Shown piece after piece: positions 1-64,000 of a stretch of 64,000 bases of DNA. The stretch's first letter is position 1, and the number at the start of each line of letters is the position of its first letter. The notes under the pieces were generated by a model that saw nothing but the letters and a program-made list of their open reading frames with translations, searched no databases and was not told where the DNA came from. A program made the position numbers and the translations under genes. The DNA comes from Gelidibacter algens (GTDB taxonomy: Bacteria > Bacteroidota > Bacteroidia > Flavobacteriales > Flavobacteriaceae): the NCBI RefSeq assembly GCF_001678675.1, contig NZ_LZRN01000006.1, forward strand, positions 1-64,000, in the 5' to 3' direction.

Positions 1-184
1 AAAAAAAGGGAAGCTGGTATTGTTATTCTTATAATTACGTGTGCTTCGTTTTGATGTCCTAGATACTAATTATAAAAAATTAAATTATACGTTCTCAAAA
101 CCTTTAGATTTTTTGAATCGTTAAAAACTAATAAAAGGGTTGACTTTACGACCTGAAAACCTTAAATTAGGGAAAACAGAACTC

Positions 185-544
185 ATGAAAACTATTCTTA
201 CAAGTATTTTACTTTTATTTTCAACCACTATTTTTGCGCAAATCCCGGATGCTATGAATAGCTCAAGTTTAAAAACTGAAGCTGATCGCATTACTGATGA
301 ATATGATCAACATTTAGGTTTAACGGGAATTCAATATCCCTTATTCAAGAATAAAGTGGCAGATTATTTAAGATTGGCTGAAAAAATTAAAGATGAAAAT
401 GAAGGACGTGCAGAATTGGATGCTCTTGTGGAAATGCAAGCTAGAGAATCTCTAGCTATGAATGATATTTTGACGCGACTTCAATACCGCTTGTATAAAA
501 AACTAAAAAGTGAAATTCAGCCTTTAAAAATTGTAAAGAACTAG
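185..544 (+). CDS. Small exported protein of unknown function
   Basis: The frame is open from 140, but the ATG at 185 starts a clear signal peptide (MKTILTSILLLFSTTIFAQ), so I place the start there (119 aa). The mature part is about 100 residues, charged and predicted helical, with no cysteine pair or catalytic motif that I recognise. It is probably periplasmic. It stands alone: the next gene lies on the other strand and converges on it. I do not recognise a family. Confidence 0.6.
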   Translation: MKTILTSILLLFSTTIFAQIPDAMNSSSLKTEADRITDEYDQHLGLTGIQYPLFKNKVADYLRLAEKIKDENEGRAELDALVEMQARESLAMNDILTRLQYRLYKKLKSEIQPLKIVKN

Positions 545-608
545 AGAATACATTTAATTTGACATTTTTCCGTATTCCGGAGTTTTTTAGAATTATTGCC
601 ATAAACAA

Positions 609-1481
609 TTATGACTTGGTGACTTTAAGCTCCACTAAGTGTATGGACGCAGTTCCATTAACAGCTTCGTTGGAAATGTAAAGATCACCTTCTTCACTAA
701 AAGTCATCCCTTCGGGTTGTGGAAAATTGATTTCGTCCAATTTATAGACGGTTTTTAAGGTTCCGTTAGCATCCAGAATAAGCAACTTCGGATGCTGTCC
801 TTCCACTACATAAATATCATTGGTTATCGGGTGCACGGCAATTTCTGAAGGATTAAACGTCTTGTAGAGTTTTTTGTCTCTATATATTTTTAAGGCTTTT
901 GCATTCATTTCAATTTTATACGCAGGCGTGTTGGTGTCTGCCTTTTTTGATGAAAGCGGAATTGTATATATGCCTTTAAAATCATCTTTGGAATCTCTGT
1001 CTTTGGGGATGGTGAGTAACGACGAATCAAGTGCAGAATAGGCCAAGGATTCCATATTATTGGCATCTTGAAAGCCTGTTTTATGTGTACTGACTATCTT
1101 GTTGGTAGTGTTCCAATTTTTAATTTCAAATAGCAATCCGTCACTTTGCATCACATACATGTCATCCTTATAAAGAGCAATGCCCTCATAATCACCCTTA
1201 CCAGCAAACGGAATTTCTTCACTTATCGCTTTATCAGTTAAATCATAAATGAACAGCTTGCCGTCTTCATCTTGTATGCAAGCCAGAGTGTTATTGCCAA
1301 CCCATACCATTCCACTAATTTCATTAAGTTCTACCGGCAATTCCCACGTTTCAGCAATGGTATAATTGTCCATACCATCAGCGATCTTTGCATTCGCTTT
1401 ATTAACCCTCGAAAAACCGATGATACCAACGGCAAGCAAAACAGCAACAAATAGGCCGACATATAAATTTGCTCTTTTCAT
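609..1481 (-). CDS. SdiA-regulated-like beta-propeller protein
   Basis: 290 aa with one N-terminal membrane segment (about residues 7-24), followed by a periplasmic domain. Features such as EISGMVW near residue 53, YEGIAL near 99 and PEGMTF near 256 are typical of the SdiA-regulated / esterase-like phytase family, a beta-propeller fold. In that family the E-G motifs lie in a propeller face that may bind metal; its substrate in Bacteroidota is not established. The gene is monocistronic and convergent with the small gene on its left. The family assignment is good, the molecular function unknown. Confidence 0.7.
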   Translation of the reverse strand: MKRANLYVGLFVAVLLAVGIIGFSRVNKANAKIADGMDNYTIAETWELPVELNEISGMVWVGNNTLACIQDEDGKLFIYDLTDKAISEEIPFAGKGDYEGIALYKDDMYVMQSDGLLFEIKNWNTTNKIVSTHKTGFQDANNMESLAYSALDSSLLTIPKDRDSKDDFKGIYTIPLSSKKADTNTPAYKIEMNAKALKIYRDKKLYKTFNPSEIAVHPITNDIYVVEGQHPKLLILDANGTLKTVYKLDEINFPQPEGMTFSEEGDLYISNEAVNGTASIHLVELKVTKS

Positions 1482-1597
1482 AACATTTAGTTTCTATGTC
1501 AAAGATCCATCATAAAACTGAAAACAAATTGGAATTGGTTGCGAATTGATTGATTTTATGGAATTTTTAACGTCTATTAGGAACGTGTAAACTTAAC

Positions 1598-1795
1598 GTG
1601 TCAGAAAATGAATTACCTCCTAACATTGCCGCTGCAGTGAAAAACAAATATGCAGATTATAAAATTGATTCTGCAGAAGTTTATGAGCGAGATGGAACTA
1701 AAACTTATAAAATAGAAATTGAAAAAGGCTGGTTTAATGAACGCGATTTGACCATCGACGCCTCAGGGAAGATAGTGAATGATATTGAAGATTAA
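1598..1795 (+). CDS. PepSY-like domain fragment or small protein
   Basis: 65 residues matching one repeat of the PepSY-like fold (NKYADYKIDSAEVYERDG, then a beta hairpin ending in a DASGKIV-like turn). Family members are normally exported and carry a signal peptide and two repeats. Here there is neither, and the only start in frame is the GTG at 1598; the frame runs upstream to a stop at 1568-1570 without an ATG. This suggests the 3' remnant of a longer gene, or a small cytoplasmic protein. It lies 68 bp upstream of the outer-membrane protein gene. Confidence 0.5.
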   Translation: MSENELPPNIAAAVKNKYADYKIDSAEVYERDGTKTYKIEIEKGWFNERDLTIDASGKIVNDIED

Positions 1796-1863
1796 TTTTT
1801 GATAGTGAGAGTGATTAGTAGGAAGGATTGGAACTAGGTTTCAGTCCTTTTTTTTTAAAATGG

Positions 1864-2559
1864 ATGTTCAATATGGCCACAACCCAACATTATAAACTAT
1901 GCCTTGTAGTATTGACTACAATTATTTTGAGCAAGTCTCAGGCACAGGCAAATTTTACTGGATATTTTGAACCTGCAGTTGAATTGTCCTACAAGATATC
2001 ACCAACTTATAGTCATAGTTTCGCTATTGAAAATCGCAATGTCATTTACAGAAATAATGAGACGGAATATAATGTAAGGCAAATTGACATCTCCCATCTT
2101 TCTGAATATCAGTGGGACGCAAAATATGCTTTGGGACTAGGATTGCAATACCGTTGGGAAAATGCTTTTCAGACTGATGAAGAAAATGAGTTGAGACTGC
2201 AGCAACAAGTTGTGTACACGTCTGAAGCATCAAGTTTCAAGGCCTCTCACCGTTTTAGGACAGAGCAGCGGCTGTACGCATCTGTCACCAAACACAGACT
2301 TAGATACCGGTTGGGTTATACCATTCCACTGGCTCGCGAAAACTCTTTGCGACCTTATATGAAAGTGGGAACTGAAACTCTTTTGGAAGTTGCGTCAACC
2401 CAAAAGCCAGAATTGGAGCAGCGTTTTGGTGTTGGATTTGGATGGCTGTTAACTCCTAAGACAACATTTAAATTGGGAGTTGAATATCAATTGGCAGATT
2501 ATCTTCAAGATTTAAACCATGAATTTTTTATGCTGGCAGAATTTGGGATTCAGCTTTAA
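1864..2559 (+). CDS. DUF2490-like outer membrane beta-barrel protein
   Basis: About 231 aa from the ATG at 1864 (a second ATG follows at 1873; the open frame before it has only a TTG). A signal peptide ending in SQAQA is followed by alternating hydrophobic strands, many aromatic residues and a C-terminal strand ending in FGIQL, as in porin-like barrels. Spaced tyrosines and the pattern of strand pairs fit the DUF2490 family of Bacteroidota, whose role is unknown. It probably sits in the outer membrane. It may share a transcript with the PepSY-like fragment upstream. Confidence 0.6.
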   Translation: MFNMATTQHYKLCLVVLTTIILSKSQAQANFTGYFEPAVELSYKISPTYSHSFAIENRNVIYRNNETEYNVRQIDISHLSEYQWDAKYALGLGLQYRWENAFQTDEENELRLQQQVVYTSEASSFKASHRFRTEQRLYASVTKHRLRYRLGYTIPLARENSLRPYMKVGTETLLEVASTQKPELEQRFGVGFGWLLTPKTTFKLGVEYQLADYLQDLNHEFFMLAEFGIQL

Positions 2560-3022
2560 AAATGACTGATAGGAAAATCTAATAATATCTCAAAACACGA
2601 CGCTACAGTCCTCATCGTTGATTGTCATGTCAATTTGTTAAAGGTAAATACTAATCAAATCTCAGATAGAAATAAGGATTATACTCTGTTGGTATACAGT
2701 ATTTTTTAAGTTTCGTGTATGGCACTTATGCTTCATCAGTTATTGCTGTATTCCTTTTCCTTTACTTCAAGAAAATGAATTAAAAATAAAAATATCTATT
2801 TTTGGCTGTCTTTTTCTTATTTTTAAAAGATTTTTAAAATTGATGTGTTCTTATAAGTAATTCATTACATGTAATTTAGGTGTAAACTTTCGTCTTAATG
2901 ATTACAAAGTATAACTAAGTCAACTCAGCTTTAATATTATTAATAGCATTCCCCAATGATCTACTGAAAAGGTGTTTCCTATTCGTACAATTGGCATGTA
3001 TTAATCTTAAAAAAAGCATATT
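2560..3022. other. 463-bp gene-free stretch
   Basis: AT-rich intergenic DNA with frequent stops in all frames. I see no convincing small gene, RNA or repeat. It presumably holds the promoter of the gene at 3023. Confidence 0.5.
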
Positions 3023-4249
3023 ATGAGCGCATTATTTCTTGGTAGCTGCGATGCAGGTAAACTTCCCGCAGACCGCAAAAAATTTCTGTCCCCTTATCAC
3101 AAAGATGGTTTATTGGTTGGCACCGTTTCCTTTAGGGACGATGACCGAACAACTTGGCGTTCCTTTAGAGAGGAAAATGGATCTGACGTAGCAAAACTTC
3201 AGGAATTTCTTTCCGAGGCAGGATTTATGCCCAGAGGAGTTGTAGACGGTATTTTTGATTATGTCACGCAAGCTGCGGCAAGATTGTTTCAGGAATATGT
3301 TCGTACTCTTGATCCTGAGGGTGATAAAACCATGGTGCCTGATGGCATTGTGGGCAACGGTACCATGCAGCACGTCCAGCGTTGGAAAGATCAAGGAAAA
3401 GTTGCCGATTGGGGTAAAGCATCCGCATCAAATCCATCAGAAGAATATTCCAAATGGATCAAATTGCTCAATGAGGCCAAAGCCCATTACAAGGCAAACC
3501 CTGGCCCAATCATGAAGCATGTCAATACGCTCAATAAAACCTATTCTACACTAAAGGTCAATGATTGGGATTTTAGTACTAGTGAGATCCATCTTATTGG
3601 TGTCCGAAGAAAACAAGATGAAAGTATTCACGATCGTAAAAATGATGATTTGTTTGTCTTGCTCATCAATGGTATGGTCTTTAAATTTTGGGGTTCGACA
3701 GACCCAAGTTCCCGAATGGCGGGTCGAAAAGATGAAGCTTTTTTGGTAGAAGGGCAGCACAAATACCGCTTTGGATGGCATAAAATCTCTGAAGAACAAA
3801 AAATTTACCGAGCGCTCAAACCTTTTGACCCTGCCGGAGTTTTGGTACTGCGCGATTGGGATAATGATAATGCGCTAACAGCAAAGGATTTAGAGAAAGG
3901 CGGTGTACACCCAAACAATAGCATCAATATTCATTGGTCTGGTATTGGGAATTCCAATTATTCCGCAGGATGTCAGGTAATTGCAGGTAAGAATTACATT
4001 AACCATAAAGATCAATTGGTGGACTGCTCAGGGTTTGCATCTTCAAGTTATGGTAGTCTCAATGCCTCTGCAAAAATGACAAAAGGGGCCTACAATGTGC
4101 TGGCAGATTTAGTGGTTTGCTATTCCAAGCCCAATGTCAATCATATTTACTACACTCTTGGTAGGGAAGAATCTTTAAATATCGACTCAAACATCGGCGC
4201 AAATTATGCTCTTGACGCCATGAAAAAGATGAATCCAAGTGGTTTATAG
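3023..4249 (+). CDS. Peptidoglycan-binding domain protein with putative YkuD-like C-terminus
   Basis: 408 aa. Residues about 54-120 form a PG_binding_1-like domain (LQEFLSEAGF, then VDGIFDYVTQAAARLFQEY and DGIVGNGTMQHVQ), which in the family binds peptidoglycan stem peptides. The C-terminal part has INIHWSG, then SAGCQVIAG. This recalls the His and Ser-x-Gly-Cys residues of L,D-transpeptidases, but the spacing (13 residues from His to Cys) is shorter than usual, so catalysis is only inferred. There is no signal peptide, which is odd for a wall-acting protein. The gene is monocistronic. Alternatives are an amidase-like effector or an intracellular protein. Confidence 0.6.
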   Translation: MSALFLGSCDAGKLPADRKKFLSPYHKDGLLVGTVSFRDDDRTTWRSFREENGSDVAKLQEFLSEAGFMPRGVVDGIFDYVTQAAARLFQEYVRTLDPEGDKTMVPDGIVGNGTMQHVQRWKDQGKVADWGKASASNPSEEYSKWIKLLNEAKAHYKANPGPIMKHVNTLNKTYSTLKVNDWDFSTSEIHLIGVRRKQDESIHDRKNDDLFVLLINGMVFKFWGSTDPSSRMAGRKDEAFLVEGQHKYRFGWHKISEEQKIYRALKPFDPAGVLVLRDWDNDNALTAKDLEKGGVHPNNSINIHWSGIGNSNYSAGCQVIAGKNYINHKDQLVDCSGFASSSYGSLNASAKMTKGAYNVLADLVVCYSKPNVNHIYYTLGREESLNIDSNIGANYALDAMKKMNPSGL

Positions 4250-4616
4250 AAGAGGATAAACATACACCAAATGATATTTTGATGTTGCTAATGCTGTTCT
4301 ATCGAGAGCCTTCCGCAACAAAAAATTAGCGCTTAAAAGTGAGATTGATTACAATGGAGAAATTGACATTAACAGGATATCTGACATAGCATTTGTTAGT
4401 TCATTGTTTCGTTGATAACAAATGACAATAGCAAAACTATTGTATTCCTGCTCAAAGGCCAGATCAATCTATTTCCACTGATTGTCGAATAACATGTTAA
4501 TCCCAAAATATCGGACAGTTGGTTTCAATCAAGCTCTAAATAGTAATGGTTATTAGTGCTGATTGGACTTGTAAAAATGTCACTGCCTCTTAGATAATTT
4601 CGACTTAAAAATGATA
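4250..4616. other. 367-bp gene-free stretch
   Basis: AT-rich DNA without a convincing reading frame or strong terminator, between the peptidoglycan-binding gene and the 3' end of the small reverse-strand membrane gene. Confidence 0.4.
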
Positions 4617-4766
4617 TTATTCTAGATTCTCGGAATCATTTTTCTTCTTACCACTCATCATGAAGTTAATAAGGATGCCTATTAATGCGACACAAACTAA
4701 TGCGAAAATGACGATCATGAAGACACCGTTGTTCCAGTTGGCATCTAAAAGTAAAGGTTGATACAT
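4617..4766 (-). CDS. Small single-pass membrane protein (49 aa)
   Basis: An ATG at 4766 opens a 49-codon frame ending in TAA at 4617-4619. The protein begins MYQPLLLDANWNNGVF and has one strongly hydrophobic segment (about residues 15-37). It ends in a basic then acidic tail (GKKKNDSENLE), so the C-terminus is probably cytoplasmic. Hydrophobicity, the positive-inside pattern and a clean start and stop support a real small gene. It stands alone and I cannot assign a function; such proteins often stabilise membrane complexes, but nothing here proves that. Confidence 0.6.
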   Translation of the reverse strand: MYQPLLLDANWNNGVFMIVIFALVCVALIGILINFMMSGKKKNDSENLE

Positions 4767-4969
4767 GTTTATTATGTTTTAATTGTTTCCGGTAAAAATA
4801 TACCAAATGGCTTTTAATAAACATGATTTTTGTCAGTCATTGGCAGCTTTTGTTTGAAACCGCCTATTTTGCCAAAAAATCTTTGATTTTAGCTTTGAAA
4901 ATTAAAATGAAATCACATTTTAAGATGTGGAAATTGCATAGTTTTGCAACGTCTTAATACACAGTTAAA

Positions 4970-5341
4970 ATGAAACCATATATTGTATTGATCCTTATGT
5001 TATGTTCCATAAGATCAGTAGCACAAATTGATTATAAGAGGCAGTTGGACAGTCTTACTACAGTCCACAAAATCTGCACTATAGAAAGCTCGATCAGGAA
5101 TCATCGCGTGAAGTTAGATCAACTGAAAAAAGAAAACAAAAACCTCAACACGCAGTTGGTAGAGATCCAAAGTTTTCAACTTGGCCGCACAGATGCTGAA
5201 AAAGAGGAGCAGTTATTAGAGATTAATGTTTTGATAGAAGCTAATGCCACTGCGCTTACCAACGCAAAAGTGCAACTAACCACGCTCATTAATGATTTGT
5301 TGATAGCCAATGAAGTTGTCAAAGATTTACAGAATAGATAA
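4970..5341 (+). CDS. Exported coiled-coil protein of unknown function
   Basis: 123 aa with a signal peptide (MKPYIVLILMLCSIRSVAQ). The rest is mainly helical with heptad-like leucine and isoleucine spacing: HRVKLDQLKKENKNLNTQL in the middle, and LINDLLIANEVVKDLQ near the end. It is probably a periplasmic coiled coil. No catalytic residues are visible. It converges on the CDGSH gene. Family unknown. Confidence 0.6.
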   Translation: MKPYIVLILMLCSIRSVAQIDYKRQLDSLTTVHKICTIESSIRNHRVKLDQLKKENKNLNTQLVEIQSFQLGRTDAEKEEQLLEINVLIEANATALTNAKVQLTTLINDLLIANEVVKDLQNR

Positions 5342-5445
5342 ACAATTTTAACTATAATGGGAATGTTGTTTTTTAACAACACCGATTGAACACAGTGATA
5401 ATGATCAAAAGGGCAGCAAAGCAGCACTCCCATTGTTCTTCAATA

Positions 5446-5670
5446 TTAAGCCTTCTTTGGAGGTAGTGCAAAGGCTACCGCATCGTGCTCAAAATGGTTG
5501 CGGTGAGAGCCATCGCAAAAAGGCTTATTGGCTGACAATCCGCATCTGCATAGAGATACCACATCACGTCCACCAAGGTCATAAACATTTCCGTCCTTAT
5601 CTACAATTTCAAAATTTCCTTCCACTCTTAGTGAGCCGTTGTTGTTTACTTTTAGGGTTGTTTTACTCAT
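5446..5670 (-). CDS. CDGSH iron-sulfur domain protein
   Basis: 74 aa. The 2Fe-2S ligands of the CDGSH (mitoNEET-like) family are present: Cys41, Cys43, Cys52 and His56, in CRCGLSANKPFCDGSH. The small N-terminal strand-rich part (EIVDKDGNVYDLGG) is usual for bacterial single-domain members. The family holds a redox-active, labile cluster with three Cys and one His ligand; the bacterial physiological partner is not known. No signal peptide, so it is cytoplasmic. It is transcribed alone. Confidence 0.9.
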   Translation of the reverse strand: MSKTTLKVNNNGSLRVEGNFEIVDKDGNVYDLGGRDVVSLCRCGLSANKPFCDGSHRNHFEHDAVAFALPPKKA

Positions 5671-6199
5671 AGCAATTTTTATTTAAATAGTGATTCTTGA
5701 GGTTGTTGATTTGAGTGATGGTCTTCAGGAATTAGAAGATTGATTATCAAGTTTCTAAAAAAGGAGACGCTAGATAGTCAATGATCTAAAAATGCAATAC
5801 GTTCACTTTGCCGCTAATTTAGGTTAAGTTTTTGAATAACCCATTCACTAGTTGCTAGATGTTCACAACGCAATACCCACCATAAACAAAACCTTGGGAA
5901 ATCTTTATTTTTTAATTTCTGTAATTTTATAGCAGTTAATTGCGAATAAGAACCCTAAAAAACTATGAATTTGAAACAGGATAAAAAATATTCTTGCCCT
6001 CAATAAATTGCTTTTGAAGGGAGTCCCACACAATTCGTATGTAAGCCAAGAGTCCATTCAGTAAAATCCGAGAGTGCTCTTTTGGGTCTCAAAAACTAGG
6101 ATTAACAAAGCGCTAACAGAAAGACTAAAATTATTGCTGTAATTTAGTGTTTTTGGGCTAAAGTCTAGCCTGTCTTTTTTAACTACAAGTTGATAACAC
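5671..6199. other. 529-bp gene-free stretch
   Basis: It lies between the divergent CDGSH and monooxygenase-like genes and must hold both promoters. I see only short out-of-frame fragments, no repeat and no RNA-like structure that I can support. Confidence 0.4.
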
Positions 6200-7213
6200 A
6201 TGAAATCTCCACATACAGCATATTCTATTCTTGATTTAGCCTTAGTTTCTGAAGGCCATAGTCTACAGCAAACCTTTAATAATTCGCTTGATTTGGCACA
6301 AAACGCTGAACGTTTCGGTTACACGCGCTATTGGTTGGCGGAGCACCACAATGCCGTGAATATTGCCAGCAGTGCCACCTCCGTACTTATAGGTTATATC
6401 GCACAAGGCACAAAAACCCTTCGCATTGGTTCTGGTGGCATTATGTTGCCCAACCATTCGCCATTGATCGTAGCTGAACAATTTGGAACCTTAGGCTCTT
6501 TGTATCCAAACCGTATTGATTTAGGTCTGGGGAGAGCACCAGGAACCGATAGAGAAACTGCCCAAGCCATTCGCTCAGATTTTATGCAGGCCGCACATTC
6601 GTTTCCAGAAGAATTGGAAGACATACAGCAGTATTTTTCTATGGATAATGTAAAATCTAAAATCAGGGCCACAGTGGCAGAAGGCGTAGAGGTGCCTATT
6701 TATATTTTAGGATCCAGTACTGATAGCGCACATTTGGCCGCAAAAAAAGGCTTGCCTTATGCCTTTGCCAGTCATTTTGCCACCAAGCATTTAGAAGAAG
6801 CTTTGGAAATCTATAGAAAAGAGTTCAAGCCCTCTGAAGCTCTAAACAAGCCTTATGTCATGGCTGGTATCAATATTATTGTGGCCGAGACCGATGCTGA
6901 AGCTGAAAGTTTCGCTACCTCACTTATCCGCATGTTTGTTGGTATTTTCACTGGTAAAAGAGATTATATGCAACCCCCAACCGCCATGACTCAAGAGTTT
7001 AGAGAAATCATGCAACATCCGCAAGTACACCAAATGTTGAAATACTCTTTTATTGGTAGTAAAGCGACTGTAAAAACACAGGTCAAGAATTTTTTACAAA
7101 ACAATCCTGTAGATGAACTTATAGCTGTCACCAATATCTATGATGTAAAAGATCGGATCAGGTCTTATGAATTGTTTGCGGAAATTATGGAAGAATTAAA
7201 TACTGGACAGTAA
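6200..7213 (+). CDS. LLM-class flavin-dependent oxidoreductase (luciferase-like monooxygenase)
   Basis: 337 aa, full length for the family. The TIM-barrel signatures are visible: RYWLAEHHN near residue 42, the GSGGIMLPNHSPL loop near 79-90, and DLGLGRAPGTDRE near 106. These place it with the MsnO8/YhbW-like group, which uses FMNH2 from a partner reductase to oxidise a substrate with O2. The substrate is unknown. It is monocistronic, 106 bp upstream of a redoxin gene on the same strand with which it could be co-transcribed. Confidence 0.85.
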   Translation: MKSPHTAYSILDLALVSEGHSLQQTFNNSLDLAQNAERFGYTRYWLAEHHNAVNIASSATSVLIGYIAQGTKTLRIGSGGIMLPNHSPLIVAEQFGTLGSLYPNRIDLGLGRAPGTDRETAQAIRSDFMQAAHSFPEELEDIQQYFSMDNVKSKIRATVAEGVEVPIYILGSSTDSAHLAAKKGLPYAFASHFATKHLEEALEIYRKEFKPSEALNKPYVMAGINIIVAETDAEAESFATSLIRMFVGIFTGKRDYMQPPTAMTQEFREIMQHPQVHQMLKYSFIGSKATVKTQVKNFLQNNPVDELIAVTNIYDVKDRIRSYELFAEIMEELNTGQ

Positions 7214-7319
7214 TGTCATAATAGTTTAGTTTGTAGCTTTTGCGTTAATATTCATTTAGTTAAGAGCAATAGATGTACTAATTATAAACCATCTTAAGTG
7301 TCTATAATTAAAACAATAA

Positions 7320-7829
7320 ATGATGATAAAACCAAGAACTAAAACACCAGACTTATCCATTAATTTGGTTAATGATACCCAATGGACTTTAACCGATCAG
7401 CATCCTGAAAACTTTATACTACTCGTAGTCTACAGAGGTAAACATTGTCCTATTTGTAAAAAATATTTACAGACCATTCAAAAACATTTGAGTGAGTTTA
7501 TTGAAAAAGGGGTGAATGTGATCGCTATAAGTTCTGATTCGGAAAAGCTTGCCAAAGCAACTTATGACGAATGGGATGTGGCCGATTTACCAATTGGCTA
7601 TAACTTTCCAATTGCTGATGCACGAGAATGGGGACTTTATATCTCTAAAGGCATCAAGGAAGAACCTAAAGAATTCATTGAGCCCGCACTTTTTATAATC
7701 CGCCCTGACCAAACTCTTTATGCATCTTCAATTCAAACCATGCCATTTGCGAGGCCTGAAATTGAAGCGCTTTTAAAATCCATTGACTTTATCCTTGAAG
7801 AAGAGTATCCGGCAAGGGGAGAGGCCTAA
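7320..7829 (+). CDS. AhpC/TSA-type redoxin
   Basis: 169 aa with a thioredoxin fold: strand LLVVYRGKHCPICKKYL with Cys43 and Cys46 (CPIC), then VNVIAISSDSE and a cis-Pro region near EPALFIIRPDQTLY. This matches peroxiredoxin-like AhpC/TSA proteins. The CxxC may make it a thiol-disulfide reductase rather than a classical peroxidase with its TxxC motif. Two ATGs sit in tandem (7320 and 7323). No signal peptide. A strong terminator follows. Confidence 0.8.
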   Translation: MMIKPRTKTPDLSINLVNDTQWTLTDQHPENFILLVVYRGKHCPICKKYLQTIQKHLSEFIEKGVNVIAISSDSEKLAKATYDEWDVADLPIGYNFPIADAREWGLYISKGIKEEPKEFIEPALFIIRPDQTLYASSIQTMPFARPEIEALLKSIDFILEEEYPARGEA

Positions 7830-7852
7830 TTATTAGTTGACAGAAATAAAGA

Positions 7853-7897
7853 AGCACCTCAAAGTATTAAATTTGAGGTGCTATTTTTTTTTTTTTT
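7853..7897 (+). terminator. Rho-independent terminator after the redoxin gene
   Basis: An 11-bp perfect stem, AGCACCTCAAA (7853-7863) with TTTGAGGTGCT (7872-7882), has an 8-nt loop and is followed by a run of 14 T (7884-7897). Confidence 0.92.
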
Positions 7898-7929
7898 CGT
7901 CTTGTAGAGAGATCATATGGGTAAGCATA

Positions 7930-8670
7930 TTATTTTTGCTGGCTAGGAACAATGTATATCTCATTAATGTTGACGCGTTTTGGTTGCGATAATGAATAAT
8001 AGATAGCATTGGCGATGTCTTCAGCCTCAAGCGGAGTCATTTCTTTCATCTCAGACATTTTATCTTTAATATCTTCATCTGTAATGGTGTCTGTAAGATT
8101 CGTGGCCACAGCGCCTGGTTCAATAGAGGTCACATTTATGCCATATTTGGGCGCCAATTCTTGACGTAAACCTTCTGAAAACATTTTAACCGCCGACTTG
8201 GTGGCACAATACACCGCACCTCCAGGAAAATAACGGTTTGCAGCCATAGACGAAATGTTGATGATATCGCCGCCTTTATTTTCAATTAACTGAGGTAATA
8301 CAGCAGAAACACCATTAAGGACACCTTTAATATTGACATCCACCATTTTGTCCCACTCATCAGTTTTTAATTTTTCAACAAAAGATAAGGGCATCAGACC
8401 CGCATTGTTAATCAACCCATCTACTTTGCCGTAGGTTGCCACAGCTTTGGAAACTGCCTGTTTAAAATCGTCAGCTTTGGTCACGTCGCCAACAACTACG
8501 AGTGCTTTGCCGCCATTATTGGTTATACTGTCCTTTAAGGACTTCAGTTTGTCTTCACTTCGTGCCATGAGTATGACGCTAGCGCCGTGTTTAGACAATT
8601 TTTTTGCAGTCGCTTCACCAATACCACTGGATGCACCAGTAATAATGATTACTCGGTTTTCTAATGTCAT
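7930..8670 (-). CDS. Short-chain dehydrogenase/reductase (YdfG-like)
   Basis: 246 aa classical SDR: the TGASSGIG nucleotide-binding loop near residue 11, NNAG near 88, then the catalytic Ser in INISSMAANR and the YCATK Tyr-Lys pair near 155-159. VILMARSEDKL after the second strand, with an Arg, suggests NADP(H). It resembles the YdfG-like group that reduces hydroxy-amino acids and aldehydes. It is a single gene, convergent with the redoxin gene. The substrate is not readable from the sequence. Confidence 0.85.
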   Translation of the reverse strand: MTLENRVIIITGASSGIGEATAKKLSKHGASVILMARSEDKLKSLKDSITNNGGKALVVVGDVTKADDFKQAVSKAVATYGKVDGLINNAGLMPLSFVEKLKTDEWDKMVDVNIKGVLNGVSAVLPQLIENKGGDIINISSMAANRYFPGGAVYCATKSAVKMFSEGLRQELAPKYGINVTSIEPGAVATNLTDTITDEDIKDKMSEMKEMTPLEAEDIANAIYYSLSQPKRVNINEIYIVPSQQK

Positions 8671-8974
8671 AGTTTTATATTTTTAAGATTAGTATTTTCT
8701 AAAGATAGTTCGCCTGTGTGTAAATAATTTGCTCATTAGTAGTAGATATTGATGCAAATAATACAAATTCAACATTTTAAATTGTGATGATCAGAAATAA
8801 TTATCGTAAAATAATGATGGAAACTGACAGATTGTAGATGGTTACGTGCTATTTCTATCCTTTAGTTTTGATAAAATTCATTATATTTAATGTTGAAGTA
8901 TTCTTTGAAACTATTTGGGTTATGATCTCAAATTTCTTTGAATCTAAATTATAATCAACCTTTCAAAATAACCG

Positions 8975-9508
8975 ATGAAACTTTTAACTCTATTAATTTT
9001 GATGACCATGATTCCACAGGACAATTCAGTCATTTTTGACTTTCAAAGACAGAAAGGTGCCGCCACTTGGTATGTCGTTAATGATGGTGTTATGGGCGGA
9101 CTCTCTCAAGGAAAAATGTCCATCAATGATGCCGGCAATGGTGTTTTTAAAGGTTATGTAACTACCGAAAACAACGGCGGTTTTTCGTCGGTGAGACATT
9201 CGTTTTCTAAAAAGGACGTCTCGAATTTTAAGGTGGTTAAATTGCGAATAAAAGGTGATGGGAAACCGTATCAATTTCGCATCAAAGCCAATGAAGCTCA
9301 ACAATATTCATTTATCCAAGAATTTAAAACTTCAGGAGAATGGGAAACGATTGTCATTCCATTTGATTCCTTTTATCCGAGTTTTAGAGGGAATAAACTT
9401 AATCGGCCCAATTATGATGGAAAATTTATGGAAGAAGTCACTTTTCTTATAGGTAATAAAAAGAAGGAAGCGTTTGCGTTGGAGATTGAGCGCATTTGGC
9501 TGGAGTGA
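8975..9508 (+). CDS. CIA30 family (NDUFAF1-like) protein
   Basis: 177 aa. WYVVNDGVMGGLSQGKM followed by FKGYVTTENNGGFSSVR is the characteristic core of the CIA30 / complex I intermediate-associated protein 30 domain, a jelly-roll carbohydrate-binding-like fold. The start has a short hydrophobic stretch (MKLLTLLILMTMI) that may be a signal peptide, so export is possible. Bacterial members have no proven role in complex I assembly. It is monocistronic with its own terminator. Confidence 0.8.
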   Translation: MKLLTLLILMTMIPQDNSVIFDFQRQKGAATWYVVNDGVMGGLSQGKMSINDAGNGVFKGYVTTENNGGFSSVRHSFSKKDVSNFKVVKLRIKGDGKPYQFRIKANEAQQYSFIQEFKTSGEWETIVIPFDSFYPSFRGNKLNRPNYDGKFMEEVTFLIGNKKKEAFALEIERIWLE

Positions 9509-9515
9509 TAATAAG

Positions 9516-9548
9516 AAAAAAGGTTGCCTTTTAAAGACAACCTTTTTT
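9516..9548. terminator. Bidirectional terminator between convergent genes
   Basis: Perfect inverted repeat AAAAAAGGTTG (9516-9526) and CAACCTTTTTT (9538-9548). It gives a U-run on both strands, so it can serve both the CIA30 gene and the four-gene operon arriving from the right. Confidence 0.9.
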
Positions 9549-9569
9549 GATAAAAATAATATGTTCTAA

Positions 9570-10376
9570 TTATTTAAGACTTTCAAATAATTTTTGGGCA
9601 ACCAACTCAGATGATGCTGGATTCTGTCCGGTAATTAGATTTCCATCTTGAATGGCATAAGGCGCCCAGTCCTCTTTTTTGGAGTAAATGCCGCCATGTT
9701 CAGTCAACATATCTTCCACTAAAAAAGGAACAACATCTGTCAATTGAACAGCTGCTTCTTCAGTATTTGTAAAACCGGTCACTTTTTTTCCTTTAACTAA
9801 TGGGTTTCCGTTGCCGTCTTTAACATCTTTTAAAGCTGCGGGAGCGTGACATACAAAAGCAATCGGTTTCTTTTGACTGTTAAATTTTTCAATCAAAGTA
9901 ATGGAGGTAGTGTCATTTGCTAAATCCCATAACGGACCATGGCCGCCTGGATAAAATACCGCGTCAAAATCATCTGGATTCATATCAGATAACTTGTTTG
10001 TGTTCGCAATCCTTGCTTTTGCTTCTTCATCCTTGTCAAATCGCTTTGTTGCTTCTGTCGCAGCATCTGGTGTATCACTAGTAGGATCTACTGGCGCAGC
10101 ACCACCTTTTGGAGTTGCAATGGTAATGGTTGCGCCTTTATCTAACAACGTGTAATATGGGTTCGCAAACTCTTCAACCCAAAATCCTGTTTTTTTTCCT
10201 GTATCTCCTAATTTATCATGAGATGTCAATACAAATAATATGTTCATGTTGTTTTCTTTTTTAATTATTATGTGTTCTCCTGAAACGTTTTCAGAAGCTG
10301 TTTTGTTTTTTGTGTCTTTACAACTTGCTACGGTGATAATAGTAAGCACTATAGCTAATGATTGTGCTATTGTCAT
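9570..10376 (-). CDS. DJ-1/PfpI family protein with lipoprotein-like leader
   Basis: 268 aa. From about residue 44 it is a type 1 glutamine amidotransferase-like domain of the Hsp31/HchA type: GFWVEEFANPY with the conserved Glu, FYPGGHGPLWDL, and the nucleophile elbow FVCHAPAAL with the catalytic Cys. Family members act as glyoxalase III, chaperones or deglycases. The leader ends in ITVASC, a lipobox, pointing to the outer face of a membrane. The alternative ATG at 10247 would make it cytoplasmic, but spacing (8 bp after the dehydrogenase gene) favours the long form. It is the last gene of the TetR operon. Confidence 0.8.
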   Translation of the reverse strand: MTIAQSLAIVLTIITVASCKDTKNKTASENVSGEHIIIKKENNMNILFVLTSHDKLGDTGKKTGFWVEEFANPYYTLLDKGATITIATPKGGAAPVDPTSDTPDAATEATKRFDKDEEAKARIANTNKLSDMNPDDFDAVFYPGGHGPLWDLANDTTSITLIEKFNSQKKPIAFVCHAPAALKDVKDGNGNPLVKGKKVTGFTNTEEAAVQLTDVVPFLVEDMLTEHGGIYSKKEDWAPYAIQDGNLITGQNPASSELVAQKLFESLK

Positions 10377-10384
10377 ACGTTAGA

Positions 10385-11545
10385 TTAATACGCCATTTTC
10401 ACAATCTTTTCTACCTTATCTGGTGATAACGATTGGTGCTCGCCCAATCCCATCCAACCACGATCTGTGAAACGCTGTGAGATTTTTTCTGCCGTTCCTT
10501 CGTAATCCTTAGTATAATCAGATAGTTTAGTGTCGATACCCAATTCATGGAAAAAGGCTGTGGTTCTTTCAATAGCCGCATAGGCTTTATCGTCTATACT
10601 TCCATCTGTGATATTCCAAACGCGCTCAGCATATTGCGCCAATTTTTCTTTTTTAGCTTCAAAATTAAACTTGTAATGGCTTGGCGCGATAACCGCTAAA
10701 GTTCTGGCGTGATCAATTCCAAATAAAGCAGTCAATTCATGTCCCATGGCATGCACCGCCCAATCTGTAGGAACACCTTTTTGGATCAATCCGTTTAAGG
10801 CCATAGTACAACTCCACATAAAATTGGAAGCGGCTTTATAATCAGCCGGATCTTTTAATACTTTTGGAGCAACTTCAATGAGCGTTTGCAAAATACTTTC
10901 AGCAAATCGATCTTGTAATAAGGCGCCAATAGGATAGGTCATATATTGCTCTAACACATGGGTAAAAGCATCTGTCAAGCCATTTGCCAACTGACGTTCT
11001 GGAATAGACACAATTACTTGAGGATCCAATATGGAGAATTCAGGGAATAGACCTGGGCCTCCCATAGCTAACTTTTCCTTGGTTTCTTTTCTTGTGATGA
11101 CAGCACCCGAATTCATTTCAGAACCTGTGGCTGGCAAGGTCAATACGGTACCAAAAGGCATACCTTTTTCTGTTCTGATATTTTTGCTTAAAATATCCCA
11201 CGGGGTATCACCTTCATATAATGCAGCAGCAGATAAGAATTTGGTGCCATCAATTACAGAACCACCGCCAACAGCCAATAAATACGTAATGTTTTCATCT
11301 TTAATGATTTTTAAGGCGTCCATTAACACAGCGTATTCTGGATTTGCAGGAATTCCTCCAAACTCAATAACTTCTACTTTGGCCAAGGCTGATTTTACCT
11401 GATCATAAATCTCATTCTTTTTAATGCTTCCGCCACCATAGAGGAGCAATACTTTGGCATCTTTAGGAATTTCGTCTGTTAATTTGTTTATAGTGTCCTT
11501 CCCAAAAATAATTTTGGTTGGATTTTTAAATTCAAAGTTATTCAT
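10385..11545 (-). CDS. yqhD: Iron-containing alcohol dehydrogenase, YqhD type
   Basis: 386 aa, very close in length and pattern to Escherichia coli YqhD (MNNF start, LLYGGGSIKK, LLAVGGGSVIDGTKF, LTLPATGSE). The metal ligands of the family are present: Asp and His in LTDAFTHVLEQ, His in MGHEL and His in GIDHARTL. YqhD is an NADPH-dependent reductase of short-chain aldehydes, including lipid peroxidation products. Its place between a CurA-like reductase and a DJ-1 protein supports an aldehyde-detoxifying role. It is the third gene of the operon, 28 bp after the preceding one. Confidence 0.9.
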   Translation of the reverse strand: MNNFEFKNPTKIIFGKDTINKLTDEIPKDAKVLLLYGGGSIKKNEIYDQVKSALAKVEVIEFGGIPANPEYAVLMDALKIIKDENITYLLAVGGGSVIDGTKFLSAAALYEGDTPWDILSKNIRTEKGMPFGTVLTLPATGSEMNSGAVITRKETKEKLAMGGPGLFPEFSILDPQVIVSIPERQLANGLTDAFTHVLEQYMTYPIGALLQDRFAESILQTLIEVAPKVLKDPADYKAASNFMWSCTMALNGLIQKGVPTDWAVHAMGHELTALFGIDHARTLAVIAPSHYKFNFEAKKEKLAQYAERVWNITDGSIDDKAYAAIERTTAFFHELGIDTKLSDYTKDYEGTAEKISQRFTDRGWMGLGEHQSLSPDKVEKIVKMAY

Positions 11546-11573
11546 CTTCTATTTTATTTTTTTTGATTAAAAT

Positions 11574-12572
11574 TTAAATTTTGACAATCATTTTCCCTTT
11601 GTTTTTACCATCAAATAAGCCGATAAAAGCGTTCGGGATCTTATCAAAACCATTGACTACAGTTTCTGAGTAGGTGAGCTTGTCTTCTGCTAACCATTCT
11701 GACAGCTTTGTCATGGCTTCAGGGAACTTTTCAGCATAATTGGAGACAATAAAGCCTTGCATTAAAGCACTGTTTTTAATTAGAAAAGGCTGTACACTGA
11801 CGCTTTTTGGAATTTCTGTATTGTTATAAACGGAGATGGCGCCACAAATTACCATTCTCGCAAATTTGTTGATATTAAATAACACTGCATCAGATATTGG
11901 TCCACCCACATTGTCAAAATAGACATCAACACCGTTTGGTGCCAACTTGGCAAGGTCTGCTTTGATATCTTTGCTGGTGTTGTAGTTGATGCCAGCATCA
12001 AATCCAAACTTTGTCTTTAACAGGTCTATCTTTTCATCGGTACCAGCAATGCCGATAACCGTGAGTCCGAGAATTTTTCCAATCTGGCCTACAACACTTC
12101 CAACGGCACCAGCAGCTCCAGAAACGACAAGGGTTTCTCCAGCAACAGGTTTTCCTATTTGGGTAAGGCCTAAATACGCCGTTAAACCGGTCATTCCTAA
12201 GATTCCTAAATAGGCACTCAATGGCGCTTTGGAGGCATCAATTTTTAAAAGGTCTTTGCCATTAGAGACTTGTTGAGTTTTCCAATCCAACATTCCGGAA
12301 ACAAAATCACCTTCTTTAAAGTTGTCATTTTTAGAAGTGATTACTTTGGCGATCACACCAGAATGTATGGGTTTGTTGAGTTCAAAAGGAGGAACGTAAG
12401 ATTTGGCATCGCTCATCCGTCCTCTTAAATAAGGATCTACAGATACATAAGTTGTCTCCAGCAATAGTTCGCCTTGATTAATTGATATCTTGGAATCGTC
12501 GGTTACAAATTCAAAATCTGAAAGTGCAGGTTTTCCTTTTGGTCTATTTTTTAATAAAATTGATTGTGTCAT
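11574..12572 (-). CDS. NADP-dependent alkenal/enone reductase (CurA/YncB-like MDR)
   Basis: 332 aa zinc-free medium-chain reductase. LLKNRPKGKP at the start and DPYLRGRMSDAKSY near residue 47 are hallmarks of the CurA/leukotriene B4 dehydrogenase group. GAAGAVGSVVGQIGKI near 152 is the nucleotide-binding loop, and YFDNVGG near 217 is also typical. The family reduces the C=C bond of alpha,beta-unsaturated aldehydes and ketones with NADPH. It is the second gene, 27 bp after the TetR gene. The exact substrate is inferred. Confidence 0.87.
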   Translation of the reverse strand: MTQSILLKNRPKGKPALSDFEFVTDDSKISINQGELLLETTYVSVDPYLRGRMSDAKSYVPPFELNKPIHSGVIAKVITSKNDNFKEGDFVSGMLDWKTQQVSNGKDLLKIDASKAPLSAYLGILGMTGLTAYLGLTQIGKPVAGETLVVSGAAGAVGSVVGQIGKILGLTVIGIAGTDEKIDLLKTKFGFDAGINYNTSKDIKADLAKLAPNGVDVYFDNVGGPISDAVLFNINKFARMVICGAISVYNNTEIPKSVSVQPFLIKNSALMQGFIVSNYAEKFPEAMTKLSEWLAEDKLTYSETVVNGFDKIPNAFIGLFDGKNKGKMIVKI

Positions 12573-12599
12573 AATTTATGTTTTTTATGGTATCTATTG

Positions 12600-13184
12600 T
12601 TATTTGCTAGTTTTTATGCTGCTCCAAGCCGATTGATAGGCTTCTTCCAAATGCGTTTCGTCCAATTTAAAATCACCGCGGTTCTGGGAGATCATTAAAA
12701 ATGACAACGGTGTTATGGTGTAGGCATACAGCAAATAATCTGAAATGGGTTTGATAATGCCTTCTGTTTTACCACGTTCCCAAAGGTCGAGTAGCGGTTG
12801 TAAATGCTTGATACCTTCCTGTCTGATTGGTGCATCAATCATGGGTGCATTATCACACTGTGCTAAAAACATAGCGTTTTCACATTCTTTAAGCTTAAAC
12901 GCAGCAATACGTTTCCAAATGGTTTCGAAACCTTCTTCCACAGACATGGTCTCATCAAAAGTTGCAAAGGCATATTTTGTGTAGTCTGCTTTTACTTCAA
13001 TATAAGTTTTGTTGACCAAATCTTGCTTATTTTCAAAATATAAATAAATAGTGGCGGGAGAAACCTCAGCCATTTTTGCAATCTTGCTCATAGGCGTGGC
13101 ATGAAAGCCATTGTTGATAACCAACCCGATGGTGGCCTTTATTAAGGCGTTTCGTTTATCTATGCTTTTCTGAAGTTTCGCCAT
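12600..13184 (-). CDS. TetR/AcrR family transcriptional repressor
   Basis: The frame is open back to 13418, but the ATG at 13184 (MAKLQKSIDKRNALIKAT) starts the DNA-binding domain at its usual place, giving 194 aa. The HTH reads FHATPMSKIAKMAEVSPATIYLYFENKQDL, a canonical TetR_N. The C-terminal ligand domain is variable. As first gene of the operon with a perfect palindrome 33 bp before its start, it is most likely an autorepressor released by an electrophile or aldehyde; the ligand is inferred from the neighbours. Confidence 0.9.
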   Translation of the reverse strand: MAKLQKSIDKRNALIKATIGLVINNGFHATPMSKIAKMAEVSPATIYLYFENKQDLVNKTYIEVKADYTKYAFATFDETMSVEEGFETIWKRIAAFKLKECENAMFLAQCDNAPMIDAPIRQEGIKHLQPLLDLWERGKTEGIIKPISDYLLYAYTITPLSFLMISQNRGDFKLDETHLEEAYQSAWSSIKTSK

Positions 13185-13216
13185 GTTTGATTTTTTCTGA
13201 TACAAATATATATAAA

Positions 13217-13230
13217 AATGAACGTTCATT
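13217..13230. promoter_or_regulatory. Candidate TetR operator (14-bp perfect palindrome)
   Basis: AATGAACGTTCATT is its own reverse complement and lies 33-46 bp upstream of the TetR start codon. Inverted repeats with TGAACGTTCA-like cores are common TetR-family operators. It probably overlaps the operon promoter. Confidence 0.75.
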
Positions 13231-13501
13231 CTTTTTTTTAACAAGACTTTATAACTGCTCGTGTTAAAGAAGGCCAAGGTATACTCGCTAATGTGTAAAT
13301 CCCAAATTTTATCGTTGTAAAAGTTAAAAGCAGTACCATAGATATGCTCAAATATGAAGGCAGCCGAAACCCATTGGGTAACTATAGAAGCGCCTTTCAT
13401 TAATGGAACTCGTAACATGGCTATTGCTTTGCAACAATCACTTGTTGTTATTCACTTCACATTTATGGAACAAAGGGTGTTATTACCCGCTAAAGTGTGT
13501 T

Positions 13502-13509
13502 TATATTTG
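13502..13509 (+). promoter_or_regulatory. Candidate -7 box for the helicase operon
   Basis: TATATTTG fits the Bacteroidota -7 consensus TANNTTTG exactly and lies 15 bp before the ATG at 13525. I found no well-spaced TTTG -33 element, so this is tentative. Confidence 0.4.
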
Positions 13510-13524
13510 CACAAAATAGAGTTT

Positions 13525-14880
13525 ATGTCACAACAGTTTTCAGATTTAGGAATTAATGAGCCATTACAAAGTAGTTTAGCCGATTTACAAATTTCCTCTC
13601 CAACAGCTATTCAGGAAAAGACCATTCCCGTTGTTCTGAATCAAAAAGAAGATGTTGTGGTGTTGGCAAAAACAGGAACAGGAAAAACTGCGGCGTTCGG
13701 TTTGCCTTTGCTGCAATTAATTGATGTGACAAATACCACTGTACAAGTCTTGATTTTGGCACCTACACGTGAATTAGGTCAACAGATTTACAATAATTTA
13801 GTGTCATTTTCTACAAACAGTCCCGATATTTCTATCGCTTCACTAACGGGTGGTAGCCCCATTAAACCTCAAATAGAACGTTTAAAAACCACAACCCATA
13901 TCGTGGTTGCCACGCCAGGGCGTTTGGTAGATTTGATGAAACGTGGCGCTATTGAAATTAAAAGCGTTCACTATTTAGTATTGGATGAAGCAGATGAAAT
14001 GATAAGCGCTTTAAAAGAAGAGGTTGATATCATATTAAAGGACATTCCAAAATCAAGACGGACATTTCTTTTTACGGCGACCATGCCTGGAGCAATCAAA
14101 CAGTTGGTTCAGAATTATATGTCCAAGCATGTGGTGCAGATTGAAGCAGATATGGCGACGGTTGGGCATCAAGGTATCGACCATCAGTATGTGGTGGTAG
14201 AACCTATTGAAAAATTGGAGGTATTGCTTCATTTTTTAAATTCGAAAGAAGGCGAACGCGGTATTATATTTTGTAAGACTAAGGCTGCCGTTAATAAATT
14301 GGCAAAAAACTTGGCCATCAATAAATTTTCTTCTGGTGCCCTGCATGGGAGTTTGACCCAAGGGATTCGCGATCGGATCATGGGGCAATTTAGAGAAGGC
14401 TATATTGATATTTTAGTAGCTACAGATTTGGCAGCACGTGGCATTGACGTTAAAGAAGTATCTTACGTGGTCAATTATCATTTGCCAGACACCTATGAGG
14501 CGTATGTACATAGAAGCGGCCGAACGGCTAGGGCAGGTGCAAACGGATTATCATTGACCATATTACAAAAAGAAGAAGTTGAAGATATTGCCGATTTTGA
14601 AAATGAATTGGGTATTGTTTTTAATGTATTTAAAAAAGCAGACGCACAAAGCATTGAAGAAAATAATGGCCTTTTGTGGGCTAAAAAGATCTTTAAGACC
14701 AAACCAAATCGTGAGGTTTCAGAAGATTTTAAATCGAAGATAAAAACTATTTTTCACCACTTGACAAAGGAAGAGCTGGTAGACAAAATACTAGCCAATT
14801 ATTTGGCACAATCCACTTCTGAAATTCCAAAACCAGAAGTTCAAAAAAAAATAAAAAGAACCAATAACTATGGCCAATAG
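13525..14880 (+). CDS. DEAD-box ATP-dependent RNA helicase
   Basis: The ATG at 13525 (MSQQFSDLGINEPLQSSLAD) places the Q motif correctly; upstream open frame is ignored. 451 aa. Motifs: AKTGTGKTAA (I), APTRELGQQ (Ia), ATPGRLVDL (Ib), LVLDEADEM (II), FTATMPG (III, TAT variant of SAT), GIIFCKTK (IV), LVATDLAARGIDVKEV (V) and YVHRSGRTARAG (VI). This is a complete core. Such enzymes remodel RNA during ribosome assembly or decay, often at low temperature. Its 3' end overlaps the next helicase gene by 11 bp. Confidence 0.93.
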   Translation: MSQQFSDLGINEPLQSSLADLQISSPTAIQEKTIPVVLNQKEDVVVLAKTGTGKTAAFGLPLLQLIDVTNTTVQVLILAPTRELGQQIYNNLVSFSTNSPDISIASLTGGSPIKPQIERLKTTTHIVVATPGRLVDLMKRGAIEIKSVHYLVLDEADEMISALKEEVDIILKDIPKSRRTFLFTATMPGAIKQLVQNYMSKHVVQIEADMATVGHQGIDHQYVVVEPIEKLEVLLHFLNSKEGERGIIFCKTKAAVNKLAKNLAINKFSSGALHGSLTQGIRDRIMGQFREGYIDILVATDLAARGIDVKEVSYVVNYHLPDTYEAYVHRSGRTARAGANGLSLTILQKEEVEDIADFENELGIVFNVFKKADAQSIEENNGLLWAKKIFKTKPNREVSEDFKSKIKTIFHHLTKEELVDKILANYLAQSTSEIPKPEVQKKIKRTNNYGQ

Positions 14881-16186
14881 CATAAAAGATCAACAGGATA
14901 TTTTAGATAAATTAAATATCAAAACCTTGCACCCCATGCAAAAGGAAGCCATTGCTGTAATTGCTTCAACTACCAATACCATATTATTATCACCAACAGG
15001 TACCGGTAAAACATTAGCATTTTTGTTACCATTATTGGACGTTTTAGACCCAACAAATCTAGATGTACAAGTACTTATTATCGTACCCTCACGTGAGCTT
15101 GCCATTCAAATAGAGCAGGTGGCCAGAGAAATGGGTTCTGGGTTTAAGGTGAATGCGGTTTATGGCGGCAGACCGATGTCTAAGGACAAAATCGAGATCA
15201 AGCATGTGCCTGCCATATTAATCGGAACGCCTGGCCGAATTTTAGACCATTTTGAAGCAGATCGTTTTTCTAAGACTAGCATTAAAACACTTATTTTGGA
15301 TGAGTTCGATAAATCACTTGAAGATGGTTTTGAAGAGGAAATGAAAGCCATTATAGGGCAATTGCCTAGCATTAATAAACGGATTCTAACTTCCGCCACG
15401 CAACTTGAAAAAATTCCGGGGTTTGTGAGACTTAACAAACCTACAACGGTTGATTATTTGACCGTAAAAAGAAAATCGACTTTGGCCATTAAAACGGTGG
15501 TGTCCCAAAAGCCAAACAAACTGCCTGCTTTGTTGGAATTGCTACAGCACATTGGCAATCATCAAGGCATCGTGTTTTGTAATTTAAGAGAGAGCATTGA
15601 CAGGGTAAGTCATTTTCTAACACGAAACAAGATCAATCATTCCTGCTTTTCTGGGGGGATGGAACAACAAGACCGAGAACGGTCGCTTATTACCTTTAGA
15701 AACGGGACAAGTCAAATACTCTTAGCTACTGATTTGGCTTCTAGAGGGCTTGATATTCCTGAACTCAACTTCATCATCCATTATGAGTTGCCCAAGCATA
15801 AAGAAGAATTCATTCACAGAAATGGGAGAACGGCCAGAGTCAATGCTAAAGGTACAGCGTACGTTCTGAAAGGAAGCGATGAGCAGTTGCCAGACTTCAT
15901 AAAAGCATCCAAAGATATTAACATCTCCAAAAAAGCACCCGTTACGGAATCTTTTTGGGAAACCCTTTTTGTCTCTGGCGGACGTAAAGACAAGATTTCA
16001 AAAGGTGATATCGTTGGACTTTTTATGAAACAAGGTGGACTTACTCAAGAGCAACTGGGCAACATTGAATTAAAACAAGACTGTGCTTTTGTTGCGGTCC
16101 CACTTGCAGAGTCTCAACGCCTTGTAAAGATCTTAAACAACACGCGTTTAAAGAAGAAAAAAGTACGGATAAAGATTTTGGAGTAG
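14870..16186 (+). CDS. Second DEAD-box-like helicase, DEFD variant
   Basis: 438 aa, translated with an 11-bp overlap from the previous helicase gene. Motifs: LSPTGTGKTLAF (I), PSRELAIQ (Ia), GTPGRILDH (Ib), LILDEFDKSL (II with Phe instead of Ala), LTSATQ (III), GIVFCNLR (IV), LLATDLASRGLDIPEL (V) and FIHRNGRTARV (VI). The C-terminus (SGGRKDKISKGDIVGLFMKQGGL, here split by reading: SGGRKDKISKGD then VGLFMKQGG) resembles the DbpA/CsdA RNA-binding domain, which in DbpA targets 23S rRNA. It may act with the upstream helicase in ribosome biogenesis. Confidence 0.9.
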   Translation: MANSIKDQQDILDKLNIKTLHPMQKEAIAVIASTTNTILLSPTGTGKTLAFLLPLLDVLDPTNLDVQVLIIVPSRELAIQIEQVAREMGSGFKVNAVYGGRPMSKDKIEIKHVPAILIGTPGRILDHFEADRFSKTSIKTLILDEFDKSLEDGFEEEMKAIIGQLPSINKRILTSATQLEKIPGFVRLNKPTTVDYLTVKRKSTLAIKTVVSQKPNKLPALLELLQHIGNHQGIVFCNLRESIDRVSHFLTRNKINHSCFSGGMEQQDRERSLITFRNGTSQILLATDLASRGLDIPELNFIIHYELPKHKEEFIHRNGRTARVNAKGTAYVLKGSDEQLPDFIKASKDINISKKAPVTESFWETLFVSGGRKDKISKGDIVGLFMKQGGLTQEQLGNIELKQDCAFVAVPLAESQRLVKILNNTRLKKKKVRIKILE

Positions 16187-16200
16187 AGACCTTAAACGTC

Positions 16201-16941
16201 CTATTTCCTAACCTTAATCGGTTTCAACTGAATCACGCCAACGGCATCCAAAACTCTTATAATAAGATAGGTCATGTCAATCTCATACCATTTGATGCCA
16301 AAATTTGCTCTACTGGCATATTTATGGTGGTTGTTGTGATAGCCTTCGCCCATCATTAGAAAGTCAAAACGGAATAAATTTTTGCTTGTATTTTTCATCT
16401 GATAGTTGACATAGCCATAAATGTGGCCAAACCAGTTGATGATCACCCCATGAATAGGCGCCATTAAGAAAGTCATCGGCAATAATAACCACTGCCACCA
16501 TGCTGTGGCGAAGTACACAAAGAATAAGATATAAAGCCCAATCCAGAGCAATCGAGAAAAGCGTGAGCCTGCAAATTTATCAAACGTTGCCCATTGTGGT
16601 ACATTTTTGGTAAAACGCTGGTCAACATCAATACGCTGTAGGTTAATATCCTGATAAATGGTTTTTGTTTTCCACATCATGGCAAACATATTTGGATCAT
16701 GGGATGGGGAGTGAGGATCTTTTTCAGTATCGGTATATGCATGGTGCATGCGGTGCATAATTCCATAACCATAAGCACTTAAATAGCTTGAGCCTTGAAA
16801 AATCCAAGTCAATACAAAGGTAATGCGCTCCATGGTTTTAGACATCGTAAACACTTGATGTGCAGCATAGCGATGTAAAAAGAAAGACTGAAAAAACAAA
16901 CCTCCATACCAAAGAACGAGAACAAAAATAACGATTATCAT
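16201..16941 (-). CDS. Acyl-CoA (delta-9 type) fatty acid desaturase
   Basis: 246 aa membrane protein with the three histidine boxes of the di-iron desaturase family: HRYAAH near residue 23, HRMHHAYTD near 64 and HNNHHKY near 203. There are four hydrophobic segments. The enzyme introduces a double bond into acyl chains, using O2 and reducing equivalents, and raises membrane fluidity in the cold, which fits the ice-binding protein elsewhere in the window. It is short for the family (delta-9 desaturases are often about 300 aa or more). Convergent with the helicase pair, 14 bp apart. Confidence 0.9.
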   Translation of the reverse strand: MIIVIFVLVLWYGGLFFQSFFLHRYAAHQVFTMSKTMERITFVLTWIFQGSSYLSAYGYGIMHRMHHAYTDTEKDPHSPSHDPNMFAMMWKTKTIYQDINLQRIDVDQRFTKNVPQWATFDKFAGSRFSRLLWIGLYILFFVYFATAWWQWLLLPMTFLMAPIHGVIINWFGHIYGYVNYQMKNTSKNLFRFDFLMMGEGYHNNHHKYASRANFGIKWYEIDMTYLIIRVLDAVGVIQLKPIKVRK

Positions 16942-17052
16942 AACTTTTTTTTACAAAGATAGATGCATGCATTGTGCCAAACAATGAATCTAAATCAATA
17001 AAAAACGGAAACGGCCCCAGATACTGTTAAAACTTTCTAAATAAAGGATGGA

Positions 17053-17622
17053 TTAAATGCGTTTCCTGATGCGGCTCAACGCTTGGGCTGTAATGCCAAT
17101 ATAAGAACTGATGTATTTTAGGGGAATGATTTTCAAAAGTTCTGGACGTTCCTTAAAGAGTTTCACATAGCGTTCTTCTGCTGTAAGGTTAAGCAAGTTT
17201 TGCTCGCGGCTGGATTTTATTAAAAAGAGCCGTTCTGCAGTCAATCTCCCAATAAGATTTCCCATCTGTGTTGTTTTATACACTGCTTGCAAATCATCAT
17301 AAGTGATACTCAAAATAGTTGTTTCTGTAAGCGCCTGCAATTGATAGGCTGATGGTGTTTGGGTTAAAAACGAATCATAGGCACTGACAAACTGATCCTC
17401 AAAACTAAAGCCAAAAGTGATTTCCTTGTCTGGATTTTCCTTGGGAATGAATAAGCGCACCACACCAGATTCAATAAAAGAAATGTGTTTTTCTATGTCG
17501 TTGACTTTCAAAAAAATCCTCTTCTTGGGTATGACACGGCGCTGTAACTTAGACATAAAAAAATCCCAATCTTCATGAGATATGGTCGCAATTTGGTCGA
17601 GATAGGCCTTAATTTGTTTCAC
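17053..17622 (-). CDS. Crp/Fnr family transcriptional regulator
   Basis: 189 aa with a cyclic-nucleotide-binding-like beta barrel (ISFIESGVVRLFI, then FEDQFVSAYDSFLTQTPSAYQLQALTE split around Asp and Ser) and a C-terminal HTH (IPLKYISSYIGITAQALSRIRK). It lacks N-terminal cysteines for an Fe-S cluster, so it is not a classical Fnr. The pattern with SFLTQTPS is the usual Bacteroidota Crp-like type of unknown ligand. It lies downstream of norZ on the same strand but behind a terminator, so it has its own promoter. It may regulate the desaturase or norZ; neither is shown. Confidence 0.85.
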   Translation of the reverse strand: MKQIKAYLDQIATISHEDWDFFMSKLQRRVIPKKRIFLKVNDIEKHISFIESGVVRLFIPKENPDKEITFGFSFEDQFVSAYDSFLTQTPSAYQLQALTETTILSITYDDLQAVYKTTQMGNLIGRLTAERLFLIKSSREQNLLNLTAEERYVKLFKERPELLKIIPLKYISSYIGITAQALSRIRKRI

Positions 17623-17729
17623 GTGGTATTGTAGTAGTTATTTGTGTTGTAAAGATAAGGATTTGAGTTTGGTTTTGAAATTCTGATGACGCGTCTTAGG
17701 TCTTTATTGTTTTGATTAGGAAATAAGAC

Positions 17730-17762
17730 AAAAAAAGAGGTCGGCATTTACATACCGACCTC
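17730..17762 (-). terminator. Terminator of the cupin-norZ unit
   Basis: On the minus strand the 8-bp stem GAGGTCGG (17755-17762) pairs with CCGACCTC (17737-17744) across a 10-nt loop and is followed by seven T (17730-17736). Confidence 0.9.
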
Positions 17763-17785
17763 CAGAATAGATTCAAAAAATTAAG

Positions 17786-20014
17786 TTAATTTTCTACCTT
17801 TTTTCTTTTGAAATTATAGATGGTTTCGTCTATAGTAAACCAACAGAAATAGAAGATTCCCACAGAAAAGATGACATCACCAATCATTCGCAACCATTTT
17901 AAGGTCTGAACCACTGGAGAATATAATAAGTCTGCGTCTCTAGCAAATGAATATCCTTTTGTAATTGAAGTATATGCTTGAATGATGCCAATGGGCAACA
18001 AGCTAAAAAGCACCATGGCGGTAAGACCAATATTCAATAACCAAAATGCACGTTTAAGCTTGGTGTTTTGCCATACACGGTCAGAATAAAAACGCAGGCA
18101 GATAATAATAAAGCCCATTCCCAACATTCCGTATACACCAAATAAGGCGGTATGCGCGTGAACTGCCGTCGTGTTTAACCCTTGAATATAATACAATGCA
18201 ATTGGCGGATTGATTAAGAACCCGAACACGCCAGCCCCGATAAAGTTCCAAAAAGCCACGGCAATAAAGAAAAATATCGGCCATTTGTATTTCTGAATCC
18301 AGTCTTTACTTTTTAATAAATTCCAGTTTTCTCTAATTTCGAAACCCATTAAGGTTAAAGGCACAACTTCTAAGGCGCTAAATGTAGCTCCTAAAGCGAT
18401 GGCTTGAACGGGAGTTCCAGAATAGTATAAATGATGTAACGTTCCGATGATTCCTCCAGCCAAAAATATGGCAGCAGAAGCTACAGATACGCGACCTGCA
18501 GTTTTAGGAGAGATGACCTTCATTCTAGAAAAAATAAAGGCAATCACCACGGTTGCAAAAACTTCAAAGAAGCCTTCAACCCATAAGTGAACCAGCCACC
18601 ATCTCCAGTAATTAATCACCGGCAAGCTACTGTTTTCGCCATACATCAAGCCTGAGAAAAAGAACATCCCAATAGCCACTACAGAAATTAGCAGAATGAT
18701 GATAAGATCCTTTGATTCGTCTTTTTGTCTAATTGCAAACAGTAAATGTCTTCCCACCATAATGACCCACAAGACAAGACCAATGGCCAAGAAATATTGC
18801 CAGAAACGTCCCAAATCCATATATTCATAACCTTGGTGCCCAAAGAAAAAATTGGTGGTCAAATCCAAAAACTGATGCACACCAAGCCACTCACCAAGCA
18901 TGGAGCCCAAGACAATAATTAGCAAGGCAAAAAACAAGAAATTAATGCCAAAAACTTGGTATTTCATTTCTTTGCCGGAAATCATCGGTGCCAAGAACAG
19001 ACCCGTTGCCAGCCACGTAGCGGCAATCCAAAAGATGGCCAGTTGCGTATGCCAGGTTCGGGTAATGGAATAGGGTAGAAAACTTGAGAGATCGTACCCA
19101 AAAAATGCCTGACCTTCCACCGTATAATGTACCGTGATCGCCCCTAAGATAACCTGTAGGGCAATCAATAGCGAAATCACAATAAAGTATTTTAATACAG
19201 CTCTTTGAGAGCCCACCAATTGAAGATTAGAAAGTGGATCTACATTTGGTTTTTCTAAAATTTCTCCTTTTTCGTGATTCCTTAAATAATAATAAGTGAG
19301 AATTCCAATAAAAAGTAATAACAGTACAATCGACAAACCTGACCATATGATAGAGTCGTCGGTAATTAAGTTGTCAATCAAAGGTTCATGCGGCCAATTA
19401 GAGGTGTATGTATAATCCTTTTCTGGACGATTGGTACTTGCTGCCCAGGACGTCCAAAATAAAAACGCATTCAGCTGCCCTAATTTCACGGTGTCCGTCA
19501 AAGCACCTTTTGGGATGGCGTACTGCTCATAACCATCAGAAAAAATAGAACTGTAATGTTTGATGTTCTCTGAAATAGCATCCCATCGGACTTGAGAAAT
19601 CGTGATGGTTTTAGTATCCGGATTAAAAGTGTTGGTTTTAACGTCTTTGATCAAACGTGCCTTAATAGCAGCTTTTTTTTCGACATCTAGGTCATCATAA
19701 GCGGTATCAAAATCAGCTTGTGCCCAATGTTCCAGCATGTATACCGCTTCTTTGTGTATCCAATCGGCCGTCCAGTCGGGAGCAACATAACTGCCATGAC
19801 CCCAAATGGAGCCTACTTCCATACCGCCAATAGACTCCCAAACATTTTGTCCTATTTGGATGTCTTCTTTGGTGTAGGCCACCGCATTTGTTTCTTTAAT
19901 AATAACTAGTTCTGGGATAGGTGGTTGGGTCTGATAAACTTCGGTGCCAACCCATATAAGTACTACAAAGGATAGTACAATAACGCTTATAAAAGCGATC
20001 CAAATTTTTCTCAT
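17786..20014 (-). CDS. norZ: Quinol-dependent nitric oxide reductase (single-subunit)
   Basis: 742 aa. An N-terminal membrane helix and a periplasmic region of about 190 residues (IGQNVWESIGGMEVGSIWGHG near residue 51) replace the NorC domain, followed by about 12 membrane helices of the heme-copper oxidase type. Conserved features include TRTWHTQLAIFWIAATW, WVEGFFEVFATV and LTLMGFEI. This is qNor, which reduces 2 NO to N2O with quinol electrons. No nir or nos genes are in view, so the role here may be NO detoxification. It is 18 bp downstream of a cupin gene and followed by a terminator. Confidence 0.95.
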   Translation of the reverse strand: MRKIWIAFISVIVLSFVVLIWVGTEVYQTQPPIPELVIIKETNAVAYTKEDIQIGQNVWESIGGMEVGSIWGHGSYVAPDWTADWIHKEAVYMLEHWAQADFDTAYDDLDVEKKAAIKARLIKDVKTNTFNPDTKTITISQVRWDAISENIKHYSSIFSDGYEQYAIPKGALTDTVKLGQLNAFLFWTSWAASTNRPEKDYTYTSNWPHEPLIDNLITDDSIIWSGLSIVLLLLFIGILTYYYLRNHEKGEILEKPNVDPLSNLQLVGSQRAVLKYFIVISLLIALQVILGAITVHYTVEGQAFFGYDLSSFLPYSITRTWHTQLAIFWIAATWLATGLFLAPMISGKEMKYQVFGINFLFFALLIIVLGSMLGEWLGVHQFLDLTTNFFFGHQGYEYMDLGRFWQYFLAIGLVLWVIMVGRHLLFAIRQKDESKDLIIILLISVVAIGMFFFSGLMYGENSSLPVINYWRWWLVHLWVEGFFEVFATVVIAFIFSRMKVISPKTAGRVSVASAAIFLAGGIIGTLHHLYYSGTPVQAIALGATFSALEVVPLTLMGFEIRENWNLLKSKDWIQKYKWPIFFFIAVAFWNFIGAGVFGFLINPPIALYYIQGLNTTAVHAHTALFGVYGMLGMGFIIICLRFYSDRVWQNTKLKRAFWLLNIGLTAMVLFSLLPIGIIQAYTSITKGYSFARDADLLYSPVVQTLKWLRMIGDVIFSVGIFYFCWFTIDETIYNFKRKKVEN

Positions 20015-20032
20015 GTTTTCTTGTAGGTTTAG

Positions 20033-20344
20033 TTAGTTTACAACACTGTTAACGCGGTCAATACTGTCATTTTTAGATAGTGACAACCGTATAATACAGT
20101 CTTTAGTGCAATAGAGATCGTGGGGAACATTAGCCTCTAAGGAAATGAGGTCTCCTTTTTTGAGTTCAAGTTTTTTTCCGTTGACGCCAAATTCTATTTC
20201 GCCATCAAAAAGCTCAATGACAATAGGAGATGGGGCTTTATGCTCTTTCATTTTTTGCCCTTTTCGCATGGCGATTCTCACTTCCTTAGAGTGGTCAGTT
20301 TCTAGAAGCACACTAATGGCAGGTTTATCCGTTTGGAAGACCAA
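20033..20344 (-). CDS. Small cupin-domain protein co-transcribed with norZ
   Basis: 103 aa from TTG 20344. The single cupin barrel reads MKEHKAPSPIVIELFDGEIEF, here cited as KEHKAPSPIVIELF then GEIEFGVNG, with LKKGDLISLEANVPHDL as the second motif; His in KEHK and in VPHDL could bind a metal. No ATG lies in frame upstream before the stop, so the start is uncertain: TTG 20344, or TTG 20372 if the run of seven T at 20363-20369 were one base shorter. Tight spacing to norZ suggests a role in NO stress, perhaps sensing or metal/NO binding (inference). Confidence 0.75.
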   Translation of the reverse strand: MVFQTDKPAISVLLETDHSKEVRIAMRKGQKMKEHKAPSPIVIELFDGEIEFGVNGKKLELKKGDLISLEANVPHDLYCTKDCIIRLSLSKNDSIDRVNSVVN

Positions 20345-20870
20345 CTGGTCTGTAATCGATTGTTTTTTTCAATAAAATTTTGGGATTGAATTGTTAATTA
20401 CTATAAAAAGGCCTTTTTATCCTTTATTGATATAAATGTTTATTTTTTGGAGAATCGACCACTTGAAAAACAGTGGCGAAATCCGCTTTGGTTTTCAAAA
20501 TATAATGGGTGTGCTATAAAAACGGCTGGTCTTAAACTGTGGTTAAAAAACTTTAAAAACATGTGTATAGTTTAGACTACAAAAGTAAGTCAAAATTTAA
20601 TAAAGGACAATTTTATCCTATTTAAAATTGAATAAAAAACACTAGTGTTTCTAGTACACTGAGGGTTAAGATTTTAAATTTAGTGAAGCTCGAAATGGCC
20701 ATCCAAATAAATTCACGTATATAAAAAGTCATAGTTACTATTTATTGAGCTATGTTTACGATCATAAGTCAAATTCTTATTTTTAATCAAAAGTCACACC
20801 TATAGAACTTCAAAATGGCAGAACTATCATCGCATAAAGTTTGTTATTTGTTTTTAAACACCTATAATCA
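20345..20870. other. 526-bp divergent promoter region
   Basis: It separates the cupin-norZ unit from the symporter-led operon. It holds a perfect 18-bp palindrome (20403-20420) and a related imperfect inverted repeat GGACAATTTTATCC (20605-20618). Both contain TTTTATCCT (20415-20423 and 20611-20619). No gene is visible. Confidence 0.6.
20403..20420. promoter_or_regulatory. 18-bp palindrome upstream of cupin-norZ
   Basis: ATAAAAAGGCCTTTTTAT is perfectly self-complementary and lies about 60 bp before the cupin start. It could be an operator for an NO-responsive regulator; the regulator is not identified. Confidence 0.5.
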
Positions 20871-22379
20871 ATGATTGCATCAGAAGCCTTAGTGACCTAC
20901 ATGTGGATTTTATTGGCCGTTTATGCTGCCGTCATCTTGTTTTTTGTCATCCGTGGCGCAAGGAAAAATAAAGATATTCAGGATTATGCCGTTGGTAATA
21001 TTGGTTTTCCTTCTTGGGTGGTAGGTTTGTCTTTGGCGGCTTCCATGACCAGTGCGGCAACGTTTATCATAAATCCGGGATTTATTGCACTTTACGGGAT
21101 CTCCGGAGTTATTTCTTTCGCTTTGGTATTGCCAATAGCAGCATTTATTTCGTTGATTGTTTTTACCAAAGGTTTTGCCAAACAAGGGAAAGCCGTGAAA
21201 GCAACCACTATGGCGCAATGGATTGGCAAGCGTTATCAAAGTAAAAACTACGCCATTTTCTTTGCTTTTGTTGCACTGTTGCTCATCACTTTTATTGTAT
21301 TGATCAATGTGGGGCTCACGCAGGTCATCTCCAAATCGCTTAATGCTGAACCGTTTTATGTGCTGATGGGCATAACTGCATTTGTGTTTGGCTATATGAT
21401 GTTTGGTGGTGCAAATTCTATGGTGTATACCAATACCATTCAAGCTATCATTATGTGTATTGTGGCCATTATTTTAATTGGCTCTGGCGCTGAATACTTT
21501 ACAGATGGTGTTGATGGTTTTCTTGCAAAACTCAACGCAATCGACCCTAACTTAACAAAGCCCACCAATCCGTCAAGTTTCCTGTTTCGTGATTATTTTG
21601 AAATTATTGTTACGCAAATCGTTATTGGTGTTGCTATTGTTTGTCAACCGCACATTATTACCAAATCGTTGTTGTTAAAAGATTCAAGTAAAGTCAATAC
21701 GTATTTGTTCAGTGGTATTTCTTTTATGGTCATTTTCTTTTTGGTGGTCATTGTTGGGTTATATGCGCGTATCAGTTTTCCTGATTTTACGGTGAATGGA
21801 GAAACCTTAAAAATGGATGAAATCATACCAACTTACGTGGTTATGAAATTCTCAGTAGGTGTTGGATTGGTAATTGTTGTCGGATTGATTTCTGCGGGCT
21901 TATCCACTTTGGAAAGTCTCATCCAATCCTTATCCATTACCATCACTTCAGATATCATCAATCCGCTATTTAAGGATAAATTTACCGAGAAAACAATTTC
22001 CATAAATAAAGTGGTGATTGTCGTGCTAGGAATTGTGAGCTTTTTGCTGAGCTGGAACCAGATTAAAAACCCAGATATCAGCGTTGCCATTTTTGCGCAA
22101 AACGGGGTTTATGCTTATTTTGCCGCCGCTTTTGTGCCTGTGCTTTTCGGAACATTTTTAAAGAATGTTTCCACAAGATCAGTGTTTATAGCAAGCATCA
22201 CTGCCATTGTCGTGCATTTTGGTATATATTACGGACGGCTTACACCTTATATGCAGGAGCCTGTCAATAATCCGGGGGTTTCTGCAGCAATAGGAATTGT
22301 TACATCGCTTATAGTTGGCTATATATTTTATAAATTAGACGAAAAGAAACAACGTGGACTCACTAGATTGGACAGCTAA
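20871..22379 (+). CDS. Sodium:solute symporter (SSS family)
   Basis: 502 aa, about 13 membrane helices. Typical SSS features: IQDYAVGNIGFPSWVVGLSL split around the first helices, MTSAATFIINPGF, the GYMMFGGANSMVYTNTIQA region near residue 165-185, and GLISAGLSTLESLIQS, a sodium-site helix. Family members import small organic acids, sugars, amino acids or proline with Na+. The next gene, an acyl-CoA synthetase, overlaps it by 26 bp, so a carboxylate such as 3-hydroxybutyrate or acetoacetate is a reasonable but unproven substrate. First gene of the operon. Confidence 0.9.
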   Translation: MIASEALVTYMWILLAVYAAVILFFVIRGARKNKDIQDYAVGNIGFPSWVVGLSLAASMTSAATFIINPGFIALYGISGVISFALVLPIAAFISLIVFTKGFAKQGKAVKATTMAQWIGKRYQSKNYAIFFAFVALLLITFIVLINVGLTQVISKSLNAEPFYVLMGITAFVFGYMMFGGANSMVYTNTIQAIIMCIVAIILIGSGAEYFTDGVDGFLAKLNAIDPNLTKPTNPSSFLFRDYFEIIVTQIVIGVAIVCQPHIITKSLLLKDSSKVNTYLFSGISFMVIFFLVVIVGLYARISFPDFTVNGETLKMDEIIPTYVVMKFSVGVGLVIVVGLISAGLSTLESLIQSLSITITSDIINPLFKDKFTEKTISINKVVIVVLGIVSFLLSWNQIKNPDISVAIFAQNGVYAYFAAAFVPVLFGTFLKNVSTRSVFIASITAIVVHFGIYYGRLTPYMQEPVNNPGVSAAIGIVTSLIVGYIFYKLDEKKQRGLTRLDS

Positions 22380-23859
22380 ATGGGCTGATTATACGCCTGA
22401 AAAAATTGCGATGACTTCGTATGACACCAATAAAAGTTATACGTACAGCGATTTACATACCTATGCCAATCAATTAACGCACAAGTTTCTGGAACTTCAT
22501 CTTGAAGAAGGCGATAGAATTGCCGTTTTAGCTGAACATAGTTTGGAATATATCGTTCTGTTTGTGGCGTGCCAACGGATGGGAATTATTATTGTCCCTT
22601 TGAACTATCGACTGTCACTAAAGGAAATCTCGAGACTGATCTCAGACTGTACGCCAAGTTTACTGATTTATAATCAAAACCATCAGGATAAAGTTGGGCA
22701 GCTATTACCTCAAAACCTAAAATCGGTCTCTTTTGATACACTGAGAACATATTATCAAAAAGTAGATGGAGTAGTGGCCAAATCCTTTCAAATGAAAGCC
22801 GACAACCCCTTATTCATATTTTATACCTCAGGAACCACTGGGGCACCAAAAGGCGTTATTTACACCAACAAGATGTTGTTTTGGAACAGCCTTAATACCT
22901 CCATGCAACTGGGGATTACGTTTAGGGATTCTACCATCAATATCCTGCCACCATACCATACGTCTGGTTGGCATATTTTTGTTACCCCATTATTGCACAA
23001 AGGCGCACACATAGGGATGTTAGAGAAATTTGATGCTGAAAAAACCTTGTGTTTATTGGAACTCAATAAAACGACCTTGTTTATGGCACTGCCCACCATG
23101 TTGATGATGATGCAGAAATCGGCAGTATTTAAAAAGGTAAACCTTAAAAAACTACGCTATATCATTTCTGGCGGAGAAAAAGTACCCTCAGAGCTTGTGA
23201 GCTATTGGAAACAAGAAAAAAATATTTACATCAGGCCGGGTTATGGCTTAACTGAAGCAGGACCGAGCATCACCTCGTTGCATCACAAAATGGCGCAACT
23301 GAAGCCCAATTCAATCGGGAAACCCAATTTTTATTTAGAGGTGAAAATCGTCGATAAAAAAGGCGCTAAGGTAAAACCAAATGAAGTAGGCGAGTTGTGC
23401 ATTAAAGGCGATATTGTGACGCCTGGGTATTGGAACAATTCGGTTAAAACAAGTAATAAAATAAAGAAAGGCTGGCTCTTTACTGGGGATTTTGCCTATT
23501 GCGATGCCGAAGGTTTCTTGTATATGAAAGGCCGTAAAAACGACATGTACATCTCTGGAGGTGAAAATATTTATCCGCAAGAAGTGGAGGCGCAACTTGA
23601 AGAATTCATAGACATTAGCAAAGCCGTGGTATTAAGTGTAAAAGATGATAAATGGGGCCAATGCGGCATCGCTTTTGTTACCACGACCAATAAAATTCTT
23701 TCGGTCACACACATTCGAGAATTTTTAAAAACAAATCTTGTGGCATTTAAACATCCGAAATATATCTTTATTTTAGATGAAATCCCACTGACAAGCTTAG
23801 GGAAAGTATCCAGAAAACAACTCTATTCCCATTTTAACACCATCAAATCAGAACAATGA
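22354..23859 (+). CDS. AMP-binding acyl-CoA synthetase
   Basis: 501 aa. Start is GTG 22354 inside the end of the symporter gene; it gives the normal N-terminus (MDSLDWTAKWADYTP). Motifs: FYTSGTTGAPKGV (phosphate loop) near residue 152, PGYGLTEAGPS near 296, TGDFAYCDAEGFLYMKGRKND, cited in part, near 378 and ISGGENIYPQEVE after it, and the catalytic Lys in LGKVSRKQL near the C-terminus. The enzyme activates a carboxylic acid to its CoA thioester. Given the 3-hydroxybutyrate dehydrogenase in the operon, acetoacetate or hydroxyacids are candidates. It overlaps the next gene by 4 bp. Confidence 0.92.
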   Translation: MDSLDWTAKWADYTPEKIAMTSYDTNKSYTYSDLHTYANQLTHKFLELHLEEGDRIAVLAEHSLEYIVLFVACQRMGIIIVPLNYRLSLKEISRLISDCTPSLLIYNQNHQDKVGQLLPQNLKSVSFDTLRTYYQKVDGVVAKSFQMKADNPLFIFYTSGTTGAPKGVIYTNKMLFWNSLNTSMQLGITFRDSTINILPPYHTSGWHIFVTPLLHKGAHIGMLEKFDAEKTLCLLELNKTTLFMALPTMLMMMQKSAVFKKVNLKKLRYIISGGEKVPSELVSYWKQEKNIYIRPGYGLTEAGPSITSLHHKMAQLKPNSIGKPNFYLEVKIVDKKGAKVKPNEVGELCIKGDIVTPGYWNNSVKTSNKIKKGWLFTGDFAYCDAEGFLYMKGRKNDMYISGGENIYPQEVEAQLEEFIDISKAVVLSVKDDKWGQCGIAFVTTTNKILSVTHIREFLKTNLVAFKHPKYIFILDEIPLTSLGKVSRKQLYSHFNTIKSEQ

Positions 23860-24800
23860 AACACTTTAACGTCTTACTTATTTTTATTTTGATCAATGCC
23901 TCTGCTTTTTCACAAAACTCCCAAAAGCCTATGAAAGAACTACTTTCAGACTATGATTTTAAAACGCATTCGATCACTTTGAACGATTTGGAAATCAGTT
24001 ATATCAAAGAAGGCACTGGAAAAAAAACATTGCTTTTTGTACATGGGTTGAGCAGCAATGCTGATGCGTGGTCCAAAAATATCGCGGTTCTAAAAAAAGA
24101 CTACACCTGCGTCGCTTTGGATTTACCTGGGTATGGAAAATCGTCTAAACCTGAAGCAGCCTACACAGCTTCCTATTTTGTAGACGTTGTGCACCAATTC
24201 ATCGAAAAGTTGGAGTTGAAAAACATCGTATTGATCGGGCATTCCATGGGCGGACAAGCAAGTATTAAGTTGGCAACACTGCATCCTGAGGGCATTGAAA
24301 AACTCATTCTTGTGGCACCGGCAGGTTTGGAGCAATTTTCTGAAGCGAGTTCCAACGTAATGAAATCCTTTTTTACCACAGCATCCGTTAAAAACACTAC
24401 AGATGCACAGATTGAAAAAAATTACGCGCTCAATTTTTATGTGCAGCCGGAAGATGTTTCCAAAATGATTGCTGACAGAAAAAAAATTAAGGAAGCGTCA
24501 AATTTTGATGCCTATTGCGAAGCTATTGTCAAGAGTGTTTCAGGGATGTTAAATGATCCTATTTATAATGATTTGGAGAACATCTCGCAACATACGTTAG
24601 TCATTTTTGGAGATCAGGACATGCTTATCCCAAACCGCTATTTCAATCCGACGTTGACCACAGAAGCTGTGGGGAACATCGCTTTGGAAAAAATTGAACA
24701 TGCGCGTTTGGAGTTTATAAAAGATGCTGGCCATTTTGTACAGTTTGAAAAACCCAAGGAAGTCAACGCACTCATCCAGCAATTTGTAGATGGGAAATGA
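23856..24800 (+). CDS. Exported alpha/beta hydrolase
   Basis: 314 aa with a signal peptide (MKHFNVLLIFILINASAFSQ). The alpha/beta hydrolase fold shows FVHGLSSNADAW (oxyanion region), the nucleophile elbow GHSMGGQ near residue 129, GDQDMLIP (acid loop) and DAGHFVQFEKP with the catalytic His. The protein is probably periplasmic or surface exposed and cleaves an ester. In this operon it is the natural candidate to release hydroxyacids from an imported oligoester. It overlaps both neighbours by 4 bp (ATGA). Confidence 0.88.
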   Translation: MKHFNVLLIFILINASAFSQNSQKPMKELLSDYDFKTHSITLNDLEISYIKEGTGKKTLLFVHGLSSNADAWSKNIAVLKKDYTCVALDLPGYGKSSKPEAAYTASYFVDVVHQFIEKLELKNIVLIGHSMGGQASIKLATLHPEGIEKLILVAPAGLEQFSEASSNVMKSFFTTASVKNTTDAQIEKNYALNFYVQPEDVSKMIADRKKIKEASNFDAYCEAIVKSVSGMLNDPIYNDLENISQHTLVIFGDQDMLIPNRYFNPTLTTEAVGNIALEKIEHARLEFIKDAGHFVQFEKPKEVNALIQQFVDGK

Positions 24801-26212
24801 AAACGAAGCTCAAAAAATTTACAGAATTCAGTAAAAGTATACTACCTAATGAAGCCAAATATCTTGAGACCCAGTATCAGTTTGTAGATCAAGAAAAGCT
24901 TCAAATTATCCAGATGGTCATTGCCAATGCTTTGTCTCAAAGCACACGTAATGATTTTGATGACACTATAGACAAGCGTAAATATTCTTATATCAAAGAT
25001 TGGATTGAAAAGAAACTGCTAAGTATTGATGTAGATGCGACCATTGGTTGGATCATGACTTTAAACCAAAAAATCCTTACAGATGCTATTGCTTCCAATG
25101 AAGAAAAAGAGTTTCTGAACTATATTTCTTCGTACAAAAATATCGATTTTACGTTTCAAAATTTATATGAACTTGCCAAGGAGTATAAATCCTATCTTTT
25201 GGTAAGAATGCGCTATAAGGACCATCAAATAGTGTCTGACTTTATTAAAACATATACCACACATGCTTCAAAGGCCAAGGAAATTAAGGAAAAACTCTAT
25301 ACAGCCACTACAGAAATTACCAACCAATACACCTTAAACAATAACGAAACCAAACATTTGGAAGAGTGGTTGCTGCAGGTTTTTAAAGACGATGGCATTA
25401 ATGGTAAAAATAGGTATCAGGCGTTTGTATTGTTGGCTTTTATGTACACCAATTACAGCGAAAATGACAAGTTAAAAGTACTGTTTGACCAAATTGACAT
25501 CTACTTCAGTCAAGGCATGATGTACTCCAGACGTTTGTTGTCTAACTATTATGCCAGTCGGGTGTTGTTGCATTCCAAACAGGATGAATTTAAGGAAGCA
25601 GAGTTTTATGGCTATCTTTCCATCCGCCAAAACAACAGCGATACCTTGATGTATCTGAATAACTTGGTCGCCATCTTATTGCGAAACAACAAACCTGAAA
25701 AGGCATTTTCCCTATTGGAAAAACATAAAGACCTGTATAAAGAAACGCATAATTACCATCAAAAAATTGGTTATTGTTCCTATCAAATTCGCGTATTATC
25801 TGAACTTCAAAAAAACAGTCTTGCAGAAGCCACAGCCAAAACCTTTTTAAGGAAACACAAAAACGAAGTCCTAAAACACCGTTGGCATCATTTTTTTACG
25901 TCGTATATCAGCACTTTGATCGCACAGGAAAAATATGAAGAGGTACTCAAACTCGCTACCAAGTTCGACTTGATTGAAAAAGAAGTAGAACGTCAGAAAC
26001 AAAACAACTATGTCCCCAATATTTCTTGGAGTATTTCATTATCCAGATACATGGAGGGCAAGATCAATTCCGTGCGTTTATTGGAAGAAATCAAGGCGCC
26101 ATTATTAGATATCCAGCCTACCAAAAATCAGAAGCAATTGATGATTAAAGTGATTGATCGTCTATCAAAAAACTTACCTGAAGCATTTTTAAAACTAAAG
26201 TCGCACATCTGA
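24797..26212 (+). CDS. Helical, TPR-like protein of unknown function
   Basis: 471 aa, no signal peptide and no membrane segment. The sequence is almost entirely helical. Paired helices such as EAEFYGYLSIRQNNSDT and LLRNNKPEKAFSLLEKH near residues 270-315 look like degenerate tetratricopeptide repeats, so it may be a scaffold or a sensor. No catalytic motif is visible. The 4-bp overlap with the exported hydrolase gene and the position just before the receptor gene tie it to the locus. I do not recognise an experimentally characterised relative. Confidence 0.7.
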   Translation: MKTKLKKFTEFSKSILPNEAKYLETQYQFVDQEKLQIIQMVIANALSQSTRNDFDDTIDKRKYSYIKDWIEKKLLSIDVDATIGWIMTLNQKILTDAIASNEEKEFLNYISSYKNIDFTFQNLYELAKEYKSYLLVRMRYKDHQIVSDFIKTYTTHASKAKEIKEKLYTATTEITNQYTLNNNETKHLEEWLLQVFKDDGINGKNRYQAFVLLAFMYTNYSENDKLKVLFDQIDIYFSQGMMYSRRLLSNYYASRVLLHSKQDEFKEAEFYGYLSIRQNNSDTLMYLNNLVAILLRNNKPEKAFSLLEKHKDLYKETHNYHQKIGYCSYQIRVLSELQKNSLAEATAKTFLRKHKNEVLKHRWHHFFTSYISTLIAQEKYEEVLKLATKFDLIEKEVERQKQNNYVPNISWSISLSRYMEGKINSVRLLEEIKAPLLDIQPTKNQKQLMIKVIDRLSKNLPEAFLKLKSHI

Positions 26213-26370
26213 TTTTAAGAGCCATGTCATTGGTATAAAGTAAGATAGTAGTCAATAAATCTCAAGATAATCCTTATAGTCACACCAAAAAGCTTTTGTT
26301 TTTGCTGAGCATTGTTCTCTAATTCCTAATAGATTGCCATCTAAACGAACTCAATCAATATGTCTTCATT

Positions 26371-28860
26371 ATGAAAAAACTACTCTTATTACTAACCCTC
26401 ATTGGTTCTTTTGTGGTCAACGCACAAGAAATGGGAACCGTTAGTGGATTAATTACTGACGCTGACGGTATGCCATTGTCTGGAGCAACGGTGTCTATTA
26501 AAATTTTGGACAAAGGCGCCATGACCGATTTTGATGGACGCTATACCATCGAAAATGTACAAGTAGGCTCTTACAATGTAGCTGTGTCTTACATTGGCTA
26601 CGAGACAACCACCAAAAGTATTTTGGTCGTTTCCGGGCAAACAACCCAAGTGGATGCTTCACTAAAAGGTTCTGATACCGTTTTGGATGAAGTGATCCTG
26701 ACAGCAAACAAACAACCCCAAAAAATTACGGATGTTCCTGCTACTGTTAACGTGATCCGTGCAGTAGATATTCAGGAGTTTCCAAGTTTTAATATTGGAG
26801 AATTGGCAGCACGACAAAAAGGTGTTGACTTTGTAAGAAGTGGGGTATTGGGCACTGGTATTAATATCAGAGGTTTTAACTCGGCCTTCAATTCAAAAAA
26901 TCTTCAGGTTACTGATGACCGCTTGTCTACTTTAATTGCCACTGGATTGCCACTAGGCTCTTTTTCTACCATAACTAAGGATGATATTGAACGTGTTGAA
27001 ATCCTTCTTGGTCCTAATGGAACGCTCTACGGGCCTAATGCACACAACGGATTGGTAAGTACCATCACCAAAGACCCGAGAAAATCTGAAGGAACAACCT
27101 TCGCTATTGGTGCAGGAAATCAAAACGTGCTTACCGCAAGATTGAGACATGCCCAAATAATTGATGATAAATTTGCCTATAAATTCCATTTTGAAAGATC
27201 TCAAGGTACAGAGTTCGATTATGTAGACAGTGTTTATGTTGGAACAACAGCCTATAAAGAACTCGATTTAGATCGTGATTTTGATTCGCAAAAATATGGT
27301 GCGTCCTTATTCTACAAGCCAACCAAAGGATCTGAGTTGATTGGATATTATGGACATAGCAATAGTAATAATATTGGTGTTACCAGTGCTGGTCGTAACC
27401 AAATTAAAGATTGGAGCATTGATGTTGCACAGGTTAAATTTGTGTCTAAAAACTTTTTTGCTAACACGTATTATACTTGGAGTAATACAGAAGATACCTA
27501 TGCCATTAACCAACGTACCCAGAATTACGTCTCGTTTATTAACAATGGGTTCTCTGAGCAAGAAGCTCGCGAACGTTCGTTTTCAGAACAATGGTTTCCT
27601 ACAGGCCCAGGCACAGGCATTGTATTGCAACGGGGCGCGCTATTTAAAGATGACTCAAGACGTTTCAATGCTGAAGGACAGTACAATAACAATTGGGATG
27701 CGTTCTTTTTAACCTTAGGTGCACAATACCAAAGGGATATGGCAGACTCCAAAGGCACGTATCTTTTAGATGAAGGCGGGATAGATTTGGACCAAACCGG
27801 TGTTTACGCCCAAATGGAATACAAACTGGAAGAAACAGGTTGGGGATTCTTGGCAGGTGGACGCTTGGATAATCATGATTTATACGGTTCCAACTTCATA
27901 CCAAAATTAGCAATTACCAAAAAAGTAAATAATGGCACTTTCAGAATCACTTATGGTAAAGGCATTGCCGTGCCATCGATTTTGAATCTTAAAGGAAAAT
28001 TATTTGGCGGATTGGTATTAGGAAACGGCGAAGGATTTACATTGACGGATGGTACAAAAATCCCAAAATTGGATGTAGAAACCATCAACTCTTATGAGAT
28101 TGGGTACAAGGGCAAATTATCAGACAAGTTATTTATTGATACCAATGCCTATTATAACCGATCTGATAATTTTATCAGTCCACTGGTCAACGTTGCAGAT
28201 GCTGCCAATGGCAATAATGTGACCTTCGTTGGCGACAAACCAATTGGGGAGGTCGTTGAAGGTTCTAATGGCGCTTTTGTATTGACATACCTAAACTTTG
28301 GTAATGTAGATACGTACGGAGTAGATGTTGGCTTAAACTATTATTTTGATGATAGTTTCAGAGCGGTGTTCAACTATTCATACTTTGGTCGTAATCTTGA
28401 TAAAGAAGACCTTGCCAACGACGGAAATTTAGATGGCAAAGTGTTGGAAAGTGAGTTGCCAATCAATACCCCAAACAACAAGTTCAGTTTAGGATTCCAC
28501 TACAATAAAGGCAACTTTTATGGCGCCATTTATGGACGTTATGTGCAGAAGTATGATTTCTTTTCAGGAATCAATATCGCTGCTGAAACACAGGATTTAG
28601 ATGGCGATGGTGTTAATGAAATTGTTGAAAATGCACGTAACGGTAGAACATGGAACTATGGCCAATTAGGAGGTTTCACAGTAGATGCCAATGCAGGTTA
28701 CAATTTTTCAGACAGCCTATCTTTAGGGGTGAGTATCACCAACTTATTTAATGCAGAAGTGAGAGAGTTTGTAGCTTCGCCAGTAATCTCAACATTGATT
28801 TCTTTCGAGTTAAAATACAATATCAACTTCTTTAAAAACAAGTCAGTAGCAACCAATTAA
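26371..28860 (+). CDS. TonB-dependent outer membrane receptor
   Basis: 829 aa. Signal peptide (ends near VNAQ), a CarboxypepD_reg-like beta sandwich at about 23-107 (GLITDADGMPLSGATV, IGYETTTKS), a plug domain at about 110-225 (QKITDVPATVNVIRA, IERVEILLGPNGTLYGPNA, cited in two parts) and a 22-strand barrel ending in ISFELKYNINFF. No SusD partner is next to it, so it is a stand-alone transporter, not a starch-utilisation-type pair. It probably imports the substrate that the flanking hydrolases act on. A 158-bp gap precedes it, so it may have its own promoter. Confidence 0.93.
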   Translation: MKKLLLLLTLIGSFVVNAQEMGTVSGLITDADGMPLSGATVSIKILDKGAMTDFDGRYTIENVQVGSYNVAVSYIGYETTTKSILVVSGQTTQVDASLKGSDTVLDEVILTANKQPQKITDVPATVNVIRAVDIQEFPSFNIGELAARQKGVDFVRSGVLGTGINIRGFNSAFNSKNLQVTDDRLSTLIATGLPLGSFSTITKDDIERVEILLGPNGTLYGPNAHNGLVSTITKDPRKSEGTTFAIGAGNQNVLTARLRHAQIIDDKFAYKFHFERSQGTEFDYVDSVYVGTTAYKELDLDRDFDSQKYGASLFYKPTKGSELIGYYGHSNSNNIGVTSAGRNQIKDWSIDVAQVKFVSKNFFANTYYTWSNTEDTYAINQRTQNYVSFINNGFSEQEARERSFSEQWFPTGPGTGIVLQRGALFKDDSRRFNAEGQYNNNWDAFFLTLGAQYQRDMADSKGTYLLDEGGIDLDQTGVYAQMEYKLEETGWGFLAGGRLDNHDLYGSNFIPKLAITKKVNNGTFRITYGKGIAVPSILNLKGKLFGGLVLGNGEGFTLTDGTKIPKLDVETINSYEIGYKGKLSDKLFIDTNAYYNRSDNFISPLVNVADAANGNNVTFVGDKPIGEVVEGSNGAFVLTYLNFGNVDTYGVDVGLNYYFDDSFRAVFNYSYFGRNLDKEDLANDGNLDGKVLESELPINTPNNKFSLGFHYNKGNFYGAIYGRYVQKYDFFSGINIAAETQDLDGDGVNEIVENARNGRTWNYGQLGGFTVDANAGYNFSDSLSLGVSITNLFNAEVREFVASPVISTLISFELKYNINFFKNKSVATN

Positions 28861-28871
28861 GTTTCTTGACC

Positions 28872-29654
28872 ATGTCCAAAATACAAGTGAATACTATAGA
28901 GCTTGATTATGAAGATTATGGAAAAGGAAACGTACTGCTCCTGCTTCATGGTTTAGGATCATCAAAAAAAGATTGGGACTCACAAGTCCCTTTCTTTTCT
29001 AAAACACACCGCGTTATTACTTTAGACTTAAGAGGTCATGGCGCTTCAACAAAGCCTACAGATGCTTATGGCGTTGGGTTGATGACTGAAGATGTCAAGG
29101 CATTCTTAGACCAGTTACACATCAAAAAGGCGACGTTTGTAGGGTTTTCAATGGGTGGTGCTGTGGCATTTCAAATGGCGGCCAGCTATCCAGAATATGT
29201 AGAAAATTTGGTCATTGTCAATAGTGGCCCCGATTTTAATGATATGGGCAGCATCGGTGAAGACCTCTTAAATAGCAGGACCCACTTTTTGGAGACGAAG
29301 GGATTGACATTATTGGCAAAGGAGATTTCTTTTAATATGTTTCCTGAAGATCATCAAGTCGATTTGAGAAATGCTTTTGAAACACGCTGCAAAAACAATG
29401 ATTACAATGCCTATTACCAATCTTTTGTGACCTTGATGGATTGGGGTTTGGGCAATCAATTGGAACACATTAAAGCAAGAACGCTAGTGGTCGCTTCAGA
29501 TATGGATTACACACCCATTGCGTTCAAGGAAGCCTATGTTGAAAGAATGCAAAACGCCAGATTGACTCTTATAGAAAACTCCAGACATGGCGTGGTGATC
29601 GATCAACCAGATGCTTTTAACACCGCACTCGAAAAATTTTTAAAAGATGAATAA
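28872..29654 (+). CDS. Cytoplasmic alpha/beta hydrolase
   Basis: 260 aa from ATG 28872 (the TTG at 28866 is less likely). No signal peptide. LLLLHGLGSSKKDWD (oxyanion loop), LDLRGHGAS, the nucleophile elbow GFSMGGA near residue 94, DMDYTP (acid region) and SRHGVVIDQP (His). It is of the same broad family as the exported hydrolase of this operon but clearly different in sequence, so it may finish intracellular cleavage of short oligomers or esters. It lies 11 bp after the receptor gene and overlaps the next gene by 8 bp. Confidence 0.87.
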   Translation: MSKIQVNTIELDYEDYGKGNVLLLLHGLGSSKKDWDSQVPFFSKTHRVITLDLRGHGASTKPTDAYGVGLMTEDVKAFLDQLHIKKATFVGFSMGGAVAFQMAASYPEYVENLVIVNSGPDFNDMGSIGEDLLNSRTHFLETKGLTLLAKEISFNMFPEDHQVDLRNAFETRCKNNDYNAYYQSFVTLMDWGLGNQLEHIKARTLVVASDMDYTPIAFKEAYVERMQNARLTLIENSRHGVVIDQPDAFNTALEKFLKDE

Positions 29655-30417
29655 AATCGTTCTTATTACAGGAAGTACCAGCGGTATTGGTCTGGCGATA
29701 GCTACTCAATTTGCGAAGGAAGGTTACAACATTATGTTTCATGGTTTAGAATCTAATGGCGATGACATTGCAAAAGAGATAGGAGAGAAGTATCAGGTGA
29801 AAGTGGCATTTTCCAAAGCCAATTTGCTTCAGTCAGAAGCTGTGGAAGGCTTGATTGCAGAAACCATAAGCACTTTCGGGCACTTGCACGTGTTAGTCAA
29901 TAATGCAGGGATCCAATTTGTGTCGCCCATAGAAGATTTTCCAAATGCTAAGTATGAAACTATCATCGCCATCAATATGAATGCGGTTTTTTATGCCTCG
30001 AAAGCGGCCTGGAACCAGATGAAAACACAACAATTTGGTAGGATTATCAATATTTCCTCCGTCCACGGATTGAGAGCTTCAGAGTTCAAATCAGCTTATG
30101 TGGCCGCAAAACACGGTGTGATCGGGATGACCAAAGTATTAGCGCTAGAAGGTGCACCATTTAATATTACTTGCAATGCCATCTGTCCGGGCTATGTCAA
30201 AACGCCATTGGTTGAAGGTCAGATAAAAGACCAAGCCAAAGCCCATCATATGACAGCAGATGAGGTAGTGCAAAAGGTCATGCTTAAAAAGCAGGCCGTC
30301 AAACAATTTATACCTGTTGAAGCCATTGCTGACATGGCGCTATTGCTGGCTAAAGAGTCGTCGACAACCATCACAGGAACGTCGTTTGCTTTAGATGGGG
30401 GTTGGAGTGCGCAATAA
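29647..30417 (+). CDS. bdhA: 3-hydroxybutyrate dehydrogenase (SDR)
   Basis: 256 aa SDR: TGSTSGIGLAIA near residue 8, VNNAGIQFVSPIEDFP near 88, catalytic Ser in INISSVHG, YVAAKHGV with the Tyr-Lys pair near 153-157, and CPGYVKTPLVEGQI near 185. The last two stretches, together with IQFVSPIE, are characteristic of D-3-hydroxybutyrate dehydrogenase, which oxidises 3-hydroxybutyrate to acetoacetate with NAD+. It is the last gene of the operon. Another SDR with hydroxyacid specificity cannot be excluded, but this is the best reading. Confidence 0.85.
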   Translation: MNKIVLITGSTSGIGLAIATQFAKEGYNIMFHGLESNGDDIAKEIGEKYQVKVAFSKANLLQSEAVEGLIAETISTFGHLHVLVNNAGIQFVSPIEDFPNAKYETIIAINMNAVFYASKAAWNQMKTQQFGRIINISSVHGLRASEFKSAYVAAKHGVIGMTKVLALEGAPFNITCNAICPGYVKTPLVEGQIKDQAKAHHMTADEVVQKVMLKKQAVKQFIPVEAIADMALLLAKESSTTITGTSFALDGGWSAQ

Positions 30418-30466
30418 ATAAAACCCAATAATAAGGTTAAAGAATTCATATTTGAATTAGTTGATA

Positions 30467-30510
30467 GAAACTCCTCGATGGTTATGCTTCGGGGTTTCTT
30501 GTTTTTTTAC
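30467..30510 (+). terminator. Probable terminator of the 3-hydroxybutyrate operon
   Basis: An imperfect hairpin (GAAACTCCTCGA with TCGGGGTTTC) is followed by TTGTTTTTTT. It lies 50 bp after the dehydrogenase stop. Confidence 0.55.
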
Positions 30511-30918
30511 CCTGCCGTCTTTAAACTCTTTCCGGAGCTTAATCCAGCTCCTTTTGAAGGAGGAGTGGCTTCTGCTTCCACAGAGAAGCATAAGCCAGCT
30601 GGTTTTAAAATGTCGTATGGATTATTAAACTTCTTAGTCTCTAAGTTTCGTGAAGGACTTGGTTCTTGAAAATGCCCCCTGACCTATCCGTAGCTTTTCG
30701 AAGCAGTCACATAAACCTCCTGACTCCATACTTCGGGCTTCAAGCTTCTAGCTTTTTCTATAACTTTCAATAAAATTCACCAAACTGATTTCCAATAGGT
30801 TGCCAATCCTTTCAGTATTTATATTTTATAAAAAAATAATAAGCAACTCTAATTAAAATTTTACTATGGATTATTTTTTATAAATTCGTTATAATTGAAC
30901 TCAACTAAACTACCCACA
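30511..30918. other. About 400-bp gene-free stretch with small hairpins
   Basis: Contains short inverted repeats, for example GGAGCT...AGCTCC at 30533-30550, in otherwise unremarkable DNA. A 63-codon open frame here shows no protein-like features. It must include the promoter of the gene at 30919. Confidence 0.4.
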
Positions 30919-31296
30919 ATGGAAATCACTGACTATATCCTTATTATATTAAAACTAATAGTAGGAATAAGTATTTTAAACGTCTGGTTGGTACAGCCTA
31001 ACAAGGCCACAAAATGGAGGGGAGGCAATGCCAAAACAATTGTTGAAGAATTTGAGGTGTATGGGCTTTCTAAAACATTTTGTTACGTTATAGGTTTTTT
31101 GAAGGTAAGTTTATCTTTGCTATTGCTGGCATCCATTTGGTTTGAGAGTTTGACAGGGTATGCCAGTTCAGGTTTGGCTCTTTTATTATTAGGCTCAATT
31201 ATTATGCATATTAAGATCAAAGACCCGATGTACAAATCGGTTCCAGCCACTTTATTTCTTCTGATGAATATTGCCATTGCGCTTTTAGCAGCTTAA
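30919..31296 (+). CDS. DoxX-like integral membrane protein
   Basis: 125 aa from ATG 30919 (MEITDYILIILKL). Four hydrophobic helices. HIKIKDPMYKSVPATLFLLM, near residue 95-115, matches the conserved last-helix region of DoxX/DoxD-like proteins. WLVQPNKATKWRGGNAK after helix 1 is the usual loop. Function in this family is poorly defined (some are subunits of quinone oxidoreductases). It converges on a paralog, and the two stop codons overlap at TTAA (31293-31296). Confidence 0.75.
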   Translation: MEITDYILIILKLIVGISILNVWLVQPNKATKWRGGNAKTIVEEFEVYGLSKTFCYVIGFLKVSLSLLLLASIWFESLTGYASSGLALLLLGSIIMHIKIKDPMYKSVPATLFLLMNIAIALLAA

Positions 31297-31643
31297 AAGT
31301 ATTTTGAAATTGTTTTAATAGCAATCAGCAGGTTGATCGCCGCAAAAGTAAACGCTGGTGACGATTTGATGAAATTATCTTTAATTTTAAGTCGCACAAT
31401 AAATCCGGCAAGCATCAACATACTCAATCCTATGGAAGCCACGAGCAATATGATTGGGCTAACATAGAGACCTACCAGCAAGCCGATGGCTCCCAAAAGT
31501 TGTAAATATCCCGTTAAACGTCTATACTGTGGTAAGCTATAGCGCATAAACTCTGATTTGATAAATTCTGAATAAAAGCAATTGATTCCGAAGTAGACGA
31601 ATGCCAAGCTAGAAAACCAGGTTAGTGCGGTGAGTAAATCCAA
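31293..31643 (-). CDS. DoxX family membrane protein, convergent paralog
   Basis: 116 aa, four hydrophobic helices. RLKIKDNFIKSSPAFTFAAI corresponds to the HIKIKDPMYKSVPATLF stretch of the gene facing it, so the two are paralogs. The start MDLLTALTWFSSLAF places helix 1 normally. The gene is monocistronic with its promoter between 31644 and 31896. Substrate or partner unknown. Confidence 0.78.
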   Translation of the reverse strand: MDLLTALTWFSSLAFVYFGINCFYSEFIKSEFMRYSLPQYRRLTGYLQLLGAIGLLVGLYVSPIILLVASIGLSMLMLAGFIVRLKIKDNFIKSSPAFTFAAINLLIAIKTISKYF

Positions 31644-31862
31644 AAGTTTTAATCAAAGATACAAAATTGTACAAGGAAATGTCATGAAAGTGGCTATTCC
31701 ATTGTAATTCGAGTTCCTCTTTTTTAAGCCCTTTCGTTGGTGTTCTTATGGAAGTGCAGGAGGGAAGCATAATGGAATGAAATGGAATAAAAGTTATAAA
31801 GCATTGAACCAAAATTGTAGTTTTTTGGACTAAAAGCACAATCATTTAATTTTAAGTTGTTT

Positions 31863-31870
31863 TAGTTTTG
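31863..31870 (+). promoter_or_regulatory. Candidate -7 box before the DUF4242 gene
   Basis: TAGTTTTG fits TANNTTTG and lies 26 bp before the ATG at 31897. No clear -33 TTTG at the standard distance was found. Confidence 0.4.
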
Positions 31871-31896
31871 AAGTATGAACATTTAAAACATAGATC

Positions 31897-32265
31897 ATGA
31901 AAACAATCAAATTAGTTTTAATCCTTCTTGTATTTACTCTAAATTATGCACAAGCACAAAATCAAACAACCTCTGAAAACAATAGCCTTATGAAAACTTA
32001 TGTGATCGAACGTATTATTCCAGGAGCAGGAGACTTAACGGTAGAACAACTAAAAGGAATCTCTCAAACGTCCTGTTCTGTACTGGAAGAAATGGGACCA
32101 AAAATTGAATGGCAACAAAGTTATGTTACAGGAGATAAAGTGTACTGTGTTTACAAAGCAGAAAATATCACATTAATTGAGGAGCATGCTAAAAAAGGAG
32201 GATTTCCTGCAAATTCGATAAGTGAAGTTAAAACTATAATTAGTCCTGCAACGGCTAAACTATAG
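31897..32265 (+). CDS. Exported DUF4242 (nickel-binding-like) protein
   Basis: 122 aa. A signal peptide (MKTIKLVLILLVFTLNYAQA) is followed by one DUF4242 domain: TYVIERIIPGAGDLTVEQL, IEWQQSYVTGDKVYCVYKAE and EEHAKKGGFPANSISEV. The family has a ferredoxin-like fold; the Streptomyces member SCO4226 binds nickel. Export is notable since most members are cytoplasmic. The next gene encodes a regulator that begins with the same domain, so the two may bind the same ligand. It has its own terminator 20 bp after its stop. Confidence 0.8.
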   Translation: MKTIKLVLILLVFTLNYAQAQNQTTSENNSLMKTYVIERIIPGAGDLTVEQLKGISQTSCSVLEEMGPKIEWQQSYVTGDKVYCVYKAENITLIEEHAKKGGFPANSISEVKTIISPATAKL

Positions 32266-32284
32266 TTTTAAATTTGCAATCATC

Positions 32285-32315
32285 AAGAAGCTATCTGTCT
32301 CACAGGTAGCTTCTT
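32285..32315 (+). terminator. Hairpin terminator between the DUF4242 gene and the fusion regulator
   Basis: A 13-bp stem (AAGAAGCTATCTG with CAGGTAGCTTCTT, one G-T pair), loop TCTCA. The following T-run is weak (TTCTTATATT). Confidence 0.65.
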
Positions 32316-32354
32316 ATATTCTAAAAATGATTATCTTTCCTAAAAGATAATCAA

Positions 32355-33452
32355 ATGCCAATATATATGGATTTTCATGATTTGCCTGATGGTGTTACGG
32401 CGGCACATATTGCAGAAATGCATCAAGCAGATTTAAAAATTGAACATAAATATAAGTGTCGTGGATTAACCTATTGGTGTGATGAAAGACGCCAAACCGC
32501 TTTTTGCTTAATAGAGGCTCCCAATGAACAAGCCATTAAAGAACTCCATGAAAAATCTCACGGAGCTGTACCACAACGCATTATTGAAGTTAATGACATA
32601 CTCGTTGAATCGTTTTTAGGTCGAATTCAAGATCCTGAAAACCCGCAAAACACAAAACTTAATATTATAAACGATTCCGCATTTAGGATTTTAATGGTTG
32701 TAAATATCAAAAAGCAGGAATTAAGAACTGAAAATATAGACATATTGCAAGCCGCTCTTAGAGGTTATAATAAATCAATACTTAACATTGCCATCAACCA
32801 TAAAGGACGTGTTGTTAAACAAGTAGCAAATTCATTTCTAATATCATTTACAAGTGTTGCAAATGCCGTGGAAAGTGCTATTAAAATTCAAGAATTGTAT
32901 AATTGTGTCATTACCCCAGATGTCGAATTTAAGATTGGAATAAGTGCCGGAATTCCTGTAACAGCTAAAGAAAGCATTTTTGAAACATCTATACAAGAAG
33001 CCAACTATCTGTCTTATGTTACTAACGGAAAAATAATAGTATCACCAGAAGTTGAAGATTTATATGAGCATGAAACTCAAAGCAATCCAATTAAGATAAG
33101 GGGCGTCATTGCATTAAATACTACAGACATGGAGTTCTTAATTCGCCTATTTGAATATACCGAGAAGGTATGGACAAATTCAAATATAACCGTTGTTGAT
33201 TATTATAAGAATTTAGGTTATAGTAAATCAAAATTGTATCGCACCATGATGTCTATAATGGGTCAGTCTCCTAACTACTTTTTAAGAGATTACAGACTGA
33301 ATAAAGCGCTTGAATTATTAGACAGACACCTCTCAAATATTTCTGAAATTGCTGATCAAACAGGATTTAGTAGCCCATCGTATTTTTCAAAATGTTTTCA
33401 GGATACTTATGGGATATTACCATCTACTTATGTTAAGCAACTAGCTTATTAG
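32355..33452 (+). CDS. DUF4242 / degenerate nucleotide cyclase / AraC fusion regulator, copy 1
   Basis: 365 aa, three parts. Residues 1-90 are DUF4242 (MPIYMDFHDLPDG, CRGLTYWCDERRQTAFCL). Residues about 108-240 follow the class III nucleotidyl cyclase pattern (FRILMVVNI, GRVVKQVANSFLISFTSV, AVESAIKIQEL, FKIGISAGIPV), but the metal-binding Asp after strand 1 and other catalytic residues are absent, so it should be inactive and act as a sensor or dimeriser. Residues about 268-362 are an AraC HTH pair (ISEIADQTGFSSPSYFSKCF). Cytoplasmic. A second copy lies at 53510. The likely target is the adjacent exported DUF4242 gene; ligand unknown. Confidence 0.85.
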   Translation: MPIYMDFHDLPDGVTAAHIAEMHQADLKIEHKYKCRGLTYWCDERRQTAFCLIEAPNEQAIKELHEKSHGAVPQRIIEVNDILVESFLGRIQDPENPQNTKLNIINDSAFRILMVVNIKKQELRTENIDILQAALRGYNKSILNIAINHKGRVVKQVANSFLISFTSVANAVESAIKIQELYNCVITPDVEFKIGISAGIPVTAKESIFETSIQEANYLSYVTNGKIIVSPEVEDLYEHETQSNPIKIRGVIALNTTDMEFLIRLFEYTEKVWTNSNITVVDYYKNLGYSKSKLYRTMMSIMGQSPNYFLRDYRLNKALELLDRHLSNISEIADQTGFSSPSYFSKCFQDTYGILPSTYVKQLAY

Positions 33453-33608
33453 ACTTTATTTCAAAATGCCAATCCGCATCTGAGATGATAGCTACCTGCT
33501 CTAAATAGGTTTTTATTTTTTTAAGGTCTGTCAATTCATGGCAACTGAACGCCGTTAAAATTCAATAGAAATCCCATGTAGGTGGGAAGCGTCATGCATG
33601 ACTGCCTT

Positions 33609-34355
33609 TTAACGCATCACCAAAGGCCCCAAAGTCTCCCAAACCGTATCCGCCAATATCTTATGGCCTTCCACATTAGGATGGATTCCATCACTTTGAT
33701 TGAGGGACGCAATGCCGCCCACATCTTTCAAAATAAAAGGAATAAATTCCACATTATTTTTTTCGGCCAAGTCTGCATAAAGTTCTCTGAATTCAGTGGT
33801 GTAATCCTGACCCATATTTGGAGGTAATTCCATCCCTGCAAGAATGATGGTGGTCTCGGGACTTTTTTCTTTCACCACATCAATAATCGCCTGCAAATTA
33901 GAACGCGTTTCAGATAGCGCTACGCCACGCAAGCCATCATTGGCGCCAAGTTCCAATAAAAACAAATCCACATTCTGTTTGATGACCCAATCAATCCGGC
34001 TTTTTCCACCAGCAGTCGTTTCACCACTAACGCCCGAATTGATCACCGTATAATTTAAATCCAACGAATCGATCTTTTGCTGCAATAGCGCTGGAAAGGC
34101 ATCGGCACTATCATCAAGTCCATAGCCCGCAGTAATACTATCCCCAAAACATAATATGGTTTTCGAACTTGTTTGTGTTGCCGCAGGAGCTTCAGTTTGT
34201 TCTACAGCCTGCTGGTCTTCCGTTGTTTTTTCAGATTTAGAATCGTCACAGGAGAACATAAATAGTGGGATCATAAAATAACAAAACTTTAAGAGTTTAT
34301 GCCTAAACGACGTTGGTAGATATGAATGCAATTGTTTATTTTGAGCGTTGAACAT
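33609..34355 (-). CDS. tesA: SGNH-family arylesterase/thioesterase lipoprotein (TesA-like)
   Basis: 248 aa. A hydrophobic leader with lipobox LFMFSC (Cys at about 35), a Glu/Gln/Thr-rich linker, then an SGNH hydrolase: block I FGDSITAGYG (Ser), block II SGVSGETTAGG (Gly), block III ELGANDGLRG (Asn) and block V SDGIHPNVEGH (Asp and His). TesA hydrolyses acyl thioesters and esters in the periplasm. It is divergent from an ABC gene pair, the same order as tesA-ybbA-ybbP in Escherichia coli. Only 26 bp separates the two start codons. Confidence 0.88.
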   Translation of the reverse strand: MFNAQNKQLHSYLPTSFRHKLLKFCYFMIPLFMFSCDDSKSEKTTEDQQAVEQTEAPAATQTSSKTILCFGDSITAGYGLDDSADAFPALLQQKIDSLDLNYTVINSGVSGETTAGGKSRIDWVIKQNVDLFLLELGANDGLRGVALSETRSNLQAIIDVVKEKSPETTIILAGMELPPNMGQDYTTEFRELYADLAEKNNVEFIPFILKDVGGIASLNQSDGIHPNVEGHKILADTVWETLGPLVMR

Positions 34356-34381
34356 AAGTCGCTATTTAAAATTAAAATTAG

Positions 34382-35071
34382 ATGTCAAAGATATTAAAGA
34401 TTACCGGGTTGGAAAAGACATATCCCAGTGGTAACAAACAATTAACGGTATTGCACGATATCTCCTTTGAGGTGGAACGCGGACAAACCTTTTCCATCGT
34501 AGGTCCTTCGGGAAGTGGGAAGACGACATTGCTTGGCCTTTGTGCTGGCTTGGATTCCCCAAATGCAGGCAGTGTGGAATTATGCGGACAGGATTTAAAT
34601 AACTTAAATGAAGACGAACGCGCCCAATTACGAAACAAGGAAGTGGGCTTCATCTTCCAGAATTTTCAATTGTTGCCAACATTGACCGCGCTTGAAAATG
34701 TAAGTGTGCCTTTGGAATTACAAGGCAATAAAGACGCCACAAAGAAGAGTAAGATTTTACTGGAAAAAGTAGGCTTGGGCGTCCGCATCCATCATTATCC
34801 GTCACAACTTTCTGGTGGTGAACAGCAACGGGTGGCATTGGCAAGAGCCTTCGCGAATGCACCGTCCATCTTATTTGCTGATGAACCTACCGGCAATTTA
34901 GATGCCGAAACCGGTGAGAAAGTGATTCAGTTATTGCTCGACCTCAATAAAGAAAATGGCACCACCTTGGTGATCATAACGCACGATTTGGAATTAGCCA
35001 ATCGCACCCAACAAATCTTGAAACTTAAGGGAGGAAAAATAGTAACCAACCAACCAACGACTGTCCTGTGA
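34382..35071 (+). CDS. ybbA: ABC transporter ATP-binding protein (YbbA/LolD-like)
   Basis: 229 aa ATPase: Walker [12 protein letters not shown] near residue 39, Q-loop [18 protein letters not shown], signature LSGGEQQR near 140, Walker [13 protein letters not shown] near 160 and switch His in ITHDLELA. It is of the LolD/MacB type that pairs with FtsX-like permeases. Its 3' end overlaps the permease gene by 4 bp. The system probably moves lipids or lipoproteins or acts as a mechanotransmitter; the substrate is unknown. gene symbol given by synteny with tesA. Confidence 0.9.
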
Positions 35072-37614
35072 GCAACTCCAATTATAACCAAAACCTACAA
35101 ACACCCTGGCTTTTTAAAATGGCATGGCGTGATGCCAAGGCCAGTAAAGTGCGGCTGCTGTTATTTATGGCCTCGATTATTTTGGGCATTGCGGCCGTGG
35201 TGTCCATTCAATTATTCAGTACAAATTTAAAAGACAATATCCAGCGCCAATCGAAATCCTTAATGGGGGCTGATTTTATAATCGACTCTAGACAAGTGCC
35301 GACGGAACGTGCACAGGCCATTATCGATTCGCTACAACCTGATGCGTCAGAGGTCAACTTTGTATCCATGGTTGCTTTTCCGAAGAATGGCGGCACCAAA
35401 TTGGTACAGGTTCGCGGTCTCGAAGGTGATTTTCCTTTTTATGGTACCATTGACACGCAACCGTCTGATGTCGCAACAAGCTATCAGACCTCGGGCGGCG
35501 CTTTGGTAGATGCCACATTGATGCTTCAGTTTGATGTTCAACCGGGCGATTCCATAAAAATAGGCGAACTGACCCTTCCTATTGCAGGCGCTTTAATATC
35601 AATTCCGGGAAGTTCGGCTATTTCGAGTTCTGTGGCCCCTCCTGTGATCATCCCGTATCGGTTTATTGCCGAGACGGACTTGCTCCAGTTTGGAAGCCGG
35701 AAAGAATACCAATATTTCTACAAGGTTTCAGATACTTTAAACATAACCCGACTACAAGACCAACTCGAGCCATTACTCGATTTGGAGAATGCTGATCTGG
35801 ACACCCATCTGAGCACCACCAAACGCTTAGGCCAGCGTTATGAAAATGTGGGCAAATTTTTGAACTTGGCGGCTTTTATTGCCTTGCTTTTAGGGTGTAT
35901 TGGCATTGCCAGTTCGGTACATATTTATATTAAAGAAAAATTGAGAGCCATTGCCGTTCTGAAATGTATGGGCGCCTCTAGACTCCAGAGTTTTCTGATT
36001 TTCCTGATTCAAATTGCAGGGATTGGGATTGTTGGAGGTCTTATCGGGTCGTTGATAGGGGTCGGACTTCAAGAGTTGTTTCCGTATCTACTCAAAGACT
36101 TTTTGCCGTTTGCACTCGAAATTACGATTACGGCGCAACCCATCATTATTGGGGTGTTGCTCGGGTTATTTATGTCAGTGTTATTTGCGCTCTTGCCATT
36201 GCTGCGTACCTGGTATGTGTCGCCATTGGATGTGCTGCGTGTGGATGAAAAAGCTTCCCAAGAACCGCAAAGCATACGATTTTTGGTCTTTGGGGCAATT
36301 TTAGTATTCCTGTTTTTATTTTCACTGTGGCTGATCAAAGATGCCCTATACGCCTTGGTTTTTGTAGTTGCCACCGTCATTACCTTTGCGGTTTTAGCGG
36401 GGGTCGCCTTGGCTTTTATAAAGACCATCAAACGGTTTTTCCCCAAGCACTGGAGCTTTACGGCACGTCAAAGTTTGCTCAACCTCTTCAGACCCAACAA
36501 TCAAACCGTCGTACTGGTGGTTGCCATTGGCTTGGGTACGTTTTTAATCAGCACCTTGTATTTCACCAAGGACATTCTGTTGGCAAAAACAGAAGTAGGG
36601 CAAAGCTCTGAAAATGCGAATATCATCATCTTGGATGTCCAACGTGAGCAGCGCGATTTGGTAGCCCAAAGTATAATAAGTTCGGGCTTGCCAGTGCTCA
36701 ATAGCATCCCGTTGGTGACCATGCGGATGCACAGCATCAATGGCATCTTGGTTAATGAATTGCGCCAAGATAGCACCCGTCAAGTCCGCGGTTGGATCTT
36801 AAACCATGAATTCAGGACCACTTATAGAGATGAGCTGACTCCGTCAGAAGAACTGTTGGAAGGTGAATGGATCCCGAGATTAACGGCTGACGACCCTGTG
36901 GTCATTTCCATTTCAGACAATCTCGCATCCGACGCTAAATTGAGTGTTGGCGATCCTGTGACGTTTAATGTGCAAGGCGTGTTGATGGAAACTACAGTGG
37001 GCAGCATCCGTCAGGTAGATTGGGCACAGATGCAGCTCAATTTTACCATTGTCTTTCCTGCTGGCGTACTGGAGCAAGCGCCACAGTTTAACGTTTTTAC
37101 CACCACAGTTCCAGATGAGGCAAGCTCCGCCGCACTGCAGCGGAATTTGGTCTCTAAATTCCCTAATGTCACCATTATTGATTTGCGACAGGTGTACACG
37201 TTGGTAGAAGATATCTTGGATCAGGTGTCATGGGTCATCAACTTTATGGCTTTTTTCAGCATCCTTACGGGCATTATTGTGTTGATTGGCTCGGTAAGAA
37301 CCAGCAAATATCAGCGGATAAAAGAAAGTGTTTTGCTCCGGACGCTCGGAGCCAAAAACACACAAATCTTAAAAATTTCAGCTTTTGAATACGTGTTTTT
37401 AGGACTGCTAGGCAGTTTGATCGGGATTTTATTGGCATTGGTGAGCAGCTTGTGTTTGGCGCTTTTTGTGTTTAAAGAACCTTTTATACCGTCGCTGATT
37501 CCTTTTGTGGTGTTTGTACCTGGCATTACGGTATTGGTTGTTGCAATAGGGTTGAGCAATATTCAGACTGTTTTAAGAAGTTCTCCGCTAGAGGTGTTGC
37601 GGAGGGAAGGGTAG
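35068..37614 (+). CDS. ybbP: FtsX-like ABC permease (YbbP type)
   Basis: 848 aa starting with GTG 35068, which overlaps ybbA. Membrane helix near residue 27-47, a large periplasmic domain, three helices with FtsX-type core (LGCIGIASSVHIYIKEKLRA, cited in part, AVLKCMGASRLQSFLI), a second block (LAGVALAFIKTIKRFFPKHW, FTARQSLLNLFRPNNQTV), another periplasmic domain and a final FtsX core (ESVLLRTLGAKNTQILKI). Ten helices and two FtsX domains are as in YbbP. Located in the inner membrane with YbbA. Confidence 0.9.
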   Translation: MSNSNYNQNLQTPWLFKMAWRDAKASKVRLLLFMASIILGIAAVVSIQLFSTNLKDNIQRQSKSLMGADFIIDSRQVPTERAQAIIDSLQPDASEVNFVSMVAFPKNGGTKLVQVRGLEGDFPFYGTIDTQPSDVATSYQTSGGALVDATLMLQFDVQPGDSIKIGELTLPIAGALISIPGSSAISSSVAPPVIIPYRFIAETDLLQFGSRKEYQYFYKVSDTLNITRLQDQLEPLLDLENADLDTHLSTTKRLGQRYENVGKFLNLAAFIALLLGCIGIASSVHIYIKEKLRAIAVLKCMGASRLQSFLIFLIQIAGIGIVGGLIGSLIGVGLQELFPYLLKDFLPFALEITITAQPIIIGVLLGLFMSVLFALLPLLRTWYVSPLDVLRVDEKASQEPQSIRFLVFGAILVFLFLFSLWLIKDALYALVFVVATVITFAVLAGVALAFIKTIKRFFPKHWSFTARQSLLNLFRPNNQTVVLVVAIGLGTFLISTLYFTKDILLAKTEVGQSSENANIIILDVQREQRDLVAQSIISSGLPVLNSIPLVTMRMHSINGILVNELRQDSTRQVRGWILNHEFRTTYRDELTPSEELLEGEWIPRLTADDPVVISISDNLASDAKLSVGDPVTFNVQGVLMETTVGSIRQVDWAQMQLNFTIVFPAGVLEQAPQFNVFTTTVPDEASSAALQRNLVSKFPNVTIIDLRQVYTLVEDILDQVSWVINFMAFFSILTGIIVLIGSVRTSKYQRIKESVLLRTLGAKNTQILKISAFEYVFLGLLGSLIGILLALVSSLCLALFVFKEPFIPSLIPFVVFVPGITVLVVAIGLSNIQTVLRSSPLEVLRREG

Positions 37615-37669
37615 AAGTGGGAATCCTATTTTAGAAAATTTGTTTTTGATTTCGGAATTGATGACCCTT

Positions 37670-37691
37670 CCAATTCCTTTTCTGGAATTGG
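37670..37691. repeat. Short inverted repeat downstream of ybbP
   Basis: CCAATTCC (37670-37677) and GGAATTGG (37684-37691) with a 6-nt loop. There is no U-run, so it is a weak terminator at best. Confidence 0.45.
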
Positions 37692-37888
37692 AGCCACCTT
37701 CCCTTAAAAAAAGGAAGAAGCTTTATTTGGGATGTCATATTAAAATTTAGACAAATCTTAGTTCTTGATGCTCGAAGTGCTGAAGTTTTACGATGGGTCT
37801 AATTCTTTTCTACAACATTAATTCTACCTTTAGAAACATTATTCCCTATTAATTGCGTAAATTGAGAACTAACATTTAGAAAAAAACT

Positions 37889-38068
37889 ATGCAAAATATA
37901 ATATTTCCTTTACTACTACAAATACCTACAAATGCCCCAAATCCTGGAGACAGTGGAACCGTTGATTTGTCAGAGCCCTTCGATCTGATCGTCTTTATCA
38001 TTCTGCCCATAGTATTTGTCATCCTTTATTTTATTTGGAAGCGGAACAAGAAGCGGGATAGGGAGTAA
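37889..38068 (+). CDS. Small membrane protein (59 aa)
   Basis: ATG 37889 opens 59 codons ending in TAA (38066-38068). The N-terminus (MQNIIFPLLLQIPTNAPNPG) resembles a short signal anchor or leader followed by a Pro/Asn/Gly stretch. A hydrophobic helix (FDLIVFIILPIVFVILYFIW) lies near residue 31-50 and the tail KRNKKRDRE is strongly basic, so the C-terminus should be in the cytoplasm. The pattern is typical for small flavobacterial membrane proteins. Alone; function unknown. Confidence 0.6.
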   Translation: MQNIIFPLLLQIPTNAPNPGDSGTVDLSEPFDLIVFIILPIVFVILYFIWKRNKKRDRE

Positions 38069-38148
38069 AAATATGAGGCATATAAACGTTGTCAATAATG
38101 CAAAAAACAATGGAGATTATTTAAGTATATTGCATAAATGATTAAAAG

Positions 38149-38391
38149 ATGGGAAGTTTAACTATATCAAAAAAAATATTGGACAAATACTTCGGGTACT
38201 TGAAAAATTTGGATAACAACGCCAAAAAAAAGCTGATAATTAAATTGACCAAATCACTAGAAACCAAATCGGAAAAAAAATTTGAAATCGCATCGGTTTT
38301 TGGAGCTTGGGAAGATGAAAGAACTTCAGACGAAATAATCAGCGAAATCAAATCTTCAAGAGTTGAAAAGCGAAATACTGCAAATTTATAA
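38149..38391 (+). CDS. Putative VapB-like antitoxin
   Basis: 80 aa, Lys-rich and helical N-terminus (TISKKILDKYFGYL), then a C-terminal acidic stretch (FGAWEDERTSDEIISEIKSS), which resembles the toxin-binding tail of antitoxins in which a conserved W-x-D-E element docks to the toxin. It is directly followed by a PIN-domain frame in a TAATG arrangement (stop 38389-38391, ATG 38391-38393). No clear DNA-binding fold is readable. Assignment rests on the position and the tail. Confidence 0.65.
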   Translation: MGSLTISKKILDKYFGYLKNLDNNAKKKLIIKLTKSLETKSEKKFEIASVFGAWEDERTSDEIISEIKSSRVEKRNTANL

Positions 38392-38789
38392 TGAAATATT
38401 TACTTGACACGAACATCTGCATCCATCTTTTTCGTGGCAAATTCAACCTGATTGAAAAATTTTAACAAATTAATATTGAAGACTGCGCAATTTCGGAAAT
38501 CACTCTGGCAGAGTTGATTTTTGGTGCGGAAAACAGCCCAAAACCCAAAAAAAATAATAAAATCATCGACAACTTTTCAGAACAAGTTAAAATTCTTCCA
38601 ATTTTCAACTCAATCCCAACCTACGCAAAAGAAAAAGTGAGATTACGAAAAAAAGGAATGATGATTAGTGATTTCGACCTTTTGATTGGCTCAACAGCAA
38701 TTGCGAATGAGCTGATTATGATTACAGAAAATGTTAATGAATTTGAGCGGATTTCTAATATCCAAATAGAAAACTGGGTAAAGAGATGA
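38391..38789 (+). pseudogene. vapC: VapC-like PIN-domain toxin with in-frame stop at codon 25
   Basis: The ATG at 38391 overlaps the antitoxin stop. It encodes MKYLLDTNICIHLFRG with the first PIN Asp, then a TAA at 38463-38465. The same frame continues to 38789: ISEITLAELIFGAE (conserved Glu), then ISDFDLLIGSTAIANELIM (C-terminal acidic Asp) and ITENVNEFERI. So the whole PIN domain is present apart from one nonsense codon, probably a mutated Gln, Glu or Lys codon. The toxin should be inactive unless the stop is read through. No frameshift is needed. Confidence 0.85.
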
Positions 38790-38940
38790 AGCATTATTGG
38801 CAACAAAGTTATGGTAAAAACAAGCAAAAATGTATTAACTTTTTACGAAAATGCTTCTATAGGTATCTTCATTTACCAATCCTGATGTCGCAATTGCTAT
38901 CACCTGTGGTTTCTGTTCTCTCATAGATTTTAGTCAACCC

Positions 38941-40830
38941 TTATTCAATTGCCATTGCCTTAATTGCTACTATTTCAGATAAAAAACTTTCGATTAGATG
39001 TTCTGGATGACTTGTGTCTGGAATAGGGAAGTTGAACCAATCTTGTAAGTCTTTCGTAAACCCCGTTTTGTTTAAATAACTGTGCAATGCAAGGTTTAAC
39101 CCCTTCGTGTATTTGGGATGGTCAGCACCTTGAGGGTCCTCATGGTATAAATCGTTTTGAGCAAAGCCTTCAAAAACAGGTCCTGTTATGTGTATTCCGA
39201 AATCTTGAGGATTCATGCCAATGGGACTATGGATTGTGGTTGTGAACTGATGCCAAAATGCAGATTGAATACAATTTTTTTGAAATAATTGCCTCACGAC
39301 CTCTAGGGAATCAATAGTTTCTTGTTCGGTTTGGGTGGGAAATCCATACATAAGGTAGGCATGGACCATAATATTGTTTTGAGAAAAGTGATGGGTCACT
39401 CTCGTAACTTGCGCGATATCTACCCCCTTTTTCATTTTACTCAATAACCGGTCAGAGGCTACTTCCAATCCGCCAGTAACAGCAATACAACCCGATTTTG
39501 CCATGAGTTGGCACAGGTGGAAGTCGAAGGTTTTTTCAAACCGAATGTTGGTCCACCAGGTGATGTTGACCTGTCGTTCTATCAACTTGTTTGATAAAGC
39601 GCGTAACATTTTGGGTGGGGCAGCTTCATCTACAAAGTGAAAGCCTGTAATGCCGGTATCACTAATAATCTTTTCAATGTTATCCACTAAATGATCTGCC
39701 GTTGTATTTTGGTAGTTGCCAATATAGTCTAGGCTCACATCACAAAAAGAGCATTGTTTCCAGTAACAGCCGTGAGAAATGGTAAGTTTATTCCATCTGG
39801 CATCCGTCCACATGCGGTGCATGGGGTTGACCACATCTAAAAAAGACACATATTTATGAAAAGGGAGCCCGGAATAATTGGGTGATGGTAAATTTTTATG
39901 ATGGTAAATAGTATTTGGGAGTTTGTTTTTGTAGACAACTTGATTGTTTTCAAGAACAAACGTTCGTTCCAGATGATCGCTGTCAATGTTACCATCAAGA
40001 TGATCTACTAGTTTTAGCAACGGACCTTCGCCATCATCTAACGTGATAAAATCAACAAATTCAAAAATTCTTGGGTCTTTAAGAGAGCGTAATTCCGTAT
40101 TGCAATAACCGCCTCCAAATGCAACGTGAATGTCAGGAAACAGCTGTTTGATAAATTGCGAACACCGCAACGCTGCAAATAAATTCCCGGGAAAGGGAAT
40201 GCTAAAACAGACCAGGTTTGGAGTCTCGCTCTCAATTTGAGCGACTAGAATATCCAGCATTTGCTCTTCAATGATGGTGGGTTGGAAGCTCAAAAATTCA
40301 TCTAATTGGTCAAAACTACTAGCAGAAGTTGCTATTTGCTCAGCATACTTTGTAAATGCAAAAAACTCATCAACATTGGCTTGAATAAAATCGCCAATTT
40401 CTTCAACAAACAGTGTGGCGTGATGCTTTGCTTTGTCGATAATTCCAAGGTCTCCAACTTCCCATTTGATGTCAGTATTAACATGAGACAACCGATGCCC
40501 TAAGGGTAAAAAACCAGTTTCCAAGATGTGATGTGCGGTTTCAATATCTTGTTTTTGAAGAAATTTAATAACCACATCAACCCGTGTTATGTACATTGAT
40601 TTCATTATACTAAGCTCCGGATACTGATAATTATGTAAGTCTTCCGCTTCCTCAAAAATAGCAGTCAGAAACTCACTTGTAAAGATGGCTGTAAATAACT
40701 CAATGCTCAAATCGAAATGCGATACAGAGATGTGGTGCGATTCCAAGAAACCTTTCAGATACGCCGATGCCGGATACGCGGTATTTAACTGCGTAAAAGG
40801 AGGGATGATAAAAAGGATTTTAGACGACAT
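38941..40830 (-). CDS. B12-binding-type radical SAM protein of unknown function
   Basis: 629 aa. The N-terminus (IIPPFTQLNTAYPASAYLKG) resembles the Rossmann-like domain found in cobalamin-dependent radical SAM enzymes, but no DxHxxG cobalamin motif is visible. The radical SAM cluster motif is CYWKQCSFC near residue 355 (Cys-x4-Cys-x2-Cys as read: CYWKQ-CSF-C), followed by HFVDEAAPP and GGLEVASDRLLSKMKKG. The C-terminal 150 residues (AFWHQFTTTIHSPIG) match the hypothetical group related to BchE and P-methylase-like enzymes. No partner gene is next to it. Product unknown. Confidence 0.75.
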   Translation of the reverse strand: MSSKILFIIPPFTQLNTAYPASAYLKGFLESHHISVSHFDLSIELFTAIFTSEFLTAIFEEAEDLHNYQYPELSIMKSMYITRVDVVIKFLQKQDIETAHHILETGFLPLGHRLSHVNTDIKWEVGDLGIIDKAKHHATLFVEEIGDFIQANVDEFFAFTKYAEQIATSASSFDQLDEFLSFQPTIIEEQMLDILVAQIESETPNLVCFSIPFPGNLFAALRCSQFIKQLFPDIHVAFGGGYCNTELRSLKDPRIFEFVDFITLDDGEGPLLKLVDHLDGNIDSDHLERTFVLENNQVVYKNKLPNTIYHHKNLPSPNYSGLPFHKYVSFLDVVNPMHRMWTDARWNKLTISHGCYWKQCSFCDVSLDYIGNYQNTTADHLVDNIEKIISDTGITGFHFVDEAAPPKMLRALSNKLIERQVNITWWTNIRFEKTFDFHLCQLMAKSGCIAVTGGLEVASDRLLSKMKKGVDIAQVTRVTHHFSQNNIMVHAYLMYGFPTQTEQETIDSLEVVRQLFQKNCIQSAFWHQFTTTIHSPIGMNPQDFGIHITGPVFEGFAQNDLYHEDPQGADHPKYTKGLNLALHSYLNKTGFTKDLQDWFNFPIPDTSHPEHLIESFLSEIVAIKAMAIE

Positions 40831-40967
40831 GCTGCAAAGATAGAATTCTCTTCAAAGAAATGGATTGAATTGGAACTGTTTTATAATGCGCTTCAGATAT
40901 ATTTAATAGTTGAAATTTACCTTTTTAATTTAGGCGGGTCACAACTGTTTTTCAAACCTATCATGTT

Positions 40968-41204
40968 ATGACCTGTAAGTGCGTTGACAGGCGTTTTGAT
41001 GCGTTCAATAGTGTTGCGCTTAAAATTAGCTTGGAAGAATTGAAACTGATTGAATATGGGGTTCAAGATGTCAGCCCTTCAACGGAAATGTCTCAACCCA
41101 ACCAGTCCATCCTGTTGCAACTTGAACAATGTACCAAACATGATCATGCACCCACTCATCGGTCAAAATTATTGAAGCTTCGCAAAGGGAGAAATACATT
41201 ATAA
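40968..41204 (+). CDS. Small protein related to the gene at 44215
   Basis: 78 aa. FNSVALKISLEELKLIEYG and LEQCTKHDHAPTHRSKLL match FNIVALEMRLEELKRIEHL and LATLTKHDHAANLLAKMI in the 91-aa protein at 44215; this copy lacks the first 25 or so residues of the other. The shared TKHDHA motif with its two His suggests a conserved site. No signal peptide. A truncated or diverged paralog is likely. Family unknown. Confidence 0.5.
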   Translation: MTCKCVDRRFDAFNSVALKISLEELKLIEYGVQDVSPSTEMSQPNQSILLQLEQCTKHDHAPTHRSKLLKLRKGRNTL

Positions 41205-41469
41205 ATGAGATCTCCTCAGTCTTGAAGCTCTTTTTCGGTGGAGCGGTAAGGTTTATCTGACTTCAGTTACACACCTTTATCGGGTTATTCAACCTAAAAA
41301 CATAAAGATTCATACAGGCGTTCATTAAATTTCACAAAGCCTGTCTCATAAAAAAAGAATTTGTGGCGGAGATGATTTAATTTACGATGTAATACAGCTT
41401 TGGTAACTTTTAGAGCGCTATCTTCGTCCCGTGATAATCTACTCACATTAATTAAAATAGCCCCAAATC

Positions 41470-42543
41470 ATGAAAATCAAAAATGTATTACAAGCCTTTG
41501 CATTGGCAGCGGTTGTTCTTTTTACAGCCTGTTCAGATGATGATACCTCTGCAACCTACCTTTCCCCATCTGCGATCGTATCAAATCCGGCAGATGACGA
41601 GATAGACGTCGCAAGAAATAAAGTTATTTCTGTAGACTTCAGCGAAGAAATGGATCCATCCACTATTAATGCTTCGACATTTATAGTAACACAAGGAGAT
41701 GTCACTATAGAAGGAACAGTATCTTATTCAGGAACCACTGCAAAGTTTATTCCGAAAACTAATCTTTCAGCAGACAAGGTCTATACCATCAGCATAACCA
41801 CAGGAGTAAAAAATCTGGCTGGAAATGCTCTTGAAACTCGTATGGAACGAAAATTTACAACAAACATCAACGTTGCTGGTTTAGCAGTTGTAGACCTAGG
41901 AGCTGCAGGAAATTATGTGGTTCTTGCAAAAACAGCAATCAACAACAATCCAACGTCTGCAATTACAGGCAACTTAGGATTAAGTCCAGCTGCCACTTCT
42001 TACATCACCGGATTATCCTTGACAGATTTTACGGGCTATGCAACCTCAGCTCAAGTTACTGGAAAACTATATGCAGCGGATATGGCATCACCAACTCCAA
42101 TTAATCTTACCACAGCAGTAGAGAACATGACTACGGCATATAACAATGCCGCAGGACGTCCTTTACCTGATTTTCTTGAACTAGGAGCAGGAAATATTGG
42201 TGGCATAACATTAACCGCAGGTCTTTATAAATGGACAAGTACGGTAACTATACCTACTGATGTCACTATTTCAGGAACAGCAGATGATGTATGGATTTTT
42301 CAAATTTCAGGAGATCTTACCATGAGTGCCGCAGTAAACATTACCTTACAAGGCGGAGCTAAAGCTTCTAACATTTTCTGGCAGGTAGCTGGTGAAGCCA
42401 CCTTTGGTACAACGTCTCATTCTGAGGGGATCATCTTGTCAATGACAGGGATCACCTTTCAAACAGGAGCTACTTTTAATGGTAGAGCGTTAGCGCAAAC
42501 GGCAGTTATACTTGATGGAAACACAGTAGTACAACCACAATAA
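41470..42543 (+). CDS. DUF3494 ice-binding-like lipoprotein
   Basis: 357 aa. Lipobox LFTACS (Cys21), a bacterial Ig-like (Big_5) domain at about 32-135 (VSNPADDEIDVARNKVISVD, FSEEMDPSTIN), then DUF3494 from about 138: VVDLGAAGNYVVLAKTAIN, ITGNLGLSPAATSYITG, AGNIGGITLTAGLYKWTS, DVWIFQISGDLTMSAAV and ATFNGRALAQTAVILD. This is the beta-helical ice-binding fold found in sea-ice bacteria, diatoms and fungi. Anchored to the cell surface, it could bind ice or another repetitive surface. A terminator follows. Confidence 0.92.
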   Translation: MKIKNVLQAFALAAVVLFTACSDDDTSATYLSPSAIVSNPADDEIDVARNKVISVDFSEEMDPSTINASTFIVTQGDVTIEGTVSYSGTTAKFIPKTNLSADKVYTISITTGVKNLAGNALETRMERKFTTNINVAGLAVVDLGAAGNYVVLAKTAINNNPTSAITGNLGLSPAATSYITGLSLTDFTGYATSAQVTGKLYAADMASPTPINLTTAVENMTTAYNNAAGRPLPDFLELGAGNIGGITLTAGLYKWTSTVTIPTDVTISGTADDVWIFQISGDLTMSAAVNITLQGGAKASNIFWQVAGEATFGTTSHSEGIILSMTGITFQTGATFNGRALAQTAVILDGNTVVQPQ

Positions 42544-42562
42544 ATTAAGTTCTCACCGTATT

Positions 42563-42604
42563 AAAAAAGAGAGATGTTCCCTATGGGTCATCTCTTTTTT
42601 TTTG
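42563..42604 (+). terminator. Terminator after the ice-binding gene
   Basis: Stem AGAGATG (42570-42576) with CATCTCT (42589-42595), 12-nt loop, then a run of nine T. Confidence 0.85.
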
Positions 42605-42859
42605 TGCTTAAAAGTAATCCGCATTCTTATGGATATAAGAAACCATCTTAACGGGTTTTTTTATTTTACACCAAAAGTATTCCTATGAATGTGCCACAAT
42701 TTGCTGAAGTAGCAAACATAGCATGACATGAAGATACTAGTGTTTGGAATGAGATCAATTTTTGACAGACAAGGTTTAGATTCCGTTTGACCGGCCTTAA
42801 TGTTTTAGGTTATGTTACCTTCCTATTTTAAGTAAAAACCCCAACTTAAATCCAAACCA

Positions 42860-43888
42860 TCACTCCTTCTTTTTAAGCAAATACGCATAAGCCTCCATCC
42901 CTTTGGCATGTTCATAGATCACCTTGATCACGCCCACAAGGGGAAGCGCAATAATAGCACCCACGGTGCCCCACAGCATAGAGAAAAGAATAATGCCAAA
43001 CACCGTTATAAACGGATTCAAGTCTATTTCATCACCAATAATCCACGGGGTAAGAATGTAATTTTCCTCCAATTGTGCTATTGAAATAACACCAATCACA
43101 ATAAGTGCAGGGGTTGTACCTGCGTATAAATACGATAAGACCACTGCAATCCCACCGCCTATAATATTTCCAACATAGGGAATGATAGAAAAAAGCGCTG
43201 CAAACAAAGCCAAAACACCGCATAAGGCACAGAAGCTAGCATAAAACCCAGATAATAGAAACCGAACAAGAACAGCATAATCTTACTTTTACCAAAAAGA
43301 TAGCTGCTAATGCTGTTAGAAGCATCACTTAAAAGTGAGGTCATGGCAGCCGCATTGAAAGACATTTTTTTAAAGAAATTAATGAACCTTCGCTTCTGCA
43401 TCAATAAAAGGATGATGTACACAAAAATAATAAGTGATTGCGACAGTACATTCATGAGTGACGAGAGCACAACACCTGCCACACTCTCCATCTTGTCAAC
43501 CAACCGTTTGTTATTGTCTATATAATCTTTATAGTCCCAATTCAAACGCTGGTTAGCCCATTCACTTAAGATGTTCAATTTTTCGGTGGCTTTTTTCTTT
43601 ATTGTAGGCCAATCTTGGGCCATGGTATTGATTTGTGAGCGTATCAACCAGGTCAGTAGTAAAAAAATCACCACCATAATTACAATAGAAAGCGTGATGG
43701 CCAGCCAATTTGGTACTCCCCAATGCTTCATTTTTTGAGCAAGTGTATCTCATAAAATAGCAATAACGGCCGCAACCACAAGGGGCAATAAAAGGCTGGA
43801 TCCAATGTATAGCAGCGCCAAAAGACCGCCAACACTAAGTAACGTTTTGATCAAATAACGTCCTGAAATCTCTATTTTGGTCGCTCAT
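42860..43888 (-). pseudogene. AI-2E family transporter pseudogene
   Basis: The C-terminal part (42860-43213: LFAALFSIIPYVGNIIGGGI, GTVGAIIALPLVGVIKVIYE) and the middle part (43159-43731: VPNWLAITLSIVIMVVIFLL, RSQINTMAQDWPTI) belong to one AI-2E/PerM-type membrane protein, whose members export or import signals or solutes. They are in different frames; a missing base in the A-run at 43212-43215 would join them. Upstream, the same frame is cut by TGA at 43750-43752, and a further frame change near 43870 separates an ATG at 43888 from the TLLSVGGLLALLYIGSSLLL region. Three lesions: a decayed gene. Confidence 0.88.
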
Positions 43889-44214
43889 AAATTGGTCTTT
43901 AAGTTAAAAGTTTGGTATTTTTACCACAGCGGGCGTTGTAAAGTTGAAATAAATTTTCCGATGCGCTTTAGGGTGCTTTTGTTTATTACGTAAACTCTGA
44001 AAGTCGCCAAAGCCAAATTTCCGCTTCAGTGTCGCTTAGCCCAAAGTAGTTACCTAAATCATCATTTAATAGAAAGTACACGCGTCATCTCATGACTAGT
44101 AATAGCATTGAGAGGCCTATTGATGGTCATCTCACAACACAGCAATCTCATAAAGTTTTTCACTTACTACAATTAAGAGCAATCACTTGCTACTTATATG
44201 AGTAATTTTGTCTT
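43889..44214. other. 326-bp gene-free stretch
   Basis: Intergenic DNA between the AI-2E pseudogene and the small gene at 44215. It contains a degenerate piece resembling the dispersed repeat at 45.7 kb (ending GCAATCTCATAAA near 44143-44155). Nothing else is supported. Confidence 0.4.
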
Positions 44215-44490
44215 ATGAACTTTACAGAATACTATTCTCGGATATTGGAAATTCAAGGCCAACAGCCCAATCTCAGTTTTGAACAGCATAAAAAAATGTT
44301 CAATATTGTTGCCCTTGAAATGCGTTTGGAAGAATTAAAACGGATTGAACACCTCCTACAAGATCCTGAACTGCAACGGAAGATCCATCGGCGTGACCAA
44401 GCGGTGCGGGAGCAACTGGCAACACTTACCAAACATGATCATGCTGCCAATCTTTTGGCGAAAATGATAGAGGCGTCGCAGAGGGATTGA
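44215..44490 (+). CDS. Small helical protein with TKHDHA motif
   Basis: 91 aa, no signal peptide, mostly helical, charged. FNIVALEMRLEELKRIEHL and TLTKHDHAANLLAKMIEAS are shared with the 78-aa protein at 40968, which suggests a family with a conserved KHDHA element. The two genes flank the ice-binding gene and the AI-2E pseudogene. Function unknown. Confidence 0.6.
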   Translation: MNFTEYYSRILEIQGQQPNLSFEQHKKMFNIVALEMRLEELKRIEHLLQDPELQRKIHRRDQAVREQLATLTKHDHAANLLAKMIEASQRD

Positions 44491-44816
44491 GATATTCGGA
44501 ATCTAAGGTTTTTGAGAGCTACGACTAACTTAATGGATGTGATGTTAATGGTGTATTACATAACTTGCATTTTGTTTAAATCTACTTCCTTTGAATAGCC
44601 ACATTGTTCACTAAAACCTTGATGAGGTTAAAAGGGTACCTCTACATGTCAGGATATTTCATCACCTAAAATGCTTTTTTTTTGAGAATTTACTGCTGTT
44701 CAATCGGTCAAATGGTATATATTGTTGGACAATAAAAAACCGAAAGGTGATTCTATTCCAGCAATAGACCTGCTTGTGAACAAATTTTGTACGGTTAAGA
44801 ACAAGTTGGAACAATT
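44491..44816. other. 326-bp gene-free stretch
   Basis: AT-rich, stop-rich DNA before the small membrane-protein cassette. No RNA or repeat is evident. Confidence 0.4.
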
Positions 44817-45059
44817 ATGAAAAAAATAATCTTGATAATCATTGCTTTAGTTTGGATTTCAGCTTTGATTATTTTAATAATCTCACTAACAGACATATAT
44901 CCGAACACTATTTTTAAAGAGCATCGGAGTGTTGTGGGAATTGGTTTTATTGTAGTATCTGGATTATTAAAACTAATTTATAATTCATTTATTAATAAAA
45001 ATAAAAACGTACACATTAAATTAAAAAACTATGCTGAATCTCAGAACTCGAGAAAATGA
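44817..45059 (+). CDS. Small two-helix membrane protein
   Basis: 80 aa. Hydrophobic helices at about 3-25 (MKKIILIIIALVWISALIIL) and 40-58 (VVGIGFIVVSGLLKLIY) and a basic tail (NKNKNVHIKLKNYAESQ). It overlaps the following gene by ATGA (45056-45059), so translation is coupled. First of three overlapping small membrane-protein frames. No family recognised. Confidence 0.65.
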   Translation: MKKIILIIIALVWISALIILIISLTDIYPNTIFKEHRSVVGIGFIVVSGLLKLIYNSFINKNKNVHIKLKNYAESQNSRK

Positions 45060-45226
45060 ACAAGATAAATAAGAGTGAAATCCTAGCAAACCTGTTATGG
45101 ACAGCCTTTGGAGTTATTGGCGCAATACATTACTACTCAAAAGCAGACTATTGGATTTGCGGAATCTTGTCTTTAATTGGTGTTCTTTATGCTTATAAAT
45201 TAGTGAAATCAGTAACGGTACAATGA
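45056..45226 (+). CDS. Small membrane protein (56 aa)
   Basis: ATG at 45056 within the preceding stop (ATGA) and TGA at 45224-45226, itself overlapping the next ATG at 45223. The 56-aa protein has an NKSEILANLLWTAFGVIG-like first helix and a second helix (YWICGILSLIGVLYAYKL). The double ATGA overlap argues strongly for a real translated gene in a three-gene unit. Function unknown. Confidence 0.65.
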   Translation: MNKINKSEILANLLWTAFGVIGAIHYYSKADYWICGILSLIGVLYAYKLVKSVTVQ

Positions 45227-45639
45227 AAAAAATACACTTTGATAATATGAATATCTGGATATGGATTGCTATTCCAATCCTTTCTGTAGTTTTAATATTA
45301 ATTGGTTCTTTTGAGCTGATCGACTTTGATAATCCCAAAATTATTAGGAGAATTGGTGCGGTCGGATTTGGTCTCTATGGAGTGCACTCCAGTAAGTTGT
45401 TTTGGTATAAAAATTTTGTGCAGTGAACCAAAAGAGGAGCATTGATCAAAATTGAATCTTTTATGGGAACAACTTTGAACTTTAACCAAATTAAAAAGAC
45501 TGAACTGATTGAAAAAAAGTTGATCATCACTAAAATCAATGGAAACCAAGTGACGTTCGACTTGAATAACATAGCGGCGTCTGATATTCAAAGACTGAAT
45601 GATATTCTTGTTAAAAATACTGTTGTGAATCCCGTGTAA
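45223..45639 (+). pseudogene. Membrane/PH-like protein gene interrupted by TGA
   Basis: The frame starting at 45223 gives 67 aa with two hydrophobic helices (NIWIWIAIPILSVVLILIG and a GAVGFGLYGVHSS stretch), then meets TGA at 45424-45426. The same frame continues without any shift to 45639: RGALIKIESFMGTTLNF and EKKLIITKINGNQVTFDL, a small strand-rich domain like bacterial PH-like domains attached to two helices. The reading KNFVQ-stop-TKRG fits a lost Trp codon (TGG to TGA). It may be a broken gene, two separate genes, or a read-through gene. I favour a nonsense mutation. Confidence 0.7.
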
Positions 45640-45677
45640 AAATTTGGCTTGTTTCATGATTATTAAGGGACTGTTTC

Positions 45678-45864
45678 GTCATTGCCAGGAGCATCGTGTT
45701 AGCGTCATTGCGAGGAGCAAAGACAGTATATGAAAATTATAATGACTGCCTCTTGCGACGAAGCAATCTCATAAAAATACCTAGACAGATAAAGTTCAAT
45801 CACTACATAAAAAATCCGTCGTTGTGACTTACTGATTGCTTTGTCGTGCCTACACGCAATGACG
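45678..45864. repeat. Dispersed repeat, two direct copies and one inverted copy
   Basis: CGTCATTGCCAGGAGC (45678-45693) and CGTCATTGCGAGGAGC (45703-45718) are tandem; GCGACGAAGCAATCTCAT follows at 45755-45772. The reverse complement pattern GATTGCTTTGTCGTGCC...ACGCAATGACG occurs at 45834-45864. The unit GTCATTGCGAGGAGC...GACGAAGCAATCTC is a widely seen bacterial intergenic repeat type. Confidence 0.75.
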
Positions 45865-46016
45865 CCAGGGCGGGCCTCGCGCTATCGCATATGTGCAACA
45901 AGTGCTGTTTTCTTTTGGCTTTTTCCGAACTTAAATAGTTCATTGCCAGTAAAACTTCATTAGTCTATTTTGTTTAATGTTTTGTTAATTGTATTAAACA
46001 CTATAAATTTTTGTTA

Positions 46017-46024
46017 TATATTTG
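46017..46024 (+). promoter_or_regulatory. Candidate -7 box of the fasciclin gene
   Basis: TATATTTG matches TANNTTTG and lies 30 bp before the ATG at 46055. The -33 TTTG is not at the standard distance. Confidence 0.5.
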
Positions 46025-46054
46025 TTTCAATAACAACCATTTAAATATAAAACT

Positions 46055-46651
46055 ATGAACATTTTAAAAACATTATCAGTTTTTGCCGTTGCCGGATTAA
46101 TTTTTACATCATGCGGTGAATCTAAGAAAGAAAACACTACTACGCAAGAGATGGAAACTTCAGTAGAGGACACCTCCAGTACAATGGCAATGAATGAAAC
46201 ATCAGAACCAAACATTGTAGAAGTTGCGGTAGGAAACGAGAACTTTACAACATTAGTTGCTGCAGTAAAAGCTGCCGATTTGGTAGAAACATTAAGTGGA
46301 ACAGGACCATTCACCGTGTTCGCTCCAACAAATGACGCTTTTGCGAAGTTACCAGAAGGAACTGTAGAGACGTTATTGAAACCAGAGAACAAAAGTAAAT
46401 TATCTGGTATTTTAACCTACCACGTGGTATCAGGTAAATTTGAAGCTGCTGCAGTTATCGATGCTATAAAAAAGAATAACGGCAAATTTACTGTGGATAC
46501 AGTAAACGGAGGCGCTATCACTTTAAGTTTAAACGGTGACAAAGTGATGTTGACTGACGCTAATGGCGGGACATCTACAGTAGTTATGGCCGATGTTGCT
46601 GCATCTAACGGTGTTATTCATGCAATTGATTCGGTTGTAATGCCTAAGTAA
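46055..46651 (+). CDS. Fasciclin (FAS1) domain lipoprotein
   Basis: 198 aa. Lipobox IFTSCG (Cys20), an acidic Thr/Ser linker (about 21-55), then one FAS1 domain with [20 protein letters not shown] near 95-114 (H1), [10 protein letters not shown] near 135 and [14 protein letters not shown] at the end (H2). FAS1 domains mediate adhesion or surface interactions; the bacterial role is often unknown. Cell-surface lipoprotein. Its promoter and terminator make it a monocistron. Confidence 0.93.
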
Positions 46652-46675
46652 GTAATTACCCCTAAATAAACGATT

Positions 46676-46702
46676 AAAGCCAGCATGTTGCTGGCTTTTT
46701 TT
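46676..46702 (+). terminator. Terminator after the fasciclin gene
   Basis: Perfect 9-bp stem AAAGCCAGC (46676-46684) with GCTGGCTTT (46690-46698), 5-nt loop, followed by T-run. Confidence 0.93.
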
Positions 46703-46802
46703 ATGTGGTTTGGTGAACATTGGTTTGAGTGCAAATTAAATTTCACTTCACAATGTGAGTTCTTTCCTAAGTCTGTTTTTTTTCAATTTCAACAACGCAA
46801 CG

Positions 46803-47492
46803 CTATTCCGATTCCCAAAGTAATTTTTGGGCGGTACCGAAAGCTCCCAACTGATACACGGATATGGAGGCCGCCTGGAATTTCATGGTGCGAAAATTAT
46901 GTTCCGCCAAACTATCCAACAAAGACGTTTTAGCAACACCCAGGCTGATGTGTGGATTATAATTTTCAAAGCTGTGTGCACTTACAAATTTGGGCACATA
47001 GGTAATGGTAAATTCATCTATGGGCGTTCCATCTGCATTTTGTACATACGATTCCTGAGAGCCGTTGTCAAGGATGTATGGTTCCAAAAGAGAAATGGTC
47101 TTTTTATGAAGTGCCATTAGCGATTTACTTTTTTCAATTCCCATTGAAGCGAAACTCTCGGTCTTATCCTTTTTATATTGGAGCTCATCAACCAAAAGGG
47201 TATCATTCTTTATAGTTTTATAGAGGCCAAGTAATAATTTTTCTATTTTGGGCAGATTCGTTTCTTGCACGTAACACTGTAATAAGGTGATGTGAGGGAT
47301 CTGATTATCGTTGAGAGTGATATTCTTGGGATGGTTTTTCAATATCGCACCATTTAATTGAATGGCTTCTCGGGCAACGTCCTCAGGTAATGTGAGCAAC
47401 ACATTTATAGCTATCACTTTTTGTTGATTTTGGGCGCAGGAGTTGGTGAGCGCAAATAGTATAAGCGTTATTAACAGGTAATTATTTTTCAT
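46803..47492 (-). CDS. Exported 2H phosphoesterase-like lipoprotein
   Basis: 229 aa. Lipobox-type leader (ALTNSCAQ, Cys19). Two His-x-Thr/Ser motifs are the hallmark of the 2H phosphoesterase superfamily (2'-5' RNA ligase, CPDase): PHITLLQC with His67-Ile-Thr69, and NPHISLGV with His181-Ile-Ser183. Family enzymes open 2',3'-cyclic phosphodiesters. Most are cytoplasmic, so a lipoprotein form on the outer surface or periplasm is unusual. It could degrade extracellular RNA or cyclic phosphates, or a signal; not shown. It converges on the fasciclin gene. Confidence 0.75.
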   Translation of the reverse strand: MKNNYLLITLILFALTNSCAQNQQKVIAINVLLTLPEDVAREAIQLNGAILKNHPKNITLNDNQIPHITLLQCYVQETNLPKIEKLLLGLYKTIKNDTLLVDELQYKKDKTESFASMGIEKSKSLMALHKKTISLLEPYILDNGSQESYVQNADGTPIDEFTITYVPKFVSAHSFENYNPHISLGVAKTSLLDSLAEHNFRTMKFQAASISVYQLGAFGTAQKLLWESE

Positions 47493-47769
47493 TTTTAAAT
47501 TTTTGAATATTTCTTATAGTTTTCCAATAGCATCACATAAAATCAACGGGAAGCTGCCTCTGACAACCTTAATTTTACATGTGATTGCAACTTCCAAAGC
47601 ATTGATCTCTCAGTTCGTGATTTTAATGGTCTCTAAATTAGTTAAAACCAAGCACTTTCCCCATGCTAACGTTTTTATGCTTGTCCGTTTCCACCAAGCG
47701 TAATCTAAAGTCATCAAAAAAGTACGTATCTTTAACTTTCATTTTTTAAGCTAAAACCCCAGTAAATTT

Positions 47770-48720
47770 ATGAAGTATTTTTCATTAATGTCCTGCCTGC
47801 TCGTCTTACTTTTATTTGGTTGCAATGAGGTCAATCCTAAAGACGAAAAAGAGGTAAGTAATTTTGTAGAACAATGGAACGAAGCCCATACACAACTTAA
47901 GTCTCCTTACCTACAACGCGACTATATGGATGTCGTAACCTATTACGGAAAAGAGCGCACCAAAACCCAAGTGCAGCAAGATAAGAATTTGCTGTTTCAA
48001 CAATTTCCAGATTATACACAGCGTATTTTAGATGACCAGCTTATCATCACGGAAGAGGCAGGAAACTATTTAGTGACCTTCACCAAGCGCGTCAACTACA
48101 ACGGAATAGAAGCAGATTATCCCTCATTTCTCTCAGTGATGAATAAAAATGGTGATTTTAAAATTCTAAGGGAAGGCGTTGCTGAAAATGCTAAAGACCT
48201 TGATGTGCCTATTTTCCCTAGTGCGCGTGAAAATAATGTGATCCTTGCTAATAAAAGGAAACTGTACGGCGATTTTAATGGCGACGGTCTATCAGACTTT
48301 GCGACTGTGATCTCTCCAGAAATAAGCGCCGTTACAACTACGGAAGACCAAAGCAGTGATTTAGTAGAATGCAAAGGAGGCTGCAACAGCGTGATCATTT
48401 TTAGTAATAAGGACTTAGAACCTATCAACATTACAGGTGCGTACCAATCACAGATAGAAAACCTGAGAGACCTTAATAACGACGGGGCCGATGAGATTGG
48501 CTTTTGGGATATTAAACCAACCACTAAAAGCCTCTATATTTTTAATGCCACTACTGGTGCTCTACTTACCGAGCCAGTTGTAATTAATACAGCCGTCCAT
48601 AAAAACCTCAGGCTTATTGACGTTTTTAAAAAAACAGGCCCCTATAAAATTACAGTCACAAGCAGTGCTCAAGTTAATGGGAAGTGGATCTTAAAGAGCG
48701 AGGTGATTGTATTGGACTGA
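47770..48720 (+). CDS. Lipoprotein with FG-GAP/VCBS-like repeat
   Basis: 316 aa. Leader MKYFSLMSCLLVLLLFGC ends in a lipobox, with Cys18. The N-terminal 150 residues are a mixed fold (NEAHTQLKSPYLQRDYMDV, cited as visible). The second half has FNGDGLSDFATVISPE and LNNDGADEIGFWD, calcium-binding FG-GAP/VCBS-like repeats. It resembles eukaryotic-style integrin repeats used for surface binding. Function unknown. It is single, divergent from the 2H gene. Confidence 0.65.
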   Translation: MKYFSLMSCLLVLLLFGCNEVNPKDEKEVSNFVEQWNEAHTQLKSPYLQRDYMDVVTYYGKERTKTQVQQDKNLLFQQFPDYTQRILDDQLIITEEAGNYLVTFTKRVNYNGIEADYPSFLSVMNKNGDFKILREGVAENAKDLDVPIFPSARENNVILANKRKLYGDFNGDGLSDFATVISPEISAVTTTEDQSSDLVECKGGCNSVIIFSNKDLEPINITGAYQSQIENLRDLNNDGADEIGFWDIKPTTKSLYIFNATTGALLTEPVVINTAVHKNLRLIDVFKKTGPYKITVTSSAQVNGKWILKSEVIVLD

Positions 48721-48909
48721 GAAGCGGATCATAGAACTATGGGAGTTTCTTCAAGATTGACAGCTGTCGCAGGTGTCTAGGCCCGTGGATTCTATACAAA
48801 TTCTACACTCAAGAGAGTAAAAATTCATCTGAGACATCCGATACATTCATGGGGATAACTGTGCAGCGTTGAGCATGATATAGGCATCTCCATTCCCAAG
48901 GTTCAGTAA

Positions 48910-50070
48910 CTAAGCCTGCTTTTTAACCGTTTCATTAATCTTAAATTGTAGCAGTAACACCATCGCCACAAAAGCGACGCCAGTGATGAGCGATAACATG
49001 GTTATCTCTGATGAAATGGACGCTAAATCGCCACCATAAAACGCAATTTTCCTAAAGCCACTCAAAAACTGCGTTACCGGAATAAATTGGGATACGCTAG
49101 TAATGGCATGAGGTATGGCTGCGGTTGGCCATGTAAAACCACTCAAAATAAAAGCGGGGGTGGAGATGACCATCAATAATTCAGTAGCTTTTAATTGGCT
49201 TGGGATGGCAATGGAAAACAACATGCCAATGAACATCGACGCCAACGTAAGAAGGACGGTCAATACTAACATTGGGAAATTAAAAATGTCAGCAGTAATC
49301 CTAAAATAAACAAAAAACGAACTTATGATCAGCCATATAAATGGCAGCATGATCAAAAACGGCGTTGATTTTAATAAAATAAGGTATAAGGACGACTTAT
49401 GATCTTTTACAAGATTGGCAAAATAACCATCTTCAAAATCTCTTGAAAACGCTAAGGCCATGGCTAAAAATATGATTTGTTGCATGATGGCGGCCAAGAT
49501 GCCCGGGAGCATGAACGTGACATAGTTGCCTGTAGCATTGTAAAGTTTATTGAAGTTGATTTTAAAACTCTCATAAGACGCTTTTGCTTGATCAGGGTGC
49601 ATGCCTTGTTTTTTAAGACCTTCTATTTCCATACCGGCATTTAAAGTCATCAACACTGTATTGATATGATTGCTTGCGGTATTGGCATTGACGATGTTTG
49701 CCATATTGAGATCTACACGGATTTCAGGATGCTTTTTTTGGAGGACGTTTTTTTCAAAATCGGTAGGCAAGGTGATGACTGCCGCATATTGTTCGGTTGG
49801 CATCTCATCTACAATAGCACCAGGAGTAGTGCGCACATCTTTAACAAACAAGCCTTCATTAACTTCAAAGGCATCAATGATCTTATCTGTTGTGGGACTT
49901 TGGTCTTGGTCCACAATAACGATGGGCAAATCCTTAACCTTGGCTTGTTGGTACACATAGCCGAACAAAATACCATAGCCAATGGGGGCACCAAAAAAGA
50001 TAGCCATCAACACGCTATTTGAAAAAATACGCTTGAATTCTACCTTGAGTAAACTTCTGAAATTTTTCAT
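48910..50070 (-). CDS. ABC-2 type multidrug permease
   Basis: 386 aa: N-terminal helix (SVLMAIFFGAPIGYGILFGYV), a periplasmic domain of about 130 residues, then five helices (FVTFMLPGILAAIMQQIIFL cited in part, FSRDFEDGYFANLVKD, VLTVLLTLASMFIGMLFSIA, ELLMVISTPAFILSGFTWP). This is the YhhJ/YbhR-type ABC-2 permease. No ATP-binding subunit is encoded in the operon, and only one permease is present. It is the last gene, 3 bp after the HlyD gene. Confidence 0.88.
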   Translation of the reverse strand: MKNFRSLLKVEFKRIFSNSVLMAIFFGAPIGYGILFGYVYQQAKVKDLPIVIVDQDQSPTTDKIIDAFEVNEGLFVKDVRTTPGAIVDEMPTEQYAAVITLPTDFEKNVLQKKHPEIRVDLNMANIVNANTASNHINTVLMTLNAGMEIEGLKKQGMHPDQAKASYESFKINFNKLYNATGNYVTFMLPGILAAIMQQIIFLAMALAFSRDFEDGYFANLVKDHKSSLYLILLKSTPFLIMLPFIWLIISSFFVYFRITADIFNFPMLVLTVLLTLASMFIGMLFSIAIPSQLKATELLMVISTPAFILSGFTWPTAAIPHAITSVSQFIPVTQFLSGFRKIAFYGGDLASISSEITMLSLITGVAFVAMVLLLQFKINETVKKQA

Positions 50071-50073
50071 GGG

Positions 50074-51033
50074 TTAGCGTTTTATAAGGATGGTGGCGTT
50101 GGTGTAAAATTGTTGATCAGATATATCAACTGTTGGTACAACCTTCAGTTCATAAATAGATTCAGACAACTCATACAAAGGTGAGGTGCTGGTAATATCA
50201 GCATATTGGGCCAGTTGTTTAATGGCTACAATTTTGGCGTTTGTTTCTTCTTTCGTATAAGGATTGACCACTATGAGTGCTTTGCCCACTTCAAAATCAT
50301 AAATCTCTGATTCTGGAATGGTGAATCTGAAATACATGCTATCGGTTTTATAGCCGTTGAACAAGGTATATCCGGGGGTCAGCAGTTCGCCTTCCTCCAA
50401 GGTTACGGTTTCTACAGACATGTTTGCAGGTGCAATCAGGTACTGCTCATCAGAGGCCGACATGACTTCCTCTTTGGCGCCAAGCGCTCTGTCCAATTGA
50501 CCTTGGGCTTGGGCTATTTGTTCTGAACGGGCGCCTTTTTTGACCTCGTCACTTTTGGCTTCTAAGGCTTTCACCTGTGCCTTGGCCATATTGAGTTTCA
50601 TTTTTACTTCATCAAATTGCTGCTGGCTCACTAAAGAGTCCTGATACATATTTTGCAATCTATTATACGATTCCTGTGCAAACTCCAATTGGGCTTTCCC
50701 AGAATTCAACTGACCTTCAATTTGGTTGAGCTGCTCTACCGTAGCGCCATTAAAGGCCATATTCAATTGTCCTTTGGCAGCGGTAATGGCGCCTTCGGCT
50801 TGCATGAGTTTGGCATTGACTTCGGGGACGTTCATCAGCGCAAGCGTGTCGCCTTTTTTGACGGTTTGGCCTTCTTCAACGTAAATCTTATCAATCCGTC
50901 CGCCTATTTTACTACTGACGGAAATGGTTTCAAACTTTACTTTTCCTCTGTTGGAAGTGATCTCTTCGTTTTTGCAAGCATTTAATGCGAGTAGGGCAAA
51001 GGTGGCCAAAACTATGGTGGTATGTGTTTTCAT
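50074..51033 (-). CDS. HlyD-family periplasmic adaptor (lipoprotein)
   Basis: 319 aa from ATG 51033, which begins a lipobox leader (MKTHTTIVLATFALLALNAC); the longer open frame overlaps the TolC gene and is unlikely. Two biotinyl-lipoyl-like halves (FETISVSSKIGGRIDKIYVE cited in part, EEGQTVKKGDTLALM) flank a coiled coil (LNMAKAQVKALEAKSDEV), followed by a beta domain with LEEGELLTPGYTLF. This is an inner-membrane-linked adaptor for the ABC-2 permease and TolC. It starts 19 bp after the TolC stop. Confidence 0.9.
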   Translation of the reverse strand: MKTHTTIVLATFALLALNACKNEEITSNRGKVKFETISVSSKIGGRIDKIYVEEGQTVKKGDTLALMNVPEVNAKLMQAEGAITAAKGQLNMAFNGATVEQLNQIEGQLNSGKAQLEFAQESYNRLQNMYQDSLVSQQQFDEVKMKLNMAKAQVKALEAKSDEVKKGARSEQIAQAQGQLDRALGAKEEVMSASDEQYLIAPANMSVETVTLEEGELLTPGYTLFNGYKTDSMYFRFTIPESEIYDFEVGKALIVVNPYTKEETNAKIVAIKQLAQYADITSTSPLYELSESIYELKVVPTVDISDQQFYTNATILIKR

Positions 51034-51052
51034 ATGTTGGGATAGTGTGTGG

Positions 51053-52426
51053 TTAATAAGTGAGTATGCCTTTGGCGTGCAGCAAATCGGCCACAGCACG
51101 TCGTTCATTAAAATAGGATTCCTGTAATTTGAAATTGGCTTTTTCAACATCATTTAGCGCATCAAGCACGTCATTGATGGACGCCAGGTTGTTTTTATAC
51201 TGTTTGTTGATCATTTCATAAGTCTCATTGGCCAATTCAATTTCCTTTTTGACTATGGTTGTGTTTTGAAGTGATGCCTGATAGGTCAGCTCGGCTTTGG
51301 TGATGCTCAGCGCGATCATTTCTTCCGAATCTTCTATTTGATCTCTGTATTTCTGACTTTCCAAATGTGCCTTTTTACTTTTTAATCGGGATTGGTTGCC
51401 GTCAAAGACATTCCATCGGATTCCTGCACCGATAAACCATTTTGGATCTAAGAGCGATAAATCGTCTTCAATAAATTCATAATGACCCTTGACGGCTACC
51501 TTCGGAATAAAATTACTTTTCTCCATTTTTGCTTTGTAGAGGGTTGCTTTTTCAGCTTCTTCCAACGCTTTGATTTCATTGCGTTTTTCGGCAGTGGCAG
51601 CCTCAGCAACAGAAACGGACTGTAATTGCGGCTCTAACAATCTTAAATTCGCTTTGGTTTCTCCCGTAAGTTGGTGGAGCACTTCAATGAGCAAAATGTT
51701 ATTGTGTTCAAAATCCAATTGTTTGCCTGCCAATTGTTGCTGTGCCAATTCAATTTTTTTTCGGCTGATAGGTGTTGCCAACCCATTCTCAATAGCTTTT
51801 TTGACATAGAACACTTGTTCTTCCAGGTACTCTTCTGAAGTGGTCAGCACTTTTTTGGAGGCTTTGACCAAAGCCAATTTATCATAGGCTTCAATAATTT
51901 TTAAGGCGACTTTATCCTTTTCTGCAAGTCCCAAATAATTCAGGGAAGTTTCCTTATGCTGACTCGCCTTTAGGGCATTACTGGCTTCAAGGCCGCTGAA
52001 CAGCACCCAATCCAAATCGACCGACGATTTTAGGATGTTTTTGTTTTGTAGATTCGGCGCATCCTCTAATGGGATGTTATCAGGAAAGGGCGAATTAAAC
52101 GGTAATCCAACCGCCTCCTTAATAACGAGTTTTTGGGTGGCCAGGAGTAAGTTTTGAGTGTTCTGATCAAATGTAATGTCGTCGTTGAGTCTTGTAAAAC
52201 TGCCATTAAGGGTGATTTTTGGCAAGAACACGGATTTTGCTAATTGCTGGTCTACTTGGGCCTGTTCTGCTTCAATCCGATTGGTATTCAGGTTGTGGCT
52301 TTTGTTGAGTCCTTTTTGGATTAAATTGGTCAACTCCGGATCCAATTGCTGCGCTGTCATATAAGAAGGCACTGCGGTTGCAATGACAAACAAGAGAATC
52401 GCTACTACCACTTTTTTTCTTTTCAT
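51053..52426 (-). CDS. TolC-family outer membrane efflux protein
   Basis: 457 aa with a signal peptide (ending YMTAQ). It contains the long helical repeats of TolC (LDPELTNLIQKGLNKSHNLN, cited in part) and paired beta strands (LPKITLNGSFTRL, FIPKVAVKGHYEFI) forming the outer membrane barrel. It completes the tripartite efflux complex with HlyD and the ABC-2 permease. First gene of the operon; 146 bp upstream lies a frameshifted Crp/Fnr gene on the same strand that may have regulated it. Confidence 0.92.
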   Translation of the reverse strand: MKRKKVVVAILLFVIATAVPSYMTAQQLDPELTNLIQKGLNKSHNLNTNRIEAEQAQVDQQLAKSVFLPKITLNGSFTRLNDDITFDQNTQNLLLATQKLVIKEAVGLPFNSPFPDNIPLEDAPNLQNKNILKSSVDLDWVLFSGLEASNALKASQHKETSLNYLGLAEKDKVALKIIEAYDKLALVKASKKVLTTSEEYLEEQVFYVKKAIENGLATPISRKKIELAQQQLAGKQLDFEHNNILLIEVLHQLTGETKANLRLLEPQLQSVSVAEAATAEKRNEIKALEEAEKATLYKAKMEKSNFIPKVAVKGHYEFIEDDLSLLDPKWFIGAGIRWNVFDGNQSRLKSKKAHLESQKYRDQIEDSEEMIALSITKAELTYQASLQNTTIVKKEIELANETYEMINKQYKNNLASINDVLDALNDVEKANFKLQESYFNERRAVADLLHAKGILTY

Positions 52427-52572
52427 TATAAATGGTTTTATAAATACACTACAAAGATATCACTGAAGTTTAACTCTTCTTTTGACATAGGTCAAATAGT
52501 GGGGCGATGGGAAGGTTAGGTGTGAGATGGTAGGTGTGAGGGAATTTAGAACTGTTCACTAAATGGTGGTGG

Positions 52573-53146
52573 TTATTTTCGGGCATCGCCTTTTCTGATG
52601 CGGCTTAAGGTTTCTTGTGTCATCCCCAAATAAGACGCGATATGACCTAAGGGTACTTGATGGGAAATATCCGGAAACTCGGCCAGCATATAATCATAAC
52701 GTTCCTTTGCGGTTTGAAACTGAAGGGCGTTAAGTTTATTGACCATTTTTGTCAGCATCTCGGTAGTGACCAATCGGCCTAATTTTTCCATTTTGTGGTA
52801 TTTGGCAAACAGTAGATCGAGGTCTTCCTTAGGGATACAATAGACAATTGAATTTTCGAGCACTTCTAAATTGTATAAACTCGGCGTTTGTTGAAAAAAG
52901 CTGTCTGCACTGGTCATAAACTTACCAACGCCAAAAAACCATTGGGTAATTTCTTTGCCATTCTCATTGAGATAATAACTTCGGCCCATGCCTTGTTCCA
53001 CAAAATATAGGGATTTGCAAACCTCACCTTGACGGACAAGAATTTGATTTTTTGGTCAGCGATTGTTTCTTGAAATGCGCAAGAATATCAGTCAACTCGT
53101 CTGGTTTTAAAGGTACTAAGGAGATGAGGAAGTCAGTGATATTCAT
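52573..53146 (-). pseudogene. Crp/Fnr-family regulator gene with frameshift
   Basis: The 3' frame (52573-53001) gives FFGVGKFMTSADSFFQQTPS and the HTH LGHIASYLGMTQETLSRIR. Upstream, ATG 53146 starts MNITDFLISLVPLKPDELTD, but it stops early; the intact frame ILVRQGEVCKSLYFVEQG lies between. The run of six T (A on the coding strand) at 53048-53053 being one base too long accounts for the break. If it were five, a normal Crp-like protein of about 190 aa results. It is a recent pseudogene or a sequencing error. Confidence 0.85.
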
Positions 53147-53509
53147 AGGATAGTTGCTGTTCTGGAAGCTGTTGAAGTTTTTTACAAGATAGGTAAAATT
53201 GTAGAGATGCTTAAGGATGATAAATAGATCCTATTGACCGAGGATGATTAGATTAAGTACCAAAATTGAAACATCAAATTCTAAAAATTAACAGGCGTGT
53301 CCGTTAGTATAATTCGTGTCTTGAAGATTTTTTTATGTGTTTAACTTGTGCTGAGTACAGCAGAAGTATAGGGAGGGACATACGTTTATTTTCATAGAAT
53401 TTATAAGAAATAAGCATCATAAAAAAGTCACAACCATACAATGATGTAGGTGTTTTAGATCGAACATTTTTAAAAAAAATTAACGTACATTGTATTCAAA
53501 ATCAAGTAT
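53147..53509. other. 363-bp divergent intergenic region
   Basis: Lies between the broken Crp/Fnr gene and the second fusion regulator. It must contain both promoters. I see no strong inverted repeat or gene. Confidence 0.4.
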
Positions 53510-54601
53510 ATGCCAATCTATATGGATTTCCATGATCTTCCTGACGGCGTTTCAGCAAAGCACGTTGCCGAAATGCATCAAGCCGATTTAGAAATTGAAC
53601 ACAAATATAACTGTCGTGGCTTGACCTATTGGTGCGATGAAAAACGACAAACTGCGTTCTGCTTAATAGAAGCTCCCAACCAACAGGCGGTTTTAGATTT
53701 GCATCAAAATTCGCATGGTGCGGTGCCACAACGTATTATAGAAGTGAATGATACCATTGTAGAATCATTTTTAGGGCGCATAGAAGACCCAAAAAAATCA
53801 AAAAACACAAGCCTGAATATTATTAACGATCCTGCGTTTAGAACCATCATGGTGGTTAAACTAAAACATAAGGTCTTACGAACCTCCAGTTATGATATTT
53901 TAAACGCCGCTATTAGAGGGTATACAACCTCCATAAAAACCTTGACCTCTGAATTTCATGGACGTTTAGTTCGGCAGGAATCCAATACCTTCTTGATATC
54001 CTTTGACTCTGTCACGGATGCGATGCAGTGTGGTGTAAAAATTCAAGAAGTACACAATTGTGTCATTACGCCAGATTTAGAGTTTAAAATAGGCATTAGT
54101 GGTGGCGTACCTGTAGCTAAAAGCGAAGGGCTTTTTGAAGACACCATAAAAATCTCCGATTATTTGAGCGATATCGTCAACGGCGATTTTTCTATTACAG
54201 AAGATGTAAGAGATCTTTACGAAGGGGAAAACCAAAATATATCTATACCCGAAAATAAAGCCATACGGGTTTTATCGAGCACCGATGTTGATTTTATGAC
54301 GCACTTGATGGCCTATACGGAAAGTGCTTGGTCGCAAACGACAACAAATGTCAATGATTTTGAAGAAAGTTTAGGTTTTAGTAAATCTAAATTATACCGA
54401 ACCATGATGCATTTGGTTGGGAAACCACCTAATATCTTTTTAAGAGAGTATCGCCTAAATAAAGCCTTGGGATTGTTGGAAAAACAACGCTCTAATATTT
54501 CTGAAATAGCCTATCAAACAGGCTTTAGTAGTCCGGCTTACTTTTCAAAATGCTTCCATAAAAAATATGGAATTCTGCCTTCCAATATGTATACTTCCTA
54601 A
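53510..54601 (+). CDS. DUF4242 / degenerate nucleotide cyclase / AraC fusion regulator, copy 2
   Basis: 363 aa, collinear with the protein at 32355. DUF4242 is near-identical (MPIYMDFHDLPDGV; CRGLTYWCDEKRQTAFCL). The cyclase-like domain is more diverged (FRTIMVVKLK; HGRLVRQESNTFLISFDSV; FKIGISGGVPV) and also lacks the catalytic Asp. The HTH is well conserved (NISEIAYQTGFSSPAYFSKC). It differs most in the middle and linker, which suggests a different input with similar DNA binding. It precedes a cupin and a flavoprotein gene, probable targets. Confidence 0.85.
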   Translation: MPIYMDFHDLPDGVSAKHVAEMHQADLEIEHKYNCRGLTYWCDEKRQTAFCLIEAPNQQAVLDLHQNSHGAVPQRIIEVNDTIVESFLGRIEDPKKSKNTSLNIINDPAFRTIMVVKLKHKVLRTSSYDILNAAIRGYTTSIKTLTSEFHGRLVRQESNTFLISFDSVTDAMQCGVKIQEVHNCVITPDLEFKIGISGGVPVAKSEGLFEDTIKISDYLSDIVNGDFSITEDVRDLYEGENQNISIPENKAIRVLSSTDVDFMTHLMAYTESAWSQTTTNVNDFEESLGFSKSKLYRTMMHLVGKPPNIFLREYRLNKALGLLEKQRSNISEIAYQTGFSSPAYFSKCFHKKYGILPSNMYTS

Positions 54602-54751
54602 ATAAATTACTGTTTCACAAATAATTACCCATTACTTCTTGTCTGGTCTAAAACTATTATTATTTGGTCTATTTGTAGATTCATAGCGCATTTTTCTATG
54701 CTACTTTTGATGTAAATCAATTTATAACCACAACAATTAAATTCAAAAGAC

Positions 54752-55138
54752 ATGAAAATTTCAAAAGACGACATCGAGGTGAAAATGGAGATTCCTGGCG
54801 CTATTCTACGTCAAAGAACAAACTTTGGAGATGCCACAGGACTAGGGAAAATGAGTGCAGAATATTTTAGTTTGTCTGCAGGAGTGGACACAACGCCCTT
54901 ATTTATGGGACTTGAAGGGAATCTATGCCAATGCCCACATTGGGGTTACTTGTTAAGCGGCGAGATTACTACAACTGATGCCAACGGAATGGAAGAGAAT
55001 GTAGGTTCAAAGGAATTGTTTTATTGGCCGGCAGGACACAATGTAAAGGTCAATGCAGATGCGGAAATCGTGATGTTCAGTCCTCAGAAAGAGCACACAC
55101 ATGTCATCAATCACATGATTGAAATGACCAAAAGTTAA
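54752..55138 (+). CDS. Cupin-like small protein
   Basis: 128 aa. Strand-rich with CQCPHWGYLLSGEITTT near residue 58 and KELFYWPAGHNVKVNADAEI near 90, the two halves of a cupin barrel; His in PHWGY and in AGHN are candidate metal ligands, and CQCPH has two extra Cys. No signal peptide. It lies between the fusion regulator and the flavoprotein gene, both on the same strand, with separate upstream spaces. It may be a small sensor or dioxygenase-like protein; not certain. Confidence 0.7.
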   Translation: MKISKDDIEVKMEIPGAILRQRTNFGDATGLGKMSAEYFSLSAGVDTTPLFMGLEGNLCQCPHWGYLLSGEITTTDANGMEENVGSKELFYWPAGHNVKVNADAEIVMFSPQKEHTHVINHMIEMTKS

Positions 55139-55287
55139 AATCTTTTGCTTACTTAATTTCCAATCATAGATCATTTAAAATAATAGCTCCGAAGATTCCA
55201 AAAAAGTGGGATTGGCCATTTTATGGTCCTTAATAAGAATGATTGTTTCAAAATAAATAAACTCTAACCAACTTAAAACCAAGAATC

Positions 55288-56673
55288 ATGTCAAATTCAG
55301 TAAAATCACTAGACCCTTCAATAATTGAAGCATTTGCCTCACAATTAAGAGGAAGCCTCATCCAACCATCGCACGCAGACTATCATGACACACGAAAAGT
55401 CTACAACGCCATGATTGATAAACGCCCAGGACTTTTCGCTATGTGTGTAGACGTTGCCGATGTAATTGCATCCGTGAATTTTGGCAGAGAAAACAATTTA
55501 CTTGTTGCTGTCAGAGGCGGCGGACATAATGGCGGCGGATTAGGTCTTTGTGATGGCGGCTTAGTCATCGATTTATCTGGACTTAAATCGGTTCGTGTAG
55601 ATACCTCAAACAATACCGTGAGAGTCGGTGGCGGAAACCTTTGGGGAGAAGTAGACCACGCCACACATCCTTTCGGATTGGCGGTGCCTTCAGGCATCAT
55701 TTCTACAACTGGTGTTGGTGGCTTGACCCTCGGTGGTGGCGTTGGCCATTTATCTCGGAAATATGGATTGACCATCGATAATTTATTGGAAGCAGATTTG
55801 GTGCTGGCGGATGGCTCTTTTGTTACGGTCAATAAAGACCAAAAAACAGATCTGTTTTGGGCAATTCGTGGTGGTGGCGGAAACTTCGGCATTGTCACGT
55901 CATTTAAATTTCAAGCGCATCCTTTAAAAACAGTGATTGGTGGACCCACCTTATTTCCTATTGAAAAAACAGAAGAGATTATGGCATGGTATCATGATTT
56001 TATCATGAATGCGCCAGATGACTTAAATGGTTTTATCGCGACGATGGTTATTCCTGGAGCGCCTTTTCCTAAAGAATTGCACAACAAAAAATTCTGCGCC
56101 ATTGTATGGTGCTATACGGGGAGTCAAGAAGAGTTTGACACACTTTTCAAAACAGTATTAGACCTCAATCCCGTGTTTGCGCATGTTGGCGAAATGCCTT
56201 ATCCTGCAATACAGGCCCTATTTGACGGCTTTTTCCCTCACGGTTTACAATGGTATTGGCGAGCCGATTTCTTTAAAGAATTAAGTCCAGAAGTAAGCGT
56301 GCAACATTTAAAGTTCGGTTCTAAAATACCAACGCCCTTATCACAAATGCATTTATATCCTATCAGTGGTGCCGCAAGTAGAGTAGGCGCGGAAGAAACG
56401 CCTTGGGCGTATCGAGATGCCAATTATGCAGGCGTCATTGTTGGCGTAGATCCAGATCCTAAAAATGCGGATACAATTACGAATTGGTGTAAAGACTATT
56501 GGGAAGCATTACATCCCTATTCATCGGGCGGTGCGTATTCCAATTTTTTGATGGATGAAGGGCAAGAACGTGTGAAAGCCAGTTACAAACATAATTACGA
56601 GCGATTGTTAAAAATCAAAGCCGCCTATGATCCAGGGAATTTATTTAGGGTGAATCAGAATATTAAGGTGTGA
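55288..56673 (+). CDS. FAD-binding berberine-bridge-type oxidoreductase
   Basis: 461 aa. PCMH-type FAD domain: RGGGHNGGGLGLCDGGLVID cited to its His, where His is the expected 8-alpha-histidyl FAD anchor, then GGGNLWGEVDHA, GVGGLTLGGGVGHLSRKYG and the C-terminal BBE-type end (AYDPGNLFRVNQNIKV). The Cys of bicovalent BBE enzymes is replaced by Ser/Thr (ISTTGVGG), so only one covalent link is expected. The family oxidises sugars, phenolics or lactones with O2. No signal peptide, so cytoplasmic. Substrate unknown. Confidence 0.88.
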   Translation: MSNSVKSLDPSIIEAFASQLRGSLIQPSHADYHDTRKVYNAMIDKRPGLFAMCVDVADVIASVNFGRENNLLVAVRGGGHNGGGLGLCDGGLVIDLSGLKSVRVDTSNNTVRVGGGNLWGEVDHATHPFGLAVPSGIISTTGVGGLTLGGGVGHLSRKYGLTIDNLLEADLVLADGSFVTVNKDQKTDLFWAIRGGGGNFGIVTSFKFQAHPLKTVIGGPTLFPIEKTEEIMAWYHDFIMNAPDDLNGFIATMVIPGAPFPKELHNKKFCAIVWCYTGSQEEFDTLFKTVLDLNPVFAHVGEMPYPAIQALFDGFFPHGLQWYWRADFFKELSPEVSVQHLKFGSKIPTPLSQMHLYPISGAASRVGAEETPWAYRDANYAGVIVGVDPDPKNADTITNWCKDYWEALHPYSSGGAYSNFLMDEGQERVKASYKHNYERLLKIKAAYDPGNLFRVNQNIKV

Positions 56674-56971
56674 TAGGCATCATTTAATTGTTGATCACCA
56701 AATCCACGCAACTTTTTCAGCGCTTCCATAACAAAAGCAACAACCTGACTTTATACCCTTTTTTTGCCATACCATAAGTTGGCCCTATAATGCAGGCATG
56801 AAATGAATTCTATGTAATCATTTTTTTATATATTTACTTAACCACTTTATTATGAGTGATTAAGATCTCCCCACGTAAGAATTACAATTGTACAATCAAT
56901 ACCCTTTGTTGGGTATGTTCTCTCGATTTAACCTGTAATATTTTTATAACTAATACTCTGTTACCAACGTC

Positions 56972-57526
56972 ATGAAAAAACTAATGATCATCTTCGTCAT
57001 CCTGCTTATAAGTGGTTGTGCAACCATTCCACCCGAAATCACAAAGGCTCATTCCAAAGAATTAGAAATTATTGAGGCTTTAAAAGTGTCTCATTTGGCT
57101 ATGGTGGACTCGTTCATTGATCAAAAAATCACAGTGTTTGAAAACTTCTTCTTTTCTAAATATGGACCAGTGTTTCGCGCCAACTGGATGGCATCTTTCA
57201 AGGAAATAAATAATCGAGAGTATGACGAAGAGCAGGATTTCCCGAGTTTGTATAATGACTTGGTGGCTGAATACCAAGAACTCATTGCACCAATTGAAAA
57301 GATCAGATTCGATTTAAAAACCTCTATAACGACAGAATATACCAATGCAGTTTCCTTGCACACTACCACTGGAAATTGGATAGAGAACCTCAAAAAGTTA
57401 AATGATTCTCAGCGTAAAACAATTAATTCTACTTTAGACACCATTAAACCAGGACTGTCGATAGATGCCATTAACATTGCTGTTGAAGAAGCAATTACTA
57501 AAGTTAAAGCTAAGTATCAATTGTAA
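56972..57526 (+). CDS. Lipoprotein of unknown function
   Basis: 184 aa. MKKLMIIFVILLISGCAT has a clear lipobox (Cys16). The rest is helical and charged with no known motif. First of three co-oriented unknown genes; 26 bp separates it from the next. It may be anchored to the membrane facing the periplasm. No family recognised. Confidence 0.65.
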   Translation: MKKLMIIFVILLISGCATIPPEITKAHSKELEIIEALKVSHLAMVDSFIDQKITVFENFFFSKYGPVFRANWMASFKEINNREYDEEQDFPSLYNDLVAEYQELIAPIEKIRFDLKTSITTEYTNAVSLHTTTGNWIENLKKLNDSQRKTINSTLDTIKPGLSIDAINIAVEEAITKVKAKYQL

Positions 57527-57552
57527 AATAATGATTAACTAATTATAAGATT

Positions 57553-57822
57553 ATGGCAAAAAAGAGCGAAATAGGCGAAGCCGCAAGTGAAAAGAGCAAG
57601 AAAATTTTTGCAGATGAAATTTCAAGCTTGACCATGTTAACTGCTGAAGAGATTCTAACACTATTTCCAAAGGAAACAGATAGAAAGGAACTTGAAGAAC
57701 TTTTGAAAATAATTAATGCTGATAGTGAAGATAAAGTTAAGCAGCAAAAATTGGTTGACAACATTAATAAAATAAGCGGTGCAATCCTGACAATTGGAAA
57801 GAAATTTATTGGTGTGGTTTGA
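57553..57822 (+). CDS. Small unknown protein
   Basis: 89 aa, cytoplasmic-looking, Lys/Glu-rich and helical (EIGEAASEKSKKIFADEI; LFPKETDRKELEELLKII). The C-terminal ISGAILTIGKKFIGVV is moderately hydrophobic and might touch a membrane. It lies 26 bp after the lipoprotein gene. Function unknown. Confidence 0.6.
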   Translation: MAKKSEIGEAASEKSKKIFADEISSLTMLTAEEILTLFPKETDRKELEELLKIINADSEDKVKQQKLVDNINKISGAILTIGKKFIGVV

Positions 57823-57978
57823 AAACCGAAATAAAAGTACCTATGACTTTAGATTAACTTACCGCTGACACAGGTCAGTAGGTTTTCAGATCTTAATAAT
57901 TTATCAAATACTGATATTAAGGATTTTAAATGTTATTTGAAGAGATTGAAAGTTTAATAATATTCTAAATTATTTATT

Positions 57979-58416
57979 ATGGCTTCACAAAATTACTTCT
58001 CCCTTTACCGAGAAGCGGCAGGACCTTCTATTTTTAAATCAGATTCAGAAGGTGATACTACTGGGACTGGTCCAAAAGCAATATTTCAATGGTTAGCACT
58101 TTTTTTAGGTGTATTAATACAACCATTTTATGCCTTTTATAAAGAGGCTAGAAATCTAGGTTCTCTAGGTGAAGTCTACCAAGATTATTACTTTGTATTG
58201 TTTGCAATAATAGTTTCTGTAGTTGCTTTTCCTAGTGTTTATAGAAATTCTTTCGATGTTAACAGGCCCAAATGGATGCAGTTAATTCCAGTATTTACAG
58301 CGGGTTTGGGCTGGCAAACTATTGTTGATACTGCGGTAGAAATAGCAAGCTCATCGCCACAGAAAGTAGAATCTGTTACTGCTGTATTAAATTTTATCAA
58401 TAGCATATTAGTCTAA
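57979..58416 (+). CDS. Unknown membrane protein
   Basis: 145 aa with two clear hydrophobic helices (FQWLALFLGVLIQPFYAF; VLFAIIVSVVAFPSVY) and a third weaker stretch (IPVFTAGLGWQTIVDTAV). The N-terminus SLYREAAGPSIFKSDSEG is polar. It lies 156 bp after the small gene, so it may have its own promoter. No family recognised. Confidence 0.65.
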   Translation: MASQNYFSLYREAAGPSIFKSDSEGDTTGTGPKAIFQWLALFLGVLIQPFYAFYKEARNLGSLGEVYQDYYFVLFAIIVSVVAFPSVYRNSFDVNRPKWMQLIPVFTAGLGWQTIVDTAVEIASSSPQKVESVTAVLNFINSILV

Positions 58417-58563
58417 AAAACTATCATGCAAAAAATGCAATTATAACTTGAAGCCTATTTGTCCTATAATGTATTTGCTTTATGTAACTTGAACTATATT
58501 CACTAGATTTTACTTAAATTTCTGATTTGTTGAATCTTTCACTAAACCAAAAAATCAGGTTAT

Positions 58564-59769
58564 ATGTTACAGAACGTTTTATTAGCACGCGAAATATACG
58601 CATCAGAAGAACATCAAATGATGCAAACAATGATCCGGGATTTTATACACAATGAAATTATAGATCAAACAGATGCATGGGAAAAAAATGGGATGGTGAG
58701 CAGAGACATCTGGGAACGTGCAGGAGCTTTGGGTTTACTATGCATAGATATGCCTGAACAGTATGGTGGCAGTGGTTTGGATTTCAGCTTTAACGCCTTA
58801 TTTATTGAAGAATTAGCAAAGGAAGGCATCAGCGGACCAGGTTTTTCATTACATTCTGATATTGTTGCGCCCTATCTCGTAAAGTATGGTACCAAAGCCC
58901 AAAAGCAAAAGTATCTCCCGCCAATGGCTACCGGAAAAATGATTACTTCCATCGGTATGACTGAGCCCAGCTGTGGTAGTGATCTTCAGTCTATCACAAC
59001 AAACGCCGTAGATAAAGGCGACCACTATCTGGTAAACGGACAAAAAACCTTTATTACCAATGGGTATATGTGTGACATGTCTGTCGTTGCAGTTAAAACC
59101 AACGTAGGAACAGCCAAAGAAGGTGTGTCTTTATTGATTATGGAAAGTACTTTTGAAGGTTTTGAAAAAGGGGTGCCTTTCAAAAAAATAGGGATGAAAG
59201 CCCAAGATACCTGCGAATTGTTCTTTGATAACGTAAAAGTTCCAAAAGAAAATTTATTGGGTGAAGAAGGCTCAGGATTCAAAATTATGATGACCGAATT
59301 GGCTAGAGAGCGTTTGACAGTAGCGCTCAATGCTATTGGTGGCGCAGAAGGCGCCATTGAAAAAACGATTGCCTATACCTCGACAAGAACTGCTTTTAAA
59401 CAGCCCATTGCCGGATTTCAAAACACACAATTTAAATTGGCCGAATGTGCCACACAATTACAAGTGCATCAAGCTTTTTTAGACCGCTGCACACTGTTAG
59501 TGTCAAGTCATCAACTCACTGCTGAAAGCGCATCCATGGCGAAATATTCTGCCACAGAAATGCACAATAACGTGGTAGATGAGTGCTTGCAGTTATTTGG
59601 AGGATATGGGTATATATGGGATTATCCAATTGCCCGTATGTATGCGGATAATAGGGTAGCCAGAATTTACGCTGGCACAAATGAGATCATGAAAGTATTG
59701 ATTGCCCGTGGTTTGTTTAAAGAATTGTTTCAAGAAATGAAAACGAAGAAAAGAGAAAAAACAAAATAA
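58564..59769 (+). CDS. Acyl-CoA dehydrogenase, long-chain type
   Basis: 401 aa, full length. IGMTEPSCGSDLQSITTNA near 144, GQKTFITNGYMCDM near 164 and CLQLFGGYGYIWDYPIARMY near 346, IYAGTNEIMKVLIARGLF at the end. The usual catalytic Glu before GT is Ala in YAGTNE, so the base is probably Glu249 in ARERL, as in long-chain and isovaleryl-type enzymes. It oxidises acyl-CoA with FAD and transfers electrons to ETF. It is monocistronic. Exact chain length not readable. Confidence 0.9.
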   Translation: MLQNVLLAREIYASEEHQMMQTMIRDFIHNEIIDQTDAWEKNGMVSRDIWERAGALGLLCIDMPEQYGGSGLDFSFNALFIEELAKEGISGPGFSLHSDIVAPYLVKYGTKAQKQKYLPPMATGKMITSIGMTEPSCGSDLQSITTNAVDKGDHYLVNGQKTFITNGYMCDMSVVAVKTNVGTAKEGVSLLIMESTFEGFEKGVPFKKIGMKAQDTCELFFDNVKVPKENLLGEEGSGFKIMMTELARERLTVALNAIGGAEGAIEKTIAYTSTRTAFKQPIAGFQNTQFKLAECATQLQVHQAFLDRCTLLVSSHQLTAESASMAKYSATEMHNNVVDECLQLFGGYGYIWDYPIARMYADNRVARIYAGTNEIMKVLIARGLFKELFQEMKTKKREKTK

Positions 59770-59836
59770 ATTTATCCAAAACCAGTGTGCAAATCCTTAT
59801 TCTGGATTCTTAATACTTTGTACTAAATACTGAATT

Positions 59837-60481
59837 CTATTCAAACGTATGCCTTTGTTCCGCGGTTGCAGAGGCATTCAGTAATTGATTAAATAATTTT
59901 ACGGTATTAAAATCGCGGGTAATTTCTCCCGATACCGCAATTCCCGAAATACCTGTTTCTAAAATAGCTGTAACATCATCTGTGGTGATGCCACCAACAC
60001 CAATAATGGGCGTTTCCGTTTCTAAGACGTCCATAATCGCGGTATAGCCGTTTAATCCTAGAACCGGAGCCAAATTATCTTTGGTTGTCGTCAACCTAAA
60101 AGGCCCTAAACTGATATAATCAACTTCCTTGGTAAGTAATGCTTCACAATCTTGCAAAGTATTTGCTGTGCCGCCAATCATTTGCCAAGTGTATAAATGT
60201 TTTCTCGCTAGAGTAGGGCAGGCGTCTGTTTTTCCTAAATGGACACCATCAGCTTTGACGGTTTTTGCTATTTTGTAATAATCGTTTATAAGTAACCGGG
60301 TTTGAAAATGAGAAGTAATTTCTCTCGCTTCCCCAGCTATTTTTAAGACTTTTTTTTCTGACACATTTTTTAAACGCAATTGTACTAATTCTGCACCAGA
60401 AGAACACGCCTTTTGAATGTTTTCCAAATGTTCTTTCGGAGAGTTTCCTTGAGATATGTAATGGAGTTTAGGGATGATCAT
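59837..60481 (-). CDS. thiE: Thiamine phosphate synthase
   Basis: 214 aa TIM-barrel: ELVQLRLKN near 33, LLINDYYKIAKTVKADGVHL near 84 with HLGKTD, MIGGTANT, YISLGPFRLTTTKDN near 139 and IIGVGGITTDDV near 165. These are the pyrimidine pyrophosphate and thiazole phosphate binding motifs of ThiE, which joins HMP-PP and THZ-P into thiamine phosphate. It is outside a thi operon. I searched the upstream side for a TPP riboswitch and found none. Confidence 0.9.
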   Translation of the reverse strand: MIIPKLHYISQGNSPKEHLENIQKACSSGAELVQLRLKNVSEKKVLKIAGEAREITSHFQTRLLINDYYKIAKTVKADGVHLGKTDACPTLARKHLYTWQMIGGTANTLQDCEALLTKEVDYISLGPFRLTTTKDNLAPVLGLNGYTAIMDVLETETPIIGVGGITTDDVTAILETGISGIAVSGEITRDFNTVKLFNQLLNASATAEQRHTFE

Positions 60482-60805
60482 AACTTAGATTTTTTGCTAT
60501 TGGGTATATTTTTGGCAAGGTACATATTTTAGGTGCGACATCATTCGGAAACATGGCCTGTAAAGTCCGAGGACCGTCAGAGATACCATTTTAACTACAT
60601 TTAAAGGTTTATCGACACCAGTTTTATTATGTCAAATAGATTCAAAAATCTAGGTTGTTACATATCTTGCACAATTTGTTACATATGTTATATTGCTTAT
60701 ATACAAAGAGATATACCTTTATAATTGAAATGTAATTGTCCCTTGCAAAAGCGATTCCTTTGCCTTTCAAATCAAAACATAATTTTAATAGTTAAACCTT
60801 TATAA
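60482..60805. other. 324-bp divergent promoter region
   Basis: Between thiE and the LRR gene. No TPP riboswitch, repeat or terminator is visible. Confidence 0.5.
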
Positions 60806-62314
60806 ATGAAAAAACAACTACTCACTTTGTTATTTATTTTATTTGCGTCTTTAATTTCAATAGCGCAAACCACTGCAATTCCTGATCCAAATTTTGAACA
60901 AGCTCTTATTGATCTAGGCCTTGATTCCGGTCCTATTGATGGCGTAGTTACAACAGCAAATATTGAATATAATGTCTCTTCTTTAAATGTTTCTAATAAA
61001 AACATAACCGACTTAACAGGAATTGCAGATTTTGTTAATCTGAAACAATTATACTGTCAAGATAATAAGATTACCTCTTTGGATCTATCACAAAATTTAG
61101 CACTGGCATTTCTTGCTTGTTATAACAACGGAATGACAAATTTAAATCTGAACGGTAACATATTTCTAAAAAGTTTAAGCTGTTATAACAATCAATTAAC
61201 GACTTTGGATCTGAGCTCGTTAGACAAACTCGATTACCTAAGGTGTGATCAAAATCAACTGAAAGCTTTAGATGTGAGCAATAACAAAGAGCTAAAAGTT
61301 CTTTACTGTTGGAACAACGAAATAGAAACATTAGATGTGAGCCTATTAACAAGGTTGGAGTTCCTTAATTTTTCAAATAATCAAATTTCAACACTAGATG
61401 TTAGCAATGCACCAAACCTTGAAGATTTGGTATGCTTTAGTAACAATCTAACTACATTGGATGTGTCACAAAATCCGAAGTTAATTAATTTAAATTATGG
61501 AAATAATAAAATGACAACAGCTGTTGACGTTACTCAAAACTTAGCGCTGGAACAATATTACTGTTATGAGAATGGTCTAACAAGTATTGATGTGTCAAAA
61601 AATGTGGCTTTGAAAAACTTAGGATGCTATAGAAATGAATTAACTGAGATTGATGTTTCTGGTAATCCCAAATTAGAAAGGCTATTTTCTTATATCAACC
61701 CGCTTACAACTAATCTCGATCTTACCAATAACCCACTTTTGGAACGTTTATGGTGTTATGCAAATGGACTTACAGCTCTAGATTTAAGCCAAAACGTATT
61801 AATTGAATCTTTGCAATGTGGTGGTGGTGATCCAATAACGAGTTTAGATTTAAGTAAGCAAACAGCGTTAACTTTTGTGAATGTTGGAGCTGCTCAATTA
61901 ACGGAGTTAGATTTACGAAATGGTAATAACACAAATATCACTGATTTTAGAGCTGGCGGGAACCCAAACCTAACGTGTATTTTAGTGGACAACGCCGCAT
62001 ATAGTAGCACTAATTGGACAGTAAAAGATAACGCAAGCACTTTTGTGGAAAGCGAAGTGGCTTGTAGGGCTTTGAGTATAGGTGATGCTGATTTGGCAAA
62101 TTTTACTGTGTATCCAAATCCTGCAAGAAATTTTATTAATATTAGCTCATCCACACCAATTTCAAAAATAGAAATTTATTCGCTTTTAGGAACCAAGGTT
62201 CTTGAAACCCTACAGACAGAACAAATAAATATCAGTACATTACCCGCAGGCGTTTACATATTAAATGCTCATACAAAAAATGCTAAAACTGCTGCTAGGA
62301 TTATAATTAATTAA
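60806..62314 (+). CDS. Secreted leucine-rich-repeat protein with type IX sorting tail
   Basis: 502 aa. Signal peptide (ending ISIAQ), then about 17 LRR-type units of about 21 residues from residue 50 (for example LDVSNNKELKVLYCWNNE, LDVSQNPKLINLNYGNNK), with N in the consensus and many Cys. The C-terminus from about 426 (FTVYPNPARNFINISS; GVYILNAHTKNAKTAARIII) is a Por secretion sorting domain, so export is by the type IX system and the protein goes to the surface or out. LRRs suggest protein binding or adhesion. Confidence 0.92.
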   Translation: MKKQLLTLLFILFASLISIAQTTAIPDPNFEQALIDLGLDSGPIDGVVTTANIEYNVSSLNVSNKNITDLTGIADFVNLKQLYCQDNKITSLDLSQNLALAFLACYNNGMTNLNLNGNIFLKSLSCYNNQLTTLDLSSLDKLDYLRCDQNQLKALDVSNNKELKVLYCWNNEIETLDVSLLTRLEFLNFSNNQISTLDVSNAPNLEDLVCFSNNLTTLDVSQNPKLINLNYGNNKMTTAVDVTQNLALEQYYCYENGLTSIDVSKNVALKNLGCYRNELTEIDVSGNPKLERLFSYINPLTTNLDLTNNPLLERLWCYANGLTALDLSQNVLIESLQCGGGDPITSLDLSKQTALTFVNVGAAQLTELDLRNGNNTNITDFRAGGNPNLTCILVDNAAYSSTNWTVKDNASTFVESEVACRALSIGDADLANFTVYPNPARNFINISSSTPISKIEIYSLLGTKVLETLQTEQINISTLPAGVYILNAHTKNAKTAARIIIN

Positions 62315-62337
62315 AATTTACGAAAGCATAAATGAAT

Positions 62338-62586
62338 TCAAATTTCAAAACCTAGCGGCACTAATTCCCAACCAGACAAACATTCCTTATGGAGGTTTTC
62401 CAAATGTTTATTGGAAAGCTTCCTTGAGATTTGTAGTTCAAACGCATTATTATAAATAATAAGTAACAGCACTTTAATTTTAAATGTGGTCATTAAATCG
62501 ATAGTTGAACCCTCTAAATCTAAGACTGGTATTGAAGTTATGACGTTGTTCATTTTAGATGTTGCTGCGTTTGGAAATGGCTGCAA
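62338..62586 (-). CDS. Possible redoxin remnant
   Basis: 82 aa with TSIPVLDLEGSTIDLMTTF and KVLLLIIYNN, the usual start of AhpC/TSA-type redoxins in this group. The expected CxxC region is replaced by a stretch ending CLSGWELVPLGFEI and a stop. So it looks truncated or rearranged; the position is just downstream of the LRR gene, in convergent orientation. Low confidence. Confidence 0.35.
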   Translation of the reverse strand: MQPFPNAATSKMNNVITSIPVLDLEGSTIDLMTTFKIKVLLLIIYNNAFELQISRKLSNKHLENLHKECLSGWELVPLGFEI

Positions 62587-62691
62587 AGTCAGGGATTTAA
62601 TGCTTTTAAGTGTTTTTAATCAAAACTATTTAATGGTTACGTTTTCAATAGTATTTTGATCCACCAACATCTTTTGAGGTCAATCTGATCC

Positions 62692-63126
62692 TTAATTTTT
62701 ATTGCGCTTTATCTCAGATCTTCTCATAGGCATGCCATCAATAGTCACAAAGATATCCTCCATAGGAGTGAGGCTGTATGTACGCAGTTTGATGCTCCCA
62801 TCAAGACCAATTAACACTAGTTCAAAACCACTATCCTTTGATATGTATTTTTTGTACAAAGAACCACCAGTATTCCAACGGTCATCATTGGCGTTAAAAT
62901 TTTTATAAGCGTCTGGGGAGGCAAGATAGATTTGTAGTTTTCGTTCTTCAAGTCCCGGTCGATTGTTTTCAAATAGCTGAACTTGTTTCTTAAAAGCATC
63001 ACTAGAAGAATCTGTAGTTAAAACAATCAATATCCTTTCTTTCCATTGGTGGGAAGACATGTTTTGGGCGACTGTAGCGAAGGTTGTTAGAAGAATCATG
63101 AGTATGGAAAACACTATTTTTTTCAT
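62692..63126 (-). CDS. Exported DUF4174 protein
   Basis: 144 aa with a signal peptide (MKKIVFSILMILLTTFATVA). QWKERILIVLTTDSSSD at the start and GFELVLIGLDGSIKLRTYS then FVTIDGMPMRRSEIKR match DUF4174, a thioredoxin-fold-like family without Cys pair. The mature protein is periplasmic or external. Function of the family is not known. It lies 105 bp from the redoxin-like fragment on the same strand. Confidence 0.8.
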   Translation of the reverse strand: MKKIVFSILMILLTTFATVAQNMSSHQWKERILIVLTTDSSSDAFKKQVQLFENNRPGLEERKLQIYLASPDAYKNFNANDDRWNTGGSLYKKYISKDSGFELVLIGLDGSIKLRTYSLTPMEDIFVTIDGMPMRRSEIKRNKN

Positions 63127-63539
<413 letters not shown>

Positions 63540-64000
63540 TTAATACCGAACTCCGGCCCAGATATTATTGTTTACGTCCACCCAAACATCATAGACTAAA
63601 AGTTTTTGGCCCGGCTGTACAAATAAACCGTTACGCTCATAATTTTCTCCTTCGTAGAGTTCGCTTTTAAACAATGGAGTTATGATATCTTCGTATTGTG
63701 GTGGTGTCGTTTGATCCCCAGCATAATACAGATGCTTACTGAAATTAAAATCGCCACCCTTGCTACCATACCAAACTGCTGCGGTTTTGGGAAGGAATTT
63801 GTTTATTTCACTATAAGCATCCGTATAATATTTTGTTGTTTTTCCGTAGTGATATAAAAAGGCAATATAACTGTCCAAATTATTTTTAGTGTAAGTGCTA
63901 TTCCAATCTTGGTCCTCGACCGTTGTATTGAGCTGAGTTTCTTGATAGGCGTTTTCTGAATCATAGTCACCACCGTCTATGTTGTCAGAATCTGGAGTGA
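63540..64000 (-). CDS. C-terminal part of an unknown protein, cut by the window edge
   Basis: The minus-strand frame ends in TAA at 63540-63542 and stays open to the right edge, so the 5' end is outside the window. Visible motifs: SDNIDGGDYDSENAY, then YYTDAYSEINKFLPKTAAVW and VQPGQKLLVYDVWVDVNNN near the end. Rich in Tyr, Asp and Asn and strand-like. Probably an extracellular or surface domain. Not identified. Confidence 0.55.
   Translation of the reverse strand, partial: TPDSDNIDGGDYDSENAYQETQLNTTVEDQDWNSTYTKNNLDSYIAFLYHYGKTTKYYTDAYSEINKFLPKTAAVWYGSKGGDFNFSKHLYYAGDQTTPPQYEDIITPLFKSELYEGENYERNGLFVQPGQKLLVYDVWVDVNNNIWAGVRY

Follow-up and report, generated by a model that had tools for sequence, protein, structure and literature searches.

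What does a protein sense, and which genes would it control, when a SCO4226-like (DUF4242) domain, a segment resembling class III nucleotide cyclases and an AraC-type DNA-binding domain are joined in a single chain? The question is raised by a gene for a protein of 365 aa, here named regulator 1, in a 64,000-nucleotide stretch of Gelidibacter algens (contig NZ_LZRN01000006.1; hereafter the window). Based on sequence comparison, we consider it fairly probable that regulator 1 is a one-component transcription activator of the adjacent operon, in which binding of a ligand by the sensor would be relayed through a catalytically dead cyclase domain to an AraC-type domain on a repeat in the DNA.

Domain Architecture

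The regulator and its parts, and a second regulator in the window, are as follows.

32355..33452 (+): regulator 1, DUF4242, cyclase homology domain and AraC helix-turn-helix (HTH); 365 aa, ATG start
32355..32591 (+): residues 1-79, SCO4226-like sensor domain, with D6, H8, H23, D26, C51, and H65 nearly invariant
32592..32639 (+): residues 80-95, linker, conserved in rhizobial DUF4242-cyclases too
32679..33083 (+): residues 109-243, class III cyclase homology domain, with N117, N159, and Y218 in place of Asp, Asp, and Arg
33120..33440 (+): residues 256-362, AraC-type DNA-binding domain (HTH_18, E 3.4e-18)
53510..54601 (+): regulator 2, a paralog with the same three domains (62% identity to regulator 1 over residues 1-359)

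The first-pass annotation had placed a DUF4242 domain at the N-terminus and an AraC output domain at the other end, and Pfam bears out both: residues 4-79 match PF14026 (SCO4226-like; E 1.2e-21, 77.1 bits against a cut-off of 28.5), and residues 285-361 match HTH_18 (66.1 bits against a cut-off of 33.6). Relatives of regulator 1 share its N-terminus, MPIYMD or a near-identical sequence. The middle part of the protein has no Pfam match above cut-off; its reading as a cyclase-like domain stands on a profile built from 42 relatives, on an AlphaFold2 model of the whole protein (80 input sequences; mean pLDDT 93.7, pTM 0.91), and on the Foldseek match of that model to the adenylyl cyclase Ma1120. 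The profile matches the class III cyclases 3mr7 (1.3e-15), Ma1120 (7.6e-14), and LipJ (1.6e-9) across residues 103-243, and phmmer with the isolated middle segment also retrieves Ma1120 from the PDB (E 0.0016). Foldseek ranks photoactivated adenylyl cyclases first (5mbc, E 9.5e-9), followed by Ma1120 (5d15_A, TM 0.68 of target) and an AraC-type domain (6swi); because the whole-chain fit is loose (rmsd 16.2 A for 5mbc, over a long alignment), we read no more from the top matches than a layout of sensor plus cyclase. Like regulator 1, the photoactivated adenylyl cyclases bPAC and OaPAC have an N-terminal sensor joined to a class III cyclase domain; unlike regulator 1, they carry a BLUF flavin light sensor, are active enzymes, and have no HTH. 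The BLUF domain has a ferredoxin-like fold.

The catalytic Asp that had been reported missing from the cyclase-like domain is indeed absent, and the loss extends further: in alignment with intact cyclases, both metal-binding Asp residues are replaced (N117 and N159), as is the Arg of the AAR motif (Y218). Judged by its aligned residues, the window protein is predicted not to be an active class III cyclase, the two Asp and the Arg all being absent. The assertion that these three domains are never usually found together was wrong, as the family is common in Bacteroidota and a paralog lies 20 kb away in the same window; with that paralog and many full-length relatives in hand, we rejected rarity as a property of the architecture.

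Distribution of the Regulator Family

Among 199 genomes of the host's family, 49 contain some match to the regulator at E <= 1e-3, and 40 contain an open-frame match that runs from residue 1 past residue 200 (counted from rows). The family-search set retained 59 proteins of 340-400 aa, leaving out L098 (divergent, 357 aa), L062 (a fragmented gene in G113), L085 (double DUF4242), and proteins that consist of the cyclase alone or of the cyclase homology domain (CHD) and AraC domain; alignment A1 comprises 42 of these 59 proteins. Scanning of named genomes yielded 569 confirmed relatives; the best 80 of the 569 loci were kept, with open frames that are all 356-377 aa. Nearly all of these best 80 are labeled as Bacteroidota or Balneolota, with L147 and L151 labeled as Proteobacteria MAGs, and at least two of the 80 (L115 and L176) share one genome. 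Alignment A2 contains 78 named loci (the best 80 of 569 minus L104 and L167) and the two window proteins. The literature searched, with subscription papers and preprints outside its scope, contains no account of this regulator family, its domain combination or its operator; the component parts are already known, and the combination and the operator are new as far as this literature extends.

Origin of the Dead Cyclase Domain

Residues 1-251 of regulator 1, used as a tblastn query against plasmids, matched 28 records, 15 of which span at least 80% of the query (identity about 26-36%). The DUF4242-cyclases of rhizobial plasmids are 272-280 aa long, and some are annotated as ‘nickel-binding protein’. 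Three of the 28 plasmid proteins were read, from Rhizobium (275 aa), Agrobacterium (272 aa), and Azospirillum (280 aa). They align with regulator 1 over residues 1-250 in the same order of sensor and cyclase, and stop where the HTH starts in regulator 1; unlike regulator 1, all three have intact catalytic motifs (the metal-Asp motif FTDIVGST or FTDIVDFT, GDG, and AAR or ASR) and no HTH. The Rhizobium and Agrobacterium proteins exceed the Pfam cut-offs for both PF14026 and Guanylate_cyc, and the linker EV..VE.FLGRI.DP is common to these two and regulator 1, which suggests that the fusion of sensor and cyclase is old and that the linker carries the signal. Streptomyces homologs annotated as cyclases are listed in the report on SCO4226 as well (PMC4186839).

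Given three plasmid proteins with intact motifs, no HTH, and the same domain order, the regulator looks like a cyclase turned transducer, and its dead cyclase domain probably descends from a live one. In a tree of cyclase domains, the plasmid proteins and live cyclases are placed among the regulators; as the deep forks are weakly supported, we take the direction of change (from live to dead) from function. Both metal Asp and the Arg are all retained in two of the 80 rows of A2, drawn from the best 80 of 569 loci (L152 and L177), and both metal Asp in two of the 59 proteins of the family set (L078 and L079); nucleotide binding or turnover may thus survive in a few members.

Five proteins encoded in the family genomes (L089, L090, L091, L093, and L095) share the dead cyclase middle and the HTH with regulator 1 but have neither the sensor domain nor neighboring targets. 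These CHD-AraC proteins nest inside the regulator family in the tree, beside L122 (support 100/100), and four of the five genes occupy the syntenic slot of full regulators (clusters c3, c12, and c4-c7, with c12 missing in L095). There is no target gene within 8-11 kb around any of the five; thus, sensor and targets seem to have been lost together.

Sensor Domain

The nearest solved relative of the sensor domain is the nickel-binding protein SCO4226 of Streptomyces coelicolor (PDB 4oi3, 4oi6; E 8.8e-16), a stand-alone protein of 82 aa that is homologous to the N-terminal domain of regulator 1. The sensor has the highest mean majority frequency of the three domains (0.69), and the middle the lowest (0.45). 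Among the 80 rows of A2 (from the best 80 of 569 loci), D6, D26, W41, C51, and H65 are present in 80, H8 and H69 in 79, and H23 and D43 in 78; D6, H8, H23, D26, W41, D43, C51, and H65 are found in SCO4226 too. The dimer core of SCO4226 comprises M5, W41, Y50, L52, and V78 (PMC4186839), and D6, H8, and C51 are accordingly expected to point toward the helices bearing H23, D26, H65, and H69; the invariant residues would then lie near one another, as judged from strand alternation and these core residues. The Azospirillum DUF4242-cyclase (L191) lacks D6, H8, and H23, so this His/Asp/Cys cluster is not retained wherever the fusion occurs. In published expression studies, SCO4226 is lower under oxidative stress in one report and DUF4242 genes are lower in two Staphylococcus aureus lists (PMC4991794, PMC9796851, PMC8158120); we set these changes aside, as they give no pointer to the ligand.

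Predicted Target Genes

Three genes in the window are predicted targets.

31897..32265 (+): small SCO4226/DUF4242 protein, 122 aa (PF14026, E 5.5e-25; this gene type is adjacent in other loci)
54752..55138 (+): cupin-like protein (Cupin_2, E 0.015, below cut-off; homologs adjoin regulators elsewhere)
55288..56673 (+): BBE-type FAD-linked oxidase, 461 aa (FAD_binding_4, E 7.4e-29; BBE, E 1.5e-13)

The N-terminus of the small DUF4242 protein resembles a signal peptide by eye, and the oxidase is the sole copy at E <= 1e-20 in the host genome. Five target classes (BBE-type FAD oxidase, small DUF4242 protein, bacterial globin, SnoaL-like protein, and cupin) were set on the family-genome loci first and then tallied on the named loci. 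Among the best 80 of the 569 loci, 63 have a target within three ORFs downstream of the regulator on the same strand and none has one on the opposite strand; 17 of the 80 are without any named target within this distance. Upstream, a target occurs on the same strand in four and on the opposite strand in none of the 77 loci with upstream ORFs (again from the best 80 of 569). A search of 198 genomes of the phylum with PF14026 found the regulator in nine, the small DUF4242 protein in 18, and both in six, in five of which the two genes are within 2 kb of each other; these counts are tallied from rows, with regulator and small protein separated by open-frame length alone.

Predicted Operator and Promoter Box

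Upstream of the predicted targets in the window are two direct repeats, each followed by a sigmaA -7 box.

31805..31841 (+): predicted operator 1, direct repeat of 21-bp period, 5' of the small DUF4242 gene and regulator 1 (best profile site, genome pattern match)
31863..31870 (+): sigmaA -7 box TAGTTTTG, 21 bp after operator 1 (consensus TAnnTTTG; PMC9723704)
54644..54680 (+): predicted operator 2, direct repeat of 21-bp period (profile site, pattern match, autocorrelation)
54702..54709 (+): sigmaA -7 box TACTTTTG, 21 bp after operator 2

The first-pass annotation had singled out the DNA at 31644-31896 as a place where the regulator might bind, a suggestion that comparison supports through the conserved direct repeat at 31805-31841. 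The comparison used 70 intergenic sequences: 66 downstream of regulators (from the best 80 of 569 loci) in which the next gene is on the same strand, is not a regulator, and is 60-400 bp away (near-copies included), two from the window, and two from upstream of a DUF4242 gene. With no motif model, the best 14-base self-match in these 70 sequences averages 9.31 at a spacing of 21, while the other 36 spacings (8 to 44) give 7.20-7.96 and base-shuffled sequences 7.67. A repeat with at least 11 of 14 matches at spacing 21 is present in 17/70, versus 9/258 for other intergenic regions of the same loci. The signal was replicated in 34 further family-genome sequences, from which eight family-set regulators matching named ones had been removed beforehand (mean 9.21; 8/34 at spacing 21, 0-1/34 at other tested spacings). 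A site upstream of the regulator genes was also considered and rejected as too weak (6/68 at spacing 21 versus 1-4 at 19, 20, 22, and 23).

The fitted operator consensus is 37 bp long, TGA.CCAAAATTAC..TT.TTTGAATTAAATGT.G.A. A profile trained on 45 sequences was applied to 25 held-out ones: 20 exceeded the top score among 210 control strands, and the other five did not; the held-out split was made by hand from record names, some of which read only ‘Bacteroidetes bacterium’. A strict pattern finds no other mismatch-free occurrence in the 4.5 Mb host genome (reversed control 0); since the pattern was derived from both window sites, these two match by construction, and only the scarcity elsewhere is informative. 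A candidate third operator (C24:13265, one mismatch) in the host genome falls within a gene read by eye as that for elongation factor Ts, and was dismissed as chance. Half-sites of the GG or GA class tend to go with different identities of HTH residue 297 (T in 7/10, K in 36/45; 13 mixed); the correspondence tracks phylogeny and was dropped.

The sigmaA -7 box has the consensus TAnnTTTG and is located at -12 to -5 according to PMC9723704, from which the repeat would cover about -70 to -34. TAnnTTTG occurs within 40 bp of the site in 40 of the 70 sequences and starts exactly 21 bp after it in 35, whereas in shuffled sequences the count at exactly 21 bp has a mean of 0.06 and a maximum of 3; the TANNTTTG box is missing within 40 bp of the site in 30 of the 70. 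Grouped according to the gene that follows, 9/11 sequences before an oxidase have the box at 21 bp, as do 8/15 before a globin, 5/5 before SnoaL, and 5/18 before a small DUF4242 gene. After thinning of the regulators to below 70% identity, 22/52 sequences have the box at 21 bp and 11/52 the strong repeat, and below 50% identity the counts are 10/24 and 4/24 (11/14 matches). A site that ends at about -34 is in the usual place for AraC-type activators, and the direct repeat bound by AraC near its promoter is comparable to the predicted operator. The AraC-family activators AraC, ToxT, and Rns have an AraC-type HTH as in regulator 1, but their sensor is of another type.

Proposed Mechanism and Alternatives

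We propose that a small ligand or metal would bind the DUF4242 domain, most likely at the cluster of D6, H8, H23, D26, C51, and H65, and that the signal would travel via the conserved linker into the cyclase homology domain. The latter would make no cyclic nucleotide, and would dimerize and change shape in the manner of sensor-cyclase enzymes. The paired AraC domains would occupy the direct repeat of 21-bp period, with the near half ending at about -34, and the bound regulator would help RNA polymerase to start the adjacent operon; we prefer activation over repression from the position of the site alone. The operon products (small DUF4242 protein, BBE-type flavin oxidase, globin, cupin, and SnoaL) would probably bind or oxidize the sensed compound. 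In a more specific form, which we advance only tentatively, a sensor-gated cyclase became a transcription switch, with the dead enzyme domain retained as transducer, and its His/Asp/Cys cluster, unlike the nickel sites published for the surface of SCO4226, is the true sensing site and detects a small reactive compound (e.g., a thiol or an oxidizable aromatic) that the oxidase, globin, and DUF4242 neighbors remove.

The input to the regulator could be read in two other ways. Ni2+ might bind the DUF4242 domain as in SCO4226, with the regulator controlling sequestration by the small DUF4242 protein, whose gene frequently adjoins it. SCO4226 is the closest solved relative and its gene is induced by Ni2+ (PMC4186839); H23 and D43 are the published nickel ligands retained in regulator 1, and among the 80 rows of A2 (from the best 80 of 569 loci) 39 carry His74, close to the position of the H76 ligand. 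However, the surface nickel ligands H3, H12, H20, E38, and S46 of SCO4226 correspond to I, D, A, L, and R in the window protein, and of the Ni-1 ligands D43, S46, and H76 it keeps D43 alone (R46, I76, I77; both 76 and 77 were examined because the printed SCO4226 alignment stops at residue 69), the ligands being those published in PMC4186839. In the same 80 rows from the best 80 of 569, S46 is present in two and His at 76 or 77 in none, and the window protein has Q74. The nickel affinity of SCO4226 is itself weak (Kd 10 uM) and its sites are on the surface (PMC4186839), and regulator 1 scores 48.8 bits against the NCBIfam equivalog NF033706, the cut-off of which is 125. The recurrent downstream classes scanned with Pfam are of oxidase, globin, cupin, SnoaL, and MddA types, not of metal transport, and include no nickel transporter. 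We rejected nickel sensing via the published sites because most of the ligands are gone, with the caveat of the His at 74 in 39 of the 80 rows, and we regard a nickel sensor of any such kind as unlikely. It is similarly improbable that the middle domain is the main input, as a nucleotide sensor that binds ATP, GTP or cyclic nucleotide without turnover. The cyclase fold is retained, and Arg at 218 is present in 41/80 and Asp at 159 in 17/80 (from the best 80 of 569), but the middle is the least conserved domain, with 6/135 columns at least 95% conserved versus 21/79 in the sensor, and both Asp and the Arg are gone in the window proteins.

On the output side, the regulator might repress the neighboring operon until the ligand releases it, as a site near the promoter could equally block polymerase. 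Where the -7 box is found, however, the site mostly ends 21 bp upstream of it, with no overlap of the box, and its end at about -34 is where AraC-type activators usually sit; a repressor is therefore doubtful. The regulator and the repeat are paired through comparison of sequences, and the repeat might belong to another regulator, its link with this family being passive. Against this, several lineages carry the repeat downstream of this regulator gene and, with at least 11/14 matches, it is rarer in intergenic regions elsewhere in these loci than beside the regulators (the counts given above), and we consider this reading very unlikely.

If the one-component activator reading is true, a signaling enzyme has been reduced to a relay within a transcription factor, and the apparently live enzyme persists in other bacteria, making comparison of the two possible. 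A widespread protein family would also gain a predicted binding site in DNA and a predicted target operon, and a simple reporter could then serve to look for its ligand; the conserved set of DUF4242 residues is distinct from the nickel sites seen in the crystal structures.

Other Genes Near the Regulators

Tandem runs of two to four regulator copies occur at L053, L068, L070, L072, and L073, and also at L147, L149, and L177. The runs at L053, L068, L070, and L073 adjoin genes for a SoxA/TsdA-like cytochrome c, a Tat-type secreted protein, a DsrE-like protein, and a TauE exporter (Pfam was run on L068 only); these neighbors suggest sulfur chemistry. The next gene after the regulator in L104 encodes MddA (methanethiol S-methyltransferase; 350.7 bits against a cut-off of 270), and a look-alike, identified by eye, is next after the regulator in L103, L106, L138, and L148; no paper in the literature searched brings MddA, methanethiol, and AraC together. 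A protein with two DUF4242 stretches is encoded immediately after the regulator at L121 (7195-7827), and L085 is another double one.

For the window oxidase (55288-56673), the nearest named NCBIfam models are BagG/FevA2 and BagK/FevA1, with scores far under their cut-offs. The window also contains an ORF for a cNMP-binding (Crp-like) protein (52573-53001, - strand), which is 138-142 aa long versus 185 aa in the L046 homolog. Beside the small DUF4242 gene are two convergent DoxX_2 genes (30895-31296, + strand, and 31293-31643, - strand), with similar genes in L042 and L058.
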